NCBI RefSeq assembly: GCF_000225505.1
Contig: NZ_BACI01000048.1
Location: 62,001 to 126,000 of the forward strand
DNA length: 64,000 nt
DNA from: Gordonia alkanivorans NBRC 16433
GTDB lineage: Bacteria; Actinomycetota; Actinomycetes; Mycobacteriales; Mycobacteriaceae
Direction of reading: 5' to 3'
Part shown: piece by piece, positions 1 through 64,000 of the stretch
Numbering within the stretch: position 1 is the first letter of the stretch
Layout: each line of letters opens with the position of its first letter
Translations under genes and position numbers: made by a program
Notes under the pieces: generated by a model
What the model was told of the DNA's origin: nothing
The model's input: the letters and a program-made list of their open reading frames with translations, nothing else
Database searches by the model: none

Positions 1-415
1 CCTCGAGTGCGGTACCGGCCGCATCGATCGACGCCGACGCGGTGTGCAACGCCTTGCCGAGGACGGGAGCGTGCAGCGCCTGGTCGACGAAGTCGATGGC
101 GGCCCGGTTGTACGGGTTGATGTTGATGATCGCGGGGTACGGGGTGAGGACCGTCTGGCCGAACCGGTTGGCCGGACGGATCACGGTGGCACGCAGGACG
201 ACCCCGTCGCTCATGGTGATCGAGACGTCGCGGTCGATGACGACGCGCGGGTACAGCTGCTTGCCGTCGACCTGTTCACGCCAGCGGATGCCGTCGGCTC
301 CTCCGGTGGGGTCGCCGAGGGGGAGGGTACCGAAATGGGGTGCTTCCGTGGGACGTCGCGAAGGCGAAGGGGCCGGCCGCGCACGGCGTTCCGCGGGATC
401 CAACTGATACGTCAT
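1..415 (-). CDS. CocE/NonD-type hydrolase, N-terminal part (cut by window edge)
   Basis: The reverse strand from an ATG at 415 stays open to base 1 (138 codons). The protein starts MTYQLDPAERRAR and, after a proline-rich stretch, reads DVSITMSDGVVLRATVIRP followed by a short hydrophobic strand. This is the usual beginning of the CocE/NonD (X-Pro dipeptidyl-peptidase S15-like) alpha/beta hydrolases, in which the first strands carry a 'DGv.L.a.v.rP' signature. The catalytic Ser-Asp-His would lie beyond the window, so activity cannot be judged. It lies in tandem with, and downstream of, the GH76-like gene on the same strand, 224 bp away. Family membership is an inference from the N-terminus only. 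Confidence 0.6.
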   Translation of the reverse strand, partial: MTYQLDPAERRARPAPSPSRRPTEAPHFGTLPLGDPTGGADGIRWREQVDGKQLYPRVVIDRDVSITMSDGVVLRATVIRPANRFGQTVLTPYPAIININPYNRAAIDFVDQALHAPVLGKALHTASASIDAAGTALE

Positions 416-485
416 GGTGCACCACCCTGCCTGGGGTGAGAGGTGTCGCACCGCGAGTGCTGCTGGTCGAGATGGCCGGGTGGAC

Positions 486-507
486 ACCGACACCCCTTCG
501 TGTCGGT
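486..507. repeat. 8-bp perfect inverted repeat in the 416-639 intergenic gap
   Basis: ACCGACAC and GTGTCGGT flank a 6-base loop. The hairpin lies between two minus-strand genes, 133 bp past the stop of the GH76-like gene and 71 bp before the start of the hydrolase. It could be a terminator without a U-run or an operator for the hydrolase. Nothing else is visible in this gap. Confidence 0.4.
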
Positions 508-639
508 CGTGGGCGCCGGACCCGCTCCGCTGGCGGCGGATGTCAGTGTGTTCCAGGTCACCTCACGCGTTCGCTGAAGAATAGCTCAGCGCCGGTATCG
601 GATGGCTAACCAGGTGGCCTCGGTTTGGCCATCGGAGGT

Positions 640-1827
640 CTACGGCCGGTCACATTCCGGTAGCGACAGGTCGATCGCGGCCGCCGCCTCGAGGACCATC
701 CACGCCGACAGCTGCACCGACAGATCGCGTTCGGGGACCTCCGAGGGCATCACCGCACCCGCCACGAACTGGGCTTTCTTGCCGGCGGCCGTAGGGATGA
801 CGGCCCTGCTGCGCCAGTCGCTGCCGAACACGACGCGGCCGCGGACCTCGGTGCGGTTCGCCCACGCCGCATCGGCACTCGAGGCCACGATTCGGGCTGC
901 CCGGGCACGCAATTCATCCGATCCGTCGACATCCGGGAGGTCGGTGGCGATGAGCCCGAGATAACGGGCGAGCACCCCGTGGAACAGGCCGCCGTCGCCA
1001 CCGCCGCCGCCCTTGATCACCCCGTCGGTGCAGGAGTGCTTCTCGACGGCACCGAGGAGGCGGGCCAGACGGTCCAGATGGCGCTGTCCGCCGGTCGCGC
1101 GGAAGGCCTCGAGTTCGGCGCCGAGGACGACGCCCTGACAGTAGGTATAGGTGCCGGTCTCGGCCTTCAGCGAACCGTCGGGCTGCTTCTTCAGGCCGTC
1201 GATGACGAGGTGCGTCTTCGGGTCGATGAGGTTGGCGTCCATCCAGTCACACATCGCGACCGCGCGTTCGACGTGACCGGTACGGGCGACCAGGATGGCC
1301 GCGGGGCCGTTCGCCGGGGCGTTGAAGAACTGGTCGGTGGTGCGCCAGGGGATACCGCCCCCGTCCTCGGGAACCCAGGCGTCGAGCATGCGCCGGGTCA
1401 GGACCTCCAGGCCGCGTCGATGGTCGAGGTCGAGGTGACGGTCGGCGCGTTCGATCGCCAGTCCCAGCCACGCCATGTCGTCGTAGTAGTTGTTCGTCCA
1501 CCGTCCGAGGTTGCGCACCTTGATCCCGCGCAACACCCGGTTGGCGTCGTCGGCGACATCGGGGTCGAAGGAGCGGTCTCCGTGTGCGGAACCTTCGGGT
1601 CTGTGGATCGCGGCGTCGACGAGGAGGTCGACGAGATGTGCGTGCCACCAGTAGTGCCAGGATCCGAGATGCGCCGCGACGAACCCGATCGGCCAGGCGA
1701 CCGCCGCCGTCCGCGTCGCCGGCAGCCAGAAGGCGCGCTGCAGATGCCGCGCCGCGACGGCGTCCATGGCGGCCTGCGCGCGCTCGTTGGCGTCGTGCGC
1801 GTCGGTCGATTTGGTTTGTTCCCCCAC
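640..1827 (-). CDS. glycoside hydrolase family 76-like protein (alpha-1,6-mannanase type)
   Basis: 395 codons from a GTG at 1827. The protein contains NNYYDDMAWLGLAIERA near residue 112. The paired aspartates in a Y-DD-M-AW-L-A context are the catalytic signature of GH76 endo-alpha-1,6-mannanases and related (alpha/alpha)6 barrels. Further aromatic and glycine motifs (TYTYCQGVVLGAELEAF, IKGGGGGDGGLFHGVLARYL) fit the same barrel fold. No signal peptide is seen, so the protein is probably cytoplasmic. In actinobacteria such proteins are plausible in turnover of mannan-type glycans (mannose is abundant in lipomannan), but the substrate is inferred. It is divergent from rplJ, and its 5' end shares the 1828-2100 intergenic region with the ribosomal leader. 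Confidence 0.72.
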   Translation of the reverse strand: MGEQTKSTDAHDANERAQAAMDAVAARHLQRAFWLPATRTAAVAWPIGFVAAHLGSWHYWWHAHLVDLLVDAAIHRPEGSAHGDRSFDPDVADDANRVLRGIKVRNLGRWTNNYYDDMAWLGLAIERADRHLDLDHRRGLEVLTRRMLDAWVPEDGGGIPWRTTDQFFNAPANGPAAILVARTGHVERAVAMCDWMDANLIDPKTHLVIDGLKKQPDGSLKAETGTYTYCQGVVLGAELEAFRATGGQRHLDRLARLLGAVEKHSCTDGVIKGGGGGDGGLFHGVLARYLGLIATDLPDVDGSDELRARAARIVASSADAAWANRTEVRGRVVFGSDWRSRAVIPTAAGKKAQFVAGAVMPSEVPERDLSVQLSAWMVLEAAAAIDLSLPECDRP

Positions 1828-2100
1828 AAGGACGTAGCCTAGTCGTCGGTGTGATGCACAACCGTGCGTCGTATCGGTTCAACCAGAGACCGTTGGTCGT
1901 CGGGAACTCCCGAACGAAGGCGCGACGAAGTCGCCGGCCCACGCAGGATGAACGAGGAATGTGGTCCCACACATCAGTGTGCGTCTTCACGCCCCGTGCC
2001 TGCGTGCCGGGGCGTTTGTCATTTCCGCCCTCGATCGCCTCCACGGCCCGTCGCTCAGTTGAACCCGACCAACTCAAGTGACGAGGAGAGGAGGCGAAGT
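1828..2100 (+). promoter_or_regulatory. rplJ leader with attenuator-like hairpin (1989-2015)
   Basis: The 273 bases between the divergent GH76-like gene and rplJ are non-coding. A perfect 8-bp stem, ACGCCCCG (1989-1996) with CGGGGCGT (2008-2015), is followed by TTTGTCATTT. This looks like an intrinsic terminator or attenuator about 85 bases before the rplJ start. A smaller CACAC/GTGTG hairpin lies just upstream, near 1970-1985. L10 operons are commonly autoregulated through a structured leader bound by the L10-(L7/L12) complex. That this leader does so is an inference from position and structure. The rplJ Shine-Dalgarno (GAGGAGAGGAGG) ends a few bases before the ATG. Confidence 0.55.
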
Positions 2101-2625
2101 ATGGCCAAGTCCGAAAAGGTCGCCGCTGTTGCGGAGATCGCAGAGCAGTTCAAGGGCTCCTCGGCGGCAGTGGTCACGGAATACCGTGGACTCACCGTCA
2201 CCCAGATCTCCCAGCTGCGACGTTCCCTCGGCGAGGGTGCAACCTACTCCGTCGCCAAGAACACCCTGGTGAAGCGTGCCGCAGCTGATGCGGGCGTGGA
2301 AGGGCTCGACGAGCTGTTCACCGGTCCGACCGCCATCGCCTTCATCGAAGGTGAGCCGGTTGTGGCCGCGAAGGCGATCAAGACGTTCGCCAAGGACAAC
2401 AAGGCTCTGGTCATCAAGGGCGGGTACATGGACGGCCGCGCGCTGTCCGTTGCCGAGATCGAGCAGATCGCCGACCTTGAGACCCGTGAGGTCTTGCTGG
2501 CCAAGCTCGCCGGCGCCATGAAGGGCAACTTGGCTAAGGCAGCCGGTCTGTTCAACCAGCCGGCATCGCAGGTCGCGCGTCTCGCAGCGGCCCTGCAGGA
2601 GAAGAAGAACGAAGCCGGCGAATAA
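2101..2625 (+). CDS. rplJ: 50S ribosomal protein L10
   Basis: 174 aa, starting [18 protein letters not shown]. It contains the L10 core ([18 protein letters not shown], then [13 protein letters not shown], then [10 protein letters not shown]), which binds 23S rRNA at the stalk base. The C-terminal helix, ending QEKKNEAGE, recruits the L7/L12 dimers. The ATG at 2101 was chosen over longer in-frame starts because a very strong purine-rich Shine-Dalgarno lies just upstream and the upstream extension is not ribosomal. It is followed after 80 bp by rplL, as in nearly all bacteria. Confidence 0.97.
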
Positions 2626-2705
2626 CTCGCCGCACCAAGCCAATCCCCGGACCGTACGGGGATGCACACCAACCCCGTACGGGGACTTACAGGAAGGACG
2701 CCACC

Positions 2706-3095
2706 ATGGCGAAGCTCACCGCTGACGAGCTCATCGAGCAGTTCAAGGAACTGACCCTGCTGGAGCTCAGCGATTTCGTGAAGAAGTTCGAAGAGGTCTT
2801 CGAGGTCACCGCGGCCGCTCCGGTCGCCGTTGCCGCTGCCGGTGCCCCGGCTGCTGCCGGTGGCGAGGCCGCTGCCGAGCAGGACGAGTTCGACGTCATC
2901 CTCGAGGGTGCCGGCGACAAGAAGATCCAGGTCATCAAGGTCGTCCGCGAGGTCGTCTCGGGTCTGGGCCTGAAGGAAGCCAAGGACCTCGTCGAGGGTG
3001 CTCCGAAGGCTCTCCTGGAGAAGGTCGACAAGGACGCCGCCGAGGCTGCCAAGGCCAAGCTCGAAGAGGCCGGCGCCAAGGTTTCCGTCAAGTAA
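2706..3095 (+). CDS. rplL: 50S ribosomal protein L7/L12
   Basis: 129 aa, the usual length. An N-terminal dimerisation domain ([21 protein letters not shown]) is followed by the alanine-rich flexible hinge (about residues 37-58) and the globular factor-binding domain, with [22 protein letters not shown] and [16 protein letters not shown]. The protein forms the mobile stalk that recruits elongation-factor GTPases. An AGGAAGG ribosome-binding site precedes the ATG. It is co-transcribed with rplJ and ends at the strong terminator 3118-3153. Confidence 0.98.
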
Positions 3096-3117
3096 GACTC
3101 TTCTTACGCGACTCACG

Positions 3118-3153
3118 AGCCCGGGACAGCATTGCTGTCCCGGGCTTGTTGCT
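3118..3153 (+). terminator. intrinsic terminator of rplJ-rplL
   Basis: AGCCCGGGACAGC (3118-3130) and GCTGTCCCGGGCT (3134-3146) form a perfect 13-bp stem with a 3-base loop, followed by TGTTGCTGTTT. It starts 22 bases after the rplL stop. Confidence 0.9.
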
Positions 3154-3194
3154 GTTTGGGCACTCGACTCTCGTGGCGGCCTGACTTCCAGACC

Positions 3195-3240
3195 TCATTT
3201 CGACGTTGCGACCTCGATCGAAGTCGCAGCGTCGAAATGA
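3195..3240. repeat. 46-bp near-perfect palindrome between convergent genes
   Basis: TCATTTCGACG-TT-GCGAC and GTCGC-AG-CGTCGAAATGA pair over 18 positions with one G-U and no mismatch around a 10-base loop (CTCGATCGAA). It sits between the rplL terminator and the stop of the convergent DUF559-type gene at 3259. It may terminate the minus-strand gene or be a dispersed repeat. A genome-wide count would decide. Confidence 0.6.
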
Positions 3241-3258
3241 AGTCTGAGAGTGGCTCGC

Positions 3259-4185
3259 TCAGGCGGCCGCGAGCCCCAACTTCACGAGCCAGGGTCTCAG
3301 GAGGCCGACCAGCTCTCCTCGTTCGAGCTCGGCCCACGTCCAGCGGACCACCATGATCCCCATGGCTCGCAGGGCGTCCTCGCGCCGCTTCTCGCGTAGC
3401 AGTGCCTCTCGTGGGGTCTCTCCGGGGCGCATTCCGTACTTCTGGAGTCCGTCGAACTCGCCGACGAGCCGACCGTCCCAGTCGAAGTCCGCCCGCGCCT
3501 CGCCCTGTGATGTCCGGAACCTGTGCTGCAGGCGTGGGACGGGGAGTCCGGCTGCGATCATCTGGGCGCGGCTCCACGATTCACCTACGCTCTCCGACGA
3601 CGAGTCGGCGAACGACAGGGCGCGTCGTGCGATTCTGGTCCCGGGCCGCCGTGATCGTGCGTCGAGGATGGCTGTCATGGCCGATGGATCGGCCTTCATC
3701 GCCAGCGCTCGGTCGAAGGCCACGAGTGCTTGCGCGAAGTCGCCGTTCGTCGCGACGTCGACCGCAGTGCGCTCGAGTGTCGTCACCTCGATCCCGTCGA
3801 CGATCTTGATCTCGGCGGATGTCAGCGGACCGTTGTGCACATGTCGGTGGCCGCGCACGAAACCGCCCGCGTTCGACTTCTTGGTGAGATGGACAGCTTC
3901 GCGGTCGGGGTGGAGGAGTTCCAGGCCGAGGATGGCTGCGGCCGAATCATGACTCAGCGTCGTCGTGCCGCGATCGCGCGCCGAGGTCGCCACCGCGATG
4001 GACCGCAGGCGATGGGCCGCGGTGGGATCGGCAGTGTCGGGGGTGGCTTCCACGTAGACCCCTGGCGCCAGTCGGATCAAGTCGCCCCCGTCCACCGCCG
4101 CTGCGACGGTGTCGTCGGTGATGCCGACCCGCAGCGTCGATTCGCGCCGTATGAGTCCGTGTCGATCGGTCGGGAACCAAGTCAT
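3259..4185 (-). CDS. AbiEi-like winged-helix / DUF559 (Vsr-like nuclease fold) protein
   Basis: 308 aa from the ATG at 4185; the frame is open to an ATG at 4317. The N-terminus (DRHGLIRRESTLRVGI ... DLIRLAPGVYVE) is the 'shuffle and learn' winged helix seen in AbiEi-type antitoxins. The middle has HDSAAAILGLELL and VTTLERTAVDVA. The C-terminus (GEARADFDWDGRLVGEFDGLQKY ... LLREKRREDALRAMGIMVVRWTWAEL) matches the DUF559/PD-(D/E)XK very-short-patch-like fold, with candidate acidic residues in DFDW and EFDG and a following Lys/Arg cluster. I prefer 4185 because homologues usually start just before the 'D.HGL.RR' motif, but no clear Shine-Dalgarno supports any start. No toxin gene is adjacent. These proteins are numerous in mycolata and of unknown role. 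Confidence 0.7.
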   Translation of the reverse strand: MTWFPTDRHGLIRRESTLRVGITDDTVAAAVDGGDLIRLAPGVYVEATPDTADPTAAHRLRSIAVATSARDRGTTTLSHDSAAAILGLELLHPDREAVHLTKKSNAGGFVRGHRHVHNGPLTSAEIKIVDGIEVTTLERTAVDVATNGDFAQALVAFDRALAMKADPSAMTAILDARSRRPGTRIARRALSFADSSSESVGESWSRAQMIAAGLPVPRLQHRFRTSQGEARADFDWDGRLVGEFDGLQKYGMRPGETPREALLREKRREDALRAMGIMVVRWTWAELERGELVGLLRPWLVKLGLAAA

Positions 4186-4393
4186 GAGGATTGGACGCAC
4201 GAGGCGCCTTCTCGGTTCAATTTCCATCGCCGAAACGGACACTTCCCGAGTGACCTGGGACTCTGCGTCCGGCATCACATCCGGCGCTGATGTCCGACTT
4301 CCCTCACTTCGTTCCATCGGCTAATGTCATCGACGCAGCGAGAGTTACCGGCTGGTAGCTTTCGCGGGCGCAAGCTGAGTGACTCCGGTCGCA

Positions 4394-4432
4394 TGGTTGG
4401 TGGTCCCTGGTCGGTTACAGTGACCCCAACCA
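4394..4432 (+). promoter_or_regulatory. candidate mkl/mce operon promoter and operator
   Basis: TGGTTGG-T-GGTC (4394-4405) and GACC-C-CAACCA (4422-4432) form an inverted repeat with 11 of 12 pairs matching around a 16-base centre. The centre holds TACAGT (4416-4421), the same -10-like hexamer as the rpoB promoter. It lies 70 bases before the mkl start, in the gap that feeds the whole mce operon. A repressor site overlapping the -10 is a reasonable reading. The cognate regulator is not in the window. Confidence 0.45.
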
Positions 4433-4502
4433 CAAATGCCACCGGTGGGTGTGCGGTCACACCGTGGCCGCCTTCGGGGGCAGCGATCGTCTGGAGGAAG
4501 TT

Positions 4503-5741
4503 GTGGGTGTAGAGGTCAGTGTCGAGGGGCTCACCAAGTCGTTCGGTTCTCAGAACATTTGGCGTGATGTCACTCTGACCCTCCCGGAGGGGGAAGTCTC
4601 CGCGCTGCTCGGTCCGTCGGGTACCGGTAAGTCGGTGTTCCTGAAGACCTTGATCGGTCTGCTGCATCCCGAGCAGGGTTCGGTGATCATCGACGGCACC
4701 GACATCACGCAGTGTTCGGCCAAGGAACTCTATGAGATCCGCAAGCTGTTCGGTGTGCTGTTCCAGGACGGTGCGCTGTTCGGTTCGATGAGCCTGTTCG
4801 ACAACATCGCGTTCCCGCTTCGTGAGCACACGAAGAAGAAGGAGAACGAGGTCCGCGACATCGTGATGGAGAAGATCGACCTGGTCGGTTTGACCGGTGC
4901 CGAGGACAAGCTCCCCGGTGAGATCTCCGGTGGTATGCGCAAGCGTGCCGGTCTGGCCCGCGCGCTGGTGCTGGATCCGCAGATCATCCTGTGCGACGAG
5001 CCGGACTCGGGTCTGGATCCGGTGCGTACCGCCTACATCTCGCAGCTGTTGATCGACATCAATGCGCAGATCGACGCGACGATCCTGATCGTGACGCACA
5101 ACATCAACATCGCCCGGACGATCCCGGACAACATCGGCATGCTCTTCCGCAAGGAGCTGGTGATGTTCGGTCCGCGCGAGCAGTTGCTCACCTCGGAGCA
5201 GCCGGTGGTCAAGCAGTTCCTCTCCGGTGATCGTTTCGGTCCGATCGGCATGTCCGAGGAGAAGGACGAGGCCGTCCAGAAGCAGGAAGAGGCCATGCAG
5301 GCCGCGGGTATCTCCGGTGGTGGTACCAAGGAGGACTTCACCGAGATCATCCCGCAGGTGCAGCCCAATCCCGGTATGCCCGAACGTAAGGCGATCGCCC
5401 GTCACCGTGAGCGCGTCCACGCGATGCTGCCCGACCTGCCGGAGAACGCGCAGGAAGCGATCCGCCGCAGCCAGGAGCAGGAAGACCAGATCCGCGAGGA
5501 GAGCCGCGCGCACGCCGAGGACATGGCGGGCGGCGGCGGCGGACGCCACGGCGGAGACAACGAGTGGACCAGCGCTCCCGCCGGGAACGTGGCCGTCGCC
5601 GACGCCAAGACCGACGTCATCGACTACGGCGGCAGCGATGCGCCCACCGAACAGTGGCAGACGCCCGGTGGCGGCGACGCACTGACCAAGCCCAGTCATC
5701 GTGCTGCTGACGGGAACGAAGGGCGGACCATCCAGGGATGA
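4503..5741 (+). CDS. mkl: Mce transport ATPase Mkl (MlaF-type ABC ATPase)
   Basis: 412 aa from a GTG at 4503 with GGAGG 5 bases upstream. Walker A is GPSGTGKS at about residues 37-44. The ABC signature is the modified EISGGMRKRAGLARAL, typical of the Mla/Mkl subfamily, and is followed by Walker B ILCDEPDSGLDPV and the switch His in VTHNINIA. A long charged, glycine-rich C-terminal tail (about residues 260-412) follows the ATPase domain, as in mycobacterial Mkl. The protein energises the YrbE permeases for Mce-dependent import of lipids or sterols. Its stop overlaps the next start (ATGA), showing translational coupling. The same rplL-mkl neighbourhood occurs in Mycobacterium. Confidence 0.93.
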   Translation: MGVEVSVEGLTKSFGSQNIWRDVTLTLPEGEVSALLGPSGTGKSVFLKTLIGLLHPEQGSVIIDGTDITQCSAKELYEIRKLFGVLFQDGALFGSMSLFDNIAFPLREHTKKKENEVRDIVMEKIDLVGLTGAEDKLPGEISGGMRKRAGLARALVLDPQIILCDEPDSGLDPVRTAYISQLLIDINAQIDATILIVTHNINIARTIPDNIGMLFRKELVMFGPREQLLTSEQPVVKQFLSGDRFGPIGMSEEKDEAVQKQEEAMQAAGISGGGTKEDFTEIIPQVQPNPGMPERKAIARHRERVHAMLPDLPENAQEAIRRSQEQEDQIREESRAHAEDMAGGGGGRHGGDNEWTSAPAGNVAVADAKTDVIDYGGSDAPTEQWQTPGGGDALTKPSHRAADGNEGRTIQG

Positions 5742-6544
5742 CCAATGCCACCACGCGTGGCGTCGACCGAATCGCGCAGGCCGGAACAGGTGCTCTCGCC
5801 CAGACCGGCAATATCGTTCAGCTCTTCGTCGATGTTGCACGCCAGACCTTTGTGCGCCCGTTTCAGTGGCGGGAGTTCATCCAGCAGGCGTGGTTCATCG
5901 CCAGTGTGACGATCCTGCCGACCGCCCTGATCGCGATTCCGTTCGGCGCAATCGTCTCCTTGCAGACGGGTTCGCTGATCAAACAGCTCGGCGCCGAGTC
6001 GTACACCGGCGCGGCCAGCGTGTTGGTCGTCATCCAGCAGGGGTCGCCACTGGTGACCTCGCTCCTCATCGCGGGTGCGGCCGGATCGGCGGTTGCCGCC
6101 GACCTCGGTTCGCGCACCATCCGTGAGGAGATCGACGCCATGGAGGTGCTGGGCATCAACCCGATCCAGCGCCTCGTGGTCCCACGTGTGCTGGCCATGG
6201 TCCTGGTCGCGATGCTGCTCAACGGCCTCGTCGCCGTGATCGGTATCGGTGGTGGTTACTTCTTCAACGTGGTGGTGCAGGGCGGCACCCCGGGCGCCTA
6301 TCTGGCGTCGTTCGGTGCGCTCGCCCAGCTGCCCGACCTGTACGTGTCGACGCTGAAGGCAGCCATCTTCGGTGTGCTGGCCGGCGTCGTCGCCTCCTAC
6401 AAGGGGCTCAACCCCAAGGGTGGCCCGAAGGGTGTGGGTGACGCCGTCAACCAGAGCGTCGTCATCACATTCCTGCTGCTGTTCCTCGCCAACCTGATCA
6501 TCACGGCGGTCTACCTGCAGATCGTCCCACCGAAGGGGAGCTAG
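5738..6544 (+). CDS. YrbE-type (MlaE) permease, first of pair
   Basis: 268 aa integral membrane protein of the MlaE/YrbE family. An amphipathic N-terminal part is followed by hydrophobic segments around FIASVTILPTALIAIPFGAIVSL, LVTSLLIAGAAGSAVAADLGSRTIREEIDAMEVLGI (the conserved EEIDAMEVLGI coupling motif that contacts the ATPase), MVLVAMLLNGLVAVIGIGGGYFF and VITFLLLFLANLIITAVYL. It forms the membrane channel with the second YrbE and sits between Mkl and the Mce needle. It starts within the mkl stop and is 1 base from the next gene. Confidence 0.93.
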   Translation: MTNATTRGVDRIAQAGTGALAQTGNIVQLFVDVARQTFVRPFQWREFIQQAWFIASVTILPTALIAIPFGAIVSLQTGSLIKQLGAESYTGAASVLVVIQQGSPLVTSLLIAGAAGSAVAADLGSRTIREEIDAMEVLGINPIQRLVVPRVLAMVLVAMLLNGLVAVIGIGGGYFFNVVVQGGTPGAYLASFGALAQLPDLYVSTLKAAIFGVLAGVVASYKGLNPKGGPKGVGDAVNQSVVITFLLLFLANLIITAVYLQIVPPKGS

Positions 6545-6545
6545 C

Positions 6546-7427
6546 GTGACCGATGGTGGCGGCGGCGTGACGATCGCCAAGAGCAGGCCTGAGTACTACA
6601 TGTACGAGGCCCGCAAACAGCTGGGCAAACCGCTCAAGGTGCTCGACGGTGCCGGCGAGCAGATGTCGTTCTACGGCCGCACGCTGGCGTGGATGCCGAA
6701 GACGCTGGTGCATTACACCCGTGAGGTCCTGCGCCTGCTCGCCGAAGTGGCCTTCGGTTCGGGCGGACTCGCGGTCATCGGCGGAACCATCGGCGTGATG
6801 GTGCTGATGTCGGGCTTCACCGGCGTCGTCGTCGGCTTGCAGGGTTACGCCGCACTCGACCAGATCGGGTCGCAGGCCCTGACCGGCTTCCTGTCGGCCT
6901 ACGTGAACACCCGTGAGGTGGCGCCCCTCGTCGCAGGCCTCGCCCTGTCCGCGACCGTCGGCTGTGGCTTCACCGCCCAGCTCGGCGCCATGCGTATCTC
7001 CGAGGAGATCGACGCCCTGGAGACGATGGCCGTGCCGTCGATCCCGTTCCTGGTGTCGACCCGCGTGATCGCCGGCTTCATCGCCGTCATTCCGCTGTAC
7101 GTGCTGGGTCTGTTGTCGGCGTATCTCGCCTCGAGAGTGGTGACGACCGTCTTCAACGGGCAGTCCGGCGGCTCCTACGACCATTACTTCAACCTGTTCC
7201 TGCCGCCGGCCGACGTGCTCTGGTCGTTCGGCAAGGTGCTGGTCTTCGCCTTCGTCATCATCCTGGTGCACTGCTACTACGGCTACTACGCATCCGGGGG
7301 TCCCGCAGGTGTGGGCGTGGCCGTCGGTCACGCGGTCCGAGCGGCGCTGGTCCTCATCGCCGTCCTCGACTTCTTCCTGGGACTCGCGATCTGGGGCACC
7401 ACCACGACCGTGCGAGTGGGGGGTTAG
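6546..7427 (+). CDS. YrbE-type (MlaE) permease, second of pair
   Basis: 293 aa, GTG start at 6546. It has the same MlaE fold as its neighbour: FGSGGLAVIGGTIGVMVLMSGFTG..., the coupling helix ISEEIDALETMAVPSI, and C-terminal hydrophobic segments FGKVLVFAFVIILVHCYYGYYA and LVLIAVLDFFLGLAIWG. A longer N-terminal cytoplasmic stretch (residues 1-60) distinguishes B-type from A-type YrbE proteins. It pairs with the preceding permease. The mceA start follows 3 bases after its stop. Confidence 0.93.
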   Translation: MTDGGGGVTIAKSRPEYYMYEARKQLGKPLKVLDGAGEQMSFYGRTLAWMPKTLVHYTREVLRLLAEVAFGSGGLAVIGGTIGVMVLMSGFTGVVVGLQGYAALDQIGSQALTGFLSAYVNTREVAPLVAGLALSATVGCGFTAQLGAMRISEEIDALETMAVPSIPFLVSTRVIAGFIAVIPLYVLGLLSAYLASRVVTTVFNGQSGGSYDHYFNLFLPPADVLWSFGKVLVFAFVIILVHCYYGYYASGGPAGVGVAVGHAVRAALVLIAVLDFFLGLAIWGTTTTVRVGG

Positions 7428-7430
7428 CAG

Positions 7431-8762
7431 ATGGCGGTCCTGCGCCGACGACTGCTCGGCTTGGTCTTCTTCATCGTGGTCGCACTGTTCCTCACCGCGA
7501 CCATCACCAAGTTCAACAAGACGTTCCAAGACTTCACCGACGTCACCCTGCTGACCGACTCCACCGGCAACGCGCTTCCCGCGAACGCCGACGTGAAGGC
7601 GCGCGGCATGGTCGTCGGCGAGGTCCGCGAGGTCAAGCCGGCGCCCGACGGTTCGGTGGAGGTCATCCTCGGCCTCGATCCGACCAAGGCCTCGGAGCTG
7701 TCCGACAAGACCACCGCGCGCATCCTGCCGAAGACGCTCTTCGGTGAGCGGTACGTGGCGTTGCAGGTTCCCGAGGACAACAACGGTCCGACGCTGAAGA
7801 ACGGCGCAACCATCGAGACCGACAAGAGCGGCAATGCTCTCGAGGTCCAGCAGTTGTTCGACGACCTGCTGCCGGTGCTCGAGGCGATCCCGCCGCAGGA
7901 TCTCAACGCCACGCTCACCTCGCTGTCGAAGGCGCTGTCGGGTCGCGGCGAGCAGATCGGCACCACGCTCGAGGAGCTCGACCAGATCTTCGGCGAGGTC
8001 AACAAGAACCTGCCCGACCTCGAGGGCACCCTCGAGGGCCTGGCCACCTTCTCGCAGACCTACTCGCAGGCGCTGCCCGACGTCGTCGACGCGCTGGACT
8101 CGTTCCGCACCACGTCGAACACCATCGTCGGACGGCAGGGCGATCTGCGGACCCTGATCGCCACGCTCGGTGTGGCCTCCGATGACCTCACCGGTTGGCT
8201 CCGCCAGAACCGAACCGACCTGATCGACCTCGCCGTCGATTCCGAACAACTGCTCGTCGGGCTGGCCAAGCAGTCTCCGACGTTCGTGTGCACGTTCCGC
8301 AATTTCGCCGGTCTGATCCCCGAGTCTCGAGTCATCGTGGGCGAGGGCACCAAGAACCCGGGCGTGCGCGTGAACCTGCAGTTCGTCAATCCCCGTGGCC
8401 GATACCTACCGAACCAGGACGAACCCCGCTTCATGGACCTCGATCCACCCGCCGTGTGCTACGAGCCCGCCAAAAACGGTCGCCCGTTCCCGCAGTACCC
8501 GGGTGGCGGCCTCGCCGACGGCAGCTACCAGCCGCCGTCACGCAACGCAGGCCCGCGCACCGTCAAGACGCTCCCGCAGCCGCAGTTCAGCGGCATCCCC
8601 GCGGGATCGGTCGAGCCCAACCCGTTCGATGACCCGGACTACCGCAAGCAGCTCCAGGTCATCTACGGCGCGACCACCGGTGAGACGCCGGAGTCGGTGC
8701 CGACCTGGGTCACGATGCTCGCCGGCGGCGCCCTCCAGGGAGCGAAGGTCGACATCAAATGA
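7431..8762 (+). CDS. mceA: Mce family protein A
   Basis: 443 aa. One N-terminal membrane anchor (LGLVFFIVVALFLTATI) is followed by the MCE/MlaD domain (about residues 38-115: VTLLTDSTGNALPANADVKARGMVVGEVREVKP ... LFGERYVALQVPE). A helical region (about 130-290), which in this family builds the needle spanning the periplasm, comes next. The C-terminal 150 residues are proline- and glycine-rich. It is the first of six Mce proteins expected to form a heterohexamer. Its stop overlaps the mceB start (ATGA at 8759). Confidence 0.93.
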   Translation: MAVLRRRLLGLVFFIVVALFLTATITKFNKTFQDFTDVTLLTDSTGNALPANADVKARGMVVGEVREVKPAPDGSVEVILGLDPTKASELSDKTTARILPKTLFGERYVALQVPEDNNGPTLKNGATIETDKSGNALEVQQLFDDLLPVLEAIPPQDLNATLTSLSKALSGRGEQIGTTLEELDQIFGEVNKNLPDLEGTLEGLATFSQTYSQALPDVVDALDSFRTTSNTIVGRQGDLRTLIATLGVASDDLTGWLRQNRTDLIDLAVDSEQLLVGLAKQSPTFVCTFRNFAGLIPESRVIVGEGTKNPGVRVNLQFVNPRGRYLPNQDEPRFMDLDPPAVCYEPAKNGRPFPQYPGGGLADGSYQPPSRNAGPRTVKTLPQPQFSGIPAGSVEPNPFDDPDYRKQLQVIYGATTGETPESVPTWVTMLAGGALQGAKVDIK

Positions 8763-9841
8763 GGTCGATCATCGCGCCCCTCGTCAAGCTGATCGTCTTC
8801 GCGGTCGTCACCGTGGTCACCACCAGCCTGCTCGCGCTGACCATCGCGAACGCCGGTGGTGACGGTGACGCGAAGTTCAAGGCCGTCTTCACCGACGCCA
8901 CGCTGCTCAATGCGGGCGACGACGTCCGCATCGCGGGCGTCCGGGTGGGACAGGTGGAGAAGGTCGAGGTCTACGACCGCAACCGGGCCATGGTCTCGTT
9001 CAACGTCGACCGTGACCGGCTGCCGGACGGCACCCAGCTCTACATCCGCTACCGCAACCTCACCGGTCTCCGGTACCTCGGTCTGGAGCGGGGGGCGGGC
9101 GACCCGACGAAGACCGTGGCGCAGGGCCACACGTTCGGGCTGGAGCCGGGCCGCACCGACACGCATCCGCCGGTGAACCTCACCGAACTGTTCAACGGGT
9201 TCCGTCCGCTGTTCCAGCAGCTGTCGGCCGAAGACGTCAACAAGCTGACAGAGCAGATCATCGCGATCTTCGACGGTCAGGGCGGCTCGATCACGCGCCT
9301 GGTCAGCGACACCGCGGACCTGACGAATGCGATCGCCGACAAGGACAAGGTCATCGGTGACCTGATCGGCAACCTCACCAAGGTGCTCGACACGGTCAAC
9401 CGCAACGACGCGCAGTTCACCAGCCTCCTCGACAACACCGAGAAGCTGGTGACCGGCCTTGCCGCACAGCGCGGTTCGGTGGGCTCGGCAATCTCGTCGG
9501 TGTCCAACCTGACCTCGGTGACCGCGAACATCCTCGGTGCGACGCGACCCTCCATCCAGGGCGACATCGCCGGTCTGAAGTCGCTCGCCGATCAGATCAA
9601 CAAGCGCGACAAGGACATCGAGCAGACGCTGACCAACCTGCCGATCAAGCTGCAGAAGATCGGCCGGGCCGCGACCTTCGGTTCCTGGTTCCAGTTCTAT
9701 CTGTGCGGCATCGACATCGTCGCCGGCAACGGCAAGTCGACGGTGCTGACACAACCGCTGGTGCCGTTGCCCGACATCAATCACGTGCTCTACACCAGCG
9801 CCGCGACGCGCTGCTGGACCGACGAGAAGCCAGGGGGGTGA
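8759..9841 (+). CDS. mceB: Mce family protein B
   Basis: 360 aa. Membrane anchor at residues 7-30 (LVKLIVFAVVTVVTTSLLALTIANA), then the MCE domain (AVFTDATLLNAGDDVRIAGVRVGQVEKVEVYDRN ... RYRNLTGLRYLGLE). A long helical section follows (about 140-310), with a short C-terminal part containing a Cys pair (CGIDIV ... TRCW). Such Cys-containing C-termini are common in MceB. The start overlaps the mceA stop, so the genes are coupled. Confidence 0.93.
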   Translation: MRSIIAPLVKLIVFAVVTVVTTSLLALTIANAGGDGDAKFKAVFTDATLLNAGDDVRIAGVRVGQVEKVEVYDRNRAMVSFNVDRDRLPDGTQLYIRYRNLTGLRYLGLERGAGDPTKTVAQGHTFGLEPGRTDTHPPVNLTELFNGFRPLFQQLSAEDVNKLTEQIIAIFDGQGGSITRLVSDTADLTNAIADKDKVIGDLIGNLTKVLDTVNRNDAQFTSLLDNTEKLVTGLAAQRGSVGSAISSVSNLTSVTANILGATRPSIQGDIAGLKSLADQINKRDKDIEQTLTNLPIKLQKIGRAATFGSWFQFYLCGIDIVAGNGKSTVLTQPLVPLPDINHVLYTSAATRCWTDEKPGG

Positions 9842-9846
9842 CCACG

Positions 9847-10932
9847 ATGGCAGACCAGAACGACAACCAGGACGACGCAGCCCGGGCGGATGCGCCGAAG
9901 AAGCACCCCCATCGCCGGTTCGGTGGTCGACGCAGTCCGGTGAGCATCGGTGCCATCGGCATCCTGATCCTGATGATGCTGGGACTCAGCGCGTTCTACC
10001 TGACCGACGTCCCGTTGCTCGGTGCCGGAGCCCGCTACACCGCGAAGTTCTCCGAGGCCGCCGGGCTCAAGCCCGGTAACGAGGTGCGCGTCGCCGGTGT
10101 GAAGGTCGGTGAGGTCGACGCGGTGAAGCTCAACGGCGACAAGGTCGACGTGACCTTCAAGGTGGAGAACACCTGGATCGGCGACCAGACGCAGGCGTCG
10201 ATCCAGATCAAGACGATCCTGGGTCAGAAGTTCCTGTCGCTGAACCCGCGCGGCAGCGAGCCCGCCGATCCCGACGTCCCGCTGACCGACACGGTCGCCC
10301 CGTACGACGTCATCGAGGCGTTCTCGGCCGCCGCGAATCAGATCGAGGACTTCGACAACGACCAGCTGGCCGAGTCGATGCGCGTGCTCTCCGACGCCTT
10401 CTCGGGCACCGCGGGCACCACCGGTCCGGCGCTCGACGGGCTGGCGCGTCTGTCCAACACGATCGCCAGCCGCGACCAGGAGGTGCAGAAGCTCCTCGCC
10501 GCCACCAAGGACACGTCGAAGCTGCTGGCCGACCGCAACGAGGAGTTCGTGCGCCTCATCGGCGGTGCGGGACAGCTCCTCGACGAGCTCAACAACCGGC
10601 AGCAGGCCATCTCCGCGCTGCTCGCGAGCACGACGAGCCTCGGCGACTCGCTCACCGGCATCGTGCGCGACAACGAGGAGCAGATCGGGCCGGCGCTCGA
10701 CGCGCTGAAGGGCGTCAATGAACTGCTGCAGCGTCAGAACCAGAACATCCGGGACTCGATCAAGTACATGGCGCCGTTCTACCGGCTCTACGCCAACGCG
10801 CTCGGCAACGGCCGCTGGCTCGAGTCGACCGTGGTGAACCTCCTGCCGCCGGCCCTGCCGCAACAGAACACCACACGTCCGCCGAACAAGAAGACGCTGG
10901 AACAGAACAACGGCGGAACGGAGGCAGGCTGA
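9847..10932 (+). CDS. mceC: Mce family protein C
   Basis: 361 aa from the ATG at 9847, which has a G-rich ribosome-binding site (AGGGGGG) about 9 bases upstream. An in-frame GTG at 9838 overlaps the mceB stop and would add three residues, but it abuts the Shine-Dalgarno. A charged cytoplasmic N-terminus ([16 protein letters not shown]) precedes the membrane anchor [20 protein letters not shown]. The MCE domain runs from [25 protein letters not shown] to [11 protein letters not shown], followed by a helical stalk to about residue 320. The stop shares a base with the mceD start. Confidence 0.92.
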
Positions 10933-12296
10933 TGACCGCGCCAGACCTCACACAGACCTCCGGTCCCGGCCGGTGGTTCACACCGCGCCACATCGTGGCG
11001 CTCGTCCTCGGGCTGATCATCGCGCTGGTTGTCGCCGGCGCGCTGTGGTGGGTGTTCTCTTCGATGGGGACCACCAAGATCACCGCGACATTCAAGCGTT
11101 CCGTCGGCATCTACGAGGGTTCCGACGTGCGCATCCTCGGCGTCGCCGTGGGCAAGGTCGACTCGGTGACTCCACAGGGCGACACCGTGAAGGTGACGAT
11201 GACCGTCGACCGCGGCATCACGCTGCCCGAGGACGTCCGTGCCGTGCAGGTGATCCCGTCCGTGGTTGCCGACCGCTACATCCAGCTGACCCCCGCCTAC
11301 TCCGGCGGACCGAAGGCCTCCCGCGACATCACCCTCGATGTGAACCAGACGATGGTTCCGGTGGAGGTCGACGAGTTGTATCGCAGCGTCAAGGAACTGT
11401 CGGACGCGCTCGGTCCCGACGGCGCCAACAAGCAGGACGGCACCGGCCGCCAGGGCGCGGTGAGCGAACTCGTCGCGACCAGTGCCGCCAACCTCGAGGG
11501 CAACGGCGAGAAGCTCGGCGAGGCCATCGAGAACCTGTCGAAGGCCACCACGACCCTCAGCGATTCGCGGGGCAACCTCTTCGACACCGTCAAGAACCTC
11601 AACACCTTCGTCGGCGCGCTGCGCGAGAACGATGCCCAGGTGCGGCAGTTCAACACGCAGATGGCGTCGTTCAACAAGTTCCTCGCCGGCGAACGCGACC
11701 AGCTCGCGTCGGCCCTGAACAAGCTGTCGTTCGCCCTCGGCGACGTGGCGGAGTTCCTCGACGACAACCGCGAGCAGATCGGCGAGACCGTCAAGGACCT
11801 GCAGCCGACGACGCAGGCGCTGCTCGACGAGAAGAACAACCTCAAAGAGGTCCTCACCGTCCTGCCGATCACCATCAGCAATCTGATCAACGCCTACGAC
11901 GCGGAGTCGGGAACCCTGTCGATGCGCCTGACGATCCCGGATCTGCAGGACCTGATCGGTGCGCAGTGCCGCCTGCTCGACCTCGGTCAGTTGCTCCCGG
12001 GCAACCCGCAGGCCACGCAGTTCAGCAACACGCTGCGTCCGCTGATCAGCCAGTGTGAGGCGCTCGGCAAGCAGATCACCGACGGTGTGCTCGAGCCGCT
12101 GCTGCCCGTGCTGCCCTTCGGCATCATGAGCAACAACAAGCTGCAGAAGGCGCCCGTGCCCGGCACGGTTCCCGGTAACCCGGATCCCGAGATCGGAACC
12201 CCGTCGTCGCGGACTCCCGCGCCGCCGGCGGCACGCGCACCCGCATCGTCGTCGACCACCAAGTCGACCACCCCACGTCCTCGGGGAGGCAACTGA
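10932..12296 (+). CDS. mceD: Mce family protein D
   Basis: 454 aa. Membrane anchor [23 protein letters not shown] (about residues 19-41), MCE domain ([33 protein letters not shown] ... [16 protein letters not shown]), long helical stalk, and a C-terminal proline/alanine/serine-rich tail (about 400-454: [15 protein letters not shown]). Cys residues at AQCRLLDLG and SQCEALG resemble those of MceD homologues. It overlaps both neighbours by one base (TGATG junctions). Confidence 0.92.
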
Positions 12297-13633
12297 TGAA
12301 CCGACGCACCATGCGGATGACGCTGGCCGGCGCGGTCCTGTCGCTGACCGTGCTGGTGTCGGGTTGTATGTCCAACGGCATCCAGTCGCTGCCGCTACCC
12401 GGCGGCGTCGACACCGGCGACAACGCACGCACCTACAAGATCCAGTTCGACGACGTGCTCGACCTGGTGCCCCAGTCGATGGTCAAGCGGGACGGCATCC
12501 CCGTCGGCCGCGTGACCGCGGTCGAGGTGCCTGATGACCAGTGGTTCGCCCAGGTCACGGTCGAGGTCAAGAACGAGGTCGACCTGTCCGACAAGGCCGA
12601 GGCGAGCGTTCAGCAGACCTCGCTGCTCGGCGAGAAGTTCGTGTCCCTGTCCGAGCCGGACGGCAGCGCCGACGCGCCGCGGCAGAACCCGGCCCAGCCG
12701 ATCCCCACGTCGCGAACCCGTACCGCGACCGACATCGAGCAGGTTCTCGGAGCGCTGGCGCTGCTGCTGACCGGCGGCGGCATCAACCAGATCCAGCCGA
12801 TCGTCACCGAGCTGAACAAGACGCTCGACGGCCGGGCCGGCAAGGTCCGCGACCTCATCGACCAGACCGAGAAGCTCATCGCCGGCCTCAACCGCCAGCG
12901 TGACGACATCATCGGCGCGATCGACGGCCTCGCCGACCTGTCCGAACGGACCGCGGCGCAGACCGATCAGATCGACCGCATCCTCAAGCAGCTGCCCGAG
13001 GGCATCGAGGTGCTGGAGGAGCAGCGTCCGCAGTTCGTCGACCTGCTGACCAAGCTCGACCAGCTCGGTCAGGTCGGCACCGACGTGCTCGGCAAGTCGC
13101 GCAAGGCGCTGATCAACGACCTCAAGGCACTGCGTCCCGTGCTCACCCAGCTCGCCGCTGCTGCGCCCGATGCGATCACCGCCGCACCGCTGGTCCTGAC
13201 CCATCCGTTCCCGGACTGGCTGCTGCCCGGTGTCAAGGGCGACTCGACCAACCTGTTCATGACGTTGGACCTCCGGCTCCTCAACCAGCTCGAGGCGCTC
13301 GGCGTGGGGCAGGGGACACCGAAGTACTCGCCCCCGGCCCGGGTGAAGGTGCCTGTCGATCCGCGGAACCCGTACTACAACGGCAACGGACCGCGCTACG
13401 GCTGGCCGACGATCACCCTGTTGCCGCCCGGCCCTAACTGGCGTCCCGGACCGAACACCCCGCCGTCCGGCGGTCGCTACCCGGCGGCATCGTTCTCCCG
13501 GTCCGCCGACGGCGCCGGCCCGATGCCCACACCCGCCAAACCCGGACAGGGCGTTCTCGACGGCCCGCTCGCGGCGATGGGTCTGGCGCCGAAGTCGCAG
13601 ACCCCTGAGGCACCGACAGGAGCAGGACGATGA
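12296..13633 (+). CDS. mceE: Mce family lipoprotein E (LprK-type)
   Basis: 445 aa. The N-terminus is a lipoprotein signal peptide, [24 protein letters not shown], with lipobox VSGC and the acylated Cys at residue 24. The MCE domain (YKIQFDDVLDLVPQSMVKRDGIPVGRVTAVEVP ... LLGEKFVSLSEP) is followed by a helical stalk (about 140-290) and a proline-rich end. In mycobacteria the E subunit of each Mce complex is a lipoprotein (LprK and relatives), which this matches. It is coupled to both flanking mce genes. Confidence 0.94.
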   Translation: MNRRTMRMTLAGAVLSLTVLVSGCMSNGIQSLPLPGGVDTGDNARTYKIQFDDVLDLVPQSMVKRDGIPVGRVTAVEVPDDQWFAQVTVEVKNEVDLSDKAEASVQQTSLLGEKFVSLSEPDGSADAPRQNPAQPIPTSRTRTATDIEQVLGALALLLTGGGINQIQPIVTELNKTLDGRAGKVRDLIDQTEKLIAGLNRQRDDIIGAIDGLADLSERTAAQTDQIDRILKQLPEGIEVLEEQRPQFVDLLTKLDQLGQVGTDVLGKSRKALINDLKALRPVLTQLAAAAPDAITAAPLVLTHPFPDWLLPGVKGDSTNLFMTLDLRLLNQLEALGVGQGTPKYSPPARVKVPVDPRNPYYNGNGPRYGWPTITLLPPGPNWRPGPNTPPSGGRYPAASFSRSADGAGPMPTPAKPGQGVLDGPLAAMGLAPKSQTPEAPTGAGR

Positions 13634-14871
13634 TCAGCAAGCTCGTCAAGATCCAGCTGATCGTGTTCGTCGTCGTCGGCCTGGTGGCGCTGGTCTATGT
13701 GGGCGCGAAGTACGCGCGACTCGACAAGCTGGCCGGCGTCGGCATGTACTCGGTCACCGCGCAGCTGCCCGACTCCGGCGGCATCTTCACCAACGCCGAG
13801 GTCACCTACCAGGGTGTGCCGGTGGGGCGCGTCGGCGGACTCACGCTGACCAAGTCCGGCGTCGACGTGAAGCTCGACATCGACAAGGGCGGCCCGGACA
13901 TCCCGGCGTCGGCGACCGCCGTCGTCGCCTCGCGATCGGCGATCGGTGAGCAGTACGTCGACCTGCAGCCGACGACCTCGTCGGGTCCGTACCTCAAGGC
14001 GGGCGACGTCATCACCAAGTACCAGCTGCCCGAGCCGCTCGAGGACGTCGTGAAGTCGGCCATCGACTTCACCTCGTCGATCCCGGTCGACGACCTGCAC
14101 ACGGTCATCACCGAACTCGGCAAGGCGTTCAACGGTCAGAGTGAGAACCTCACCCGCCTGGTCGATTCGCTCGGCAAGCTGTCGCGCGCGGGCGTCGACA
14201 ACCTGCCCGAGGTCGTCTCGCTCATCCAGGATTCCAATGTCGTGCTCGCCACGCAGGCAGACCAGTCGGATGCGATCCTCACGTGGTCGCGGAACCTCGA
14301 CCTGGTCACCGCGACCCTCGCGAGCTCCGACCCCGACCTCCGACGTCTGCTCACCACCGGCACGCTGTCGGCCACGCAGATCTCCGAGCTGATCCAGAAG
14401 AACGGCAACGACATCTCCAAGGTGGTGAAGGATCTCGCCGAGGTGTCCCGCACCATCGAGCCGGCGACCTACAACATCTCGACGACCTTCGCGATGCTCT
14501 CCGCTCTGTCGGCGGGCAGCCACTCACCGGCACCCGGCGACGGCCAGATCCACTTCGGCGTCGTCCTCGAGACCAACAACCCGGCGGCCTGTACGCGGGG
14601 CTATGGCGGCACCGACGCGATCATGGCGGAGATGCGGCGCAAGAACCCGAACTTCGACAAGCACTACGACGCCTTCCCGTTCAACACGGAGGCCAAGTGC
14701 ACTGTGCCGCTGGGCAACCCGACGGGTGTGCGCAGTGCGGAGCGTGCGAAGTACGCCAACCCGGCGTACCCGCAGCCGTGGGATTCCACGCCGAAGAAGG
14801 ACCCCGACAAGCTGAACCTCAACCCGCTGGCCCAGCAGCTCGCAGCGCTGCTCGGCGTGCGGCCCAAGTAG
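13630..14871 (+). CDS. mceF: Mce family protein F
   Basis: 413 aa. Membrane anchor IQLIVFVVVGLVALVYVGAKY (about residues 8-28), MCE domain (YSVTAQLPDSGGIFTNAEVTYQGVPVGRVGGLTLT ... AIGEQYVDLQP), helical stalk, and a C-terminal domain with paired Cys (NPAACTRGYGG and EAKCTVPLGNP), which is typical of F subunits. It completes the A-F set. Its start overlaps the mceE stop, and 81 bp separate it from the first Mce-associated gene. Confidence 0.93.
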   Translation: MISKLVKIQLIVFVVVGLVALVYVGAKYARLDKLAGVGMYSVTAQLPDSGGIFTNAEVTYQGVPVGRVGGLTLTKSGVDVKLDIDKGGPDIPASATAVVASRSAIGEQYVDLQPTTSSGPYLKAGDVITKYQLPEPLEDVVKSAIDFTSSIPVDDLHTVITELGKAFNGQSENLTRLVDSLGKLSRAGVDNLPEVVSLIQDSNVVLATQADQSDAILTWSRNLDLVTATLASSDPDLRRLLTTGTLSATQISELIQKNGNDISKVVKDLAEVSRTIEPATYNISTTFAMLSALSAGSHSPAPGDGQIHFGVVLETNNPAACTRGYGGTDAIMAEMRRKNPNFDKHYDAFPFNTEAKCTVPLGNPTGVRSAERAKYANPAYPQPWDSTPKKDPDKLNLNPLAQQLAALLGVRPK

Positions 14872-14952
14872 ACGACGCAGGCCTTCCAGGGCTCCGGTTC
14901 CGCTTCGTGCGGACACTCGGGCCTTGGCCTGCGCTCAGGAGCGATCTATACA

Positions 14953-15648
14953 GTGTCTTCTGCTATGACTGGCACCCCCGAACCCACAGGTTCTGCATCG
15001 ACCGGCTCGACCGATCCGGATGCAGGTCCGACCGAGAAGAACACCGGCACCCGACCCGCGCTGAGGCGGCTCGCAGGCGTCGCGCCGCTTGCGCTGGCGA
15101 TCGTCGCGGTGATCGCGGCGGTGGTGTGCGTGGCCGTGTTCGGAGTGCGTGCCTACGACGTCTATGCCAACCAGTACCCGGCGCAGCAGACGCGTGACGA
15201 CGCGACCCAGGCGGCCGAACAGGCCGTCCTCAACATCACCACGATCGATCCCGCCGACCTCGACGGTTTCCGGGAGCGCGCCGAGGCGTCGCTGACCGGC
15301 AAGGCCAAGAACGAGGTGCTCGGCGGCAAGGACGGGAGCGTCCTCGACATGCTGTCGAATGCCGGCCCGGACGCCGCCAAGCTGAGCGCCCGCCTGGTGC
15401 GCAGCGCGCCGAGCGAGGTCAACCCCGACGAGGGCAAGGCGAAGGTCCTCGTCTACGTCATCACGACCCTCGAGCGGCCCGGCCAGCCCGGCGTCGACGA
15501 GACGCGCGGATTCGACGTCAGCATGATCAAGGACGGCGACACCTGGAAGGCCGAGAACCTCCTCGGCCTGGAAGGCATCGCCTACGCCGACGCGGGACAG
15601 TCGGGTAACGGACAGGCGCCCGCGCCGGCACCGGGAGGCGGAAACTGA
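14953..15648 (+). CDS. Mce-associated membrane protein, first
   Basis: 231 aa from a GTG at 14953; an internal ATG at 14965 is possible. A disordered acidic N-terminus (about 35 residues) is followed by one membrane helix, VAPLALAIVAVIAAVVCVAVFGV, and an exported SnoaL/cystatin-like domain (DDATQAAEQAVLNITTIDPADLDGFRERAEASLTGKAKNEV ... WKAENLLGLE). This is the pattern of the mycobacterial Mce-associated (Mas/Mam) proteins that stabilise Mce complexes. It ends in a Gly/Pro tail and overlaps the next start (TGATG). Confidence 0.85.
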   Translation: MSSAMTGTPEPTGSASTGSTDPDAGPTEKNTGTRPALRRLAGVAPLALAIVAVIAAVVCVAVFGVRAYDVYANQYPAQQTRDDATQAAEQAVLNITTIDPADLDGFRERAEASLTGKAKNEVLGGKDGSVLDMLSNAGPDAAKLSARLVRSAPSEVNPDEGKAKVLVYVITTLERPGQPGVDETRGFDVSMIKDGDTWKAENLLGLEGIAYADAGQSGNGQAPAPAPGGGN

Positions 15649-16550
15649 TGGCCCAGAACCCGAAGAAGCCCGCAGGCAAGCGTCGTCCGACGCCGAAGGT
15701 CGCCGGACACACCCGTGCCACGCAGCCCGGGCAGACACCCGATGCCCCCGAGGTCGATGCGTCGGCACCCGCGCTCCCTGAGGTGCAAGGAGCGAAAGCC
15801 GCCGGGCCGGGCGAGCGGAGCGAGTCGACGAGCCACGAAGGGTCCGGTGACGACACCTCGAGCTCCGTCGACGCCGCCGACACCGACACCGCCCCCGCGA
15901 AGCCCGACCTCACCAAGCCGAAGACCAGGCCCGTCTCCCGGGTCTCGACCCTGCGTCCCAGCGCAGCCGGCAGAACCGATGAGGACACCTCGTCGAACCG
16001 CCCGATGGGCCGGCCCGGCCGGCAGGGGAGTGCCGAGGGCAGGAAGAAGCGTACGGCCCCGCTCGCGGCGATCCTCGCCGCGGCCGCGGTGGTCCTCGGC
16101 ATCGTCGCCGTGGTCCTCGCCTTCCATCCCGGTGCCGACGTGGGTCCCAACAAGGCCTTCGTCGACCAGGAGGCCACGTCGCAGTTGACCGGGCAGGCGC
16201 AGGAACGGATCTGCGCGATCTTCGGTTACGAGCACACCGAGCTCGACGCCTGGCAGAAGCGTGCCCAGGATGCGTTGACCGGTCAGGCGCGGGAAGAGTT
16301 CGACAAGACCTTCAAGGCGCAGAAGGACCTGATCACCCAGACGAAGACCGGTGCCGAGTGCCGGGTCGACGCCCTCGGCGTCAAGGATCTGACCGGCGGC
16401 GGCGACGGCGCCCACGCGACCGTTATCGCGAACATGATCATCAGCGAGACGCAGAACAGCATGGCCACCAACAGCGGTGCCCCGCGTGCGCAGTTCGCCA
16501 TGGTCAAGGAGGGCGACACGTGGCGGATCCAGGGCGTCGAGCCCTTCTGA
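15648..16550 (+). CDS. Mce-associated membrane protein, second
   Basis: 300 aa. Residues 1-135 are disordered and charged. One membrane helix, AAILAAAAVVLGIVAVVLAF (about 140-160), follows, then an exported domain (NKAFVDQEATSQLTGQAQERICAIFGYEHTELDAWQKRAQDALTGQAREEFDKTF ... EGDTWRIQGVEPF) homologous to the preceding protein. It is the last gene of the mce operon. The stretch 15777-15842 (about residues 44-65) matches an extragenic repeat seen again at 49933, so part of the disordered region may come from a captured repeat. No terminator hairpin is obvious after the stop. Confidence 0.84.
   Translation: MAQNPKKPAGKRRPTPKVAGHTRATQPGQTPDAPEVDASAPALPEVQGAKAAGPGERSESTSHEGSGDDTSSSVDAADTDTAPAKPDLTKPKTRPVSRVSTLRPSAAGRTDEDTSSNRPMGRPGRQGSAEGRKKRTAPLAAILAAAAVVLGIVAVVLAFHPGADVGPNKAFVDQEATSQLTGQAQERICAIFGYEHTELDAWQKRAQDALTGQAREEFDKTFKAQKDLITQTKTGAECRVDALGVKDLTGGGDGAHATVIANMIISETQNSMATNSGAPRAQFAMVKEGDTWRIQGVEPF
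15777..15842 (+). repeat. dispersed REP-like repeat inside a coding sequence
   Basis: CCCTGAGGTGCAAGGAGCG...CGACGAGCCACGAAGGG resembles the intergenic copy at 49933-49970 (CCTGAGGTGCGAGGAGCGCAAGCGACGAGCCGCGAAGG), with about 26 extra bases in the middle. Here it is read in frame as part of the disordered N-terminus of the Mce-associated protein. Confidence 0.55.
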
Positions 16551-16867
16551 TCCGGGCGTGACCGCCAGGCGGTCGGACGACTCCGGGGACAAGTTCGCGA
16601 AATTGGCGCGTACCGCTTGACGTTTCGGCGTTGTCAGGCCAGGCTGTGACCAGCGATTGACGTGCAGGCAGCCACCCGTGCGAAATCGTTTCTCGACGGA
16701 CTTGACAAAGGACGTCTATTTTCTGCTACAGTTGGACGTTGCGCTGGCTGCCTCCTGTCCATCTATCGATCCTTCTTCGGCCACTCCTTGTATGTGTGTG
16801 CTGCGGTGATCGCCGATCTCAGGGTGTCACCAGCGAACGGCCCATCAAGCCACCGCACATCTAGGTT
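16551..16867 (+). promoter_or_regulatory. rpoB upstream region with promoter (-35 16702-16707, -10 16727-16732)
   Basis: The 317-bp gap has no gene. TTGACA (16702-16707) and an extended -10, TGC-TACAGT (16724-16732), are separated by 19 bases. The stretch around them (TATTTTCTGCTACAGT) is the most AT-rich in the gap. The expected start near 16740 leaves a leader of about 130 bases before the rpoB start. The rest of the gap shows only short imperfect repeats. Confidence 0.7.
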
Positions 16868-19800
16868 GTGAATAACGTCGTGTTGGAAGGACGCATCTTG
16901 GCAGTCAACCGCCAGTCCACCTCAACAATCCCCGGCGCGCCGCATCGCGCGTCGTTTGCAAAGATCAGCGAGCCGCTGGAGGTTCCCGGCCTCCTCGACC
17001 TCCAACTCGATTCCTTCGAATGGCTCGTCGGGTCCCCGGAGTGGCGCGCCAAGGCGATCGCCCGCGGAGAAGAGAACCCGACGGGCGGGCTGGAGGACAT
17101 CCTCCACGAGCTGTCCCCGATCGAGGACTTCTCCGGGTCGATGTCCCTGTCGTTCTCCGAGCCGCACTTCGACGAGGTCAAGGCCTCCGTCGAGGAGTGC
17201 AAGGACAAGGACATGACCTACGCGGCGCCGCTGTTCGTCACCGCTGAGTTCATCAACAACAACACCGGTGAGATCAAGTCGCAGACCGTCTTCATGGGCG
17301 ACTTCCCGATCATGACCGACAAGGGCAGTTTCATCATCAACGGCACCGAGCGTGTCGTGGTGAGCCAGCTGGTCCGCAGCCCCGGTGTGTACTTCGACGC
17401 CGCGATCGACAAGGCCACCGAGAAGACCCTGCACACCGTCAAGGTGATCCCGGGTCGCGGTGCGTGGCTGGAGTTCGACGTCGACAAGCGCGACACCGTG
17501 GGTGTGCGTATCGACCGCAAGCGCCGTCAGCCGGTCACCGTGCTGCTCAAGGCCCTCGGCTTCACCACCGAGGAGATCACCGAGCGCTTCGGCTTCTCCG
17601 AGATCATGATGTCGACCCTGGAGAAGGACAACACCGCCAACCAGGACGAGGCGCTGCTCGAGGTCTACCGCAAGCTGCGTCCGGGTGAGCCGCCGACCAA
17701 GGAGTCCGCGGAGAACCTCCTGGAGAACCTGTTCTTCAAGGACAAGCGCTACGACCTCGCCCGTGTGGGCCGCTACAAGGTCAACAAGAAGCTGGGTCTG
17801 ACGGGCAACCCGATGACCGGCGAGTCGACCCTGACCCGCGAGGACATCATCGCGACCGTCGAGTACCTGGTGCGTCTGCACGAGGCCGACCCGCACACGA
17901 CCACCTACATGACCGTCCCCGGTGGTGTGGAGGTTCCCGTCGAGGTCGACGACATCGACCACTTCGGCAACCGTCGTCTGCGTACCGTCGGCGAGCTGAT
18001 CCAGAACCAGATCCGCGTGGGCCTCTCGCGTATGGAGCGTGTCGTGCGTGAGCGCATGACCACCCAGGACGTCGAGGCGATCACCCCGCAGACCCTGATC
18101 AACATCCGTCCCGTCGTGGCGGCGATCAAGGAGTTCTTCGGCACCAGCCAGCTGTCGCAGTTCATGGACCAGAACAACCCGCTGTCGGGTCTGACCCACA
18201 AGCGTCGTCTGTCGGCGTTGGGCCCGGGCGGTCTGAGTCGTGAGCGTGCCGGCCTCGAGGTGCGCGACGTCCACCCGTCGCACTACGGCCGTATGTGCCC
18301 GATCGAGACCCCTGAGGGTCCGAACATCGGTCTGATCGGTTCGCTCTCGGTGTACGCACGGGTCAACCCGTTCGGTTTCATCGAGACCCCGTACCGCAAG
18401 GTCGTCGACGGTGTCGTCACCGACGAGATCCAGTACATGACCGCTGACGAGGAGGATCGCTTCCTCATCGGTCAGGCCAACACCAACTTCGACGGCAGCG
18501 GCCGTATCACCGACGAGCGTGTGCTGGTGCGCAAGAAGGGCTCTGAGGTGGAGTTCGTGGGCGCCACCGATGTCGAGTACCTCGACGTCTCGCCGCGCCA
18601 GATGGTGTCGGTCGCGACCGCGATGATCCCGTTCCTCGAGCACGACGACGCGAACCGCGCCCTGATGGGTGCGAACATGCAGCGTCAGGCCGTGCCGCTG
18701 GTGCGCAACGAGTCGCCGCTGGTCGGTACCGGTATGGAGCTCCGTGCCGCCGTCGACGCCGGTGACGTCATCGTGTCGTCCAAGACCGGTGTGGTGGAAG
18801 AGGTCTCGGCCGACTACATCACCGTCATGTCCGACGACGGCACCCGTGACACCTACCGGATGCGCAAGTTCGCGCGTTCGAACCACGGCACCTGCGCCAA
18901 CCAGCGTCCGATCGTGGACGAGGGCCAGCGCGTGGAGGCCGGCCAGGTCCTCGCCGACGGCCCCTGCACCGAGAACGGTGAGATGGCGCTCGGCAAGAAC
19001 CTGCTCGTGGCGATCATGCCGTGGGAGGGCCACAACTACGAGGACGCGATCATCCTGTCGCAGCGACTCGTGGAAGAGGACGTCCTGACCTCGATCCACA
19101 TCGAGGAGCACGAGATCGACGCCCGCGACACCAAGCTCGGTGCCGAGGAGATCACCCGGGACATCCCGAACGTCTCCGACGAGGTCCTCGCCGACCTCGA
19201 CGAGCGCGGCATCGTGCGCATCGGTGCCGAGGTCCGCGACGGCGACATCCTGGTCGGCAAGGTCACCCCGAAGGGCGAGACCGAGCTGACCCCGGAAGAG
19301 CGTCTGCTGCGTGCCATCTTCGGTGAGAAGGCCCGTGAGGTTCGCGACACCTCGCTGAAGGTGCCCCACGGCGAGACCGGCAAGGTCATCGGCGTGCGCG
19401 TGTTCAGCCGCGACGACGACGACGATCTCGCGCCGGGCGTCAACGAGCTGGTCCGCGTCTACGTGGCCCAGAAGCGCAAGATCCAGGACGGCGACAAGCT
19501 CGCCGGTCGTCACGGCAACAAGGGCGTCATCGGCAAGATCCTCCCCCAGGAGGACATGCCGTTCCTGCCCGACGGCACCCCGGTCGACATCATCCTGAAC
19601 ACCCACGGTGTCCCGCGTCGTATGAACATCGGTCAGATCCTGGAGACCCACCTCGGGTGGATCGCCAAGGCCGGCTGGAACATCAACGTGGCCGAGGGCG
19701 TCCCGGAGTGGGCCTCGAACCTGCCCGAGGACATGTACTCGGCGGAGCCCGACACCAACACCGCCACCCCGGTGTTCGACGGTGCGCGTGAGGAGGAGCT

Positions 19801-20386
19801 GACCGGACTGCTGTCCTCGACGCTGCCCAACCGCGACGGTGAGGTCATGGTCAACGGCGACGGCAAGGCGACGCTGTTCGACGGTCGTTCCGGCGAGCCG
19901 TTCCCGTACCCCGTGGCGGTCGGCTACATGTACATCATCAAGCTGCACCACCTGGTCGACGACAAGATCCACGCTCGTTCGACCGGTCCGTACTCGATGA
20001 TCACCCAGCAGCCGCTGGGTGGTAAGGCGCAGTTCGGTGGTCAGCGCTTCGGTGAGATGGAGTGTTGGGCGATGCAGGCGTACGGCGCCGCCTACACCCT
20101 GCAGGAGCTGCTCACCATCAAGTCGGACGACGTGGTGGGCCGCGTGAAGGTCTACGAGGCGATCGTCAAGGGCGAGAACATCCCGGAACCGGGTATCCCC
20201 GAGTCGTTCAAGGTGCTTCTGAAGGAACTTCAGTCGCTCTGCCTGAACGTCGAGGTGCTCAGCTCCGACGGTGCCGCCATCGAGATGCACGACACCGACG
20301 ACGAGGACCTGGAGCGCGCTGCTGCCAACCTCGGAATCAACCTGTCGCGCAACGAGTCGGCAACCGTCGACGACCTCGCCAACTGA
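16868..20386 (+). CDS. rpoB: RNA polymerase beta subunit
   Basis: 1172 aa from a GTG at 16868; a TTG at 16880 giving [11 protein letters not shown] would match the mycobacterial start. It contains the full beta-subunit set. The rifampicin region, at about residues 425-452, reads [28 protein letters not shown] without any classical resistance substitution. The conserved [23 protein letters not shown] and C-terminal MEVWALQAYGA-type segment (here [19 protein letters not shown]) are also present. It is transcribed from the promoter at 16702 and followed 38 bp later by rpoC. In many bacteria rpoB directly follows rplL; here the mce operon separates them. Confidence 0.98.
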
Positions 20387-20424
20387 TCCTCACCACTGAC
20401 AACAGAGCTCTGGAAAGGTAACAA

Positions 20425-24381
<3,957 letters not shown>

Positions 24382-24396
24382 GCCGTAATTCAGCTG

Positions 24397-24431
24397 AAAA
24401 GCCCTCGCACTCGTTGAGTGCGAGGGCTTTT
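24397..24431. terminator. bidirectional terminator after rpoC
   Basis: AAAAGCCCTCGCACTC and GAGTGCGAGGGCTTTT pair perfectly (16 bp) around a 3-base loop. The A/T ends serve both rpoC and the convergent hydrolase gene ending at 24448. Confidence 0.92.
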
Positions 24432-24447
24432 CGCTGTCCGGGGTATC

Positions 24448-25440
24448 TCAGCGCACGGGGAGGGTGGTGACGGTGCGGGTCGAGAGGAGGAGGTCGTAGT
24501 AGCGTCCGCCGGGGTAGTAGGTCGGGGTTACGGTGCCGGCCACCATGTCCGACGACCATCCGGTGGCCAGGGTGCGGATGACCCGGCCGTTGCGGGGTCG
24601 CGGCACGGCGAGTTCGGAGGCTTCACCGATCAGGTCGGTGGACTCGCCTTCGGCATCGATGTGGATGCCGGTGACCAGCCGCGAGCCGAGGAACTCCTGC
24701 CGGGTCGTCCGCTCGAGGACCGCCACCCCGGACTCGAAGGAGTTGGACACCGACGGCTGCGAGGCGATCACCCTGATGGGGAGCCGGTCGGCGCCGAGTG
24801 ATGCTGCGGCGGAGGCGAAGTGGCCGCCGAAGAATGAGTTGACGGGGTCGAACAGCATGAGTCCCGCCAGACGCCGGTAGGCGACCGGGTCCGTTCGGCG
24901 GAGTGCATCGGCCGCGACCACCACGAACTCGCCGCCGGCCGAATGGCCGGCGAACACCATCCGGTACGGCATCGTCACGTCGGGCCGGTGGGCGGCGTCC
25001 CGTGCCCGGACGAGACTGGCACCGAGCGGGCTGTCGGCGTCCCGGCCCGACCCGAATACCCCGCCGATGGTGCGGGCGAAGGCCGCGTTGTCGGCGATGT
25101 TGTACGCGACGGCGCACCCGCCGAGGTTCACCGAGTCGAGTGTCGGGCTCACGACGAGGAAGCCTGAGTTCGCATAGGAGCGCGCCAGGGCATCGAGATT
25201 CGCTGCGCTGCGGGAGAAGCCGTGTTGGAGCCAGACGAGCGCGGTGGGCCGGCCGGCGGGGAAATACCATCGCGTGTCGACCCGCACGGGTTTGCCCGCG
25301 CATTCGGTGGCCACAGACGACGACACGTCCACGGGACGCGTGGCCGGCGCGGCCGGAACGGCTGCCGGTGTCACCCCGAGAAGCACGATGGCGGCGAGGG
25401 TCGCGATCCAGGGCACGCGGAACCGTGTCGGGTTCATCAT
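24448..25440 (-). CDS. secreted alpha/beta hydrolase (esterase/lipase-like)
   Basis: 330 aa. A Sec signal peptide (WIATLAAIVLLGVTPAAVPAAPA) precedes the mature enzyme. The nucleophile elbow is FAGHSAGGEF (GxSxGG, catalytic Ser near residue 168). An oxyanion-hole type LQHGFSRS follows the first long strand. LMLFDPVNSF and a late TGIHIDAEGE could carry the Asp and His, respectively. Secretion and a PET-hydrolase-like or chlorophyllase-like fold are inferred; the substrate is unknown. Its ATG overlaps the stop of the upstream glutaminase (ATGA), so the two are translationally coupled, an unusual pairing of a cytoplasmic and an exported enzyme. Confidence 0.75.
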   Translation of the reverse strand: MMNPTRFRVPWIATLAAIVLLGVTPAAVPAAPATRPVDVSSSVATECAGKPVRVDTRWYFPAGRPTALVWLQHGFSRSAANLDALARSYANSGFLVVSPTLDSVNLGGCAVAYNIADNAAFARTIGGVFGSGRDADSPLGASLVRARDAAHRPDVTMPYRMVFAGHSAGGEFVVVAADALRRTDPVAYRRLAGLMLFDPVNSFFGGHFASAAASLGADRLPIRVIASQPSVSNSFESGVAVLERTTRQEFLGSRLVTGIHIDAEGESTDLIGEASELAVPRPRNGRVIRTLATGWSSDMVAGTVTPTYYPGGRYYDLLLSTRTVTTLPVR

Positions 25441-26660
25441 TTCTCGTCGGTGTCCTGGTCGTCGGTGCCTTCGTCCATCAGTTCGTTCGGGTCCTCGATG
25501 TGGGTGTCGTGGTCGTCACCCAGGCGCTTGGCGACCTCGCGCAGCAGTCCGCGGGCGGCGTCGTCCATGACGCGGACGTGGGTGAGGTCGATGATCACCT
25601 TGTCGGTCGAAAAGCCTTCACACGCACGGCTTGCGATGATCTCGGCACCCGCGAAGCGCACGTCGCCCTGGAGTTGGACGACGGTCGCGCCGTCGTCTTC
25701 GTCGACTGACCGCAGCGCCGGCATGCCCGATGGAGCGACGTGCATCATGTGCAATTCCATGTCGCGGGAAAGCCTTTCGAACACGGCGACACCGCGCACG
25801 CTGTTGCCCTGTTCGTCGAGCCGCGGTGACCACACCGCGACCCCGACCTGACCGGGGAGGACACCCAGGATCGCTCCGCTCACACCGCTTTTCGCCGGTA
25901 TCCCGACCCTCGCCATCCAGCTGCCGCTGCCGTCGTACATGCCGCAGGTGGCCATCACCGACAGCAGGTGCCGGGTGATCCAGCCCTCGAGGAGACGTTC
26001 GTCGCCCTTGGTGGTGGACAGGCCGCCGTTGGCGAGAACCGAACCCATGACCGCGAGGTCGCGGCAGCTGACCTTGATCGCGCACTGGGCGGCGTACCCG
26101 TCGACGACCTCGTCGGGTTCGTATTCGAGCTTGCCCGCAGATCGCAACAGATATGCGAGCGCGGTGTTGTGGTCGTCGGAGGCGAGTTCGGCGGAGTGAA
26201 CCTCGGTGTCGATGGACAGTTCGCGCCCGGCGAGGGTGCCCACCATGTCGACGATCCGGTCGACCCGTTCGGTGGCGCCGTCGCCGTCGACCATGCCGTG
26301 GACGGCGATGGCGCCGGCGTTGATGAGCGCGTTGCGCGGTCGGCCGGTCTCGGCCTCCAGGGAGATCTCGTTGAAGGCGTCACCGGACGGTTCGGTGTCC
26401 ACGCGGTCGAGAACGCCGTCGAGCCCCCGGTCCCGCAGCGCGAGTGCGTAGGCGGGCAGCTTCGCGATGGACTGCATGGAGAACTCGTGGTCGGCGTCGC
26501 CCGCGGTGTAGACGGTTCCGTCGACGGTTGCCAGCGCGATGCCGAAGGACGACGGATCCGCCCGCTCGAGTTCACGATTGCCGGACATGACGTCCCCGGC
26601 GTCGTCGTCGCGGCAGTCCCGGAGAACCTGATGGAGATAGTCGTCGATGGGGGATCGCAT
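25437..26660 (-). CDS. glsA: glutaminase with C-terminal STAS domain
   Basis: 407 aa from the ATG at 26660. The beta-lactamase-fold glutaminase domain (about 1-300) contains the active-site FSMQSIAK (SxxK), SGDAFNE, RNALINAGAI, DDHNTALAYLL, GYAAQCAIKVSC and a late GIPAKSGVSGAILGVLPG. The last 100 residues (MPALRSVDEDDGATVVQLQGDVRFAGAE ... KVIIDLTHVRVMDDAARGLL) form a STAS domain with the D-T-V-like loop (LTHVRVMDDAA). The domain order matches long glutaminases of some actinobacteria. The enzyme hydrolyses glutamine to glutamate and ammonia in the cytoplasm. The STAS part is a probable nucleotide-sensing or protein-binding module (inference). The frame continues upstream but lacks glutaminase sequence. 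Confidence 0.9.
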   Translation of the reverse strand: MRSPIDDYLHQVLRDCRDDDAGDVMSGNRELERADPSSFGIALATVDGTVYTAGDADHEFSMQSIAKLPAYALALRDRGLDGVLDRVDTEPSGDAFNEISLEAETGRPRNALINAGAIAVHGMVDGDGATERVDRIVDMVGTLAGRELSIDTEVHSAELASDDHNTALAYLLRSAGKLEYEPDEVVDGYAAQCAIKVSCRDLAVMGSVLANGGLSTTKGDERLLEGWITRHLLSVMATCGMYDGSGSWMARVGIPAKSGVSGAILGVLPGQVGVAVWSPRLDEQGNSVRGVAVFERLSRDMELHMMHVAPSGMPALRSVDEDDGATVVQLQGDVRFAGAEIIASRACEGFSTDKVIIDLTHVRVMDDAARGLLREVAKRLGDDHDTHIEDPNELMDEGTDDQDTDEK

Positions 26661-26686
26661 ATCCCACCGTAGCTGCGCCGATCGTG

Positions 26687-27064
26687 TCAGCCGGCGTTGT
26701 CTCGGTAGGGCAGGTACTGAGCCGACCACTGGTTGCCGTCCGGGTCGGTGAAGTAGACGAAGTGACCCCACGGCTGGACGTCGACCTCACTGGCCTCGAC
26801 ACCCGCGGCGAGCAGCTGTTCACGGGCGGCGTCGATGTCGGTGACGCAGATGATGAGCGGGCCGGTGGTCCCGGGCGCTCGATCCGTGATGCCCTTGCCG
26901 AACGCGATCGAGCAGTTCGACCCGGGCGGGGTCATCTGGACGAAGCGGACCTCGTCACTCACGGTGTGGTCGTGATCGGGGTTGAATCCGATCGACTCGT
27001 AGAACGCCTTGGTGCGATCGACGTCTGTGACGGGCAGGGTGACGACTTCGAGCGTCCAGTTCAT
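26687..27064 (-). CDS. VOC family (glyoxalase/bleomycin-resistance fold) protein
   Basis: 125 aa from the ATG at 27064, with AGGAGGA five bases upstream. It has the single-domain VOC pattern: MNWTLEVVTLPVTDVDRTKAFYESIGF at the N-terminus, then IICVTDIDAAREQLLAAGVE and the C-terminal GHFVYFTDPDGNQWSAQYLPY. Metal-ligand candidates are the first-strand acidic or His position (weak here) and the Glu/Gln near the end (here Q), so a dioxygenase or glyoxalase reaction cannot be assumed. It stands alone, with its stop 27 bp from the glsA start on the same strand. Confidence 0.85.
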   Translation of the reverse strand: MNWTLEVVTLPVTDVDRTKAFYESIGFNPDHDHTVSDEVRFVQMTPPGSNCSIAFGKGITDRAPGTTGPLIICVTDIDAAREQLLAAGVEASEVDVQPWGHFVYFTDPDGNQWSAQYLPYRDNAG

Positions 27065-27220
27065 GGTTCCTCCTGATGTCGTGGCTTTCGGTCTGAGACT
27101 CACGATTCCAGGTATCGAGGACGATTCCGGTCCGCATTTCACGGCATCTCGGAGATGGTGTCGAACGATCGACACCCCCCTCGCAGTCCCAATGGTGCTT
27201 CGCGTCCCGCTGACGGGCGT

Positions 27221-27262
27221 CGAGGGCACTGTGCCCCCGGTAGATGCTCAGGGGGACGCGAG
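27221..27262 (-). repeat. 42-bp direct repeat, copy 1 (ends DUF559 gene)
   Basis: CGAGGGCACTGTGCCCCCGG...TCAGGGGGACGCGAG. It is about 80% identical to 28223-28264. The right part encodes the last residues (LASP) and stop codon of the minus-strand DUF559 gene; the left part is a palindrome just after the stop. Confidence 0.7.
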
Positions 27263-28129
27263 GTGGGCGCGGCGGGGGTCGTTGCCACGACGAATGCGGT
27301 GCCGGTCGGGGCGGGTGACCGCGCGGATGTCTTCGAGTACCTGATCCCAGCCGTAGAGCACGTCGTCGTAGGTCAGGCGCATCGTGATCCACCGGTCGAT
27401 GGTCGTCATCCGATCCCGCCGTCGGTCATTCCGGAAGGCGTTCTCGTCGGAATGGTAGGACCGGCCATCGCACTCGATGAGCAGCGCCCCGGTCCGCAGA
27501 TCGGCGTGTTCGCGGCCACCGATCGATGGTTGGACGTCGACACGAAAACCCGCTGCCCGCAGTCGAAGCCGGGCTATCGATTCGGTGCCGGACTGCGAGC
27601 GCTCGTCGCACCTTGCGAACATCGCTGCCACGGTCTTGGACACGGTTCCCATCTGGGCCTGTATGTCGGGGACAGTCCACCCGGTGGTGTTGAGCATCGA
27701 GTCGACCACCGCGATCCATTCCTCTGCACCCAGGCATCGGGCAGCACAGTTGAGAGCTGTCGGGATCGCATCGACTGCCGTCGTCACCGGCAGTGGGCGT
27801 CCGAAACCCTGGCACCACCGGAACGGACCAGTGGGCCGGGCGGCGGATTTCATGTGCTTGCTGCGCCGAACATGCGTCTCACTGTGCCCGGGTGGAATCC
27901 AGATCCCGGGGCTTCCGTGCGCCTGATGGAACCGCAGCGCACTGACACACGAGAGTGCTCCACCGGCAGTCACCGCGGATACGACCCGCGAGTCGGCGCC
28001 AGGTGATCGGACCCATCCGCGGGTGACGGAGATGAGAGTGCCGGCCCGGCGTGCCTGTGCGATGTCATCTCGCGACCAGTCCATCGCCGACAATTCCGCG
28101 AGCGTGAAAACGCCTGATTCGGTGCCCAT
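27248..28129 (-). CDS. DUF559/Vsr-like endonuclease-fold protein, AbiEi-like
   Basis: 293 aa from the ATG at 28129. The N-terminus is a winged-helix-like region (FTLAELSAMDWSRDDIAQARRAGTLISVTRGWV). The C-terminal domain (SGTESIARLRLRAAGF ... GGREHADLRTGALLIECDGRSYHSDENAFRNDRRRD) is the DUF559 Vsr-like fold: Glu in GTES, Asp in HADL, Glu in IECDG, then the YH...F..DR.RD pattern. It is a distant paralogue of the protein at 3259. The gene is bracketed by two 42-bp direct repeats whose proximal copy supplies its stop. Its role is unknown; similar proteins are highly multiplied in mycolata. Confidence 0.7.
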   Translation of the reverse strand: MGTESGVFTLAELSAMDWSRDDIAQARRAGTLISVTRGWVRSPGADSRVVSAVTAGGALSCVSALRFHQAHGSPGIWIPPGHSETHVRRSKHMKSAARPTGPFRWCQGFGRPLPVTTAVDAIPTALNCAARCLGAEEWIAVVDSMLNTTGWTVPDIQAQMGTVSKTVAAMFARCDERSQSGTESIARLRLRAAGFRVDVQPSIGGREHADLRTGALLIECDGRSYHSDENAFRNDRRRDRMTTIDRWITMRLTYDDVLYGWDQVLEDIRAVTRPDRHRIRRGNDPRRAHLASP

Positions 28130-28221
28130 ACCGGTTTGGACGCACCACGCCGCCGCCGGGTTTCACGATTCGTGCGGCGGGCGATGTGCCCGATCAGATG
28201 TGGTGTCCCTGTGGTTGGCTG

Positions 28222-28264
28222 CCGAGGGCACTGTGCCCTCGGAGTGCCGTCAGGGGGATGCGAG
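28222..28264 (-). repeat. 42-bp direct repeat, copy 2, with 21-bp perfect palindrome
   Basis: CCGAGGGCAC-T-GTGCCCTCGG (28222-28242) is a perfect palindrome and is followed by TCAGGGGGATGCGAG. It lies just downstream of the stop of the AlbA_2 gene, exactly 1002 bp from copy 1. Confidence 0.7.
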
Positions 28265-28269
28265 CATGA

Positions 28270-29211
28270 TTACGAACTCGCCGAGAACCGCACCGCCGCC
28301 TGCACGTGAGCGGCAACAGCGCGTCCGACGCCGAGCGGCCAGCGGTACATGACGTATTCGGCGGCCTGGTCGACGTTCAGTTGCCGGCTGGAGTTGCCTG
28401 CGCGCACCCAGAACTCGGGCACGGCGTTGTTCTTCGTGCCGCGCAGATAGACCGGGCGCGGCGACGGGGTGCACTCCACCCGGCACACCAGCGCCTCCGC
28501 AGGGCCCTCGGAGTCGGCGTCTCCAGAGGGACGAGCCATCTTCTCGAAAGAGATGCCCACCTCGGCGGCGGTGCTCTGACCGAGCATCGTGGTGAGTAGG
28601 TCCCGCAGCCACAGTTCGAACCGGTCGGCGTCGGGCTGGCGGAGCAACGTGAAATCGGCGTCGAGACCCAGGGGAGTGCCGTCGTCGTCGACGCCGATCA
28701 GCAGGTTCCCGCCGTCGGAGTTGAGGAATGCGGCCACCGTCTTGACGATCACCGCCTCGAGTGCGGGATCGCGTTGCTTGGTGCGCAGGTTCATGCGGGC
28801 GGTCGACTTGAACTCGACCCGTTCGGATTCGCCGGACTCCAGGATCTCGGCGACCGAGATGTCGGTCGGGGTCTGCAGCCGAGCCGCGATCAACGCGTAG
28901 GCGCCGACCGCGACGATCGAACTCACCAGTCCGAGCACGATGGTCACCGGGCTCCAGATGTCCATGCGGTGGTCGACGGCGCCGGCGATGAACAAGCCGA
29001 CGGCAGTGCCGACGATCGAGAGCACCATGCAGGTGGTCGTGTTCAGCCGTGCCCGTCGACGCAACAGCCACTTCGCGACGGACCCGAAGAGCCAGGCCAC
29101 CATCAGGACGAGGACCAGCGCGGTCGCGGTCGCCCACACCGGTATGGCGAACTCCAGGGATCCGATGTTTCCGCGATCGGGGTCGGCCAACTTGCTCAGG
29201 TCGGTTCGCAC
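28270..29211 (-). CDS. membrane-anchored AlbA_2 (Schlafen-like) putative DNA-binding/ATP-binding protein
   Basis: 313 aa from a GTG at 29211. Three hydrophobic helices (IPVWATATALVLVLMVAWLFG, TTTCMVLSIVGTAVGLFIAGAV, VTIVLGLVSSIVAVGAYALIA) occupy residues 20-105. The soluble part starts ESGESERVEFKSTARMNL and continues with VIVKTVAAFLNSDGGNLLIGVDDDGTPLGL. This is the hallmark of the AlbA_2/Schlafen core (E-x-x-x-E-x-K, then FxNxxGGxLxIGVxD). Most AlbA_2 proteins are soluble regulators, so membrane tethering is unusual. A nucleic-acid-related role at the membrane is inferred. No partner gene is obvious. Confidence 0.75.
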   Translation of the reverse strand: MRTDLSKLADPDRGNIGSLEFAIPVWATATALVLVLMVAWLFGSVAKWLLRRRARLNTTTCMVLSIVGTAVGLFIAGAVDHRMDIWSPVTIVLGLVSSIVAVGAYALIAARLQTPTDISVAEILESGESERVEFKSTARMNLRTKQRDPALEAVIVKTVAAFLNSDGGNLLIGVDDDGTPLGLDADFTLLRQPDADRFELWLRDLLTTMLGQSTAAEVGISFEKMARPSGDADSEGPAEALVCRVECTPSPRPVYLRGTKNNAVPEFWVRAGNSSRQLNVDQAAEYVMYRWPLGVGRAVAAHVQAAVRFSASS

Positions 29212-29280
29212 TCGGACAGTCTAGAAAGGGCGAAATCCCGGCCGCGATGCGCGACCGGGATTCCTTCGAGGAGTGGACTG

Positions 29281-29604
29281 TCAGACCGCGTCGCCGCCGT
29301 CGATGCTGCCGAAGTCGCCGACCTCGACGTTGCCCTCGTCGTCGACCGCGGTGTCGAAGGTGCCGTCGCCATCGGTGTCGGCGACCGCGAGGTCGGTGTA
29401 GCCGTCTCCATCGGTGTCGGCCTCGATGACGTCGATCTCGCCGTCGGAGTCGGTGTCGTAGGCGATGGAATCGGCCTGGCCGTCGCCGTCGGTGTCGAGG
29501 ACGGCGTCGGTGACGCCGTCGCCGTCCACGTCGGTCAGGGCGGCGTCGATGGTGCCGTCGCCGTCGGTGTCGACGAGTACTGCGTCTTCGGGGATCTCGC
29601 TCAT
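29281..29604 (-). CDS. acidic calcium-binding-like repeat protein (DxDGDG repeats)
   Basis: 107 aa, start ATG at 29604 with GGAAGGAAAC upstream. About six tandem repeats of the form D-(T/V/S)-D-(G/S)-D-G-x-x-D, about 15 residues apart (VDTDGDGTIDAAL, VDGDGVTDAVL, TDGDGQADSIAY, TDSDGEIDVIEA, TDGDGYTDLAVA, TDGDGTFDTAVD). This is the EF-hand-loop / thrombospondin-type-3 calcium-binding pattern. There is no signal peptide, membrane segment or Cys, so the protein should be cytoplasmic and very acidic. It is encoded on the same strand as, and 230 bp downstream of, an ECF sigma gene. Calcium or other divalent-cation binding is inferred from the repeats. Confidence 0.75.
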   Translation of the reverse strand: MSEIPEDAVLVDTDGDGTIDAALTDVDGDGVTDAVLDTDGDGQADSIAYDTDSDGEIDVIEADTDGDGYTDLAVADTDGDGTFDTAVDDEGNVEVGDFGSIDGGDAV

Positions 29605-29834
29605 GATGTTTCCTTCCAGGGAATGCTGTGGGTGATGGATTTTCGTGCTCTGGTTACTTGGAGACGAACTCGGCGGTGTTTGTTCCCTGGGAGGAGTCGA
29701 TCATCCGATGAGATGACCTGGCCGCCGATGAGCACGAGGATGAGCGTAATCGCGCACCAGGTGGTCAACCCAGAATTCAGGTGGCTGAAACGTGCTCGGA
29801 CAGAGCGTAATTCGTTAGCGGAGGGCAACGACTG

Positions 29835-30389
29835 CTATCGCAGATCCGCAAGCAGGTCCGCGAGGACGGACCGTGCCCGCGAGATGCGGCTGCGCACGGT
29901 CTGCAGGCCGATACCCTGCGCCTCGGCGATCTCCGAATAGCTCAGCTCGCCGTAGACCCGCAGCACGAAGGTGGCCCGGTAGGCGTCCGGGACCTGCGAC
30001 AACGCCTCCTGGATGCGATCGGACACGACGACCTGCTGCGCGACGTCGAGCGAGCTCACCGGGTCGTGGTCGTCGATGTCGTCGGCGTCGGATCGTTTGC
30101 GGATGCGCGCGAGCGCCGCATTCGATCCGATCCGGTACAGCCATGTCGACACCTGCGCGTCGCCCCGGAAGCTTCCGATCGCGCGCCACGCGGCGACCAA
30201 TGCGTCCTGGAGGGCATCCTCGGCGTCGTGCTGGTTGCCGGTGATGCGTAAACAGATGGCCCACAACCGGTCCCGGTGCTGTTCGACGAGCATGGTGAAG
30301 GCCTGTGGGTCGCCGGAGCGCGCACGCGCGAGAAGGTCTGCGCCCGGATCGGATTCGTCGGTCAACGAATGCACCTCAGAAGTGTCCAT
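29835..30389 (-). CDS. ECF-type RNA polymerase sigma factor
   Basis: 184 aa. The sigma-2 region (about residues 20-90) has FTMLVEQHRDRLWAICLRITGNQHDAEDALQDALVAAWRAIGSFRGDAQVSTWLYRIGSNAAL. An acidic linker (RKRSDADDIDDHDPVSS) leads to sigma-4 (about 125-182: QVPDAYRATFVLRVYGELSYSEIAEAQGIGLQTVRSRISRARSVL). There is no sigma-3, as expected for ECF (group 4) factors. Its start lies 2 bases after the stop of the acidic 123-aa gene on the same strand, so the two form an operon. No recognisable zinc-type anti-sigma is adjacent. The neighbouring acidic proteins may play a regulatory part (speculative). Confidence 0.92.
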   Translation of the reverse strand: MDTSEVHSLTDESDPGADLLARARSGDPQAFTMLVEQHRDRLWAICLRITGNQHDAEDALQDALVAAWRAIGSFRGDAQVSTWLYRIGSNAALARIRKRSDADDIDDHDPVSSLDVAQQVVVSDRIQEALSQVPDAYRATFVLRVYGELSYSEIAEAQGIGLQTVRSRISRARSVLADLLADLR

Positions 30390-30391
30390 CC

Positions 30392-30763
30392 TCAGAAGTC
30401 GTCACCGAGGGCCGAGTCGTCGAAAGTCGTTCCCCCGAATGACTCGTCGCCGGCGTCGTCGTCGCTGCCGAAGGCGTCTGGGGTGTCGAGGGTGGCGTCC
30501 AGGTCTCCACCGAGATCGTCGTCGAATCCCACGAGTTCGGCATCGGGGGAGCCGTCGGACGATTCCTCGTCGAGCGGGCCCGGTCCGGGCGCGGCGGTCA
30601 GGTCCTCGGTCAGTTCGTGGGACGGATCAAAGGCGGTCTCCACCGCAGAATCCCAGGTCGTGGCCGGTACGGCCAGCTCGCTCGGCGGATCGCTCTCGCG
30701 TAGCCAGGACTCGAAGTCGTCCCCGTCGAGCGGGTCGTCCCAACTGGTGGTGTTGTCGGTCAT
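30392..30763 (-). CDS. small very acidic, disordered protein preceding the ECF sigma
   Basis: 123 aa from the ATG at 30763, with AGGAG upstream. It opens MTDNTTSWDDPLDGDDFESWLRESDP and is Asp/Glu-rich throughout, ending with phased FGSDD, FGGTTFDD, LGDDF-type short repeats. No fold, signal peptide or membrane segment is apparent. It is immediately upstream of the sigma factor and divergent from the dynamin/Hsp70 operon. Position suggests a partner or regulator of the sigma factor. It could be functionally equivalent to IniB-like proteins next to dynamins, but I see no sequence identity that proves it. Confidence 0.65.
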   Translation of the reverse strand: MTDNTTSWDDPLDGDDFESWLRESDPPSELAVPATTWDSAVETAFDPSHELTEDLTAAPGPGPLDEESSDGSPDAELVGFDDDLGGDLDATLDTPDAFGSDDDAGDESFGGTTFDDSALGDDF

Positions 30764-30979
30764 GGTGTTCGACTCCTGCTCGGATCTGCGACGCACGCGG
30801 CGTCGGCCCGGATACCGTCATCCGGTCGACTGTCAGGGCGTCGACGGTAATGGACAATTCTCGTCACGTGACTTGGAGTGTCGACGACGCGGAAATGTTC
30901 CCGGCGGCACCGACACGGCGCAGAATCGGAAACGGCGCAACGTCACGAGGCAGTGTCCGTGAACTGGAGGACCGATGGC

Positions 30980-32374
30980 GTGGAGCAACACATGACCGTG
31001 CGGGGTCGCGTGGAGCAGTTGCTCGACGAGGTCACTCCCCTCGCGCCCGATCCCGCGCTGATCGGTGTCCTGCGCGCGCAACTGGCGAACCCGCTCACCG
31101 TCGCGCTCGTCGGACGCGTCAGCGCCGGCAAGTCGACGCTGCTGAACGCCCTCGTCGGCGACCGCGTCGCACCCACCGAGCGCGCCGAGTGCACGAAGGT
31201 CGCCGCCCTGTACACCGAGGGCAACCCGCAGCGCGTCGAGGTCGTCGGCCTCGACGGCACCGTCACCGAGAGCCCCGGAACCATACGCGGCGACCTCGGA
31301 CGGAGACCCGAGGACATCGACCACGCCGTCGTCTACACCCCGTCCCGCCTGCTCCGCGAGCGATTCCGGGTCATCGACACCCCCGGGCTGTCCGGGTTCA
31401 CCGACACCGCCGAGATCGCCACCCGCCGCGTCTTCTCCGGGGAGGGTCGGCTGCCGCGACCCGACGTCATCCTGTTCCTCCTCGACGACGCGGCGGGTCC
31501 CAAGTCCGACGAGGTGCAGTTCCTCGCCGACGCCGGGGCGTCGGCGCAGAACACGATCCTGGTCATCTCCCACGCCGACCTGATCGCCGCGGACAACCCG
31601 ATGCTCAAGGCGCAGGAGATCGCCCGACGCGTCTGGCGGCGGTTCCCGGCGATCGCGGGTGCAGTGGTCGCAGTGTCGGGACTCATGGCCGAGGCCGGGG
31701 TCTGCGGCGTCACCGAACGGGAGACCGCACAGATCTCCCGTCGCGGACTCCTCGAATCCTGGGAGTTGCTGACCATCCTCGACGGCGCGGCGCCGCCACC
31801 ACCGGGACTCGACGTCGACCTGCTGGGCAGACTCGAAGAACTGGTCGGTACCTACGCGATGGATGCCGGCGCCGACGTCGCCCGCCAGGGTGCGCGCGCG
31901 TATTGCGAATGGCTGCACCGAGTCTCGGGCATCGACGAACTGCGCCTCGCGATCGGACGACGCTTCCTCGCGGTCGGCGACATCCTCAAGGCCCGCACCG
32001 CACTGGCCGAACTCCGCGAGGCCGCATATCGCGCTACGCGCCGCGATGCCTTCCTGGAGGCGATCGAGGAGGCCGAGACCGCTCCCGAGCTGCACCGGTT
32101 GCGCGAGGTCGCCGCGCTCGAGGCCCTCGCCCGCTGGCAACCCGACAGCGACCTCATCGGCGAGCTGACCCTCGTCGTCGCGAGTCGCGATGTGCGCCTG
32201 CTGTTGTCGCTGCCGCCCAATGCCGCGCCACCGCAGATCGCCGACGCCGCGAAGGAACGGGCCACCGACTGCCGCACGCGACGGGCCTTCGCCGCGACAT
32301 CCGCCGAGAAGGAGGCGTTGCTGGTTCTCGAACAGACCTATCAGCTGGTGCGCCGTGGGCGGTGGACCACATGA
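30980..32374 (+). CDS. dynamin-like GTPase, first of pair (IniC-type)
   Basis: 464 aa from a GTG at 30980, which has GGAGG nine bases upstream; an ATG at 30992 is possible. The GTPase G1 is ALVGRVSAGKSTLLNALVG. Switch I likely lies in CTKVAALYTEG, G3 is RVIDTPGLSGF, and G4 is a weak SHAD in place of TKxD. After the G domain the protein is helical and rather short (LREAAYRATRRDAFLEAIEEAETAP), like mycobacterial IniC. It should act at the inner face of the membrane with the next dynamin. It is the first gene of a three-gene operon, divergent from the sigma/acidic genes. Confidence 0.85.
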   Translation: MEQHMTVRGRVEQLLDEVTPLAPDPALIGVLRAQLANPLTVALVGRVSAGKSTLLNALVGDRVAPTERAECTKVAALYTEGNPQRVEVVGLDGTVTESPGTIRGDLGRRPEDIDHAVVYTPSRLLRERFRVIDTPGLSGFTDTAEIATRRVFSGEGRLPRPDVILFLLDDAAGPKSDEVQFLADAGASAQNTILVISHADLIAADNPMLKAQEIARRVWRRFPAIAGAVVAVSGLMAEAGVCGVTERETAQISRRGLLESWELLTILDGAAPPPPGLDVDLLGRLEELVGTYAMDAGADVARQGARAYCEWLHRVSGIDELRLAIGRRFLAVGDILKARTALAELREAAYRATRRDAFLEAIEEAETAPELHRLREVAALEALARWQPDSDLIGELTLVVASRDVRLLLSLPPNAAPPQIADAAKERATDCRTRRAFAATSAEKEALLVLEQTYQLVRRGRWTT

Positions 32375-32408
32375 GCCGGGGAACAGTCGTGAAACGAGGA
32401 GCGGGGCA

Positions 32409-34244
32409 GTGAGTCTCGAGAAGGCGCCCGCCAAGTCCGCGGTCCCCACCCCCGACGCCACGCTGCGAGCCGCCGTGGACATGCTGCGCAAGCACGGCGA
32501 GGACGCCATCGCCGACCGTGCTCTCCGCGTGACGGACCGGCCCGCACCGCAGGGCACCGTCGTGGTGATCGGCGAGGTCAGCCGCGGCAAGAGCTCTCTC
32601 GTCAACACCCTCGTCGGTGTGAACGGACTGGCTCCGGTCGACACCGAGATCACCACCTCGGTCTACGTCCGGTTCACCCCCGCGACCGAGGACCTGCCGG
32701 TCAATTCGGCACTCATCGAGTTCCCTGGTGCCACCCATCGCATCCCGGTCGCCGACCTCGCCGACTGGATCACCGTCGGCGGTCACTACGCCGCTGGGGT
32801 TCCCGCCGAACGCCTCGCGCCCGGCACCGCAGTCGATTCCGTTCTCGTGCCGCCGGTCTCGGCGCGCGTCGGGATCGACTCGCCGTTGCTCCCGGGCGTC
32901 ACGATCGTCGACACCCCCGGCGTCGGATCGTTGGTTCCCGAACACGTCGAAGCCGCGGTCAGTGCGGCCCGCGGCGCCTCGGTGCTCGTGATGGTGTGCG
33001 ACGCGACGGCACCGCTGTCGGCCCCCGAACTCGCCTTCCTCAGCAGCGTCAGCGAGGAGGTCGCCTCGGTGGTCCTGGTGGTCACGAAGACCGATCTGGT
33101 GATGCGGCAGTGGCGGACGATCGTCGCCGAGAACCGGAAACTCATCGGTGCCAATGCGCCTCGCTTCGCGCACATCCCGATCATCGGCATCTCCAACCGC
33201 ATCGCCGAGCAGGCCGCCGCCATCACCGATCCCGAACGCCGCGAACGTGCCCTCGCCGCGTCGGGCATCCCCGAACTCGTCGACGCCCTCACGCCGCTGG
33301 TCGCCGAAGGTGCGGCCTCGCCGGAACGCAATGCGCTGCAGCTGACCTTCTCCGGCCTCGACGATGTCCGCAAACGCCTGGTTCTGGAGATGAAGGCGGC
33401 CACTGCGACCCCCGCCGAGCGCGCCGACATCGAGGCCGAACGGGATCGGTTGCAGCGCCTCAAGGATCGACGACGCGAGTGGCGCGCGCGGCTCAACCAG
33501 GACATCACCGCCGCGTCGTTGCAGACCGACGACCTGATCCGCGACCGCTTCGACAAACTCCTCGGCCAGTGGTCGACGCGCATCGACAAGCTCCGCTTCT
33601 ACGAACCGCACCGCGCCGGACAGGAATTGATCGGGCAGATGACCGTCGACCTCGAGGCCGCCGCCCGCGAGGTCAGTGCGTTCTTCGTCGCCGGGATCGA
33701 GCGGATCGCGGACAACCTCTTCGCCGACGCCACCATCTCGGGCGAACTCGTCGACCGGATCTCCGGCAATGTGTCCGACCTCAAGCTGCGTGAGCAGGAG
33801 AAGATCTCGCCGTGGAAGAACATGGTCGACCCGGTGCTCCTGTCGATCGTCGCCGCCGGCGGACCGCTGGCCATCATCCCGGTGGTCAACGTGGTGGCCG
33901 TGCCCGTGTGGGCCGGGGTGGTGGTCGGCTTCCGGGCGTCGAAGGTCGGCAAGGAGAACCACCGCAAGTGGCTGACCAAGGCGGTCAACGACATGAAGGC
34001 CGACGTGCGGTCGCAACTGCAGTCGATCAAGTCCGAGGCGAGCGCCGACCTGCAGATCGCCTACGACGAACTGCTGGAACGACTCCTCGCCGAGTCGGCG
34101 AAGATCATCAACGACGCCGCGGTCGAGGCCAAGAAGTCGGCCGCCGACCGGGAGAAGACCGCCGCCGATCTGCGCACCCAGATCGTGGCGGTCGACAACG
34201 TCCGCAAAGCGATCGCCCGGGTCCTCCGGGCGCCCACCGGATGA
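32409..34244 (+). CDS. dynamin-like GTPase, second of pair (IniA-type)
   Basis: 611 aa from a GTG at 32409, with AGGAGCGGGG upstream. G1 is VVVIGEVSRGKSSLVNTLVG, switch I has DTEITTSVYVRF, G3 is VTIVDTPGVGSL, and G4 is VVTKTDLV. A long helical stalk with a charged coiled-coil (AERADIEAERDRLQRLKDRRREWRARL) is interrupted by a hydrophobic paddle, VLLSIVAAGGPLAIIPVVNVVAVPVWAGVVVGF (about 475-508). A second coiled coil follows. This architecture matches IniA, which binds and remodels membrane under envelope stress. It lies 34 bp after the first dynamin, and the two probably form a hetero-oligomer (inference). Confidence 0.88.
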   Translation: MSLEKAPAKSAVPTPDATLRAAVDMLRKHGEDAIADRALRVTDRPAPQGTVVVIGEVSRGKSSLVNTLVGVNGLAPVDTEITTSVYVRFTPATEDLPVNSALIEFPGATHRIPVADLADWITVGGHYAAGVPAERLAPGTAVDSVLVPPVSARVGIDSPLLPGVTIVDTPGVGSLVPEHVEAAVSAARGASVLVMVCDATAPLSAPELAFLSSVSEEVASVVLVVTKTDLVMRQWRTIVAENRKLIGANAPRFAHIPIIGISNRIAEQAAAITDPERRERALAASGIPELVDALTPLVAEGAASPERNALQLTFSGLDDVRKRLVLEMKAATATPAERADIEAERDRLQRLKDRRREWRARLNQDITAASLQTDDLIRDRFDKLLGQWSTRIDKLRFYEPHRAGQELIGQMTVDLEAAAREVSAFFVAGIERIADNLFADATISGELVDRISGNVSDLKLREQEKISPWKNMVDPVLLSIVAAGGPLAIIPVVNVVAVPVWAGVVVGFRASKVGKENHRKWLTKAVNDMKADVRSQLQSIKSEASADLQIAYDELLERLLAESAKIINDAAVEAKKSAADREKTAADLRTQIVAVDNVRKAIARVLRAPTG

Positions 34245-34299
34245 ACGCCGGTCAGTTGTGTAACCATGTGCCTCAGGGTGGATGGTGGGAGGTGGTCAG

Positions 34300-36090
34300 G
34301 TGACACAGGAGAGCCGCCGGCGACTCTGCATCGACTTCGGAACCAGCAACACCGCGGCCGCCTACCGCGTGGGGCCGGCCGAACCGGTCATCGTGCCCCT
34401 GGGTTCGGGTGGTCCGGCGATGCCGTCCGCGGTGTTCGCCGACGACGGCGGGATCGTCGTCGGGCACGACGCCGTGCGTCGTCGCGTGCAGGCCCCCGAT
34501 GCCTACGAGGACTCCCCGAAGTCGCGGATCGACGAGGGCGAGATCGAACTCGGCGACCGGTTCTGGCCGATCGAGGACCTCATCGGCGCGGTCCTGCGGC
34601 ATGCGCACCAGGCCGCGCTGCGCCACAGCGGACTTCCCGACTTCGACTCGATCATCCTGACCCACCCCGACAAGTGGAGCGAACGCCGCAAGGGGGTGCT
34701 CAGACGCGCCGCCGAGCGCGCCGGTATCTCCGCCGACCGGCTGCGCATCGCCTCCGAATCCCTGGCCGCCGCTTGGTATTACGTCTACCGCGGACATGAC
34801 GTCACGGGCGACGAGCGGATGTGCGTCTTCGACTTCGGCGCAGGCACCTGCGACGTCGCCGTCCTCATCCGCGCCGGGGCCGACGGCTTCACCGTCACCG
34901 GATCCGGCGGCGACAACAACCTCGGCGGCCGCGACCTCGACGCCCGCATGACGAGATGGGTGCTCGAGGAAGCCGCCGAGATCGACCCCGGACTTCCGGC
35001 CCGCCTTCGCGCACCGGCCGCCGCCATCGCCCTCGCCGACCACGTCCGGTCCGCCAAGGAAGCCCTCTCCGACACCGCGCAGGCCGTCATCGAACTGCCC
35101 GGCACCCGGCACACGCTGCTGCTGACCCGCCGCGAGTTCGAGTCGATGATCGCGCCGTTCGTCGAACGCGCCGTCGAACTGACCCGCGACGCCATCGCCC
35201 GCGCCGACGCCGCCGGCACCGGACCGAAGGGGCCCGTCATCGTCTACGTCACCGGCGGGACCAGCTCCATCCCGATGCTGCAGTCGGCCCTGTCGTCGGT
35301 GGGTCGCGTCGCCCGGATCGGCGACCCCAAGGTCGTCGTTGCCCAGGGCGGCCTGCTGCGATCGACCAACGTCGACGTCCACGGGGCTGCCGCTGCCCAG
35401 CAGTACGCGGCGCGGCCTACCGATCCGCCGATGTCGGCGACCGCGGTCGACGCCTCCGCACGCCGCATCGCGTTCCCGACCGTCCCGCCCGGCACCGTGA
35501 TCACCGGTGTCCTCGCCCGCAACGGTCAGGTCGTGCGCGCGGGCGAGCCGCTGGCGACGCTCGACTCGCCGTCGGGCCGGCTCACGGTCGACGCCCCGGT
35601 GGCGGGCACCCTGCACGGACTCGACCTGCGTCCCGGGGTCGTCGCACAACCGGGCGTCGTCTTCGGTGCCGTCGGTGCGGCCGATCTCCGGCCCGAACAG
35701 TGGTCGCAGCTCCACCGTGCCCCGGCCGGGATCACCGCCGCCCAGCCGGCGTACGCGCAACCCCAACCGATGTATCCGCCGCCCCAGCAGCGCCAACCCC
35801 AGTCCCCGTACCCGCCGCGACAACCCGGTACCCCGGCTGCGGGACATGCTGGTGCACACCCCGTTCCGGCGTCCCCGGGCATCAACACCTACGCCCTCGC
35901 CGGCCTGATCCTCGGCATCCTCGGGTTCCCGATCTGCCTCGGCACGATCGTCGGCATGGCGCTCACCGTGATCGGCATCAACCGGGCGGAGGGCGGTCGT
36001 GACGCCCTGCTGATGACCGCCCTCGGCGTCAACATCCTCGGCACGATCGCCTGGGTGGTGTTCCTGATCTGGATCTTCGTCACCGGCTGA
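34300..36090 (+). CDS. Hsp70-like ATPase fused to lipoyl-like domain and DUF4190 membrane anchor
   Basis: 596 aa from a GTG at 34300 with GGGAGG upstream. The actin-like ATPase (about 5-375) has phosphate-1 CIDFGTSNTAAAY, connect-1/phosphate-2 CVFDFGAGTCDVAVL, GSGGDNNLGGRDLD and the adenosine motif VIVYVTGGTSSIPML. There is no Hsp70 peptide-binding domain. Instead residues 390-460 resemble a biotinyl/lipoyl hammerhead (PPGTVITGVLARNGQVVRAGEPLATLDS ... VDAPVAGTLHGLDLRPGVVAQPG), without a clear target Lys. A Pro/Gln-rich linker (YAQPQPMYPPPQQ) and a DUF4190-type two-helix anchor follow (YALAGLILGILGFPICLGTIVGMALTVIGI ... NILGTIAWVVFLIWIFV). It is the third gene of the dynamin operon. Confidence 0.8.
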   Translation: MTQESRRRLCIDFGTSNTAAAYRVGPAEPVIVPLGSGGPAMPSAVFADDGGIVVGHDAVRRRVQAPDAYEDSPKSRIDEGEIELGDRFWPIEDLIGAVLRHAHQAALRHSGLPDFDSIILTHPDKWSERRKGVLRRAAERAGISADRLRIASESLAAAWYYVYRGHDVTGDERMCVFDFGAGTCDVAVLIRAGADGFTVTGSGGDNNLGGRDLDARMTRWVLEEAAEIDPGLPARLRAPAAAIALADHVRSAKEALSDTAQAVIELPGTRHTLLLTRREFESMIAPFVERAVELTRDAIARADAAGTGPKGPVIVYVTGGTSSIPMLQSALSSVGRVARIGDPKVVVAQGGLLRSTNVDVHGAAAAQQYAARPTDPPMSATAVDASARRIAFPTVPPGTVITGVLARNGQVVRAGEPLATLDSPSGRLTVDAPVAGTLHGLDLRPGVVAQPGVVFGAVGAADLRPEQWSQLHRAPAGITAAQPAYAQPQPMYPPPQQRQPQSPYPPRQPGTPAAGHAGAHPVPASPGINTYALAGLILGILGFPICLGTIVGMALTVIGINRAEGGRDALLMTALGVNILGTIAWVVFLIWIFVTG

Positions 36091-36114
36091 GGGCAACCGA
36101 ACCGCCACGGCAGT

Positions 36115-36128
36115 GGGACCTTCGGACC
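36115..36128 (+). promoter_or_regulatory. DosR/DevR-like box upstream of the stress-gene group
   Basis: GGGACCTTCGGACC is close to the mycobacterial DosR site variant GGGACCWTCGGCCC (one clear mismatch in the right half). It lies 88 bases before the membrane-protein gene at 36216, whose operon includes a double universal stress protein and a flavodoxin, types of gene that DosR controls in mycobacteria. Assignment is by motif similarity and gene content. Confidence 0.5.
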
Positions 36129-36215
36129 GGCCGAGATGACCTTCGACTCAGGTTCGACGCCGGGGTCCGCGACCACCATGAGAGGTGCCGGCGTCGTCGA
36201 CCCCTCGGAGCAGCC

Positions 36216-36659
36216 GTGACCACCTCGAAGTCGTTGTCGGACCATCGGGTCGACGCCCGGCGCAGGCAAGTCGGCTACTCGGTGAGTATCGCCGTGAACG
36301 CCGTACTGCTGGTGGCCCTTCTCGGTTGGCCGGGTTGGGAGTCGGTTCCGTTCCTCACCGACGACTTCGGCCGCATCATCGGCTGGGTCGTCGCCGCGCT
36401 GGTCGCCGGGATCGTCGCCAACGCCATGTACCTCATCGCCGACCCGCCGATCGTCGAGATGATCGGTGAACTCGCCATCGACACGTTCGGGCTCATTGCG
36501 CTGGTCCGTCTCTGGCAGGTCTTCCCATTCGACTTCGGCGACTCCGGGATTCCCTGGTCGACGGTCGCGCGCGTCGTGCTCGCCGTGGGTATCGCCGGTA
36601 CCGCGATCGCGATGGTCGTCGTCATCGTGCAGACCGCTCTACGAAGGAGATCACCATGA
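36216..36659 (+). CDS. four-helix membrane protein of unknown function
   Basis: 147 aa from a GTG at 36216. After a basic N-terminus (SDHRVDARRRQVGY) there are four hydrophobic segments: SVSIAVNAVLLVALLGWPGW, IIGWVVAALVAGIVANAMYLI, IGELAIDTFGLIALVRLWQVF and VLAVGIAGTAIAMVVVIVQTAL. No enzymatic motif was found. It overlaps the start of the universal stress protein gene (ATGA at 36656), so it belongs to the same operon, behind the DosR-like box. Confidence 0.75.
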   Translation: MTTSKSLSDHRVDARRRQVGYSVSIAVNAVLLVALLGWPGWESVPFLTDDFGRIIGWVVAALVAGIVANAMYLIADPPIVEMIGELAIDTFGLIALVRLWQVFPFDFGDSGIPWSTVARVVLAVGIAGTAIAMVVVIVQTALRRRSP

Positions 36660-37549
36660 CCGATTCGACCGCACCGATCGTCGTCGGAGTCGACGGCTCC
36701 GACTGTGCACTGATGGCCGTCCGCTGGGCTGCGGCGGCCGCATCCCGCGAAAACCGTCCGCTGCTCGTGCTGTCCGCGGTCGGCATCTTCCCGGGGGCGT
36801 ACGCGCCGACCGCGATGATGACGTCGGATGTCGTCGTCGAGGCGATGCAGTCCGATGCCCGGCGCGCGGTCGAGGCCGGGACGGCGGTGGCGAAGGAGAC
36901 GGCCCCCGATGTGCCGGTCGACGGCACGGTCGTCGGCGGCTCGCCGGTGCTCGCGCTCCGGCACGCGTCCGCTCAGGCGCACAGCCTGGTCGTGGGCAGG
37001 CGCGGCGTCGGCGGCGTCCGCGGATTGTTGCTCGGTTCCGTGAGCAATGACGCGGCGATCCACGCCGAATGCCCGGTCATCGTCGTCGGCGGCCCATCAC
37101 CGACCGCCGGGCCCGTGGTGGTCGGCGTCGACGGTTCGCCGACCTCCACCGCCGCGATCGGTCACGCCTTCCGGCAGGCCGACCTGCTGCAGACGTCGCT
37201 GCTCGCGGTGCACACGTTCGGCGGCTTCTCCGGCACCGCGTTCTACGGCGACCAGCACCAGATCATCCGGCAGCTCCGGGACGAGGCGGAGGAGCTGCTG
37301 GGCGAACAGCTCGCCGGGTACCCGGAGGACTACCCGGACGTCAAGATCGAGCGCCGGGTCGAGATCGGTTCTCCCGCCGATGCTCTCGTCGATGCCGCCG
37401 AGACCGCTCAGCTGGTCGTCGTGGGCACACGCGGCCGCGGCGGAATCCGCGGTCTGCTGCTGGGATCGACCAGCCGGGCTGTCCTGCAGGTCGCGCAGTG
37501 CCCGGTGATGGTCACCCACACCGCCCCCCTGACGCGGAGGTCGTGGTGA
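36656..37549 (+). CDS. universal stress protein, two UspA domains
   Basis: 297 aa with two tandem UspA domains. The first starts APIVVGVDGSDCALMAVRWAA and ends LVVGRRGVGGVRGLLLGSVSNDAAIHAECPVIVV. The second starts GPVVVGVDGSPTSTAAIGHAF and ends LVVVGTRGRGGIRGLLLGSTSRAVLQVAQCPVMV. Both carry the ATP-binding G-2x-G-9x-G-(S/T) motif. Tandem UspA proteins are prominent members of the mycobacterial hypoxia/dormancy response. It is coupled at both ends: it overlaps the membrane protein upstream and the flavodoxin downstream (GTGA at 37546). Confidence 0.93.
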   Translation: MTDSTAPIVVGVDGSDCALMAVRWAAAAASRENRPLLVLSAVGIFPGAYAPTAMMTSDVVVEAMQSDARRAVEAGTAVAKETAPDVPVDGTVVGGSPVLALRHASAQAHSLVVGRRGVGGVRGLLLGSVSNDAAIHAECPVIVVGGPSPTAGPVVVGVDGSPTSTAAIGHAFRQADLLQTSLLAVHTFGGFSGTAFYGDQHQIIRQLRDEAEELLGEQLAGYPEDYPDVKIERRVEIGSPADALVDAAETAQLVVVGTRGRGGIRGLLLGSTSRAVLQVAQCPVMVTHTAPLTRRSW

Positions 37550-38085
37550 GGGCTAAGCGCACCGTGGTCGCCTACGCGAGCGCGAACGGATCGACGAAGG
37601 AGATCGCCGACCGGGTCGCCGACGGTCTGCGTGCCGCCGGCGCCACGGTTCATCTGTGCGATCTCACCGCCGCCGGTCCGCCGGACCACACCGCCATCGG
37701 TGCCGACCATCTCGTCATCGGCAGCGCGATCCACAACGGCCAGTGGCTCTCCGCGGCGGAGCGCTTCGCCGAGATGGTGGCGAACGAACGCGACGGCCCC
37801 GTGTGGGCGTTCTCGGTCTCCTCGGTCGGCGAGACCTCCACCTTCCTGTCACCGCGGGTGGCGCGCTTCCTCCGGCCACGCACTCCGCTGCCGCGAGCGG
37901 TCGCGGCAATCGAGGCGAGCGGGACCCTGCGGGATCATCGGAAGTTCGCCGGGGCCATCGCCAAGGGCGACTGGCCGGGCGTCGGCCGGATCGTGTTCCG
38001 TCTCATGGGCGGCCATTACGGAGACGCCCGGGATTGGGGCGACGTCGATCACTGGTGTCGGCAGATCGTCGACGACAACCGGTGA
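37546..38085 (+). CDS. flavodoxin-domain protein (HemG-like)
   Basis: 179 aa from a GTG at 37546, overlapping the upstream stop. The N-terminal FMN phosphate loop is VVAYASANGSTKEIADRVADGL. Next comes DHLVIGSAIHNGQWLSAAERFAEMVA (the second FMN loop) and VWAFSVSSVGETSTF. The C-terminus (RDHRKFAGAIAKGDWPGVGRIVFRLMGGHYGDARDWGDVDHWCRQI) is like that of HemG-type protoporphyrinogen oxidases and related menaquinone-linked flavodoxins. A redox role under low oxygen fits the neighbours, but the precise substrate is not determined. Confidence 0.85.
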   Translation: MRAKRTVVAYASANGSTKEIADRVADGLRAAGATVHLCDLTAAGPPDHTAIGADHLVIGSAIHNGQWLSAAERFAEMVANERDGPVWAFSVSSVGETSTFLSPRVARFLRPRTPLPRAVAAIEASGTLRDHRKFAGAIAKGDWPGVGRIVFRLMGGHYGDARDWGDVDHWCRQIVDDNR

Positions 38086-38096
38086 GCCGCGGCGGA

Positions 38097-38642
38097 TCAC
38101 ACCGGTTGCCACCACGACCCATCTGAATCACCATGAGCGCCGTCGAGCAGTGATGCGCGCGTGCTCTCGCCGACGACGTGGAAGCGGATGGAGTCCCGGC
38201 GGCTCACGACCATCAGCGGCCACCACAGGGCACGCACGTAGTCGACCGCGCTGTCGTAGCCGTCCCACTCGTAGACGCCCCGGTACATGTGCTTGTGGTC
38301 GGCCGTCATCCACAGTTTCGACACGAATCCGTCGAATCCGGCGAACAAGACCGTGTTGCAAGCGCTTTCGAGCCGGAACAGTCGATGTGCGACCCGGTTG
38401 CCTCCCACCCCGCGCAACTGGAAGGCGACGATGAGGCTGACCGGTTCGGTGACCGGGCCGTTGTCGTGAACGGTCTCCCGGTAGACGGTGGCCTGCGTGC
38501 CATCGGCGAAGGCGATGACGCGACCGAGGTTCGCCGACGGCTGATGCAGTCGCCGCTGCCGTAGCGATCGCACGACGTCCACCAGGCATCGTCCGAAGGC
38601 GCTCAGCGCCTGCGGCCACGGGAGCGGTTGTGGGGTGGACAT
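38097..38642 (-). CDS. hypothetical protein
   Basis: 181 aa from the ATG at 38642; an upstream GTG at 38651 is possible. It has no membrane segment or signal peptide. The middle reads LGRVIAFADGTQATVYRETVHDN, then VSLIVAFQLRG and LFAGFDGFVSKLWMTADHKHMYRGVYEWDG, giving alternating strands with aromatic residues that suggest a small beta-barrel (lipocalin-like). This is only a structural guess. It is convergent with the flavodoxin gene (11 bp between stops) and divergent from the PEP synthase gene. Confidence 0.65.
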   Translation of the reverse strand: MSTPQPLPWPQALSAFGRCLVDVVRSLRQRRLHQPSANLGRVIAFADGTQATVYRETVHDNGPVTEPVSLIVAFQLRGVGGNRVAHRLFRLESACNTVLFAGFDGFVSKLWMTADHKHMYRGVYEWDGYDSAVDYVRALWWPLMVVSRRDSIRFHVVGESTRASLLDGAHGDSDGSWWQPV

Positions 38643-38721
38643 CTCATGCACCGTTCTTCCGGTCGGCACCTCCGCGGGGACCCGACACAGCCATTCGACG
38701 CCGCGCACGCACCACGACGAA

Positions 38722-38735
38722 GAGACCTTGGTCAT
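38722..38735 (+). promoter_or_regulatory. weak DosR-like site between divergent genes
   Basis: GAGACCTTGGTCAT keeps the GxGACCTT half of the DosR-type site 58 bases before ppsA. A second degenerate match, GGTCACTAGGGCTC, lies a few bases further, near 38752. Both are too weak to stand alone; paired sites are common in DosR promoters. Confidence 0.25.
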
Positions 38736-38792
38736 CTCGGTCGTCGCCGTTGGTCACTAGGGCTCGCGCCGCAAGAAGAGAATGGTGAGCGT

Positions 38793-41090
38793 ATGAGGCA
38801 TGTACTGACCTTCGCGGAGCTGGGACTCGAGCAGATGATGGTGGTCGGCGGCAAAGCGGCCAACCTGGGAGAACTCGTCACGGCCGGACTGCCGGTCCCC
38901 GACGGTTTCGCGCTGACCGCCGACGCGTTCGCGGAGTCGATGCGGGACGGCGGGGTGCACGAGGACCTGGTCGCCACCCATCGCGAGGCCCTGTCGGCGG
39001 TCGGTGACGATGCCCGGCTCGCCGACCTGAGCCGCCGGATGGCCGAGATGGTCACCAAGGTCGGCATCACCCCGAGGATCGTCGACGAGGTGCTCGCCGC
39101 ATACCGGAGCCTCGACTCGGATGCCGGCCCGAACGGGTCTGGCGCCAACGTGGCGGTGCGGTCGTCGGCGGTCGGGGAGGACGGCAAGGATGCGTCGTTC
39201 GCGGGCATGAACGCGTCCTTCACCAATGTCGGCTCCGCCGACGAGCTTCTGGGTGCGATCGTGCGGTGCTGGGCGTCGCTGTTCTCGCCGCGGGTCGTCT
39301 CCTATCGAGCTGAGAAGGGTCTGTCCTCGGATCCGCTCATGGCGGTGGTGGTGCAGAAGATGGTGTCCTCGGAGGTCGCCGGGATCGTCTTCACCGCCGA
39401 CCCCGTCACCGGCGACCTCGACCATCTCGTCGTCGAAGCCGTCGAAGGACTCGGCGAGGCGGTGGTGTCCGGTGCGGTCACCCCCGACACCTTCCTGGTC
39501 GCGAGGGCGGACTGTTCGGTTCTAGAGACCAGCATGGGCAACCAGGAATTCCGGATCGTGCGGGGCAGCGACGGTCACGACCGCCGCGAGCCGGTGGCGC
39601 CCGGGAGGACCACGCCGGTCATCGACCCGACGACCGTCCAGACGATCGCGCGGATGGCGCTGCGAGCCGAACGTCACTACGCGCGCCCGCAGGACATGGA
39701 GTGGGCCATCGATCCGCAGCACCGGATCTGGATCGTCCAGTCCCGGCCGATCACCACCGGTGTGGACACCTCGGACGAGTCGTCGAAGCCGGTTCTGCTC
39801 CGCGGTCTCGCCGCCGCCCCGGGCATCGCCAGCGGCGAGGTCCGCATCCTGCATTCCCCGCGTGACGGGCACCAACTCATCGACGGCGAGGTGCTCGTCG
39901 CGCCGATGACCGACCCCGACTGGTTGCCGACCATCCGCCGCGCCTCGGCCGTGGTCACCGATCGCGGCGGGATCACCTGTCACGCCGCGATCGTCGCCCG
40001 CGAGGTCGGCGTCCCGTGCATCGTCGGAACCCGAACGGGCACCAAGGTTCTCACGGCCGGATCGGTGGTGACGGTCGACGGTGGCTCCGGTGAGGTCAGG
40101 TCCGGTCGCGTCGCACCGCAGCGGGCCACGGTCACCGAGGTCTCGGCGTCATCGGGGGCGCAGGGGCAGCCGGCGGTGGTGACGGCGACCAAGATCTACG
40201 TGAACCTCGGGTCGCCCGAGCACGCCGCCGAGGTCGGCGCGACCGGCGTCGACGGCGTGGGTCTGCTCCGCGCCGAATTCATGCTGACCGAGGCGCTGTC
40301 GGGGCGTCATCCGCGTGCGGTCATCGCCGCCGGCGAGACCGAGGCGGCCATCTCGGCCATGGCGGACGCCCTGGGACGCATCGCCGGTCCGTTCGGCACC
40401 CGGCCGGTGGTGTACCGGACAACCGACCTGCGCACCAACGAGTTCCGCGGACTCGAGGGCGGGCAGGAGTTCGAACCCGAGGAACGCAACCCGATGATCG
40501 GCTTCCGCGGCTGCTATCGGTACGTCTCGGAGCCCGAGGTGTTCCGGCTCGAACTCGCGGCGCTCGCGCGGGCCCGGGAGACGCACCCCAATCTGCACGT
40601 GATGCTGCCCTTCGTCCGGACCCGCTGGGAACTCGAACGCTGCCTCGAACTCATCGACGAGAGTCCGCTCGGCCGCCAACGCGGCCTGCATCGCTGGGTG
40701 ATGGCCGAGGTGCCGTCGGTGATGTACTGGCTCCCCGAATACGTCGAGGCCGGCATCGACGGGGTGTCGATCGGCAGCAACGACCTCACCCAGCTGATCC
40801 TCGGCGTCGACCGCGACTCCGAATCCTGCGCCGAACTGTTCGACGGCAGCGACCCGGCCGTCCTCGACGCCATCGCGACGATCATCTCCACCGCCCGCCG
40901 CTGCGGGATCACCTCGTCGCTGTGCGGGCAGGCGCCGTCGACCAACCCGGACTTCGCCGAGCGCCTCGTGCGGATGGGGATCACCTCCGTGTCGGTCAAT
41001 CCCGACGCCATCGCCACGACCCGTCTGCACGTCGCCCGCGCCGAACAGCGACTGCTCGTCGAAGCCGTCCTCGACGCACCCGGACGGTAG
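38793..41090 (+). CDS. ppsA: phosphoenolpyruvate synthase
   Basis: 765 aa from the ATG at 38793. The N-terminal ATP-grasp domain (about 1-320) reads VVGGKAANLGELVTAGLPVPDGFALT, NVAVRSSAVGEDGKDASFAGMNAS, and ends PQDMEWAID ... RIWIVQSRP. The swivelling phosphohistidine domain has TDRGGITCHAAIVAREVGVPCIVGT, with the phosphorylated His near residue 396. The C-terminal TIM barrel (about 450-765) has GLLRAEFML, VMLPFVRT, VSIGSNDLTQLILGVDRDS and the catalytic Cys region ITSSLCGQAPSTNP. It makes PEP from pyruvate and ATP for gluconeogenesis. Placement among dormancy-type genes suggests use on lipid-derived carbon under low oxygen (inference). Confidence 0.94.
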   Translation: MRHVLTFAELGLEQMMVVGGKAANLGELVTAGLPVPDGFALTADAFAESMRDGGVHEDLVATHREALSAVGDDARLADLSRRMAEMVTKVGITPRIVDEVLAAYRSLDSDAGPNGSGANVAVRSSAVGEDGKDASFAGMNASFTNVGSADELLGAIVRCWASLFSPRVVSYRAEKGLSSDPLMAVVVQKMVSSEVAGIVFTADPVTGDLDHLVVEAVEGLGEAVVSGAVTPDTFLVARADCSVLETSMGNQEFRIVRGSDGHDRREPVAPGRTTPVIDPTTVQTIARMALRAERHYARPQDMEWAIDPQHRIWIVQSRPITTGVDTSDESSKPVLLRGLAAAPGIASGEVRILHSPRDGHQLIDGEVLVAPMTDPDWLPTIRRASAVVTDRGGITCHAAIVAREVGVPCIVGTRTGTKVLTAGSVVTVDGGSGEVRSGRVAPQRATVTEVSASSGAQGQPAVVTATKIYVNLGSPEHAAEVGATGVDGVGLLRAEFMLTEALSGRHPRAVIAAGETEAAISAMADALGRIAGPFGTRPVVYRTTDLRTNEFRGLEGGQEFEPEERNPMIGFRGCYRYVSEPEVFRLELAALARARETHPNLHVMLPFVRTRWELERCLELIDESPLGRQRGLHRWVMAEVPSVMYWLPEYVEAGIDGVSIGSNDLTQLILGVDRDSESCAELFDGSDPAVLDAIATIISTARRCGITSSLCGQAPSTNPDFAERLVRMGITSVSVNPDAIATTRLHVARAEQRLLVEAVLDAPGR

Positions 41091-41152
41091 GTGTCGGATG
41101 TTTGTCTGCCCCACCATCGCGGCGGTCTCGGAGAACGAAGGGAGGATGGCAG

Positions 41153-41536
41153 ATGAGAGCTGTTGAGCGCGCCGCCATTCGTGTCCACATCCTGGGTATC
41201 GGCCTGAACGAAGACGCGTCAGACCATCGGATGCTCGACGAACTCCATCGCCGCGGCTACCGCCTCCAGTCGCGCGAGCTCCGGTCGGTTCTGAACGAAC
41301 TCGTCGGACGCGGGCTCGTCGGTGTCCGAGAGGCATCGGCGGGGTACCCGGGGCGTCGAACCTACGAGACCACCCCGGCCGGCCGGATGTCCTGGGCGGA
41401 GGAATGCCGGGCCCTGAGCAAACTCACGCACGAGGTGTTCGGGACCCGCGTACCTCCGCTGCCGCCACAGGTCGGCATCGACGATTCGCAGGCATGGTTG
41501 TCGACGCGGGACCTCGAGGACGCCGAAGACGGCTGA
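41153..41536 (+). CDS. small PadR-like winged-helix transcriptional regulator
   Basis: 127 aa from the ATG at 41153, with GGGAGGA upstream. The helix-turn-helix region (HRMLDELHRRGYRLQSRELRSVLNELVGRGLVGVREASAGYPGRRTYETTPAGRMSWAEECRALSKL) has the PadR order: recognition helix, wing with G-R-R-x-Y, then a 'T.aG' turn and a dimerisation helix. It follows ppsA by 62 bp on the same strand and may regulate it or the convergent membrane genes. The ligand is unknown. Confidence 0.72.
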   Translation: MRAVERAAIRVHILGIGLNEDASDHRMLDELHRRGYRLQSRELRSVLNELVGRGLVGVREASAGYPGRRTYETTPAGRMSWAEECRALSKLTHEVFGTRVPPLPPQVGIDDSQAWLSTRDLEDAEDG

Positions 41537-41556
41537 GCAGGAGGTTCCGCGGAATC

Positions 41557-42117
41557 TCACCGGTGGCTGTCGATGTCCAACTCGAGCCACTCGGCCTCCC
41601 ATCGACGCATCCGGTGCCGGTCGGCGGCCGCCCGGACCAGCAAGACCAGCCCCCACCAGCCCATGGCGGTCAGCATCACGACGCCGAGCCCCGCCATGAC
41701 GCCCTCGACGACGGCGTCCGTGTGGGTGACCGGCGGGTCCGCGACGCGCTGCTCGTCGTCGAGCCAGATGAGGCGGACCCGGCCGACGCGGTCCTGCCGT
41801 TCGGAGTCCACGGCGGCGGTTCGGCGTGCGCCGTCGGGCCGCCGCCAGGCGACGATCGTCGGGCTGTCGTCCTGCTTCGGAGTCGTGATGACGGTGGCGC
41901 TCACCGAATGCCGCGGTCCCTGGACCTCGGCGGCGGCTTTGTGTGCCGCGTAGGTGTTGCCGCCGACGGTGAGGGCGGCGAGTAGACCTGCCAGCGCCGA
42001 CACGCAGAGAGCCAGCAGCACAGTGGTTTCCAGCCGATCCAGCGGCCGGACCAGCCGGTTCGACGAAGCGTGCATCAGCCGCCAGCTGTGCAGTTCACGG
42101 GCGAGGAACCGCAACAT
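41557..42117 (-). CDS. Rv1733c-like two-helix membrane protein
   Basis: 186 aa from the ATG at 42117, with AGGAG upstream. Residues 1-35 are basic and cytoplasmic. The first membrane helix is LETTVLLALCVSALAGLLAALTVG. The external loop (about 60-125) has SATVITTPKQDDSPTIVAWRRPDGARR, and the second helix is VVEGVMAGLGVVMLTAMGWWGLVLLV, followed by a basic end (DRHRMRRWEAEW). This matches the Rv1733c family, a DosR-induced membrane antigen of M. tuberculosis. It overlaps the upstream DUF4389 gene by 23 bp, so both are in one operon. Confidence 0.82.
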   Translation of the reverse strand: MLRFLARELHSWRLMHASSNRLVRPLDRLETTVLLALCVSALAGLLAALTVGGNTYAAHKAAAEVQGPRHSVSATVITTPKQDDSPTIVAWRRPDGARRTAAVDSERQDRVGRVRLIWLDDEQRVADPPVTHTDAVVEGVMAGLGVVMLTAMGWWGLVLLVRAAADRHRMRRWEAEWLELDIDSHR

Positions 42118-42796
42118 CGCGGACTCCTGTCGAGGTGGTCGGTTCGTCCCCGCCCTGATCGAGCCGGAAGGGTGGGTACTCGTCACACATCAGCGCCGCA
42201 TACGCCCACACCCGGTACTGCCAGCGATTGATGCCCATCGCGAAGTCGAACAGCCCGCGCGGGTAGGTGCCGGTGAAGAGCAGCGCGACTGCGGCGAAGA
42301 ACACCACGAAGGCCAGCACGGGCGCGATGGTCACACGGTCGTCGTCGCCTTGTGCCGCGTAGCCGACGGCCAGCGGCCCGCCCAGCCATCCGCCGGCGAG
42401 CACCGCGAGGACCAGGTAGTGGGGGATCGCCAGCAACCACCACTTCACCAGCACGAGGCCGCGGGACAATCGCTCGGGATAGACGACGTCGAAGTCGGCG
42501 GGATAGTCGGTTCGGCGCAGCGCGAACGGCGGATACCGATCGGTGGCCAACGCGGAGTGCGTGTAAAAGGCGACGCGCCAGTTCCAGCGGATGACACCCA
42601 CGTTGAAGTCGAACAGTCCGCGCGGATAGCGGCCGGTGAACAGGATCGCGAAGCCGGCCACGACCGTGCCGAAGAAGAACGCGATGTCCAGCACGACCAG
42701 GACCAGGAAGTGCGGGATCGCCAGCAACCATTTGAGCAGCCAGAGCCATCGCGACAGCGGTTCGTCGAGATGTCCGGTCAGCGTCACTGCGTGCAT
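42095..42796 (-). CDS. DUF4389 membrane protein (two repeats)
   Basis: 233 aa from the ATG at 42796. Two copies of the DUF4389 unit are visible: LWLLKWLLAIPHFLVLVVLDIAFFF ... ILFTGRYPRGLFDFNVGVIRWNWRVAFYT and LVKWWLLAIPHYLVLAVLAGG ... LLFTGTYPRGLFDFAMGINRWQYRVWAYA. Each ends in a conserved YPPF motif. The family has no known reaction. In mycolata it often accompanies stress or dormancy genes. It is upstream of, and overlapping with, the Rv1733c-like gene. Confidence 0.85.
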   Translation of the reverse strand: MHAVTLTGHLDEPLSRWLWLLKWLLAIPHFLVLVVLDIAFFFGTVVAGFAILFTGRYPRGLFDFNVGVIRWNWRVAFYTHSALATDRYPPFALRRTDYPADFDVVYPERLSRGLVLVKWWLLAIPHYLVLAVLAGGWLGGPLAVGYAAQGDDDRVTIAPVLAFVVFFAAVALLFTGTYPRGLFDFAMGINRWQYRVWAYAALMCDEYPPFRLDQGGDEPTTSTGVRDVAVPRP

Positions 42797-43118
42797 CGTC
42801 TCGAGTCCTCCCGTCGAAGCCCTCTGATCGAGTGAAACCCGCCGGGCCCGGGAAAGGAAGGGTCTTCGGTGGTGTGTAGAGGGTCGATGTGCCGACCGCG
42901 ACTGGGTAATAGGGCCCAAGACGCATTCGTCGGTGTTCCGGAATGACCGATTTTTCCATCATCAGTCGTTCGACTCACACTTTTCCGTAATTCCAGCTAT
43001 GGTGATCGTGCGCTTCGTTAACGGCATCGAAGGGGGTGCTCGGGGCGTAGGGGGTCAACACCGGGGTGGGCAGATTCCACGCCGGAGCATTTGTGGTCTA
43101 CGTGTGTGGAGGGCTCAG
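42797..43118. promoter_or_regulatory. 322-bp divergent intergenic region
   Basis: No gene is supported here; the open frame from 42933 is only an extension of the 43119 gene. AGGGCCCAAGACGC (42911-42924), read on the minus strand, resembles the right half of a DosR-type site, about 115 bases before the DUF4389 start. GAAGGGTCTTCGG near 42857 is a second weak resemblance. The part 42940-43010 is AT-richer (TTTTTCCATCATCAG) and may hold promoters for both directions. Confidence 0.35.
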
Positions 43119-43856
43119 TTGACCAGTACTCTCTCGGCGCGCGCGTCTAAGCGCAGCACCAGAAAATTTCTCGAACCATCGGCCATCGCCGAAGCCGTCG
43201 CCATCGAGCAACACATCGTGTTGCCCGGATATCAGGCGCTGACCCACTATTCGTCGACCTTCGGGCTGACCGAACATCTGGTCCGGGAGATCGACGAGGC
43301 GGTGCGACGCCATCAGGCGATCGTCGCCCAACTTCGGCGGATGCATGCGGATGCGCTTGCCGCGGAAACCATTTCGTCCGCACATCAAGAGGCGATGGCT
43401 GCGCTGGGGCTCCTCGAGCCCAGCCGGGCCGAGGCCGTCGGCGTCACCCCGCCGCGGCCGGTGCAGGTGTGCCACATCATCCAGTCATATCCGGGTCGCC
43501 TCGGGGATCCCGCCTCGCGGGCGATCGTCTCGCTGGCCTTCCTGGTCGTCGCGGTGCATGCCCTGACCGATCCGACGAACTGCGGAACCGCCTCCCCCGC
43601 ACTCAATCTGGTGCCGCCACCGCTGCACCGCGACCGTGCGCTGCTCGAGAAGGTGCTCGTCCACGCGGTGGCCGCGCTCGACGAGCCGTCGATCGCGGAA
43701 CTGACCGGGTTCATCGCCGAGGCCAGTGCGTCGTTCGCCGGCTGGTCGACCGAGACGCAGCGCGGCTTGTCGGTGCTGCGCTACAACCCGCATTCGCTGC
43801 GCTCGTCGTGCCGAGGCGTGGGACTCGGCGAGATCGACGTCCGTATCGCTGTCTGA
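43119..43856 (+). CDS. hypothetical protein (unknown family)
   Basis: 245 aa if translation begins at the TTG at 43119, which has GGAGGG five bases upstream; a GTG at 43104 is possible. I do not recognise the family. Basic start (ARASKRSTRK), then helical LEPSAIAEAVAIEQHIVLPGYQALTHYSSTFGLTEHLVREIDEAVRRHQAIVAQLRRMHADAL, a hydrophobic SLAFLVVAVHALT and several Cys (VCHII, NCGT, SSCRG). The helix-rich, His-containing pattern (EQH, THY, REI) might bind a metal, but that is speculation. It stands alone 40 bp before dinB2. Confidence 0.65.
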   Translation: MTSTLSARASKRSTRKFLEPSAIAEAVAIEQHIVLPGYQALTHYSSTFGLTEHLVREIDEAVRRHQAIVAQLRRMHADALAAETISSAHQEAMAALGLLEPSRAEAVGVTPPRPVQVCHIIQSYPGRLGDPASRAIVSLAFLVVAVHALTDPTNCGTASPALNLVPPPLHRDRALLEKVLVHAVAALDEPSIAELTGFIAEASASFAGWSTETQRGLSVLRYNPHSLRSSCRGVGLGEIDVRIAV

Positions 43857-43896
43857 CGGCGCCGTCTGATCGCCGGTCCGTGGTTACCCTGACGGG

Positions 43897-45021
43897 GTGA
43901 CCACGTCGGTTTCGCAACGCTACCGGTGGCTGTTGCACGTCGACCTCGACCAGTTCCAGGTCTCGGTCGAACGACTGCGCAGTCCGGAGCTCGTCGGTGT
44001 CCCGGTCATCGTCGGCGGCAACGGCGACCCGACCGAGGCCCGCAAGGTCGTGACCTGCGCGTCGTATGAAGCGCGGGACGTCGGCGTGCGGGCCGGGATG
44101 CCGCTGCGTGCTGCCTACAAGAAGTTGCCTGATGCGGTGTACCTCCCGCTGGACATGGGGGCGTACGACGCCGCATCGGCCGACGTCATGGACGTGCTGC
44201 GCGGAACCGGCCACCCCGTCGAGGTGTGGGGCTGGGACGAGGCGTACCTCGGCGTCGGCGTGCGGGGCGCCGAGGTCGAGGAGTTCGACGACGCCGGCAT
44301 CGTCGACTTCGCCGAACGGGTCCGGCACGAGATCCTCGACCGGTGCGGCTTGACGAGCTGCGTCGGCATCAGCGACAACAAGCAGCGCGCCAAGATGGCC
44401 ACCGGTTTCGCCAAGCGGCCGCCCGGCGCCACACCCGACGACGGCGTGGGTGCGCCGCGCGTGTTCCTGCTCGACGACCGCAACTGGCTGGACCTGATGG
44501 GGGAGAGGCCGACTCGCGACCTGTGGAGCGTGGGACCGAAGACGTCGGCCAAACTCGCCGCCACCGGCGTCGAGACCGTCAACGACCTGATCGCCGCACC
44601 TCGCGACGATCTGATCGCCACCTTCGGTCCGCACCAGGGCAACTGGCTGTACGTCCTGTGCCGCGGCGGCGGGGATTCGACGATCACCGCCGAACCGTGG
44701 CTCGCCCGGTCGCACTCCAAGTCTCGGACCTTCGCCACCGACATCGCGGACCCGTCCGAGATGCGTACCGCGGCCGCCGAACTCTTGCGTGAGCTGCTCG
44801 ATCAGGTGATCGCCGAGGAACGCCTACCGTTCCGCGTCGCGGTGACCGTCCGGACCACGACCTTCTACACGCGCACCAAGTCCCGGAAACTCCCTGCGCC
44901 GAGTCTCGACTTCGACCAGCTCGAAGCGGTGGTCGCCGACCTGCTCACCAAGTTCGACATCGATCACCCGGTCCGTCTCCTCGGCGTGCGCCTCGACCTG
45001 GTGACCGACGAGGAGAACTGA
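43897..45021 (+). CDS. dinB2: Y-family DNA polymerase, DinB2-type
   Basis: 374 aa from a GTG at 43897. The palm motif is LHVDLDQFQVSVERLR, followed by ARKVVTCASYEARDVGVRAGMPL. The second catalytic cluster is WGWDEAYLGV, and then SCVGISDNKQRAKMATGFAKRP. The thumb is LWSVGPKTSAKLAATGVETVNDL and the little-finger domain ends VTVRTTTFYTRTKSRKL ... VRLLGVRLDLV. These match mycobacterial DinB2 rather than DinB1. The steric-gate position, aromatic in most Y-family enzymes and Leu in mycobacterial DinB2, is Gln21 here. No beta-clamp-binding tail is seen at the C-terminus. Confidence 0.9.
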   Translation: MTTSVSQRYRWLLHVDLDQFQVSVERLRSPELVGVPVIVGGNGDPTEARKVVTCASYEARDVGVRAGMPLRAAYKKLPDAVYLPLDMGAYDAASADVMDVLRGTGHPVEVWGWDEAYLGVGVRGAEVEEFDDAGIVDFAERVRHEILDRCGLTSCVGISDNKQRAKMATGFAKRPPGATPDDGVGAPRVFLLDDRNWLDLMGERPTRDLWSVGPKTSAKLAATGVETVNDLIAAPRDDLIATFGPHQGNWLYVLCRGGGDSTITAEPWLARSHSKSRTFATDIADPSEMRTAAAELLRELLDQVIAEERLPFRVAVTVRTTTFYTRTKSRKLPAPSLDFDQLEAVVADLLTKFDIDHPVRLLGVRLDLVTDEEN

Positions 45022-45025
45022 CTGA

Positions 45026-46216
45026 CTATCCCTGCGCAACCAGCAGTGGCACAAGCTGTTCGGCGGCCGTCCAGGCGCCGTGGTGGCCGATCATCATCGA
45101 CTCCATCGTCTCGTTCTTCGACCGCGTCAACGTGACCGATTCCCGAGCCACCGCGACCACATCCCCGATCCGATTCGCCACCGCATCGGTCACCTCGCGG
45201 CCGAACCAGCCCTCGTCGAGGGTCTGCTCGCGCGAGACGACGTGTGCGGCATCGCCCAGATGCCCCGACCATGCCTTCAGCACGTCGTCGGCAGCACCGG
45301 GCGTCGCGTACACATGCCGCGCTCGCGCCTCGCCGGCCACGGCGTCGACACCCTCGAGAAGCCCTGGCGCGGTGTCGATGTCGATGGCGCGGTCGGCAGT
45401 GATCATGCCGTGATCGCCGGTGACGAGCAGTGTTGTGCCGGACGGCAACTCCGCGGCGAGCTCGGCCACCAGCTGGTCGACGAGCCGGAGCTTCTCCAGC
45501 CACGCCGACGACCCCGGGCCGTGGATGTGTCCCGCCATGTCCAACTCGCTGTAGTAGGCGTAGACGAACCGACGATGGCGACTGTGTCCCCGCACCGCCG
45601 CCAGGACGCCGTCGCGCACCCCGTCGGGCGTCACTGCCGGTACGTACTGGCCGGGCGCGCGGAACGCCGCCAGGGTCAGGCCGGACCCGCGGAACTCGCC
45701 GGGCATCACGTACGTCACCCGAACACCTTTGTCGGCAAGCGTTTCCAGGCTCCCGGGATGTGTACGCACCAGCGCAGGAGGATAGGTGACCAGCGCCGAC
45801 GGTCCCTGCGCGTCATCGAGACTCCAGCGCAGCGAGTTCAGCACCCGTCGGGAACCCCGTGTCCGGCAGTCGTCGTCGGGCCGGAAGCTGTAGCCGATGA
45901 TCCCGTGCACGCCGCAGGGTGCGCCGACCGTCAGACTCAGGATGCTGGTCGCCGTCGTCGCCGGGAATCCCGCACGCAGAGTGGTCGCGGTCAGCTCCCG
46001 CAGGGTCGGCGCGAACTCCGCGTACTCCTCGAGCAGCGTCGCGCCCAGTCCGTCGATCAGCAGAACCACCACCGAATCGCCCGGAGGCACAACGAGATCC
46101 GCGCTGTCAGAAACGCTCAGGGCGACCGACGCTGCCGGCAGAACGTCGGCGAGAGTGTGCGGGTACCGCCCCCAGTCGGCGGGTGTCAGTTCGTCGGGAG
46201 TCAGTTCGCCGCTCAC
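45026..46216 (-). CDS. type I phosphodiesterase / nucleotide pyrophosphatase family protein
   Basis: 396 aa from a GTG at 46216. The metal-binding and nucleophile signatures of the alkaline-phosphatase superfamily are visible: SVVVLLIDGLG (first Asp), FPATTATSILSLTVGAPCGVHGIIGY (nucleophile Thr), VYAYYSELDMAGHIHGPGS (Asp and His) and LLVTGDHGMI (Asp-His). No signal peptide is seen, so it is probably cytoplasmic. The substrate class (nucleotide diesters or phosphonates) is not resolvable by sequence alone. Its start overlaps the stop of the GNAT gene (GTGA), so the two are coupled. Confidence 0.88.
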   Translation of the reverse strand: MSGELTPDELTPADWGRYPHTLADVLPAASVALSVSDSADLVVPPGDSVVVLLIDGLGATLLEEYAEFAPTLRELTATTLRAGFPATTATSILSLTVGAPCGVHGIIGYSFRPDDDCRTRGSRRVLNSLRWSLDDAQGPSALVTYPPALVRTHPGSLETLADKGVRVTYVMPGEFRGSGLTLAAFRAPGQYVPAVTPDGVRDGVLAAVRGHSRHRRFVYAYYSELDMAGHIHGPGSSAWLEKLRLVDQLVAELAAELPSGTTLLVTGDHGMITADRAIDIDTAPGLLEGVDAVAGEARARHVYATPGAADDVLKAWSGHLGDAAHVVSREQTLDEGWFGREVTDAVANRIGDVVAVARESVTLTRSKNETMESMMIGHHGAWTAAEQLVPLLVAQG

Positions 46217-47073
46217 CGCACCCCCGAGCCCGCCGGACCGAACACGTAGTGACCCGACCGCAGAAACCGCACCGACCGTCGGGCATCACCCTCGAGAAGC
46301 AACGGCGACATCGCATCCCGCAGCACGATCCGCCACCGCGCCGCGTCGAGCGGATGACTCACCCGCATCGCTTCGACGTCCCGCGGCAACGCCACCACCA
46401 CTGTCGCGTCGGGGTCCAACCGCTCGTGATGGGCGACCGGACGCGACCGATCGGAATCGTCGATCACCGGCACCGCACCGCCGGCGATCAGCGCCTCGAC
46501 ACTTCCGACGCCGTCCACGCTGCTGGGCAGTTCGTCGTGCAGCGCCCACGACATCAACACCCGATCCGAGTCCACGCCGCCGCCCAACTCATCACCGAGC
46601 TCGCCGTAGAAGTCCTCGTAGTAGTGGATGGGCTCGGCGCCCAGCTTGGTGATGTTGAAATACGCATTGCGCGCGACCAGCGGATCGAAGGTCCACGTGA
46701 TCGTCGTGAGTCCACGTGCCAGCGCCCACTGCCGCTGATGCATCTTCAGCAGGTAACCCACATGGTGGCCGCGGCCGCGTCGGGAGACCCCGGTGATGTG
46801 GCTGTGCAGGGCCTCACCGGCCGGTGCCGACAGGAACGCCACGCTTCCACCGGCCAGGTGATCACCGATGAAGGCGCCGGAGACGTAGTTGCCCGAATGC
46901 GACAACGCCCGCAGCATGTCGATGCCCACCGGGCGTCTCGTCGGGTCGGGTCGCCAGACGTCGTCGAAGACCCGCATCAGTTCTTCGAGTTCGTCGGGGG
47001 AGGACAGCTCGCGAACCTCGACGGAACCGAATCCAGCTGGGCGTACCTCGACAGGAGCCGGTGAATGCGACAT
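46213..47073 (-). CDS. GNAT-fold acetyltransferase-like protein (COG3375 type)
   Basis: 286 aa from the ATG at 47073. The N-terminal half has the GNAT pattern: VEVRELSSPDELEELMRVFDDVW, SGAFIGDHLAGGSVAFLSA, then the acetyl-CoA loop HITGVSRRGRGHHVGYLLKMHQRQWALARGLTTITWTFDPLVARNAYFNITKLGA. The C-terminal 130 residues are an extra domain seen in predicted COG3375 proteins. The acyl acceptor is unknown. It is coupled to the downstream phosphodiesterase gene, suggesting a shared nucleotide-related pathway (weak inference). Confidence 0.8.
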   Translation of the reverse strand: MSHSPAPVEVRPAGFGSVEVRELSSPDELEELMRVFDDVWRPDPTRRPVGIDMLRALSHSGNYVSGAFIGDHLAGGSVAFLSAPAGEALHSHITGVSRRGRGHHVGYLLKMHQRQWALARGLTTITWTFDPLVARNAYFNITKLGAEPIHYYEDFYGELGDELGGGVDSDRVLMSWALHDELPSSVDGVGSVEALIAGGAVPVIDDSDRSRPVAHHERLDPDATVVVALPRDVEAMRVSHPLDAARWRIVLRDAMSPLLLEGDARRSVRFLRSGHYVFGPAGSGVR

Positions 47074-47160
47074 GTCCTCGATTGTTTCACCGCGTCCGGC
47101 GGGAGTTGGCCGGGTTGGGCGACTCCGTCCGACCCGGACCCACTCCTTAGGATGGGGGCC

Positions 47161-47682
47161 ATGTCACCCACCGTCCGCACGCCCGACGCGTTCACGCGCG
47201 TCGCCGCGGCCGGTGTGGTGCCCACCGTCGCGATCGCCGCGCACGGTGCAGCCGGCGGACATGCGCTCAGCTCGGGCGGTGTGGTTCTCACCGTCGCGAT
47301 CGGCGTGGCCGCGGCGATGCTCCTGCAGCTGGCGACCCGGGGCCGACGCCTGGTCCCGGCTGCTGCATCGGCCGTCGGCGTCCTGACTGCCGCGCAGGTC
47401 GCGAGCCACTGGTCGCTCGCCGCCGACGCCGCGCACGTCACCCACGACGCCCCCGCGCTGCCGATGTTGCTGACGCACTTCGTCGCGATACCGCTCAGCG
47501 CGGTACTGATCGTCGTCGGTGCGCAGCTGCTGGCCGTCATCGGGTCGGTCTTCGCGTTCCTCACCCCGCCCGCCGTACTGCGCGTGCCCGGTGCGCGCCC
47601 GGTCTTCTGGACTCAACCCGCTGTTGTCGCCGGTCCCGCCGTCGGCGGCACCGGTGTTCGCGGACCTCCGCTCGGACTCTGA
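47161..47682 (+). CDS. small membrane protein of copper gene group
   Basis: 173 aa from the ATG at 47161. Four hydrophobic segments (VAAAGVVPTVAIAAHGAAGG, VVLTVAIGVAAAMLLQLAT, AAASAVGVLTAAQVASHWSLA, HFVAIPLSAVLIVVGAQLLAVIGSVFAFL) carry several His residues (AHGAAGGHAL, SHWSL, AAHVTHDA, THFVA) suited to metal contact. I do not recognise a named family. It lies 91 bp upstream of ycnI with a hairpin between, and its position with YcnI-CopC-CopD suggests a copper-related function. Confidence 0.7.
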   Translation: MSPTVRTPDAFTRVAAAGVVPTVAIAAHGAAGGHALSSGGVVLTVAIGVAAAMLLQLATRGRRLVPAAASAVGVLTAAQVASHWSLAADAAHVTHDAPALPMLLTHFVAIPLSAVLIVVGAQLLAVIGSVFAFLTPPAVLRVPGARPVFWTQPAVVAGPAVGGTGVRGPPLGL

Positions 47683-47695
47683 CGCCGCGCCGCCA

Positions 47696-47719
47696 CACCG
47701 AACCCGCGACGGTTCGGTG
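47696..47719 (+). repeat. perfect 9-bp inverted repeat before ycnI
   Basis: CACCGAACC and GGTTCGGTG around a 6-base loop, between the membrane gene stop and the ycnI start. It could be an operator or RNA hairpin separating expression of the two genes. Confidence 0.45.
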
Positions 47720-47773
47720 CTGTCGTGCGCGCGTTACGCATCGAATGTCCGAACTCTTGAGAAAAGAATCCAG

Positions 47774-48490
47774 ATGAAGAAGCTTGTCTCGTCGCGGGCC
47801 ACGGTCGCCCGCCGTCTCGTCCTTCCCGCCGCCGCTGCCGCCGTCGTCGGCGTCTCCTCCCTCACCGGCGCGGGCGCGGCATCGGCGCATGTCAGCGCCA
47901 ACGCCCCGACCGTGACCCAGGGCGGGTACGGCGTGGTCAACCTGGTCGTCCCCAACGAGTCCGAGGTGGCGCCGACGACGTCGATCCGGGTCACCCTCCC
48001 CGGTCTGAAGTCGGCCCGCCCGGAGGTGATGGCCGGATGGAAGACCGTCGTCACCAAGAAGGACGACCTGGTCACCGAACTCACCTGGACCGCCGAGCCG
48101 GGTTCGCCGGGCATCCCCGTCGGACAGTTCGCGCAGTTCAGCTTCGCCGGCGGTCCCTTCCCCGAGCAGGAGACCGTCGAACTGCCGACGCTGCAGACCT
48201 ACGCCGACGGTGAGAAGGCCGACTGGAACCAGCCGACCCCGGCCGACGGCACCGAGCCCGAGAAGCCCGCACCGATGATCACCATCCCCGTGGGCGAGGC
48301 CGGGCACGGCCAGCACCACGCCGCCCCCGAGACCACGGACGCGGCTGCGTCGCAAACGGCGGAGACCGCCCAGGCCGACTCCGCAGCCCGCTGGCTCGGC
48401 GGCATCGGACTGGTCGTCGGCGCGCTGGGCACCGTCTTCGGTGTCGCGGCGCTGATGGTGGTCCGACGCAACGGTCGCGGCAATGCGTAA
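47774..48490 (+). CDS. ycnI: YcnI-family copper-binding membrane protein (DUF1775)
   Basis: 238 aa from the ATG at 47774. The signal peptide (LVLPAAAAAVVGVSSLTGAGAASA) ends just before HVSANAP, placing His at the mature N-terminus. In YcnI proteins that His forms a mono-histidine copper brace. The DUF1775 domain continues GYGVVNLVVPNESEVAPTTSIRVTLPG ... FAQFSFAGGPFPEQETVELPTLQTY. A Glu/Pro linker with a GHGQHHA metal-like patch precedes the C-terminal helix WLGGIGLVVGALGTVFGVAALMVV. It is anchored outside the membrane and probably handles Cu(II) with CopC/CopD. Its stop overlaps the copC start. Confidence 0.9.
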   Translation: MKKLVSSRATVARRLVLPAAAAAVVGVSSLTGAGAASAHVSANAPTVTQGGYGVVNLVVPNESEVAPTTSIRVTLPGLKSARPEVMAGWKTVVTKKDDLVTELTWTAEPGSPGIPVGQFAQFSFAGGPFPEQETVELPTLQTYADGEKADWNQPTPADGTEPEKPAPMITIPVGEAGHGQHHAAPETTDAAASQTAETAQADSAARWLGGIGLVVGALGTVFGVAALMVVRRNGRGNA

Positions 48491-49031
48491 GCGCGTGATG
48501 CCGCTGAGCCGGTCCATCCTGCTGACCTTGGCCGCGCTGGCGTGCCTGGGCCTGGTCGGTACCTGGTCGGCGCCCGCCGCCTCGGCGCATTCGCGGCTCG
48601 TCTCCTCCGACCCCGCCGACGGTGCGAGGCTGCCCGCCGGTCCGCAGACCGTCACGCTGACCTTCAACGAGGGCATCCAGTCCGCGTATGCGGTGCTCAA
48701 CGTCGTCGGACCCGATGAGCACTTCTGGCAGTCCGGCGACCCGAAGGTCGACGGCAGCAAGGTGAGCGTCGGCATGGGTGAACTCGGGCCGACCGGCAAG
48801 TACACGATCAACTACCGGGTGACCTCCGCCGACGGACACGTCATCAGCGGGCAGCGCAGCTTCGAGCTGACGGTCGCCGGCAACGGCGAACCGGGCCCGC
48901 TCGCCGACGCCTCCGCCGATCAGTCCGACGACGGAATCCCGGTGTGGTACTTCATCGTCGGCGCCGTCGTGGTCCTGGTGCTAGGTCTTGGAATCGTGTT
49001 CTGGCTGACCCGTCCCAAGACTCGGAGCTGA
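48483..49031 (+). CDS. copC: CopC-domain copper-binding protein, membrane-anchored
   Basis: 182 aa. The signal peptide ends before HSRLVSSDPADGARLPAGPQTVTLTFNEGI, the classic CopC start with the Cu(II)-ligand His at the mature N-terminus. The second half (YTINYRVTSADGHVISGQRSFEL) has the conserved SxDGH motif, with the second ligand His and Asp. A C-terminal helix (WYFIVGAVVVLVLGLGIVFWL) anchors it to the membrane. It overlaps ycnI by 8 bases and is followed 3 bp later by the CopD gene. Confidence 0.92.
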   Translation: MRKRVMPLSRSILLTLAALACLGLVGTWSAPAASAHSRLVSSDPADGARLPAGPQTVTLTFNEGIQSAYAVLNVVGPDEHFWQSGDPKVDGSKVSVGMGELGPTGKYTINYRVTSADGHVISGQRSFELTVAGNGEPGPLADASADQSDDGIPVWYFIVGAVVVLVLGLGIVFWLTRPKTRS

Positions 49032-49034
49032 CGC

Positions 49035-49922
49035 GTGAGGGTCGTGGCCGGTGTGCCGGTCCTGTTCGCCGGACTGCTGGTGAGCTGGTTGCTCGCCCGC
49101 CCCGACGGACCCGACACGGTCGCACTGCCCGCGACCCTCGCGCTCGGCGTCTCGGTCGTGGTACTCGGCCTCGGGCTGCTGCCGACGGTCGACGCCGAAC
49201 CGGCGTCGACCTGGATCGGTGCGCTCGCCGGTGTCTGGGTGGTGGCGACGCTGATCAGCGCCTGGGTGCGTACCGCTGACAGGTCCGGCAAGGACGTGTT
49301 CGACGTGAGTGCCGCCGACTTCGGTGACGTCCTGACCTCCGGTGCCTCTGAGATGGTCGCGCTGGTCACGGGCTTGCTCATCGTCATGTGGGCGGTACTC
49401 GACCTGTTGACCGCCGTCGAGGTCCCGGTTCTGGTGGTCGGAGCGCTCGCAGCGATCGGTGTGCTGGCCACCGCGATCGCCGGTCACGCCGGCAACAACG
49501 CCATCGGCCCGTTCCTCGTCGGCGCGCATGCGCTGGCCGCCGCCTGGTGGTGCGGACTGCTCGCCGCGATGGTCCTCTCCGTGCGCGGCCGGTCCGGGTG
49601 GGCGCGCAGTCTGCCGGTGTTCTCGCAGCGGGCGCCGTGGGCGGTCGGGGTGATCGCGGTGACCGGCGTGGTCGCCGCTCTAACCGAGATCGACGGACTG
49701 TCGGCACTGGGCACCACCGGTTACGGGCGGATTCTGGTGGCGAAGGGCGTGATGCTGGCGGCGTTGGTGGGAGTCGCCGCCTGGCATCGACGACGCTGGG
49801 TGCCTGCCGTCGAGCGCCATCGCCAGACCGAGACCGCGTCCATCCGGAACGCCGTCGTCGAACTGATGCTGATGGCCGCCGTGCTGGGTCTGGCCGCCGG
49901 ATTGTCGGCGACCGCACCCTGA
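49035..49922 (+). CDS. CopD-family copper resistance membrane protein
   Basis: 295 aa from a GTG at 49035, with eight or so hydrophobic segments. The C-terminal half has the CopD features: VLATAIAGHAGNNAIGPFLVGAHALAAAWWCGLLAAMVLS and FSQRAPWAVGVIAVTGVVAALTEIDGLSALGTTGYGRILVAKGVMLAALVGVAAWHRRRWV, with the membrane-embedded His residues (GHAGN, GAHAL, WHRRR) thought to pass copper. It works with CopC in copper import or tolerance. It closes the copper operon. Confidence 0.88.
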   Translation: MRVVAGVPVLFAGLLVSWLLARPDGPDTVALPATLALGVSVVVLGLGLLPTVDAEPASTWIGALAGVWVVATLISAWVRTADRSGKDVFDVSAADFGDVLTSGASEMVALVTGLLIVMWAVLDLLTAVEVPVLVVGALAAIGVLATAIAGHAGNNAIGPFLVGAHALAAAWWCGLLAAMVLSVRGRSGWARSLPVFSQRAPWAVGVIAVTGVVAALTEIDGLSALGTTGYGRILVAKGVMLAALVGVAAWHRRRWVPAVERHRQTETASIRNAVVELMLMAAVLGLAAGLSATAP

Positions 49923-49932
49923 CCTCTTGATG

Positions 49933-49970
49933 CCTGAGGTGCGAGGAGCGCAAGCGACGAGCCGCGAAGG
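49933..49970 (+). repeat. REP-like intergenic repeat
   Basis: CCTGAGGTGCGAGGAGCGCAAGCGACGAGCCGCGAAGG between the CopD stop and the convergent hydrolase. It has the same ends as the in-gene copy at 15777-15842. Confidence 0.55.
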
Positions 49971-49988
49971 CCAGGTGAGGTCGACCGC

Positions 49989-50906
49989 CTACTTCAACGC
50001 CCGCGACTGATCCCAGATAGCGAGCAGCTCGTCGATGATGTCGGTGGCCATGTGCAGCGTGCTGAGGTGGCTCTCGCCGGCCAGCTCGAACAGCTTGGCG
50101 TCGGGGAGCAACGACACCACGTGCTGGCCGTGTGCGTACGGGATGATGTGATCGTGGTCGCCATGCCACCAGCGCACGGGCACTCCGACGTCGGAGACGC
50201 GGAATCCCCAGTCCTTGGCGAAGACGACGACATCGGCGAACGGTGCCTCCATCGCGCGGCGCCCGCCGTGGAGCAGGTCGTTGAGGAACATGGCCCGGAA
50301 CTCGGGGCGCGCCAGTAGTTCTCGGTCGGCTTCGGGGGAGAAGCGGCCGTAGACGGTGATGGCCGGTTCGGCGATCGGCCGCGCGAAGCGCAGTGCGATG
50401 CTGAGGACCTGTCCGATCTGCGCCCCCGCGACGTCGACCGCCGGCGCCAGGAACGAGCCGAGCTTCATCGCCCCGCCGGGGATGCGGTCGGGTCCGACGG
50501 TCGGGGCGACGCCGCCGAGGATGCCCGCGGCGACCACCCGGTCGGGCATCGCGTGCGCCACTCCGAGTGTGTACGGTCCGCCGCCGGAGAGGCCGATGAT
50601 GGCGAACTCGTCGATGCCGAGTGCTTCGAGTACGGTCTCGAGGTCGGGGGCGAAGGCGGCGATGTTCTCGTACCGGTGCGGCGTCGACGACCCGACGCCC
50701 GGCCGGTCCAGCCCGATCAGGCGAACCCCCCGCTCAGCGGCATATCCACGAGCTTCGACGGGGATCTGGCGGCGAGCGCCGGGCGTCCCGTGGAGCCAGA
50801 TGATGGCCCGTCCGGTAGCTGATCCGTATTCGGCGAACCCGATGCGACGATCACCGTCGGCCACGGCGATCGACCCCTCGATTTTCGGACGGGCGATGTC
50901 GATCAT
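49989..50906 (-). CDS. alpha/beta hydrolase
   Basis: 305 aa from the ATG at 50906. Oxyanion loop IIWLHGTPGARRQ, nucleophile elbow IIGLSGGGPYTLGVAHAM (Ser in GLSGGG), candidate acid in VGVPVRWWHGDHDHIIPYAHG, and final His in GESHLSTLHMA. It is cytoplasmic, with no signal peptide. The haloperoxidase- or epoxide-hydrolase-like fold is clear; the substrate is unknown. It is divergent from a second hydrolase, with start codons only about 30 bp apart, so the two promoters overlap. Confidence 0.85.
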   Translation of the reverse strand: MIDIARPKIEGSIAVADGDRRIGFAEYGSATGRAIIWLHGTPGARRQIPVEARGYAAERGVRLIGLDRPGVGSSTPHRYENIAAFAPDLETVLEALGIDEFAIIGLSGGGPYTLGVAHAMPDRVVAAGILGGVAPTVGPDRIPGGAMKLGSFLAPAVDVAGAQIGQVLSIALRFARPIAEPAITVYGRFSPEADRELLARPEFRAMFLNDLLHGGRRAMEAPFADVVVFAKDWGFRVSDVGVPVRWWHGDHDHIIPYAHGQHVVSLLPDAKLFELAGESHLSTLHMATDIIDELLAIWDQSRALK

Positions 50907-50936
50907 GTGACCAGCATCTCACGTAGCGTTATATGC

Positions 50937-51836
50937 GTGATCCCCGAGTTTCTCAACGGCACCGCCAGAGCAGTCCGCCATGTCTTCTCGCCCCACCCGG
51001 CCACGGACATACCCAAAGGTCAGATGCTCGACCTGCCCGGCCGGGGACGCGCCTTCGTCACCGATTCGGGACCCCGCGACGCCCCGGCGGTGTTCCTGCT
51101 CCACTCGGTGCTGACCACCGGCCTGCTGTGCTGGTACCCGACGATCCCGGTGATCAACGACCGCTACCGAGTGATCACCCTCGACGCCCGCTGGCACGGC
51201 CGCGGCATCGAGTCCGAGACCTTCGACCTCCGTGACTGCGCCGACGACGTGGTGGCCGTCGCCGACGTCCTCGGCATCGACCGCTTCGTCGCCGCCGGAT
51301 TCTCGATGGGCGGCGGCATCGCCCAGCTGGTGTGGCGTCGTCATCCCGAACGGGTGTCGGGTCTCGTGCTGTGCTCGACGGGCCCGTTCTTCAGCACCCA
51401 CGACCCCAAGCACCGCCAGTCGTCGGAACGGACCGGCCGCATCCTGACGCCGCTCTACCGACTGCTCCCACGGATTTCCGAGGAGAGCCTCGACAAGACG
51501 ACGTCGCACACCTCCATCTGGGCTCTGCGGCAGTTCTTCTCGACGCCGCTGTCGCACCTGGGTGAATTCGGCAACGGGCTCGGGCAATTCGACTCCCGCA
51601 GCTGGTTGCACGAGATCGACGTGCCGACCGCCGTCGTGGTCTCCATCCGCGACCGCGTCGTCGAACCGGAACGGCAACAACTGCTGCTCGACGGCATCCC
51701 CGGGTCGCAGCGCTTCGAGGTCGACGGCGGTCACGCATGCTGCGTCCTCGGCGCACGGTACTTCATCCCGCCGTTCACCGAAGCGCTCGATGCGGTGAGT
51801 TCGCATGCAGCGGTAGAGGGTTCGTCCGCGGGGTGA
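50937..51836 (+). CDS. alpha/beta hydrolase (3-oxoadipate enol-lactonase-like)
   Basis: 299 aa from a GTG at 50937; a GTG at 50907 would butt against the divergent start. Oxyanion loop AVFLLHSVLTTG, then RVITLDARWHGRG, the nucleophile elbow VAAGFSMGGGIAQLVWRRHPE (Ser in GFSMGG), the acid in VVVSIRDRVVEP and the His in VDGGHACCVLG. It resembles PcaD/haloperoxidase enzymes, but no aromatic-degradation genes are nearby. Confidence 0.83.
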   Translation: MIPEFLNGTARAVRHVFSPHPATDIPKGQMLDLPGRGRAFVTDSGPRDAPAVFLLHSVLTTGLLCWYPTIPVINDRYRVITLDARWHGRGIESETFDLRDCADDVVAVADVLGIDRFVAAGFSMGGGIAQLVWRRHPERVSGLVLCSTGPFFSTHDPKHRQSSERTGRILTPLYRLLPRISEESLDKTTSHTSIWALRQFFSTPLSHLGEFGNGLGQFDSRSWLHEIDVPTAVVVSIRDRVVEPERQQLLLDGIPGSQRFEVDGGHACCVLGARYFIPPFTEALDAVSSHAAVEGSSAG

Positions 51837-51974
51837 CCTCGATACGGCCCTCGGCCGGCGCTCGGGCCTACTCGGCCAGCGGTGGAACACTCCTCGGCTG
51901 GCACCTCGGGCCTACTCGGGCAGCAGGGATGCTGGTCGAGTAGGCGAGGAGTGCAGCGACGAGCCGTATCGACG
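51837..51974. repeat. compound inverted repeat (TCGATACGGC...GCCGTATCGA)
   Basis: TCGATACGGC (51839-51848) and GCCGTATCGA (51963-51972) are perfect inverted ends. Inside lie CCTACTCGGCCAGC and GCTGGTCGAGTAGG, also inverted. The 138-bp unit fills most of the gap after the hydrolase and looks like a pair of REP-type units in head-to-head arrangement. Confidence 0.65.
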
Positions 51975-52067
51975 CCGGCGGCGCTTCACACTGTGGAGTT
52001 GTCAAGGAACGGATGCGGTCCCGGCTGGTCGTCGGGTGCGGAAGGTGCTGCGCGTGAGTTCTGTGTG

Positions 52068-53306
52068 TCAGGCGGCGTCGTCGAGTCGCATGGTGCGGCG
52101 GTTGTGGGCGGGCAGCGGGCGGCGTTGGGGGTCGATGTCGGCCGGCGGGATGAGCCAGGGGTGGCGGTCGAAGCCGATCATGATGTCCCAGCCGTTGTGG
52201 TGGACCTGGGTGTGGCAGCGTTGGCAGAGCAGGCAACCGTTGTCGAGTTCAGTCTCACCGTCGTCGGACCAGTGTTGGATGTGGTGCACCTGTGTATGCG
52301 ATGGTGGGGCACCGCATTTGATGCAGTTCTCGTCGCGGATGATGATCGCCTTGCGCAGGTGGGGTGGGAACAGTCGTCGTTCGCGACCCATCTGTAGGGG
52401 CACGGTCTCGCCGTCGATGATGATCTCGGTCAGGGTTCCGTCGCAGGACAGTTGCCGGGCGATGGCGTGGGTGGTCGGGCCGGTCCAGGGCAGGAATGCG
52501 GGGCTACCACCGTCGGCGGGGATGGTCAGGATCGTCTGGGCGCGCGGTGTGCCGATGGTGTCCATCGCCGCGCCTACTGCGGCTTGATCGAGCAATACTT
52601 CGAGTGCGTCGGCGCGGATCTGGGTTGCTGAGCGTCGATCGGGGGAGCCGTCGGGTTCGGGTCGTGGCAGGGAGCGTTCGTCGATCATCGAGATGAACTT
52701 CTCACCGACAGCCTGGGTGACGTTGGCGTGGATGTCGACGCGGCTGTCGTCGGTTGTGTGGTGCGACAGCGTGTCCAGTGTTCGGTCGTCACTCGCGGGG
52801 ATGCCGCCCTGGTCGTCGGCGATGGTGTTGCCGATCGTCTGGGCGTGCTTGTGTATCTCGGCCGGGGTGGCACCAGACAGGGCTTGGGCGAGGAGTCCGC
52901 TTTCATAGGTGCCGCGGTCGTCGTCGGAAAGCGCTGTGGGTGAACGTTTCTCGATGATTGTCAGGCCACGGACGATGGCGTCGGCGACTTCTCCCGAGAG
53001 GGTTCCGTCGGCCGCGCAACTCTCGAGCTTGCTCAAGGTGCCGATGTTGTCGGCGATACGAATCGCACGAGTGGCGACCACTGGCGGGAATCCCATCTCG
53101 ATCAGCAGCTTCTTGGTGGTCGAACCGGCCTTCTGCGCGACACGCAGATCATCGAGATCGCCTGCATGAGTGGAGATTCGGTGATCAGCCAGGTTGCGGA
53201 CCTTTCTCCAGAGGTCCAGATGGGAAATTGTCTTGCGACCAGTGGGATCGTCGGTGGGTGGAGCGATTGCCGCGAGCTGGTCGAGAAGGGATTCGAGCGG
53301 TGCCAT
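52068..53306 (-). CDS. 13E12/DUF222-type HNH endonuclease, SOS-controlled
   Basis: 412 aa from the ATG at 53306. The DUF222 region covers about residues 1-300 (MAPLESLLDQLAAIAPPTDD ... LWRKVRNLADHRISTHAG ... VADAIVRGLTIIEKRSPT). The C-terminus carries the HNH nuclease: CIKCGAPPSHTQVHHIQHWSDDGETELDNGCLLCQRCHTQVHHNGW, with two zinc-type CxxC pairs and the catalytic HH. It belongs to the 13E12-repeat family, several members of which are LexA-regulated in M. tuberculosis. The long upstream open frame to 53807 is only a shadow of rsgA. A LexA box and a -10 fitting a leaderless start support 53306. Confidence 0.85.
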   Translation of the reverse strand: MAPLESLLDQLAAIAPPTDDPTGRKTISHLDLWRKVRNLADHRISTHAGDLDDLRVAQKAGSTTKKLLIEMGFPPVVATRAIRIADNIGTLSKLESCAADGTLSGEVADAIVRGLTIIEKRSPTALSDDDRGTYESGLLAQALSGATPAEIHKHAQTIGNTIADDQGGIPASDDRTLDTLSHHTTDDSRVDIHANVTQAVGEKFISMIDERSLPRPEPDGSPDRRSATQIRADALEVLLDQAAVGAAMDTIGTPRAQTILTIPADGGSPAFLPWTGPTTHAIARQLSCDGTLTEIIIDGETVPLQMGRERRLFPPHLRKAIIIRDENCIKCGAPPSHTQVHHIQHWSDDGETELDNGCLLCQRCHTQVHHNGWDIMIGFDRHPWLIPPADIDPQRRPLPAHNRRTMRLDDAA

Positions 53307-53312
53307 GACTCC

Positions 53313-53335
53313 AATGTACGCGAACATATGTTCGA
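53313..53335 (-). promoter_or_regulatory. LexA (SOS) box and leaderless promoter of the HNH gene
   Basis: On the minus strand TCGAACATATGTTCGC (53335-53320) matches the actinobacterial SOS box TCGAACN4GTTCGA at all but the last base. Directly after it comes the -10-like TACATT (53318-53313), then six bases to the A of the ATG at 53306. The box thus fills the spacer between -35 and -10, where bound LexA would block polymerase. Confidence 0.8.
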
Positions 53336-53389
53336 CTGCACGGAAACTCCACAGCATTTGTTTCGCGAGTTCCTGCTGCTCACAATGTA

Positions 53390-53405
53390 TTTCACGAGCG
53401 TGAAA
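53390..53405. repeat. 16-bp palindrome TTTCAC-GAGC-GTGAAA
   Basis: Perfect 6-bp arms in the gap between the HNH gene and the rsgA remnant. It may be an operator; no other function can be assigned. Confidence 0.35.
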
Positions 53406-53524
53406 GAAACTCGCAACACCAGTGAACAGTAATCGCAGAAGTAACAAGAATCGGTGTAAAAGTGGTGATTCTGTGCGAAGTGGCGATTTTCTTGGAACGG
53501 AACAATCCGGGGCAGGAACCGCAC

Positions 53525-54165
53525 TCACCGATCCCGGTAGTACGCACGGAGGGCTCGGCTGACGGCCTTGACCTCCAGCGCCTTCTCCCGCCGCAACCGT
53601 GCGTCGGCGCGGGCGGCCACCCACTCGTTCTCGCGCTGCAGCTTTCGGTAGCTCTCCACGCGACGTGCGTCGAGCTCTTCGCTGTCGACGGCGGCCCGGA
53701 CCGCGCATCCCGGCTCGGTCTCGTGCGCGCAGTCCGTGAACCGGCAGTGCTGCGCGAGGTCGTCGACCTCGGAGAACGCGGCAGCGATGCCCGCATCGGC
53801 ATCCCACATGCCGACTCCGCGTAGTCCTGGTGTGTCGATGAGGGTGGCGCCACCGCCGAGCGGGAACATCTCCCGGTCAGTGGTGGTGTGCCTGCCTTTG
53901 CCGTCGCTCATACGGACCGGTGCAGTCGCCTGGATGTTTCAGCCGCACAACGCATTCACCAGCGTCGACTTGCCGGTGCCCGACGCCCCGATGAGCGCGG
54001 CAGTGCCAGAGATGTGGTCGCGCAACTCGCTCAACCCGCGGTTCCGTCGGGAGCGCACACCTCGACGACGCTCGCGCCGATCGCGACACCTGTGACCTGG
54101 TCGAGTACTGGTTCTGTCGCGACGTCGACCTTCGTGAGCGCGACACTTGTCTGCGCTCTGCAGTC
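53525..54165 (-). pseudogene. rsgA: rsgA (ribosome biogenesis GTPase) remnant
   Basis: Reading the minus strand, three pieces of RsgA are visible. SVALTKVDVATEPVLDQVTG ... VVEVCAPDGTAG is the G4 region. LSELRDHISGTAALIGASGTGKSTLVNAL is the G1 P-loop of this circularly permuted GTPase. MSDGKGRHTTTDREMFPLGGGATLIDTPGLRGVG ... CRFTDCAHETEPGCAV holds G3 and the zinc region. A frameshift near 54030-54040 separates the first two pieces, and an in-frame TGA (53939-53941) separates the second and third. The N-terminal OB-fold is missing. RsgA helps mature the 30S subunit, so a working copy is presumably elsewhere. Decay next to the AT-richer cassette suggests disruption by insertion. Confidence 0.8.
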
Positions 54166-54488
54166 GCAGGTGAGGGTAGGAAGACCTCAACGGTGACGAA
54201 ACGATCGTTGTCGTCTGATCGATTGAAGATGTTCCGTCCCAGTCGCGCACGTAGGCAATGCTGGTTCTACTAGTCGAGTCAGACTGGCGCACAATAATTT
54301 TGATCTATTGGGCGGAGCCGCATTATCGCAAACTACCAGTATGGGATACCACATGTCGTCAGTGTTACTGCAGCCACCCCAAAGGCCCTTAGTCTGCGGG
54401 ATCCCCGGTTTCCGGGGAGGGTTCATGGCTGCTATTCGGTATCGAAAGTGTCATGAATCGCTGACCGCAGCAGCTGCGGGAGGTGGGT
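54166..54488. other. 323-bp AT-richer junction before the HD cassette
   Basis: No gene is supported; short open frames on either strand lack homology and codon bias. A CCCCGG-TTT-CCGGGG hairpin (54403-54417) lies about 70 bp before the HD gene and could be a terminator shielding it or part of an island boundary. Base composition falls sharply here (for example around 54290-54350) compared with the flanking genome. Confidence 0.4.
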
Positions 54489-56399
54489 ATGCCGGGTTCT
54501 GACAGGACTCACAACGACCCAAGGTCGATTGGCCGTGTGGTGCGCGATCCGATTCACAAGTATGTCTACCTGCCCACAGAGATCAGTGCGTTGGTTGAGG
54601 ACGTTTACATCCAGCGTCTCCGTCGTATCAGCCAAACCTCGATGAGTTCGACTGCATATCCTTCGATGACCGGCACGCGGTTCGAGCACACCATGGGCAC
54701 CATGCACCTCGCGCAACGTGCGTGGGGTTACTGCTGGAAGAACTGTGACGCCGATACCCGGCGAAGTTTTCAATCGAGAGTTCGCGACTTCCTGTCGGAT
54801 GTTTCAACCGGGTCAATTGATGCTCGAACGCGAGAGTGGCTTCGTTCGGAGAGTAGTTTCGCGGAGAACTTCGAAGGCGAAGTATCGAATGCTGTAGCAG
54901 CGGCTGCCCTGCTGCATGACGTGGGTCACCCACCCTTTTCGCATGCACTCGAGCCCTACTACGAGGAGTTGCGCACACCTCTATTCAATGCCGCGTCGGA
55001 ATTCTCGTCTTTTATGACCAGAACTGCATTGTCGACGCCCAGGCTGCAGTTCCATGAAATTGTAGGAATGTATATTACGAGCAAACTGCCACGTAGATGC
55101 GTCCAAGATATACCATGGAAGCTTACACTGGGTATTATAATGCCCTCCAGGGACCCTAATAGTGCTGTCAGTGCGCTAAAGAAAATCTTCAGCGGAGATG
55201 TTGATATTGATCGACTGGACTATCTCCAGCGCGACAATCATAATGCTGGTACTACTTACGGATCACTCGACGCGGAGCGATTGCTGTACTCCATTGAGCT
55301 CCATGTCGAAGAAGGTGAGTGGACGGTTGGTTATGGCTTGCGTGCGCGATCCGCTGTCGAGGATCTACTATTTCAGCGCAACCAATATTATCGGTGGGTT
55401 GCGTTTCATCCGCACGCGGTCGCTCTGAATACTATTCTAAGATTAGCTCTCGAGACGCACGATACAATTGTTCGGGCACCCCGCACGGCCTTAACTGAGA
55501 TAAAGGAAAGCTCACAAACTCAAGGGGTCGCGGATCGAGACGCGGGGCCCTCTAGGTTTTCTAATCTCGACTATTTCTCGGGCAGTTATGGTGGCCGATC
55601 GGACCGGTCCCATCTAGCTCACGTGGATGACTCGTCGGTGTACGAGCAGTTGCGACGCGGGCTCAGCGATATATCTGACTGGGACCGGGCTGGAGGGCCG
55701 CCGATCTATGAGCAGCGGAGGTTTGCAGCGCTTGCGACTGCGGCTTTAGATCGAGTAAACAATTGGCTTCCAATTTGGAAAGATGAGATGGCGTATGAGG
55801 ATGCGTGGAAGTCGATTAGCGCCGGACTAGCTACCGGGCTGATGGAGTTGCAGGAGAGGGCCGAAGAGCTTAGGTCCAGTGCCGGACTCAGTGATACGGC
55901 GCGTCGCCGTCTCGAATATGAGATCGAGGCGATCACGGTCATCCGAGGAGATTTTATCCCAGCGGTCCAGGCGATGAACAAGATTGCTAAGCACCTAATG
56001 TACGAGCCGCGCCGGCAGGCTGTTTGTGCGAAGGAACGGCATCTCGCGAAAGTTATGGATGGCTACACGACTTTCGAAGGAGATCTCGCTGGGTGTTTCT
56101 GGGTTATCGCATATAACCCGGCACGAGTGTCGACTGCCGGTGAGGGGGTGAAGATCTTCCGTGGAGAAGATTCGGTCCCTCTGGAAACGATTAGTCCAAT
56201 GGTTCGGAGCTTGGTGGAGATTGAGGATAGTCGTCCTCATTTTCATGCATTCGTGATGTCTACGAGCGTCACTTCGCTGCCGAACTATGGCACGAAATTG
56301 CTGAAGGAAACCGCGGCTAAGCTGTTTGAAGGCGCTTATGCGATTAGTGTGGTCGAACTCTGGTCGTCAAAAATCGAGAAGATTGCGCGCGGAGCGTGA
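54489..56399 (+). CDS. HD-domain phosphohydrolase (SAMHD1/dNTPase-like), accessory
   Basis: 636 aa from the ATG at 54489, with GGAGG five bases upstream. The HD superfamily residues are in order: RVVRDPIHKYVYLP and VYIQRLRRISQTS (family signature), TRFEHTMGTMHLA (His), AALLHDVGHPPFSHALE (His-Asp) and SGDVDIDRLDYLQRD (final Asp). This matches the COG1078/SAMHD1-like dNTP triphosphohydrolase fold. The C-terminal 300 residues are unlike standard dGTPases. Codon use is AT-richer than in the neighbours, and many rare-looking codons (ATA, TTA, AGA) occur. It is the first of three genes between an rsgA remnant and an insertion sequence. Antiviral nucleotide depletion is an attractive but unproven role. 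Confidence 0.82.
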   Translation: MPGSDRTHNDPRSIGRVVRDPIHKYVYLPTEISALVEDVYIQRLRRISQTSMSSTAYPSMTGTRFEHTMGTMHLAQRAWGYCWKNCDADTRRSFQSRVRDFLSDVSTGSIDARTREWLRSESSFAENFEGEVSNAVAAAALLHDVGHPPFSHALEPYYEELRTPLFNAASEFSSFMTRTALSTPRLQFHEIVGMYITSKLPRRCVQDIPWKLTLGIIMPSRDPNSAVSALKKIFSGDVDIDRLDYLQRDNHNAGTTYGSLDAERLLYSIELHVEEGEWTVGYGLRARSAVEDLLFQRNQYYRWVAFHPHAVALNTILRLALETHDTIVRAPRTALTEIKESSQTQGVADRDAGPSRFSNLDYFSGSYGGRSDRSHLAHVDDSSVYEQLRRGLSDISDWDRAGGPPIYEQRRFAALATAALDRVNNWLPIWKDEMAYEDAWKSISAGLATGLMELQERAEELRSSAGLSDTARRRLEYEIEAITVIRGDFIPAVQAMNKIAKHLMYEPRRQAVCAKERHLAKVMDGYTTFEGDLAGCFWVIAYNPARVSTAGEGVKIFRGEDSVPLETISPMVRSLVEIEDSRPHFHAFVMSTSVTSLPNYGTKLLKETAAKLFEGAYAISVVELWSSKIEKIARGA

Positions 56400-56438
56400 C
56401 GTTTTCTTCGTACTGTTAAACTAAACGAAGGCTACCTG

Positions 56439-56750
56439 ATGAGCGATAGTTCACCCACCGGTAATTCTGTGGTGTCTGGCGGTGTTGAAGCATCGTCCTG
56501 GTACTTAGGTGTGGACCGATTAGTCGAAATTTATGACACAGCCAAAACGGATGTCTTGCACACCTTGGAATCTACTGGCGGGCGCGGTTGTCGGATTGAA
56601 GAGCTAGTACTCAAGATCGACTGTGACGAGGAGCTTGCGGATCGCACCTTTGTTACTCTGAATGCTGTCGAGAGTCTTGAGGAAATGGGTCTCGTAGAAG
56701 TTGTCCTGGAAGAGGCCACTTTCCGTGTGATTGCAAGTGTTGCAAAGTGA
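56439..56750 (+). CDS. small winged-helix-like protein of the HD cassette
   Basis: 103 aa from the ATG at 56439. Residues 1-25 are disordered. The rest (LVEIYDTAKTDVLHTLESTGGRGCRIEELVLKIDCDEELADRTFVTLNAVESLEEMGLVEVVLEEATFRVIASV) gives helix-helix-helix-hairpin, as in winged-helix DNA-binding or adaptor domains. I know no named family. Its stop overlaps the next start (GTGA), so it is coupled to the membrane-protein gene, and it follows the HD gene by 39 bp. It could be a regulator or an adaptor of the cassette. Confidence 0.68.
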   Translation: MSDSSPTGNSVVSGGVEASSWYLGVDRLVEIYDTAKTDVLHTLESTGGRGCRIEELVLKIDCDEELADRTFVTLNAVESLEEMGLVEVVLEEATFRVIASVAK

Positions 56751-57298
56751 ACGGTTCAGAATGGGTCGGCTTAATACACGAAATTGCCTGGCCGGTGACA
56801 GTGATTTCACTAGCCGTCATATTTAGGCTCCAGTTGGCTGGGTTCCTGCGCCGAGTGTCGAAGCTCGATTTCAAAGGTTTCGGATTCGAGTTCGCTGCGG
56901 CGCTCGACAACGCGAAGCGGGCGCAAGCCATGATCGCGGCAAGTGCTGATGCAACCCAGCTGAAGACGGCGGAGGATGCGGTGCAGCAGCTTGAGCGACG
57001 TGCGCAGAGTCGTACTGAGGCGGCGCTTTTGCTCTATCAGCAGGTTGATGCACTAATGAGTGATCTAGCGCGGGCCCATAATGTGCGAGATAGCTCGCGA
57101 GTTCGCAGCCTTCGCGAACTGACTGCACACTTGAGTTACCAGGAAGTCCTGACCCCCGAGGTCGAGCGGGCGGTCGATTCCTTCATCGCTCTGTGGGAAC
57201 GTGGCTCTGCGGATCCGAAGATTTGGGCCGATGACGACATCTTCGGTACTTTCTCCCAACTGGCGTCCTCGTTGGTGGCCAAGCTGCCAACACTTTGA
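56747..57298 (+). CDS. single-pass membrane protein of the HD cassette
   Basis: 183 aa from a GTG at 56747. One N-terminal membrane helix (IAWPVTVISLAVIFRLQLAGFL) is followed by KLDFKGFGFEFAAALDNAKRAQAMIA, a linker motif common in small effector-like membrane proteins. A helical/coiled-coil region (TAEDAVQQLERRAQSRTEAALLLYQQVDALMSDLARAHNVRDSSRVRSL) and a further helical end complete it. The soluble part should face the cytoplasm. No enzyme motif is seen. As the last gene of the three it could be a membrane effector or a localisation factor for the HD enzyme. Confidence 0.68.
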   Translation: MNGSEWVGLIHEIAWPVTVISLAVIFRLQLAGFLRRVSKLDFKGFGFEFAAALDNAKRAQAMIAASADATQLKTAEDAVQQLERRAQSRTEAALLLYQQVDALMSDLARAHNVRDSSRVRSLRELTAHLSYQEVLTPEVERAVDSFIALWERGSADPKIWADDDIFGTFSQLASSLVAKLPTL

Positions 57299-57607
57299 TA
57301 TGCACGCTCTTCGCATCGGCCGTTTGGGTTGCTACAAATCGTTTCGGGATGCGTCAGAGCGTAGTGACTCGCCCAATCAGACAAGATATTTAGATTTATG
57401 CACTGCAACGCGAATATAGTTCCGGGTGACGAATAATTACCAGGTGCGTTGTAGTACCTGTGCTCCGTCGCGGCACCTCGAGCCAAATGGATGTCGATGG
57501 CCATGAGAAAGTCCCCACTGGTGGCCAGGTCGAGGTCCCCGCTGGTGGCCAGATAAAAGTCCCCACCCTGTGTTCGTCGTGTCGACCCGGAACTGAAGGC
57601 CCAGGCG

Positions 57608-59167
57608 ATGACGGTGAAGGTGCCAACCGATCACCATCACCGCCTGGGAGTTTCATTGAAGTCTGCGAAGGACCGTATGGACATCATTTCTGCTTACCGA
57701 GAACTCGGAAGCTATCGCGCCGCCGCCGAGGTGTGCGGCACCACCCACAAGACCGTCAAGCGTGTGGTCGACCGGTTCGAGGCCGACGATCAACCACCCG
57801 ATCGCAAGGAACGGGCCCGCAACTACGATGCGGTCGCCGAGTTGGTCGCTGAGCGAGTCGAGCGGTCACACGGCCGGATCACCGCCAAGCGCCTGCTGCC
57901 GGTGGCACGTGCAGCGGGCTATGAGGGCTCGGCCCGTAACTTCCGTCGTCTCGTCGCCCAGGAGAAGACACAGTGGCGCCGTGATCATCATCGTGGGCGT
58001 CGTCCGGCAGTGTGGGCTCCCGGTGACTATCTGGTCATCGATTGGGCTGTGATCGGCGGGCTACACATGTTCTGCGCGGTGCTGGCGTTCTCGCGGTGGC
58101 GTTTCGTTCGGTTCGCCACCAACGAAACAGCGACCACCACACTCGGATTCATCGCCGAAGCGTTGGAGGAGATCGGTGGAGTACCCAGCAAGGTACTCGC
58201 TGACCGGATGGGCTGCCTCAAAGGTGGAGTCGTCGCCAACGTCGTCGTACCCACCCCGACCTATGTGCGATTTGCCACCCACTACGGGTTCGCCCCGGAC
58301 TTCTGCCACGGCGCCGATCCGGAGTCGAAAGGGATCGTGGAAAACCTCTGCGGGTACGCGCAGTCGGATCTGGCGCAACCGTTGTGGACCGAAGCCAAGA
58401 TCGCCGCTGGTCGTGACGACGTGCCGCTGGATGTGCACGCAGCGAACCGGGCCGCGCGGGACTGGTGTGTCGAGGTCAACACCCGCCGCCACAGCGACAC
58501 GCTGTGCGTGCCTGCTGAGAAACTCGATGTGGAACGAGAAGTGTTGTCGGCGTTGCCGTCTCTGCGTGCTCAGGTCGGTCCACCGCCGATCGCACGTAAG
58601 GTCGACCGCCTCTCGTGTATTCGGTATGCCTCGGCCCGCTACTCAGTGCCCAACCGGCTCATCGGCACCACCGTGACCCTCATCCAGGACGGTGAGCGGC
58701 TTCTGATCGCCGAACCCGCCTCCGGTGAGGTGGTCGCCGAACATCTGTTGGCCGCACCTGGTGAGGTCGTCCTCAACGACGACCACTACAGGGGGCCACG
58801 CACACCGCCCAGTCGTGCACCACGACCCAAAACCGCGGTAGAGAAGCAGTTTTGCGATCTCGGTGAGGTTGCTGAGCAGTTCCTGGTCGGTGCCGCAGCC
58901 ATCGGCAACACCCGCCTGGGCGGTAAACTCGATGACATCCTCGGGCTCGTCACCTCCCACGGCCGCGAACAGGTGCTCACCGCCCTGACCCGGGCGGTGG
59001 CGTTCCGGCGGTTCAAGGCCGCCGATGTGCGCTCGATCCTCGATGCCGGAGCCGGCACCCCCAACCCGCGACCGGCCGGCACAGCACTGTTGGGCCACCT
59101 GCCAACCGCGCCCACCCGCTCGCTGGATGCCTACAAGCTCGGCGCCGGCGACAAAGAGGTTTCATGA
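57608..59167 (+). CDS. istA: IS21-family transposase IstA
   Basis: 519 aa from the ATG at 57608. An N-terminal helix-turn-helix (IISAYRELGSYRAAAEVCGTTHKTVKRVVDRFEADD) recognises the ends. The DDE catalytic core follows: YLVIDWAVIGGLHMF (first Asp), SKVLADRMGCLKGG (second Asp) and DPESKGIVENLCGYAQSDL (Glu). The C-terminal Mu-type beta-barrel ends SCIRYASARYSVPNRLIGTTVTLIQDGERLLI. It cuts and joins DNA together with IstB. Its stop overlaps the istB ATG. Confidence 0.93.
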   Translation: MTVKVPTDHHHRLGVSLKSAKDRMDIISAYRELGSYRAAAEVCGTTHKTVKRVVDRFEADDQPPDRKERARNYDAVAELVAERVERSHGRITAKRLLPVARAAGYEGSARNFRRLVAQEKTQWRRDHHRGRRPAVWAPGDYLVIDWAVIGGLHMFCAVLAFSRWRFVRFATNETATTTLGFIAEALEEIGGVPSKVLADRMGCLKGGVVANVVVPTPTYVRFATHYGFAPDFCHGADPESKGIVENLCGYAQSDLAQPLWTEAKIAAGRDDVPLDVHAANRAARDWCVEVNTRRHSDTLCVPAEKLDVEREVLSALPSLRAQVGPPPIARKVDRLSCIRYASARYSVPNRLIGTTVTLIQDGERLLIAEPASGEVVAEHLLAAPGEVVLNDDHYRGPRTPPSRAPRPKTAVEKQFCDLGEVAEQFLVGAAAIGNTRLGGKLDDILGLVTSHGREQVLTALTRAVAFRRFKAADVRSILDAGAGTPNPRPAGTALLGHLPTAPTRSLDAYKLGAGDKEVS

Positions 59168-59952
59168 CCAACACAACATCGAAACCAGTTACATCCCAAA
59201 CAGTGCCGCCACTACCGACCGACCTCGAACACGCGCTACGCCGATTGAAACTGGCCTCGATCCGCCGCAGCGCCCCCGAGGTCCTGCTCACCGCGAAAAC
59301 CCAGCGGTGGACACCCGAAGAAGTGCTGCGAACCCTGGTCGAAGCCGAGATCGCCGCCCGTGATGCCTCCAACATCCGCAACCGACTCAAAGCTGCCGGG
59401 TTCCCGGTCACCAAAACCCTGGAATCGTTCGACGTGGCCGCATCTTCCATCCCGGCCAACACCTTCGAATACCTGTCCTCACTGGAATGGGTACGAGCAC
59501 AACACAACCTAGCCCTGATCGGCCCGGCCGGAACGGGTAAGAGTCACACCCTGATCGGGCTGGGGATCGCCGCAGTGCACGCCGGGCACAAAGTGCGGTA
59601 CTTCACCGCCGCTGACCTCGTGGAGACCCTGTATCGCGGGCTGGCCGACAACACCGTCGGCAAAACCATCGACACCCTGCTGCGCCAAGATCTGCTCATC
59701 CTCGACGAGATCGGATTCGCCCCGCTCGACGACACCGGCACCCAACTGCTCTTTCGGCTCGTCGCCGGCGCCTACGAACGCCGCTCACTGGCGATAGCCA
59801 GTCACTGGCCCTTCGAGCAATGGGGACGATTCCTGCCCGAACACACCACCGCCGCCAGCATCCTCGACCGGCTACTGCACCACGCCACCATCGTCATCAC
59901 TGACGGCGACTCCTACCGCATGACACACCGAACGGAGGTACCACCCACCTAG
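59164..59952 (+). CDS. istB: IS21-family helper ATPase IstB
   Basis: 262 aa. An AAA+ ATPase with Walker A ALIGPAGTGKSHTLIGLGIA, Walker B DLLILDEIGFAPLDDTGTQLLF and the IstB signature YERRSLAIASHWPFEQWGRFLPE. It stimulates IstA transposition and chooses the target. It is coupled to istA by an ATGA overlap. Confidence 0.93.
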   Translation: MTNTTSKPVTSQTVPPLPTDLEHALRRLKLASIRRSAPEVLLTAKTQRWTPEEVLRTLVEAEIAARDASNIRNRLKAAGFPVTKTLESFDVAASSIPANTFEYLSSLEWVRAQHNLALIGPAGTGKSHTLIGLGIAAVHAGHKVRYFTAADLVETLYRGLADNTVGKTIDTLLRQDLLILDEIGFAPLDDTGTQLLFRLVAGAYERRSLAIASHWPFEQWGRFLPEHTTAASILDRLLHHATIVITDGDSYRMTHRTEVPPT

Positions 59953-60018
59953 AACATCCCGCACAGGGTGGGGACTTTTACCTGGCCACCAGCGGGGACA
60001 TCAAACTGGCCGTTGACA

Positions 60019-60170
60019 ATGGATTGACGCGAGTCGGTCCGGTGGGGCCGAGTTTGCGCCACCCACCGCCAGCGGGAATCTTGCCGAGCTTCCTGACGTC
60101 GACATGCACCATCTTGCCTGGACGATCGGTTGAGCGGTGCTTCCCTAGACAGTTCGCACTTCATGCGGAG
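60019..60170 (-). pseudogene. IS481-like transposase remnant interrupted by the IS21 element
   Basis: The minus strand reads KHRSTDRPGKMVHVDVRKLG and then KIPAGGGWRKLG without the rest of a transposase. The pattern 'PGxxVHVDVKKLGxIPxGGG' is the start of the DDE domain of IS481-family transposases. Across the IS21 element the frame would run on for about 20 codons in the left flank before a TAA near 57437, but no catalytic core follows. Thus a short relic was already there before IS21 landed in it. Confidence 0.65.
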
Positions 60171-60374
60171 GTCTTCATGTCACCCCGCCACGCAGTACCT
60201 GGCGTCCGTGGTCAGTACAGCTAGTTCTCGACGCGGTACAAGGCAGTTCTTGCGGGTTAACGGACTAAATTTTCTAACGATCGTGATAGCTCGTTTTCTC
60301 GACTGGAGTCTCGATCAGCACGCTGCGCTGCCGCTCCGATCGAATCAGATTCGTCGTCTGAGGCGGCGATACCC
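60171..60374. other. non-coding remainder of the 60019-60374 gap
   Basis: After the IS481 relic there are about 200 bases with no supported gene. A patch near 60240-60300 (GCGGGTTAACGGACTAAATTTTCTAACG) is AT-rich and may mark the end of the imported segment. The SGNH gene ends just beyond. Confidence 0.4.
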
Positions 60375-61202
60375 CTACGCCTGCACCTCGAAAGCCTTGA
60401 GGACCGTGGTCGCCCAGATCTGCTGCCCGGCAGCGCTCGGGTTGACGGTGTCCTTCAGCAGCGGTGCCAGCGAGGCGGCGTCGGTGGGGAAGGCGGAGTA
60501 GACGTCGATGACCTGGATGCCCTCGGCGTCCATGGCCGACGCGAAGCCGGCGGTCACCTCGCCGGTGTTCTTGCCCTGGGCCGGGCTCTGCTTGATCGCG
60601 ACGAGGTCGGCGTTGGGGTATTCCTTGCGGAGCTGTGCGATGAGCGGCTGCAGCTGTTCGGCGAGCGGCGTCTTCGCATCCTGGGTATGTCCGAAATTAA
60701 GCATGATTAAATCGGGTGTGACATCCGCAGGAATCATCTTGTCGAGATTCTCGAGCGCGTAATTCGCGTCTTTTCCGGAAGCGCTGGCATTCCAGAATCC
60801 GATCGGTCCGTTCGGGCCGTCGCCGAGTCCGACCATTGCGCCGTAATCATTGGTCGTGGTGTTCCAGAATTTGGTGGCCATCGGCCGCTGAAGGTTCTGG
60901 CTGATCGCACTGCCGACCTTCGGGGCCCAGCCGTCGCGGGCGGCACCGGTCGAATCACCGAGCAACACAATTGTTCTGGGCTCAGCCGCGTGCGCTTTGG
61001 CATCCTCGATGAACGCGAGGGTGGCGGGCTGCTCGAGCGGGGTCGAACTGGTGGGGGTCAGCTGCGCCGTCGTGTCCGACGTCGGAGCGGTCCGGTTGCT
61101 CGACACGATGAGACCGACAACGAGGACCACTGCACACACGACCATGACGATCCATGCCCAGATCGGTGCAGAACCTGCAATGCGCTTCACGGCCTTTAAC
61201 AT
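60375..61202 (-). CDS. membrane-anchored SGNH/GDSL-type hydrolase
   Basis: 275 aa from the ATG at 61202. An N-terminal membrane helix (APIWAWIVMVVCAVVLVVGLIV) anchors an exported SGNH domain. Block I is RTIVLLGDSTGAARDGWA (nucleophile Ser in GDSTG), the Gly/Asn blocks lie in YGAMVGLGDGPNGPIGFWNASASGKDA and LIMLNFGHTQDAKTP, and the catalytic-Asp block V (DxxH) appears as DTVNPSAAGQQIWA, in which Asn replaces His. That substitution makes activity uncertain. The position beside envelope genes suggests acyl or glycan modification at the cell surface. Confidence 0.78.
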   Translation of the reverse strand: MLKAVKRIAGSAPIWAWIVMVVCAVVLVVGLIVSSNRTAPTSDTTAQLTPTSSTPLEQPATLAFIEDAKAHAAEPRTIVLLGDSTGAARDGWAPKVGSAISQNLQRPMATKFWNTTTNDYGAMVGLGDGPNGPIGFWNASASGKDANYALENLDKMIPADVTPDLIMLNFGHTQDAKTPLAEQLQPLIAQLRKEYPNADLVAIKQSPAQGKNTGEVTAGFASAMDAEGIQVIDVYSAFPTDAASLAPLLKDTVNPSAAGQQIWATTVLKAFEVQA

Positions 61203-61296
61203 TTAACCAGTCTCCCAACCCGCGTTTCTCGTCCAGCGACTTTGTCACCATAGCGGCCAATTACCGACCACGCGCGAGGCGTCAGGTTCGATTGTT

Positions 61297-62523
61297 TCAA
61301 CAATTACTTGGTGCGGGCAATCCGGCAACTCGGTCGCGGACCCAGGCCGCCATAGCAGGGCCAGGGTTGACGATATGCCCTTGCTGTTCATGCCTGCGAC
61401 TCAGTACCCGATCCCCGGAATCACAAGCACGCCGTAATGTGTCTTCCATCACATCGAGGGGGATGACGTCGTCGGCAGCCCCGTAGACCGCCAGGATCGG
61501 CACCTTCGTCGCGGTCCGGGGGAGGGTGTAGGCCTCGAGTCGTCCATGCAGTGTCTGGGCGGCTTCCGGTGTCACGGCACCCAGCGAGGTGTGCGCCGGG
61601 ACCGACAGCAACGACACCGCGGTGCGGTCATCCCCGCACACCGGCACCGCCGAGCTGGACAGGCTGGAGAGGTGGTCGCCGGGCTTCACCGCCGGGTCGG
61701 CCTGCGAAACTCCGTGCACCACCAGCGGATACAGATGCTGCTGGGCGCGGGTGAGCGTGTTCTCCTGCGCGCGCGTGGCGAAGTACTGGGGATCGAGCAG
61801 CGGCGCGACGGCCACGACGCCCAGCAATTCACCGCTGCCGCCGCCGTAGCCGGCGAACTCCTCGGCGGTCGACCAGACCGCCGCGCCACCCTGCGACCGT
61901 CCCGCAGCCAGCCAGCGCGGGCCGACGCCGAGACCTGCGGATTGCGCCGCACGAGCGGCGTCGATGACGTTGTACGCGGCGGTGAGCGGTTCGAGATACG
62001 GATGCGGCGCCTGACGCCCGGTCCGCATGCCGAGGCCCTGGTAATCGGTGGTGACCACGGCGTATCCCGCGTCGAGGAAGTCCCGGACCGCGGTCAGGTC
62101 GCCGAACATGTCTGCTTGATCCGACGGCGCGCAGTCGGGAGTGATGCCGGTGGTTCCGTGCGCGTAGGCGATCAGCGGCCAGCCGCCGGCCGGGGGAGTG
62201 GACCCGGGAACGAAAACGGCGCCACTCACATTCGTCGCCGACCCGTCGACCCCGGAGGTGGACCGGTAGACCAATCGCTTGGCGACGGTGCCGTCGGGCA
62301 GCGACCACGAATCGGGAACGTCGTCCGTCCGGACGATCCCGCCGCGCTGCTCGACGGCCTCCGAGCTCAGCACGACGGGCGTCGACGACGCCGCCGAGCT
62401 CGACGCACCAGCTGTCGAATCGGTCTCCGATGCCGACGTACATCCGGAGATCCCCACACCGAAGACGGACACGACGGCCACACACACGCCGACGGACCGC
62501 GCTCGGCCCCACCTGGATTTCAC
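61297..62523 (-). CDS. lipoprotein secretory lipase-type alpha/beta hydrolase
   Basis: 408 aa from a GTG at 62523; longer in-frame starts lack a signal peptide at their N-terminus. The lipoprotein signal SVGVCVAVVSVFGVGISGC has lipobox GISGC. A Ser/Ala-rich linker leads to the catalytic domain: PLIAYAHGTTGITPDCAPSD (oxyanion loop), the nucleophile elbow LAAGRSQGGAAVW, the acid in ILAVYGAADDVIPL and the His in HEQQGHIVNPG. It matches secretory lipases (LIP family) of actinobacteria that hydrolyse triacylglycerols outside the cell. It is divergent from the GT2 gene. Confidence 0.85.
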   Translation of the reverse strand: MKSRWGRARSVGVCVAVVSVFGVGISGCTSASETDSTAGASSSAASSTPVVLSSEAVEQRGGIVRTDDVPDSWSLPDGTVAKRLVYRSTSGVDGSATNVSGAVFVPGSTPPAGGWPLIAYAHGTTGITPDCAPSDQADMFGDLTAVRDFLDAGYAVVTTDYQGLGMRTGRQAPHPYLEPLTAAYNVIDAARAAQSAGLGVGPRWLAAGRSQGGAAVWSTAEEFAGYGGGSGELLGVVAVAPLLDPQYFATRAQENTLTRAQQHLYPLVVHGVSQADPAVKPGDHLSSLSSSAVPVCGDDRTAVSLLSVPAHTSLGAVTPEAAQTLHGRLEAYTLPRTATKVPILAVYGAADDVIPLDVMEDTLRRACDSGDRVLSRRHEQQGHIVNPGPAMAAWVRDRVAGLPAPSNC

Positions 62524-62589
62524 CCGGAAACGGTAACCCGTCGATTCCCGCGGTTTGCGTCGACGTATTGGTTGAATGATTCTGGGTGG

Positions 62590-64000
62590 GTGGAGCTGAC
62601 CGTCGGGACCCGTACAACAGGTGCGTCGTCCGCTGAGTGCTCCCTGCCCGCCGACGACGAACCGGCCCCGGCGCCGAGTGGTCGACGCCACGCCGAACCT
62701 CCAGCACCGCAGCACAATCCGCTGTCGGTCACCGCGCCCGACGACGATGAGGTCTACGAATACCTCGGCCCGCAGATGCGCTGGATTCAGCTGGTCCTGC
62801 TCGCGGCGTTCGTTCTGGTCTCTGTCTCACTTGTCGCATTCGCGACCACCCACGTCTGGCTCACGCCGGTGCTTTTCATCCTCGTTCTGAATGTGATCGG
62901 TAACACATTTTCTTTGTTAACCGGCATGAACAAACGACGGGTGACGTGGGCGTCGCACCAGGAACGCGTCACTTCCTGGAATCCGCACGACGGCCGATAC
63001 CCGAGCGTCGACGTCTTTCTCCCGACCTGTGGCGAAAGCCTGGAGATCCTGCGGAACACCTACCAGCACGTCGTCGAGCTGAACTGGCCCGGACGGGTAT
63101 CGGTCTACGTGCTCGACGACGCGGCGCGCGAGGAAGTGCACGATCTGGCAGCGTCTTTCGGGTTCGACTACGTGGTTCGTCCGGACCGGGGGCACCTCAG
63201 AAAAGCGGGCAACCTCCGCAATGCGTGCCGCATCAGTAGCGGGGAATTGATCGTCATATTCGACGCCGATTTCTGCCCGCGCGCCGATTTCCTCGGACAT
63301 TTGGTCCCCTATTTGGACGACCCGCAGGTCGCCATTGTGCAAAGTCCGCAATGTTTCGCGACCACCGAGTCGATGAACTGGATTCAGCGGACCGCCGGCG
63401 CGACGCAGGAATTCTTCTACCGCTGGGTGCTGCCCTCGCGGGATCGGATCGGTGCGGCCAACTGTGTCGGCACGTCGGCGATCTACCGGCGCAGCGCGCT
63501 CGACCGGGTGGGCGGCTTCGCCGAGATCGAGCACAGCGAGGACCTCCACACCGGCCGCCACGTCCAGCAGGCCGGGTACACGATCCGCTACGTGCCGGTG
63601 GTGCTGTCGCGCGGGCTGTGCCCGTCGGACCTCGCCGGCTTCCTCAATCAGCAGTACCGCTGGTGCCAGGGGACGCTGACGCCTGTAACGAACAATCGGC
63701 TCGTGGACCACCCACAGCCTCAGAGCATCCGCCAGCGCATCGCCCGCTGGGCCGGCGTCTTGTACTACATCACCACCGCGCTGAACGTCTTCCTGCTCTT
63801 CCTGCCGGGCGTCATCATGGCCGCCTTCTATCCCGAGGACGTCCGGCCCGTGCAGCTGGTCCCGTTCCTGTTGGGCCTGTGGGTGTACGTGGTGCTGTTC
63901 CCGCTGGTGTCGCGCACGCGCTGGCGTTTCGAGGTGCTGCGCATCCAGATGGCCTACAGCTACGCGCATGCGGTGGCGATCTGGCACAAGATCATCGGCC
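62590..64000 (+). CDS. cellulose-synthase-like family 2 glycosyltransferase, N-terminal part (cut by window end)
   Basis: The frame is open from a GTG at 62590 (a TTG at 62572 is possible) to the window end, 470 codons. After an acidic start, two membrane helices (IQLVLLAAFVLVSVSLVAFATTHVW, LTPVLFILVLNVIGNTFSLL) precede the GT-A domain. Its four signature sites are visible: VYVLDDAAREE (D1), LIVIFDADFCPR (DxD), EIEHSEDLHTG (catalytic Asp after SE) and QQYRWCQG (Q-x-x-R-W). Further membrane helices follow (LYYITTALNVFLLFLPGVIMAAF and LLGLWVYVVLFPLV). It is a processive polysaccharide synthase (cellulose-like or other beta-glycan). The C-terminus lies outside. Confidence 0.85.
   Translation, partial: MELTVGTRTTGASSAECSLPADDEPAPAPSGRRHAEPPAPQHNPLSVTAPDDDEVYEYLGPQMRWIQLVLLAAFVLVSVSLVAFATTHVWLTPVLFILVLNVIGNTFSLLTGMNKRRVTWASHQERVTSWNPHDGRYPSVDVFLPTCGESLEILRNTYQHVVELNWPGRVSVYVLDDAAREEVHDLAASFGFDYVVRPDRGHLRKAGNLRNACRISSGELIVIFDADFCPRADFLGHLVPYLDDPQVAIVQSPQCFATTESMNWIQRTAGATQEFFYRWVLPSRDRIGAANCVGTSAIYRRSALDRVGGFAEIEHSEDLHTGRHVQQAGYTIRYVPVVLSRGLCPSDLAGFLNQQYRWCQGTLTPVTNNRLVDHPQPQSIRQRIARWAGVLYYITTALNVFLLFLPGVIMAAFYPEDVRPVQLVPFLLGLWVYVVLFPLVSRTRWRFEVLRIQMAYSYAHAVAIWHKIIG

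Follow-up and report, generated by a model that had tools for sequence, protein, structure and literature searches.

A DinB2-type polymerase of Gordonia alkanivorans with glutamine at the steric-gate position, a variant recurring in several actinobacterial lineages

The window, which is the whole stretch of 64,000 nucleotides of Gordonia alkanivorans NBRC 16433 that was analysed, encodes a Y-family DNA polymerase of the DinB2/DinP type on the forward strand (Table 1). The assignment to DinB2, made in the original prediction from the letters alone, is borne out by profile and structure searches: the ORF product reaches 511.4 bits against the NCBIfam model NF002883, the curated cutoff of which is 330, placing it in this family, and the nine other listed NCBIfam models stay below their own cutoffs. 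The Pfam domains PF00817, PF21999 and PF11799, together a complete Y-family fold, are found above cutoff, and the closest solved structures are those of Mycobacterium smegmatis DinB2 (MsDinB2; PDB 6juo/4dez; phmmer, E about 1e-114). A structure predicted with AlphaFold2, built from 36 sequences with a mean pLDDT of 88.4, aligns to the MsDpo4 chains with Z values of 37.6–37.7 and an identity of 54–55%, covering chain residues 1–347. The sequence alignment to MsDinB2 reaches query residue 372 of 374 and the ORF product is, judged by length only, without a long C-terminal extension, which in DinB1 carries the clamp contact (PMC4176160). In two trees it branches with DinB2 and not with DinB1 or DinB3, the long outgroup branches of which may be misplaced. 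Since D16, D18, D114 and E115 are invariant in alignment A1, the polymerase is predicted to be active. It was shown that D8 of E. coli DinB is a metal-binding residue (PMC4176160), and D107A is used as the polymerase-dead primer of M. smegmatis DinB2 (PMC10159617).

Table 1. Position of the polymerase gene, its gate-related residues and the adjoining frame in the window
Feature	Position	Strand	Evidence
ORF adjoining dinB2 upstream	42933–43853	+	without Pfam match
DinB2/DinP-type Y-family DNA polymerase gene, 374 aa, GTG start	43897–45021	+	ORF, family profiles and PDB relatives
D16-L17-D18, first metal-binding (catalytic) segment	43942–43950	+	D16 and D18 invariant in alignment A1 (36 rows)
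Gln21, codon CAG, steric-gate position	43957–43959	+	aligned to Leu14 of M. smegmatis DinB2; census and tree
Arg26, putative partner of the gate in the second shell	43972–43974	+	post hoc column comparison in Mycobacterium
Val37, weaker candidate for a second-shell residue	44005–44007	+	post hoc column comparison in Mycobacterium
Cys54, at the site matching the polar filter of M. smegmatis DinB2, VVTCASYEAR	44056–44058	+	6jun versus 4dez comparison; census
D114-E115, second catalytic acidic pair, WGWDEAY	44236–44241	+	invariant in A1 and in all 137 representatives

The genome of 5.07 Mb holds four Y-family matches, namely the ORF described here, the DinB1-like L002 with a Phe gate, the DinB3-like L001 with a Tyr gate and L004, a divergent match within a 795-codon frame that is possibly ImuB-like. 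RNase HII is present in one copy. In 16 of 80 related loci, each of them from Gordonia, dinB2 is preceded by a counterpart of this adjoining frame with 28–92% identity, and the frame might be a conserved neighbour of dinB2.

The palm motif of the ORF product reads LLHVDLDQFQVSVERL, in which D16 is the metal-binding Asp and Q21 lies five residues further on. In E. coli DinB the steric gate F13 is likewise positioned five residues past the metal-binding D8 (PMC4176160). The phmmer alignment to 4dez runs without gaps from query residue 10 through the motif, placing Q21 opposite Leu14, and the structural alignment of the model to MsDpo4, which is known by its first and last aligned residues, starts at the same offset, i.e., with model residue 8 on chain residue 1. 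The residue following Q21 is V22, which is also non-aromatic. The claim that this enzyme has Gln at the gate therefore stands, and the starting offset of the structural alignment places no aromatic residue there. Another aromatic residue as the true gate is ruled out by the ungapped alignment to MsDinB2 together with the start of the structural alignment, and a sequencing error as the source of Gln21 is excluded by the presence of Q in all 43 representatives of the surrounding clade at a mean identity of 63%. Compared with the Leucine-gate DinB2 clade as defined in PMC4176160, the ORF product shares the non-aromatic gate without a Thr/Ser polar filter (Q21 and C54) and carries Gln21 in place of the Leu gate.

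Residue 54 was taken as the polar-filter site because the 6jun chain has Thr where the 4dez chain has Cys, and based on the descriptions in PMC10159617 and PMC9130138. The 6jun chain, with Thr at the filter and Tyr at the gate compared to Cys and Leu in 4dez, is probably an engineered variant. For DinB2, the "absence of a polar filter" was stated (PMC10159617). The DinB1-like proteins (L002, L129–L142) have an aromatic gate, yet Gly at the polar-filter position, showing that an rNTP user cannot be recognised by its filter site alone. The absence of a Thr/Ser filter is thus not confined to DinB2.

To survey both sites, 257 hits were reduced to 214 unique proteins (196 DinB2 and 18 DinB1-like or DinB3-like), a sample that is uneven, favouring the best-scoring matches and thin for low-scoring genera. 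The gate of the 196 unique DinB2 proteins is Q in 83, L in 65, I in 43 and V in 5, and in none of them aromatic; the 18 outgroup proteins have F (15) or Y (3). The pairs of gate and filter residues are Q/C 83, L/C 59, I/T 41, V/T 5, L/T 5, I/G 2 and L/S 1 in DinB2, and F/G 15 and Y/A 3 in the outgroup. Accordingly, Cys at the filter accompanies all 83 Q gates, 59 of the 65 L gates and none of the 48 I/V gates (unique proteins). This link between Q gate and Cys filter is an association only, resting on few independent changes. Counted over loci with duplicates included, Gln is encoded by CAG in 119 and by CAA in four cases and Leu by CTG in 53 of 68, so that usually one base separates the Gln and Leu states. 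Met, Val, Pro and Arg are likewise one base away from CTG, yet the 142 unique proteins with a Cys filter have only Q or L at the gate and none of these four residues, suggesting that the Gln amide itself matters.

A contig scan for relatives, of which the best 80 of 413 were kept, used six search peptides, one spanning the gate and five not. Among these best 80, Q is present in 47 of 47 proteins from Gordonia, Williamsia and Jongsikchunia (L005–L050, L056), including the DinB2 of the nearest named relative, Gordonia namibiensis, with 96% protein identity to the ORF product and that of G. amicalis (L006) with 94%, and the 33 mycobacterial proteins divide into 8 with Q and 25 with Leu. Of 401 genomes drawn from the family, 251 have an NF002883 match above cutoff, and the pattern H.D.DQFQ matched in 131 genomes from 9 of 31 genera (pattern matches, with an additional chance match in one genome; the second match in G336, L280, encodes no relative). 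The pattern matched in 50 of 53 genomes of the window's genus and the other three are without an NF002883 match near the cutoff, giving 50 of 50 DinB2-bearing genomes. The genus Mycobacterium (g29, which holds Mycobacterium sp. GA-0227b) contributed 51 genomes, 46 of them with DinB2 and 9 of these 46 with the Gln pattern. The comparison of DinB2 at the gate residue between Gordonia and Mycobacterium hence gives 50 of 50 against 9 of 46. The expectation that mycobacterial DinB2 has Leu holds for most of these genomes and fails for the nine, and Gln, originally regarded as a further departure in this one enzyme, is instead fixed or common in DinB2 of several genera and in separate lineages.

Within the order, the Q gate also occurs in two further families (L244, L270, L272–L274), and a record of Nocardia farcinica (L285) combines a Q gate with a Cys filter at 546 bits against NF002883. 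The family f48 (L252, L255, L272–L274) has both Val/Thr and Gln/Cys forms of DinB2, the latter branching within the clade of Gordonia and Williamsia, which suggests acquisition of the Gln/Cys form by horizontal transfer. In a draw of the class, a short Gln pattern matched at 45 places in 40 of 296 genomes. Thirty of these places were examined as loci, and nine of them, all within the window's family, code for a relative of the ORF product. The 15 places left comprise the DinB2 of G008 and G167 and 13 without an encoded relative. With this short pattern, no Q-gated relative outside the window's order was found in the 296 class genomes. Among the NF002883 matches listed, those of G024, G050 and G067 (genus g24), G164 and G882 contain one in-frame stop (TAG in G164, TGA in the four others); they may be dinB2 copies in decay or may arise from the edges of the alignments.

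It was also considered that the Q form might be a paralogue existing beside the Leu form, which was not observed in any of the 14 genomes checked, each having one gene above the NF002883 cutoff. Both forms seem to belong to a single orthologue existing in either a Leu or a Gln state. An origin of DinB2 from phages or plasmids was rejected: all 47 phage records matching the ORF product stay below 60% identity (26–35% among the 12 listed), and of the three plasmid records matching at E 1e-40, those of Nocardia and Nonomuraea look chromosomal because of their lengths of 2.7 and 11.9 Mb. Plasmid 5 of Tsukamurella tyrosinosolvens (L287) carries a DinB2 homologue with Leu gate and Thr filter.

The history of the gate was traced on a tree of 137 representatives, calculated with a careful method and with the gate and filter columns left out, the bootstrap of which had not settled. 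Q versus not-Q requires seven changes, at least four of them forced by supported branches, and Cys versus not-Cys at the filter requires three. The clade of Gordonia, Williamsia and Jongsikchunia, which includes three proteins of another family, has Q in 43 of 43 representatives. In Mycobacterium, Q is found in a clade of eight (support 100/96) and in the single protein L114, which groups with six Leu proteins (support 100/99) apart from the clade of eight. That the Q forms of Mycobacterium go back to one origin was rejected by the AU test (p-AU 1.8e-53; the group had been named after the first tree was seen). As both Q lineages are nested among Leu proteins, a change from Leu to Gln would be the simplest reading of the direction in Mycobacterium, clearest for L114 and not proved, with several inner branches being weakly supported.

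Post hoc comparison of the mycobacterial columns points to positions that might have changed together with the gate. Of the 217 columns common to at least 21 of the 22 Leu-gate mycobacterial proteins, L114 deviates at nine and the Q clade at four, both of them at 21, 26 and 37; the hypergeometric p value for the joint change at 26 and 37 is 0.0035 in this post hoc test. Residue 26 is Leu in 21 of the 22 Leu-gate mycobacterial representatives and is replaced by other residues on both Q lineages. Residue 37 is altered on both as well; however, 49 of all 61 Q representatives retain Val at this position, so that no general change is involved.

What the Gln gate means for sugar selection was judged from these comparisons. 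The reading we favour, with slightly better than even confidence, is that the Gln-gated enzyme is an open-gated, active translesion polymerase able to use rNTPs. Relaxed sugar selection, as raised in the original prediction, is plausible for the ORF product because its gate is non-aromatic, its filter is Cys as in the rNTP-using MsDinB2 and none of the 196 relatives has an aromatic gate. The gene would then encode a DinB2-type translesion polymerase with an open sugar gate, in which the flexible, non-aromatic Gln21 would leave room for the ribose 2'-OH and the 3'-OH would not be pinned by Cys54, so that the enzyme would be expected to incorporate rNTPs in addition to dNTPs when filling short gaps or bypassing lesions, like Leu-gated DinB2. 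Gln would represent a recurrent natural alternative to Leu in the Cys-filter background, and its amide would probably have a specific role, i.e., a direct or water-mediated sugar contact tuning rather than closing the gate. It was shown that L14A keeps and L14F squelches RNA synthesis by M. smegmatis DinB2 and that F23L opens mycobacterial DinB1 (PMC4176160). The lack of aromatic gates among the 196, the Cys filter in 83 of 83 Q proteins and the Q lineages nested among Leu proteins tip the balance modestly towards an open gate; against it speak the Gln/Glu gate of A-family polymerases, the aromatic gate of DinB1-like enzymes with a Gly filter and the association of gate and filter being tied to descent. 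This association is not independent of descent because the Cys state changed only three times and an independent-pair test of Q versus Cys found four pairs on supported branches, too few to reach significance.

The A-family comparison leads to the strongest alternative, which we regard as possible although improbable: Gln21 might lie along the sugar face as in Pol I-type enzymes and partly restore rNTP discrimination compared to Leu. In A-family polymerases, the gate that discriminates is typically Gln or Glu (PMC7862312), so that Gln21 could equally bring back some discrimination, and in the Bacillus fragment Glu658 excludes the 2'-OH and E658A loses discrimination (PMC7200780). The restriction to Q and L in the 142 Cys-filter proteins, with Met and Val being one step from CTG, also speaks for a role of the polar group. 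However, the A-family gate has a different fold and backbone setting from DinB2. The side-chain volume of Gln is not above that of Leu. Moreover, the gate of MsDinB2 stays open even with a residue as small as the Ala of L14A (PMC4176160).

Conversely, the Gln amide might hydrogen-bond the 2'-OH, and the enzyme might prefer or embed rNTPs more than Leu-gated DinB2 does, which we consider unlikely. Such a gate would fit a polar side chain at the 2'-OH site, the occurrence of Q only with the Cys filter (83 of 83), its repeated gain or loss on the tree, the joint post hoc changes at residues 26 and 37 and the Gln of multisubunit RNA polymerases, which contacts both the 2'-OH and the 3'-OH of the ribose (PMC7862312). 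Yet, the effect of Gln929 in RNA polymerase is complex, as it also facilitated 2'-deoxy incorporation, and Val37 is retained in most Q representatives. Extended further, Gln gate and Cys filter might form a selected module turning a DNA polymerase into one favouring or regularly embedding ribonucleotides, whose repeated emergence from Leu-gated enzymes would have been accompanied by changes in the second shell around the gate and which would be the standing state in Gordonia, Williamsia and probably Nocardia; this too seems doubtful at best. That Leu and Gln are near-neutral equivalents without effect on sugar choice is very improbable: the single-nucleotide step from CTG to CAG and the several changes on the tree would allow it, but Q is invariant in the 43 Gordonia/Williamsia-clade proteins at 63% mean identity (75 of 374 columns are invariant as well), and Met, Val, Pro and Arg, equally one step from CTG, are missing in Cys-filter proteins.

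Studies of the steric gate in Y-family polymerases contrast aromatic and aliphatic residues. A polar gate that occurs naturally, is fixed across genera and exists in several separate lineages allows a direct comparison of whether size alone or hydrogen bonding as well decides sugar choice. Should the Gln enzymes use rNTPs, polymerases of this sort would be present in many actinobacteria from soil and hosts; should they reject rNTPs, Gln would be a way of closing the gate that is undescribed for the DinB2 family in the literature searched.

In this literature, from which subscription papers are mostly outside, no report of a Gln gate in any DinB2 and no biochemical datum on a Gln gate in a Y-family enzyme was found. 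The accessible text of PMC4176160 (2014) names Leu, Ile and Val gates for Actinobacteria and has no occurrence of "glutamine" or "gln", and a term search of PMC6511836 and PMC12926913 found neither "steric gate" nor "glutamine". The "DinB_2" of PMC10693628 belongs, as far as its accessible text goes, to an unrelated metalloenzyme superfamily and is similar in name only. The family is thus known, and the Gln gate is a widespread variant in several lineages that is undescribed in the literature searched, as far as its accessible parts go.

Among known systems, the DinB1-like and DinB3-like proteins of the same genome are Y-family paralogues with Phe and Tyr gates lying far outside the DinB2 clade. 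The Gln/Glu gate of A-family (Pol I-type) polymerases has a like side chain according to the published statement and belongs to another family and fold, making it an analogy. The Ile/Val-gated DinB2-like polymerases of Actinobacteria (PMC4176160) are of the same family and also have a non-aromatic gate; however, in 48 unique proteins this aliphatic gate is paired with a filter residue that is Thr in 46 and Gly in 2, whereas the Gordonia enzyme combines Gln with Cys. Closest is M. smegmatis DinB2 (MsDpo4; PDB 4dez, 6jul; PMC4176160), which has the same NF002883 family and fold at 54–55% identity and likewise a non-aromatic gate, Cys at the polar filter, the catalytic acids and no long C-terminal extension. 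The two enzymes differ in the gate residue itself: Leu14 with measured rNTP use in M. smegmatis DinB2, and Gln21, known from sequence, in the Gordonia enzyme.
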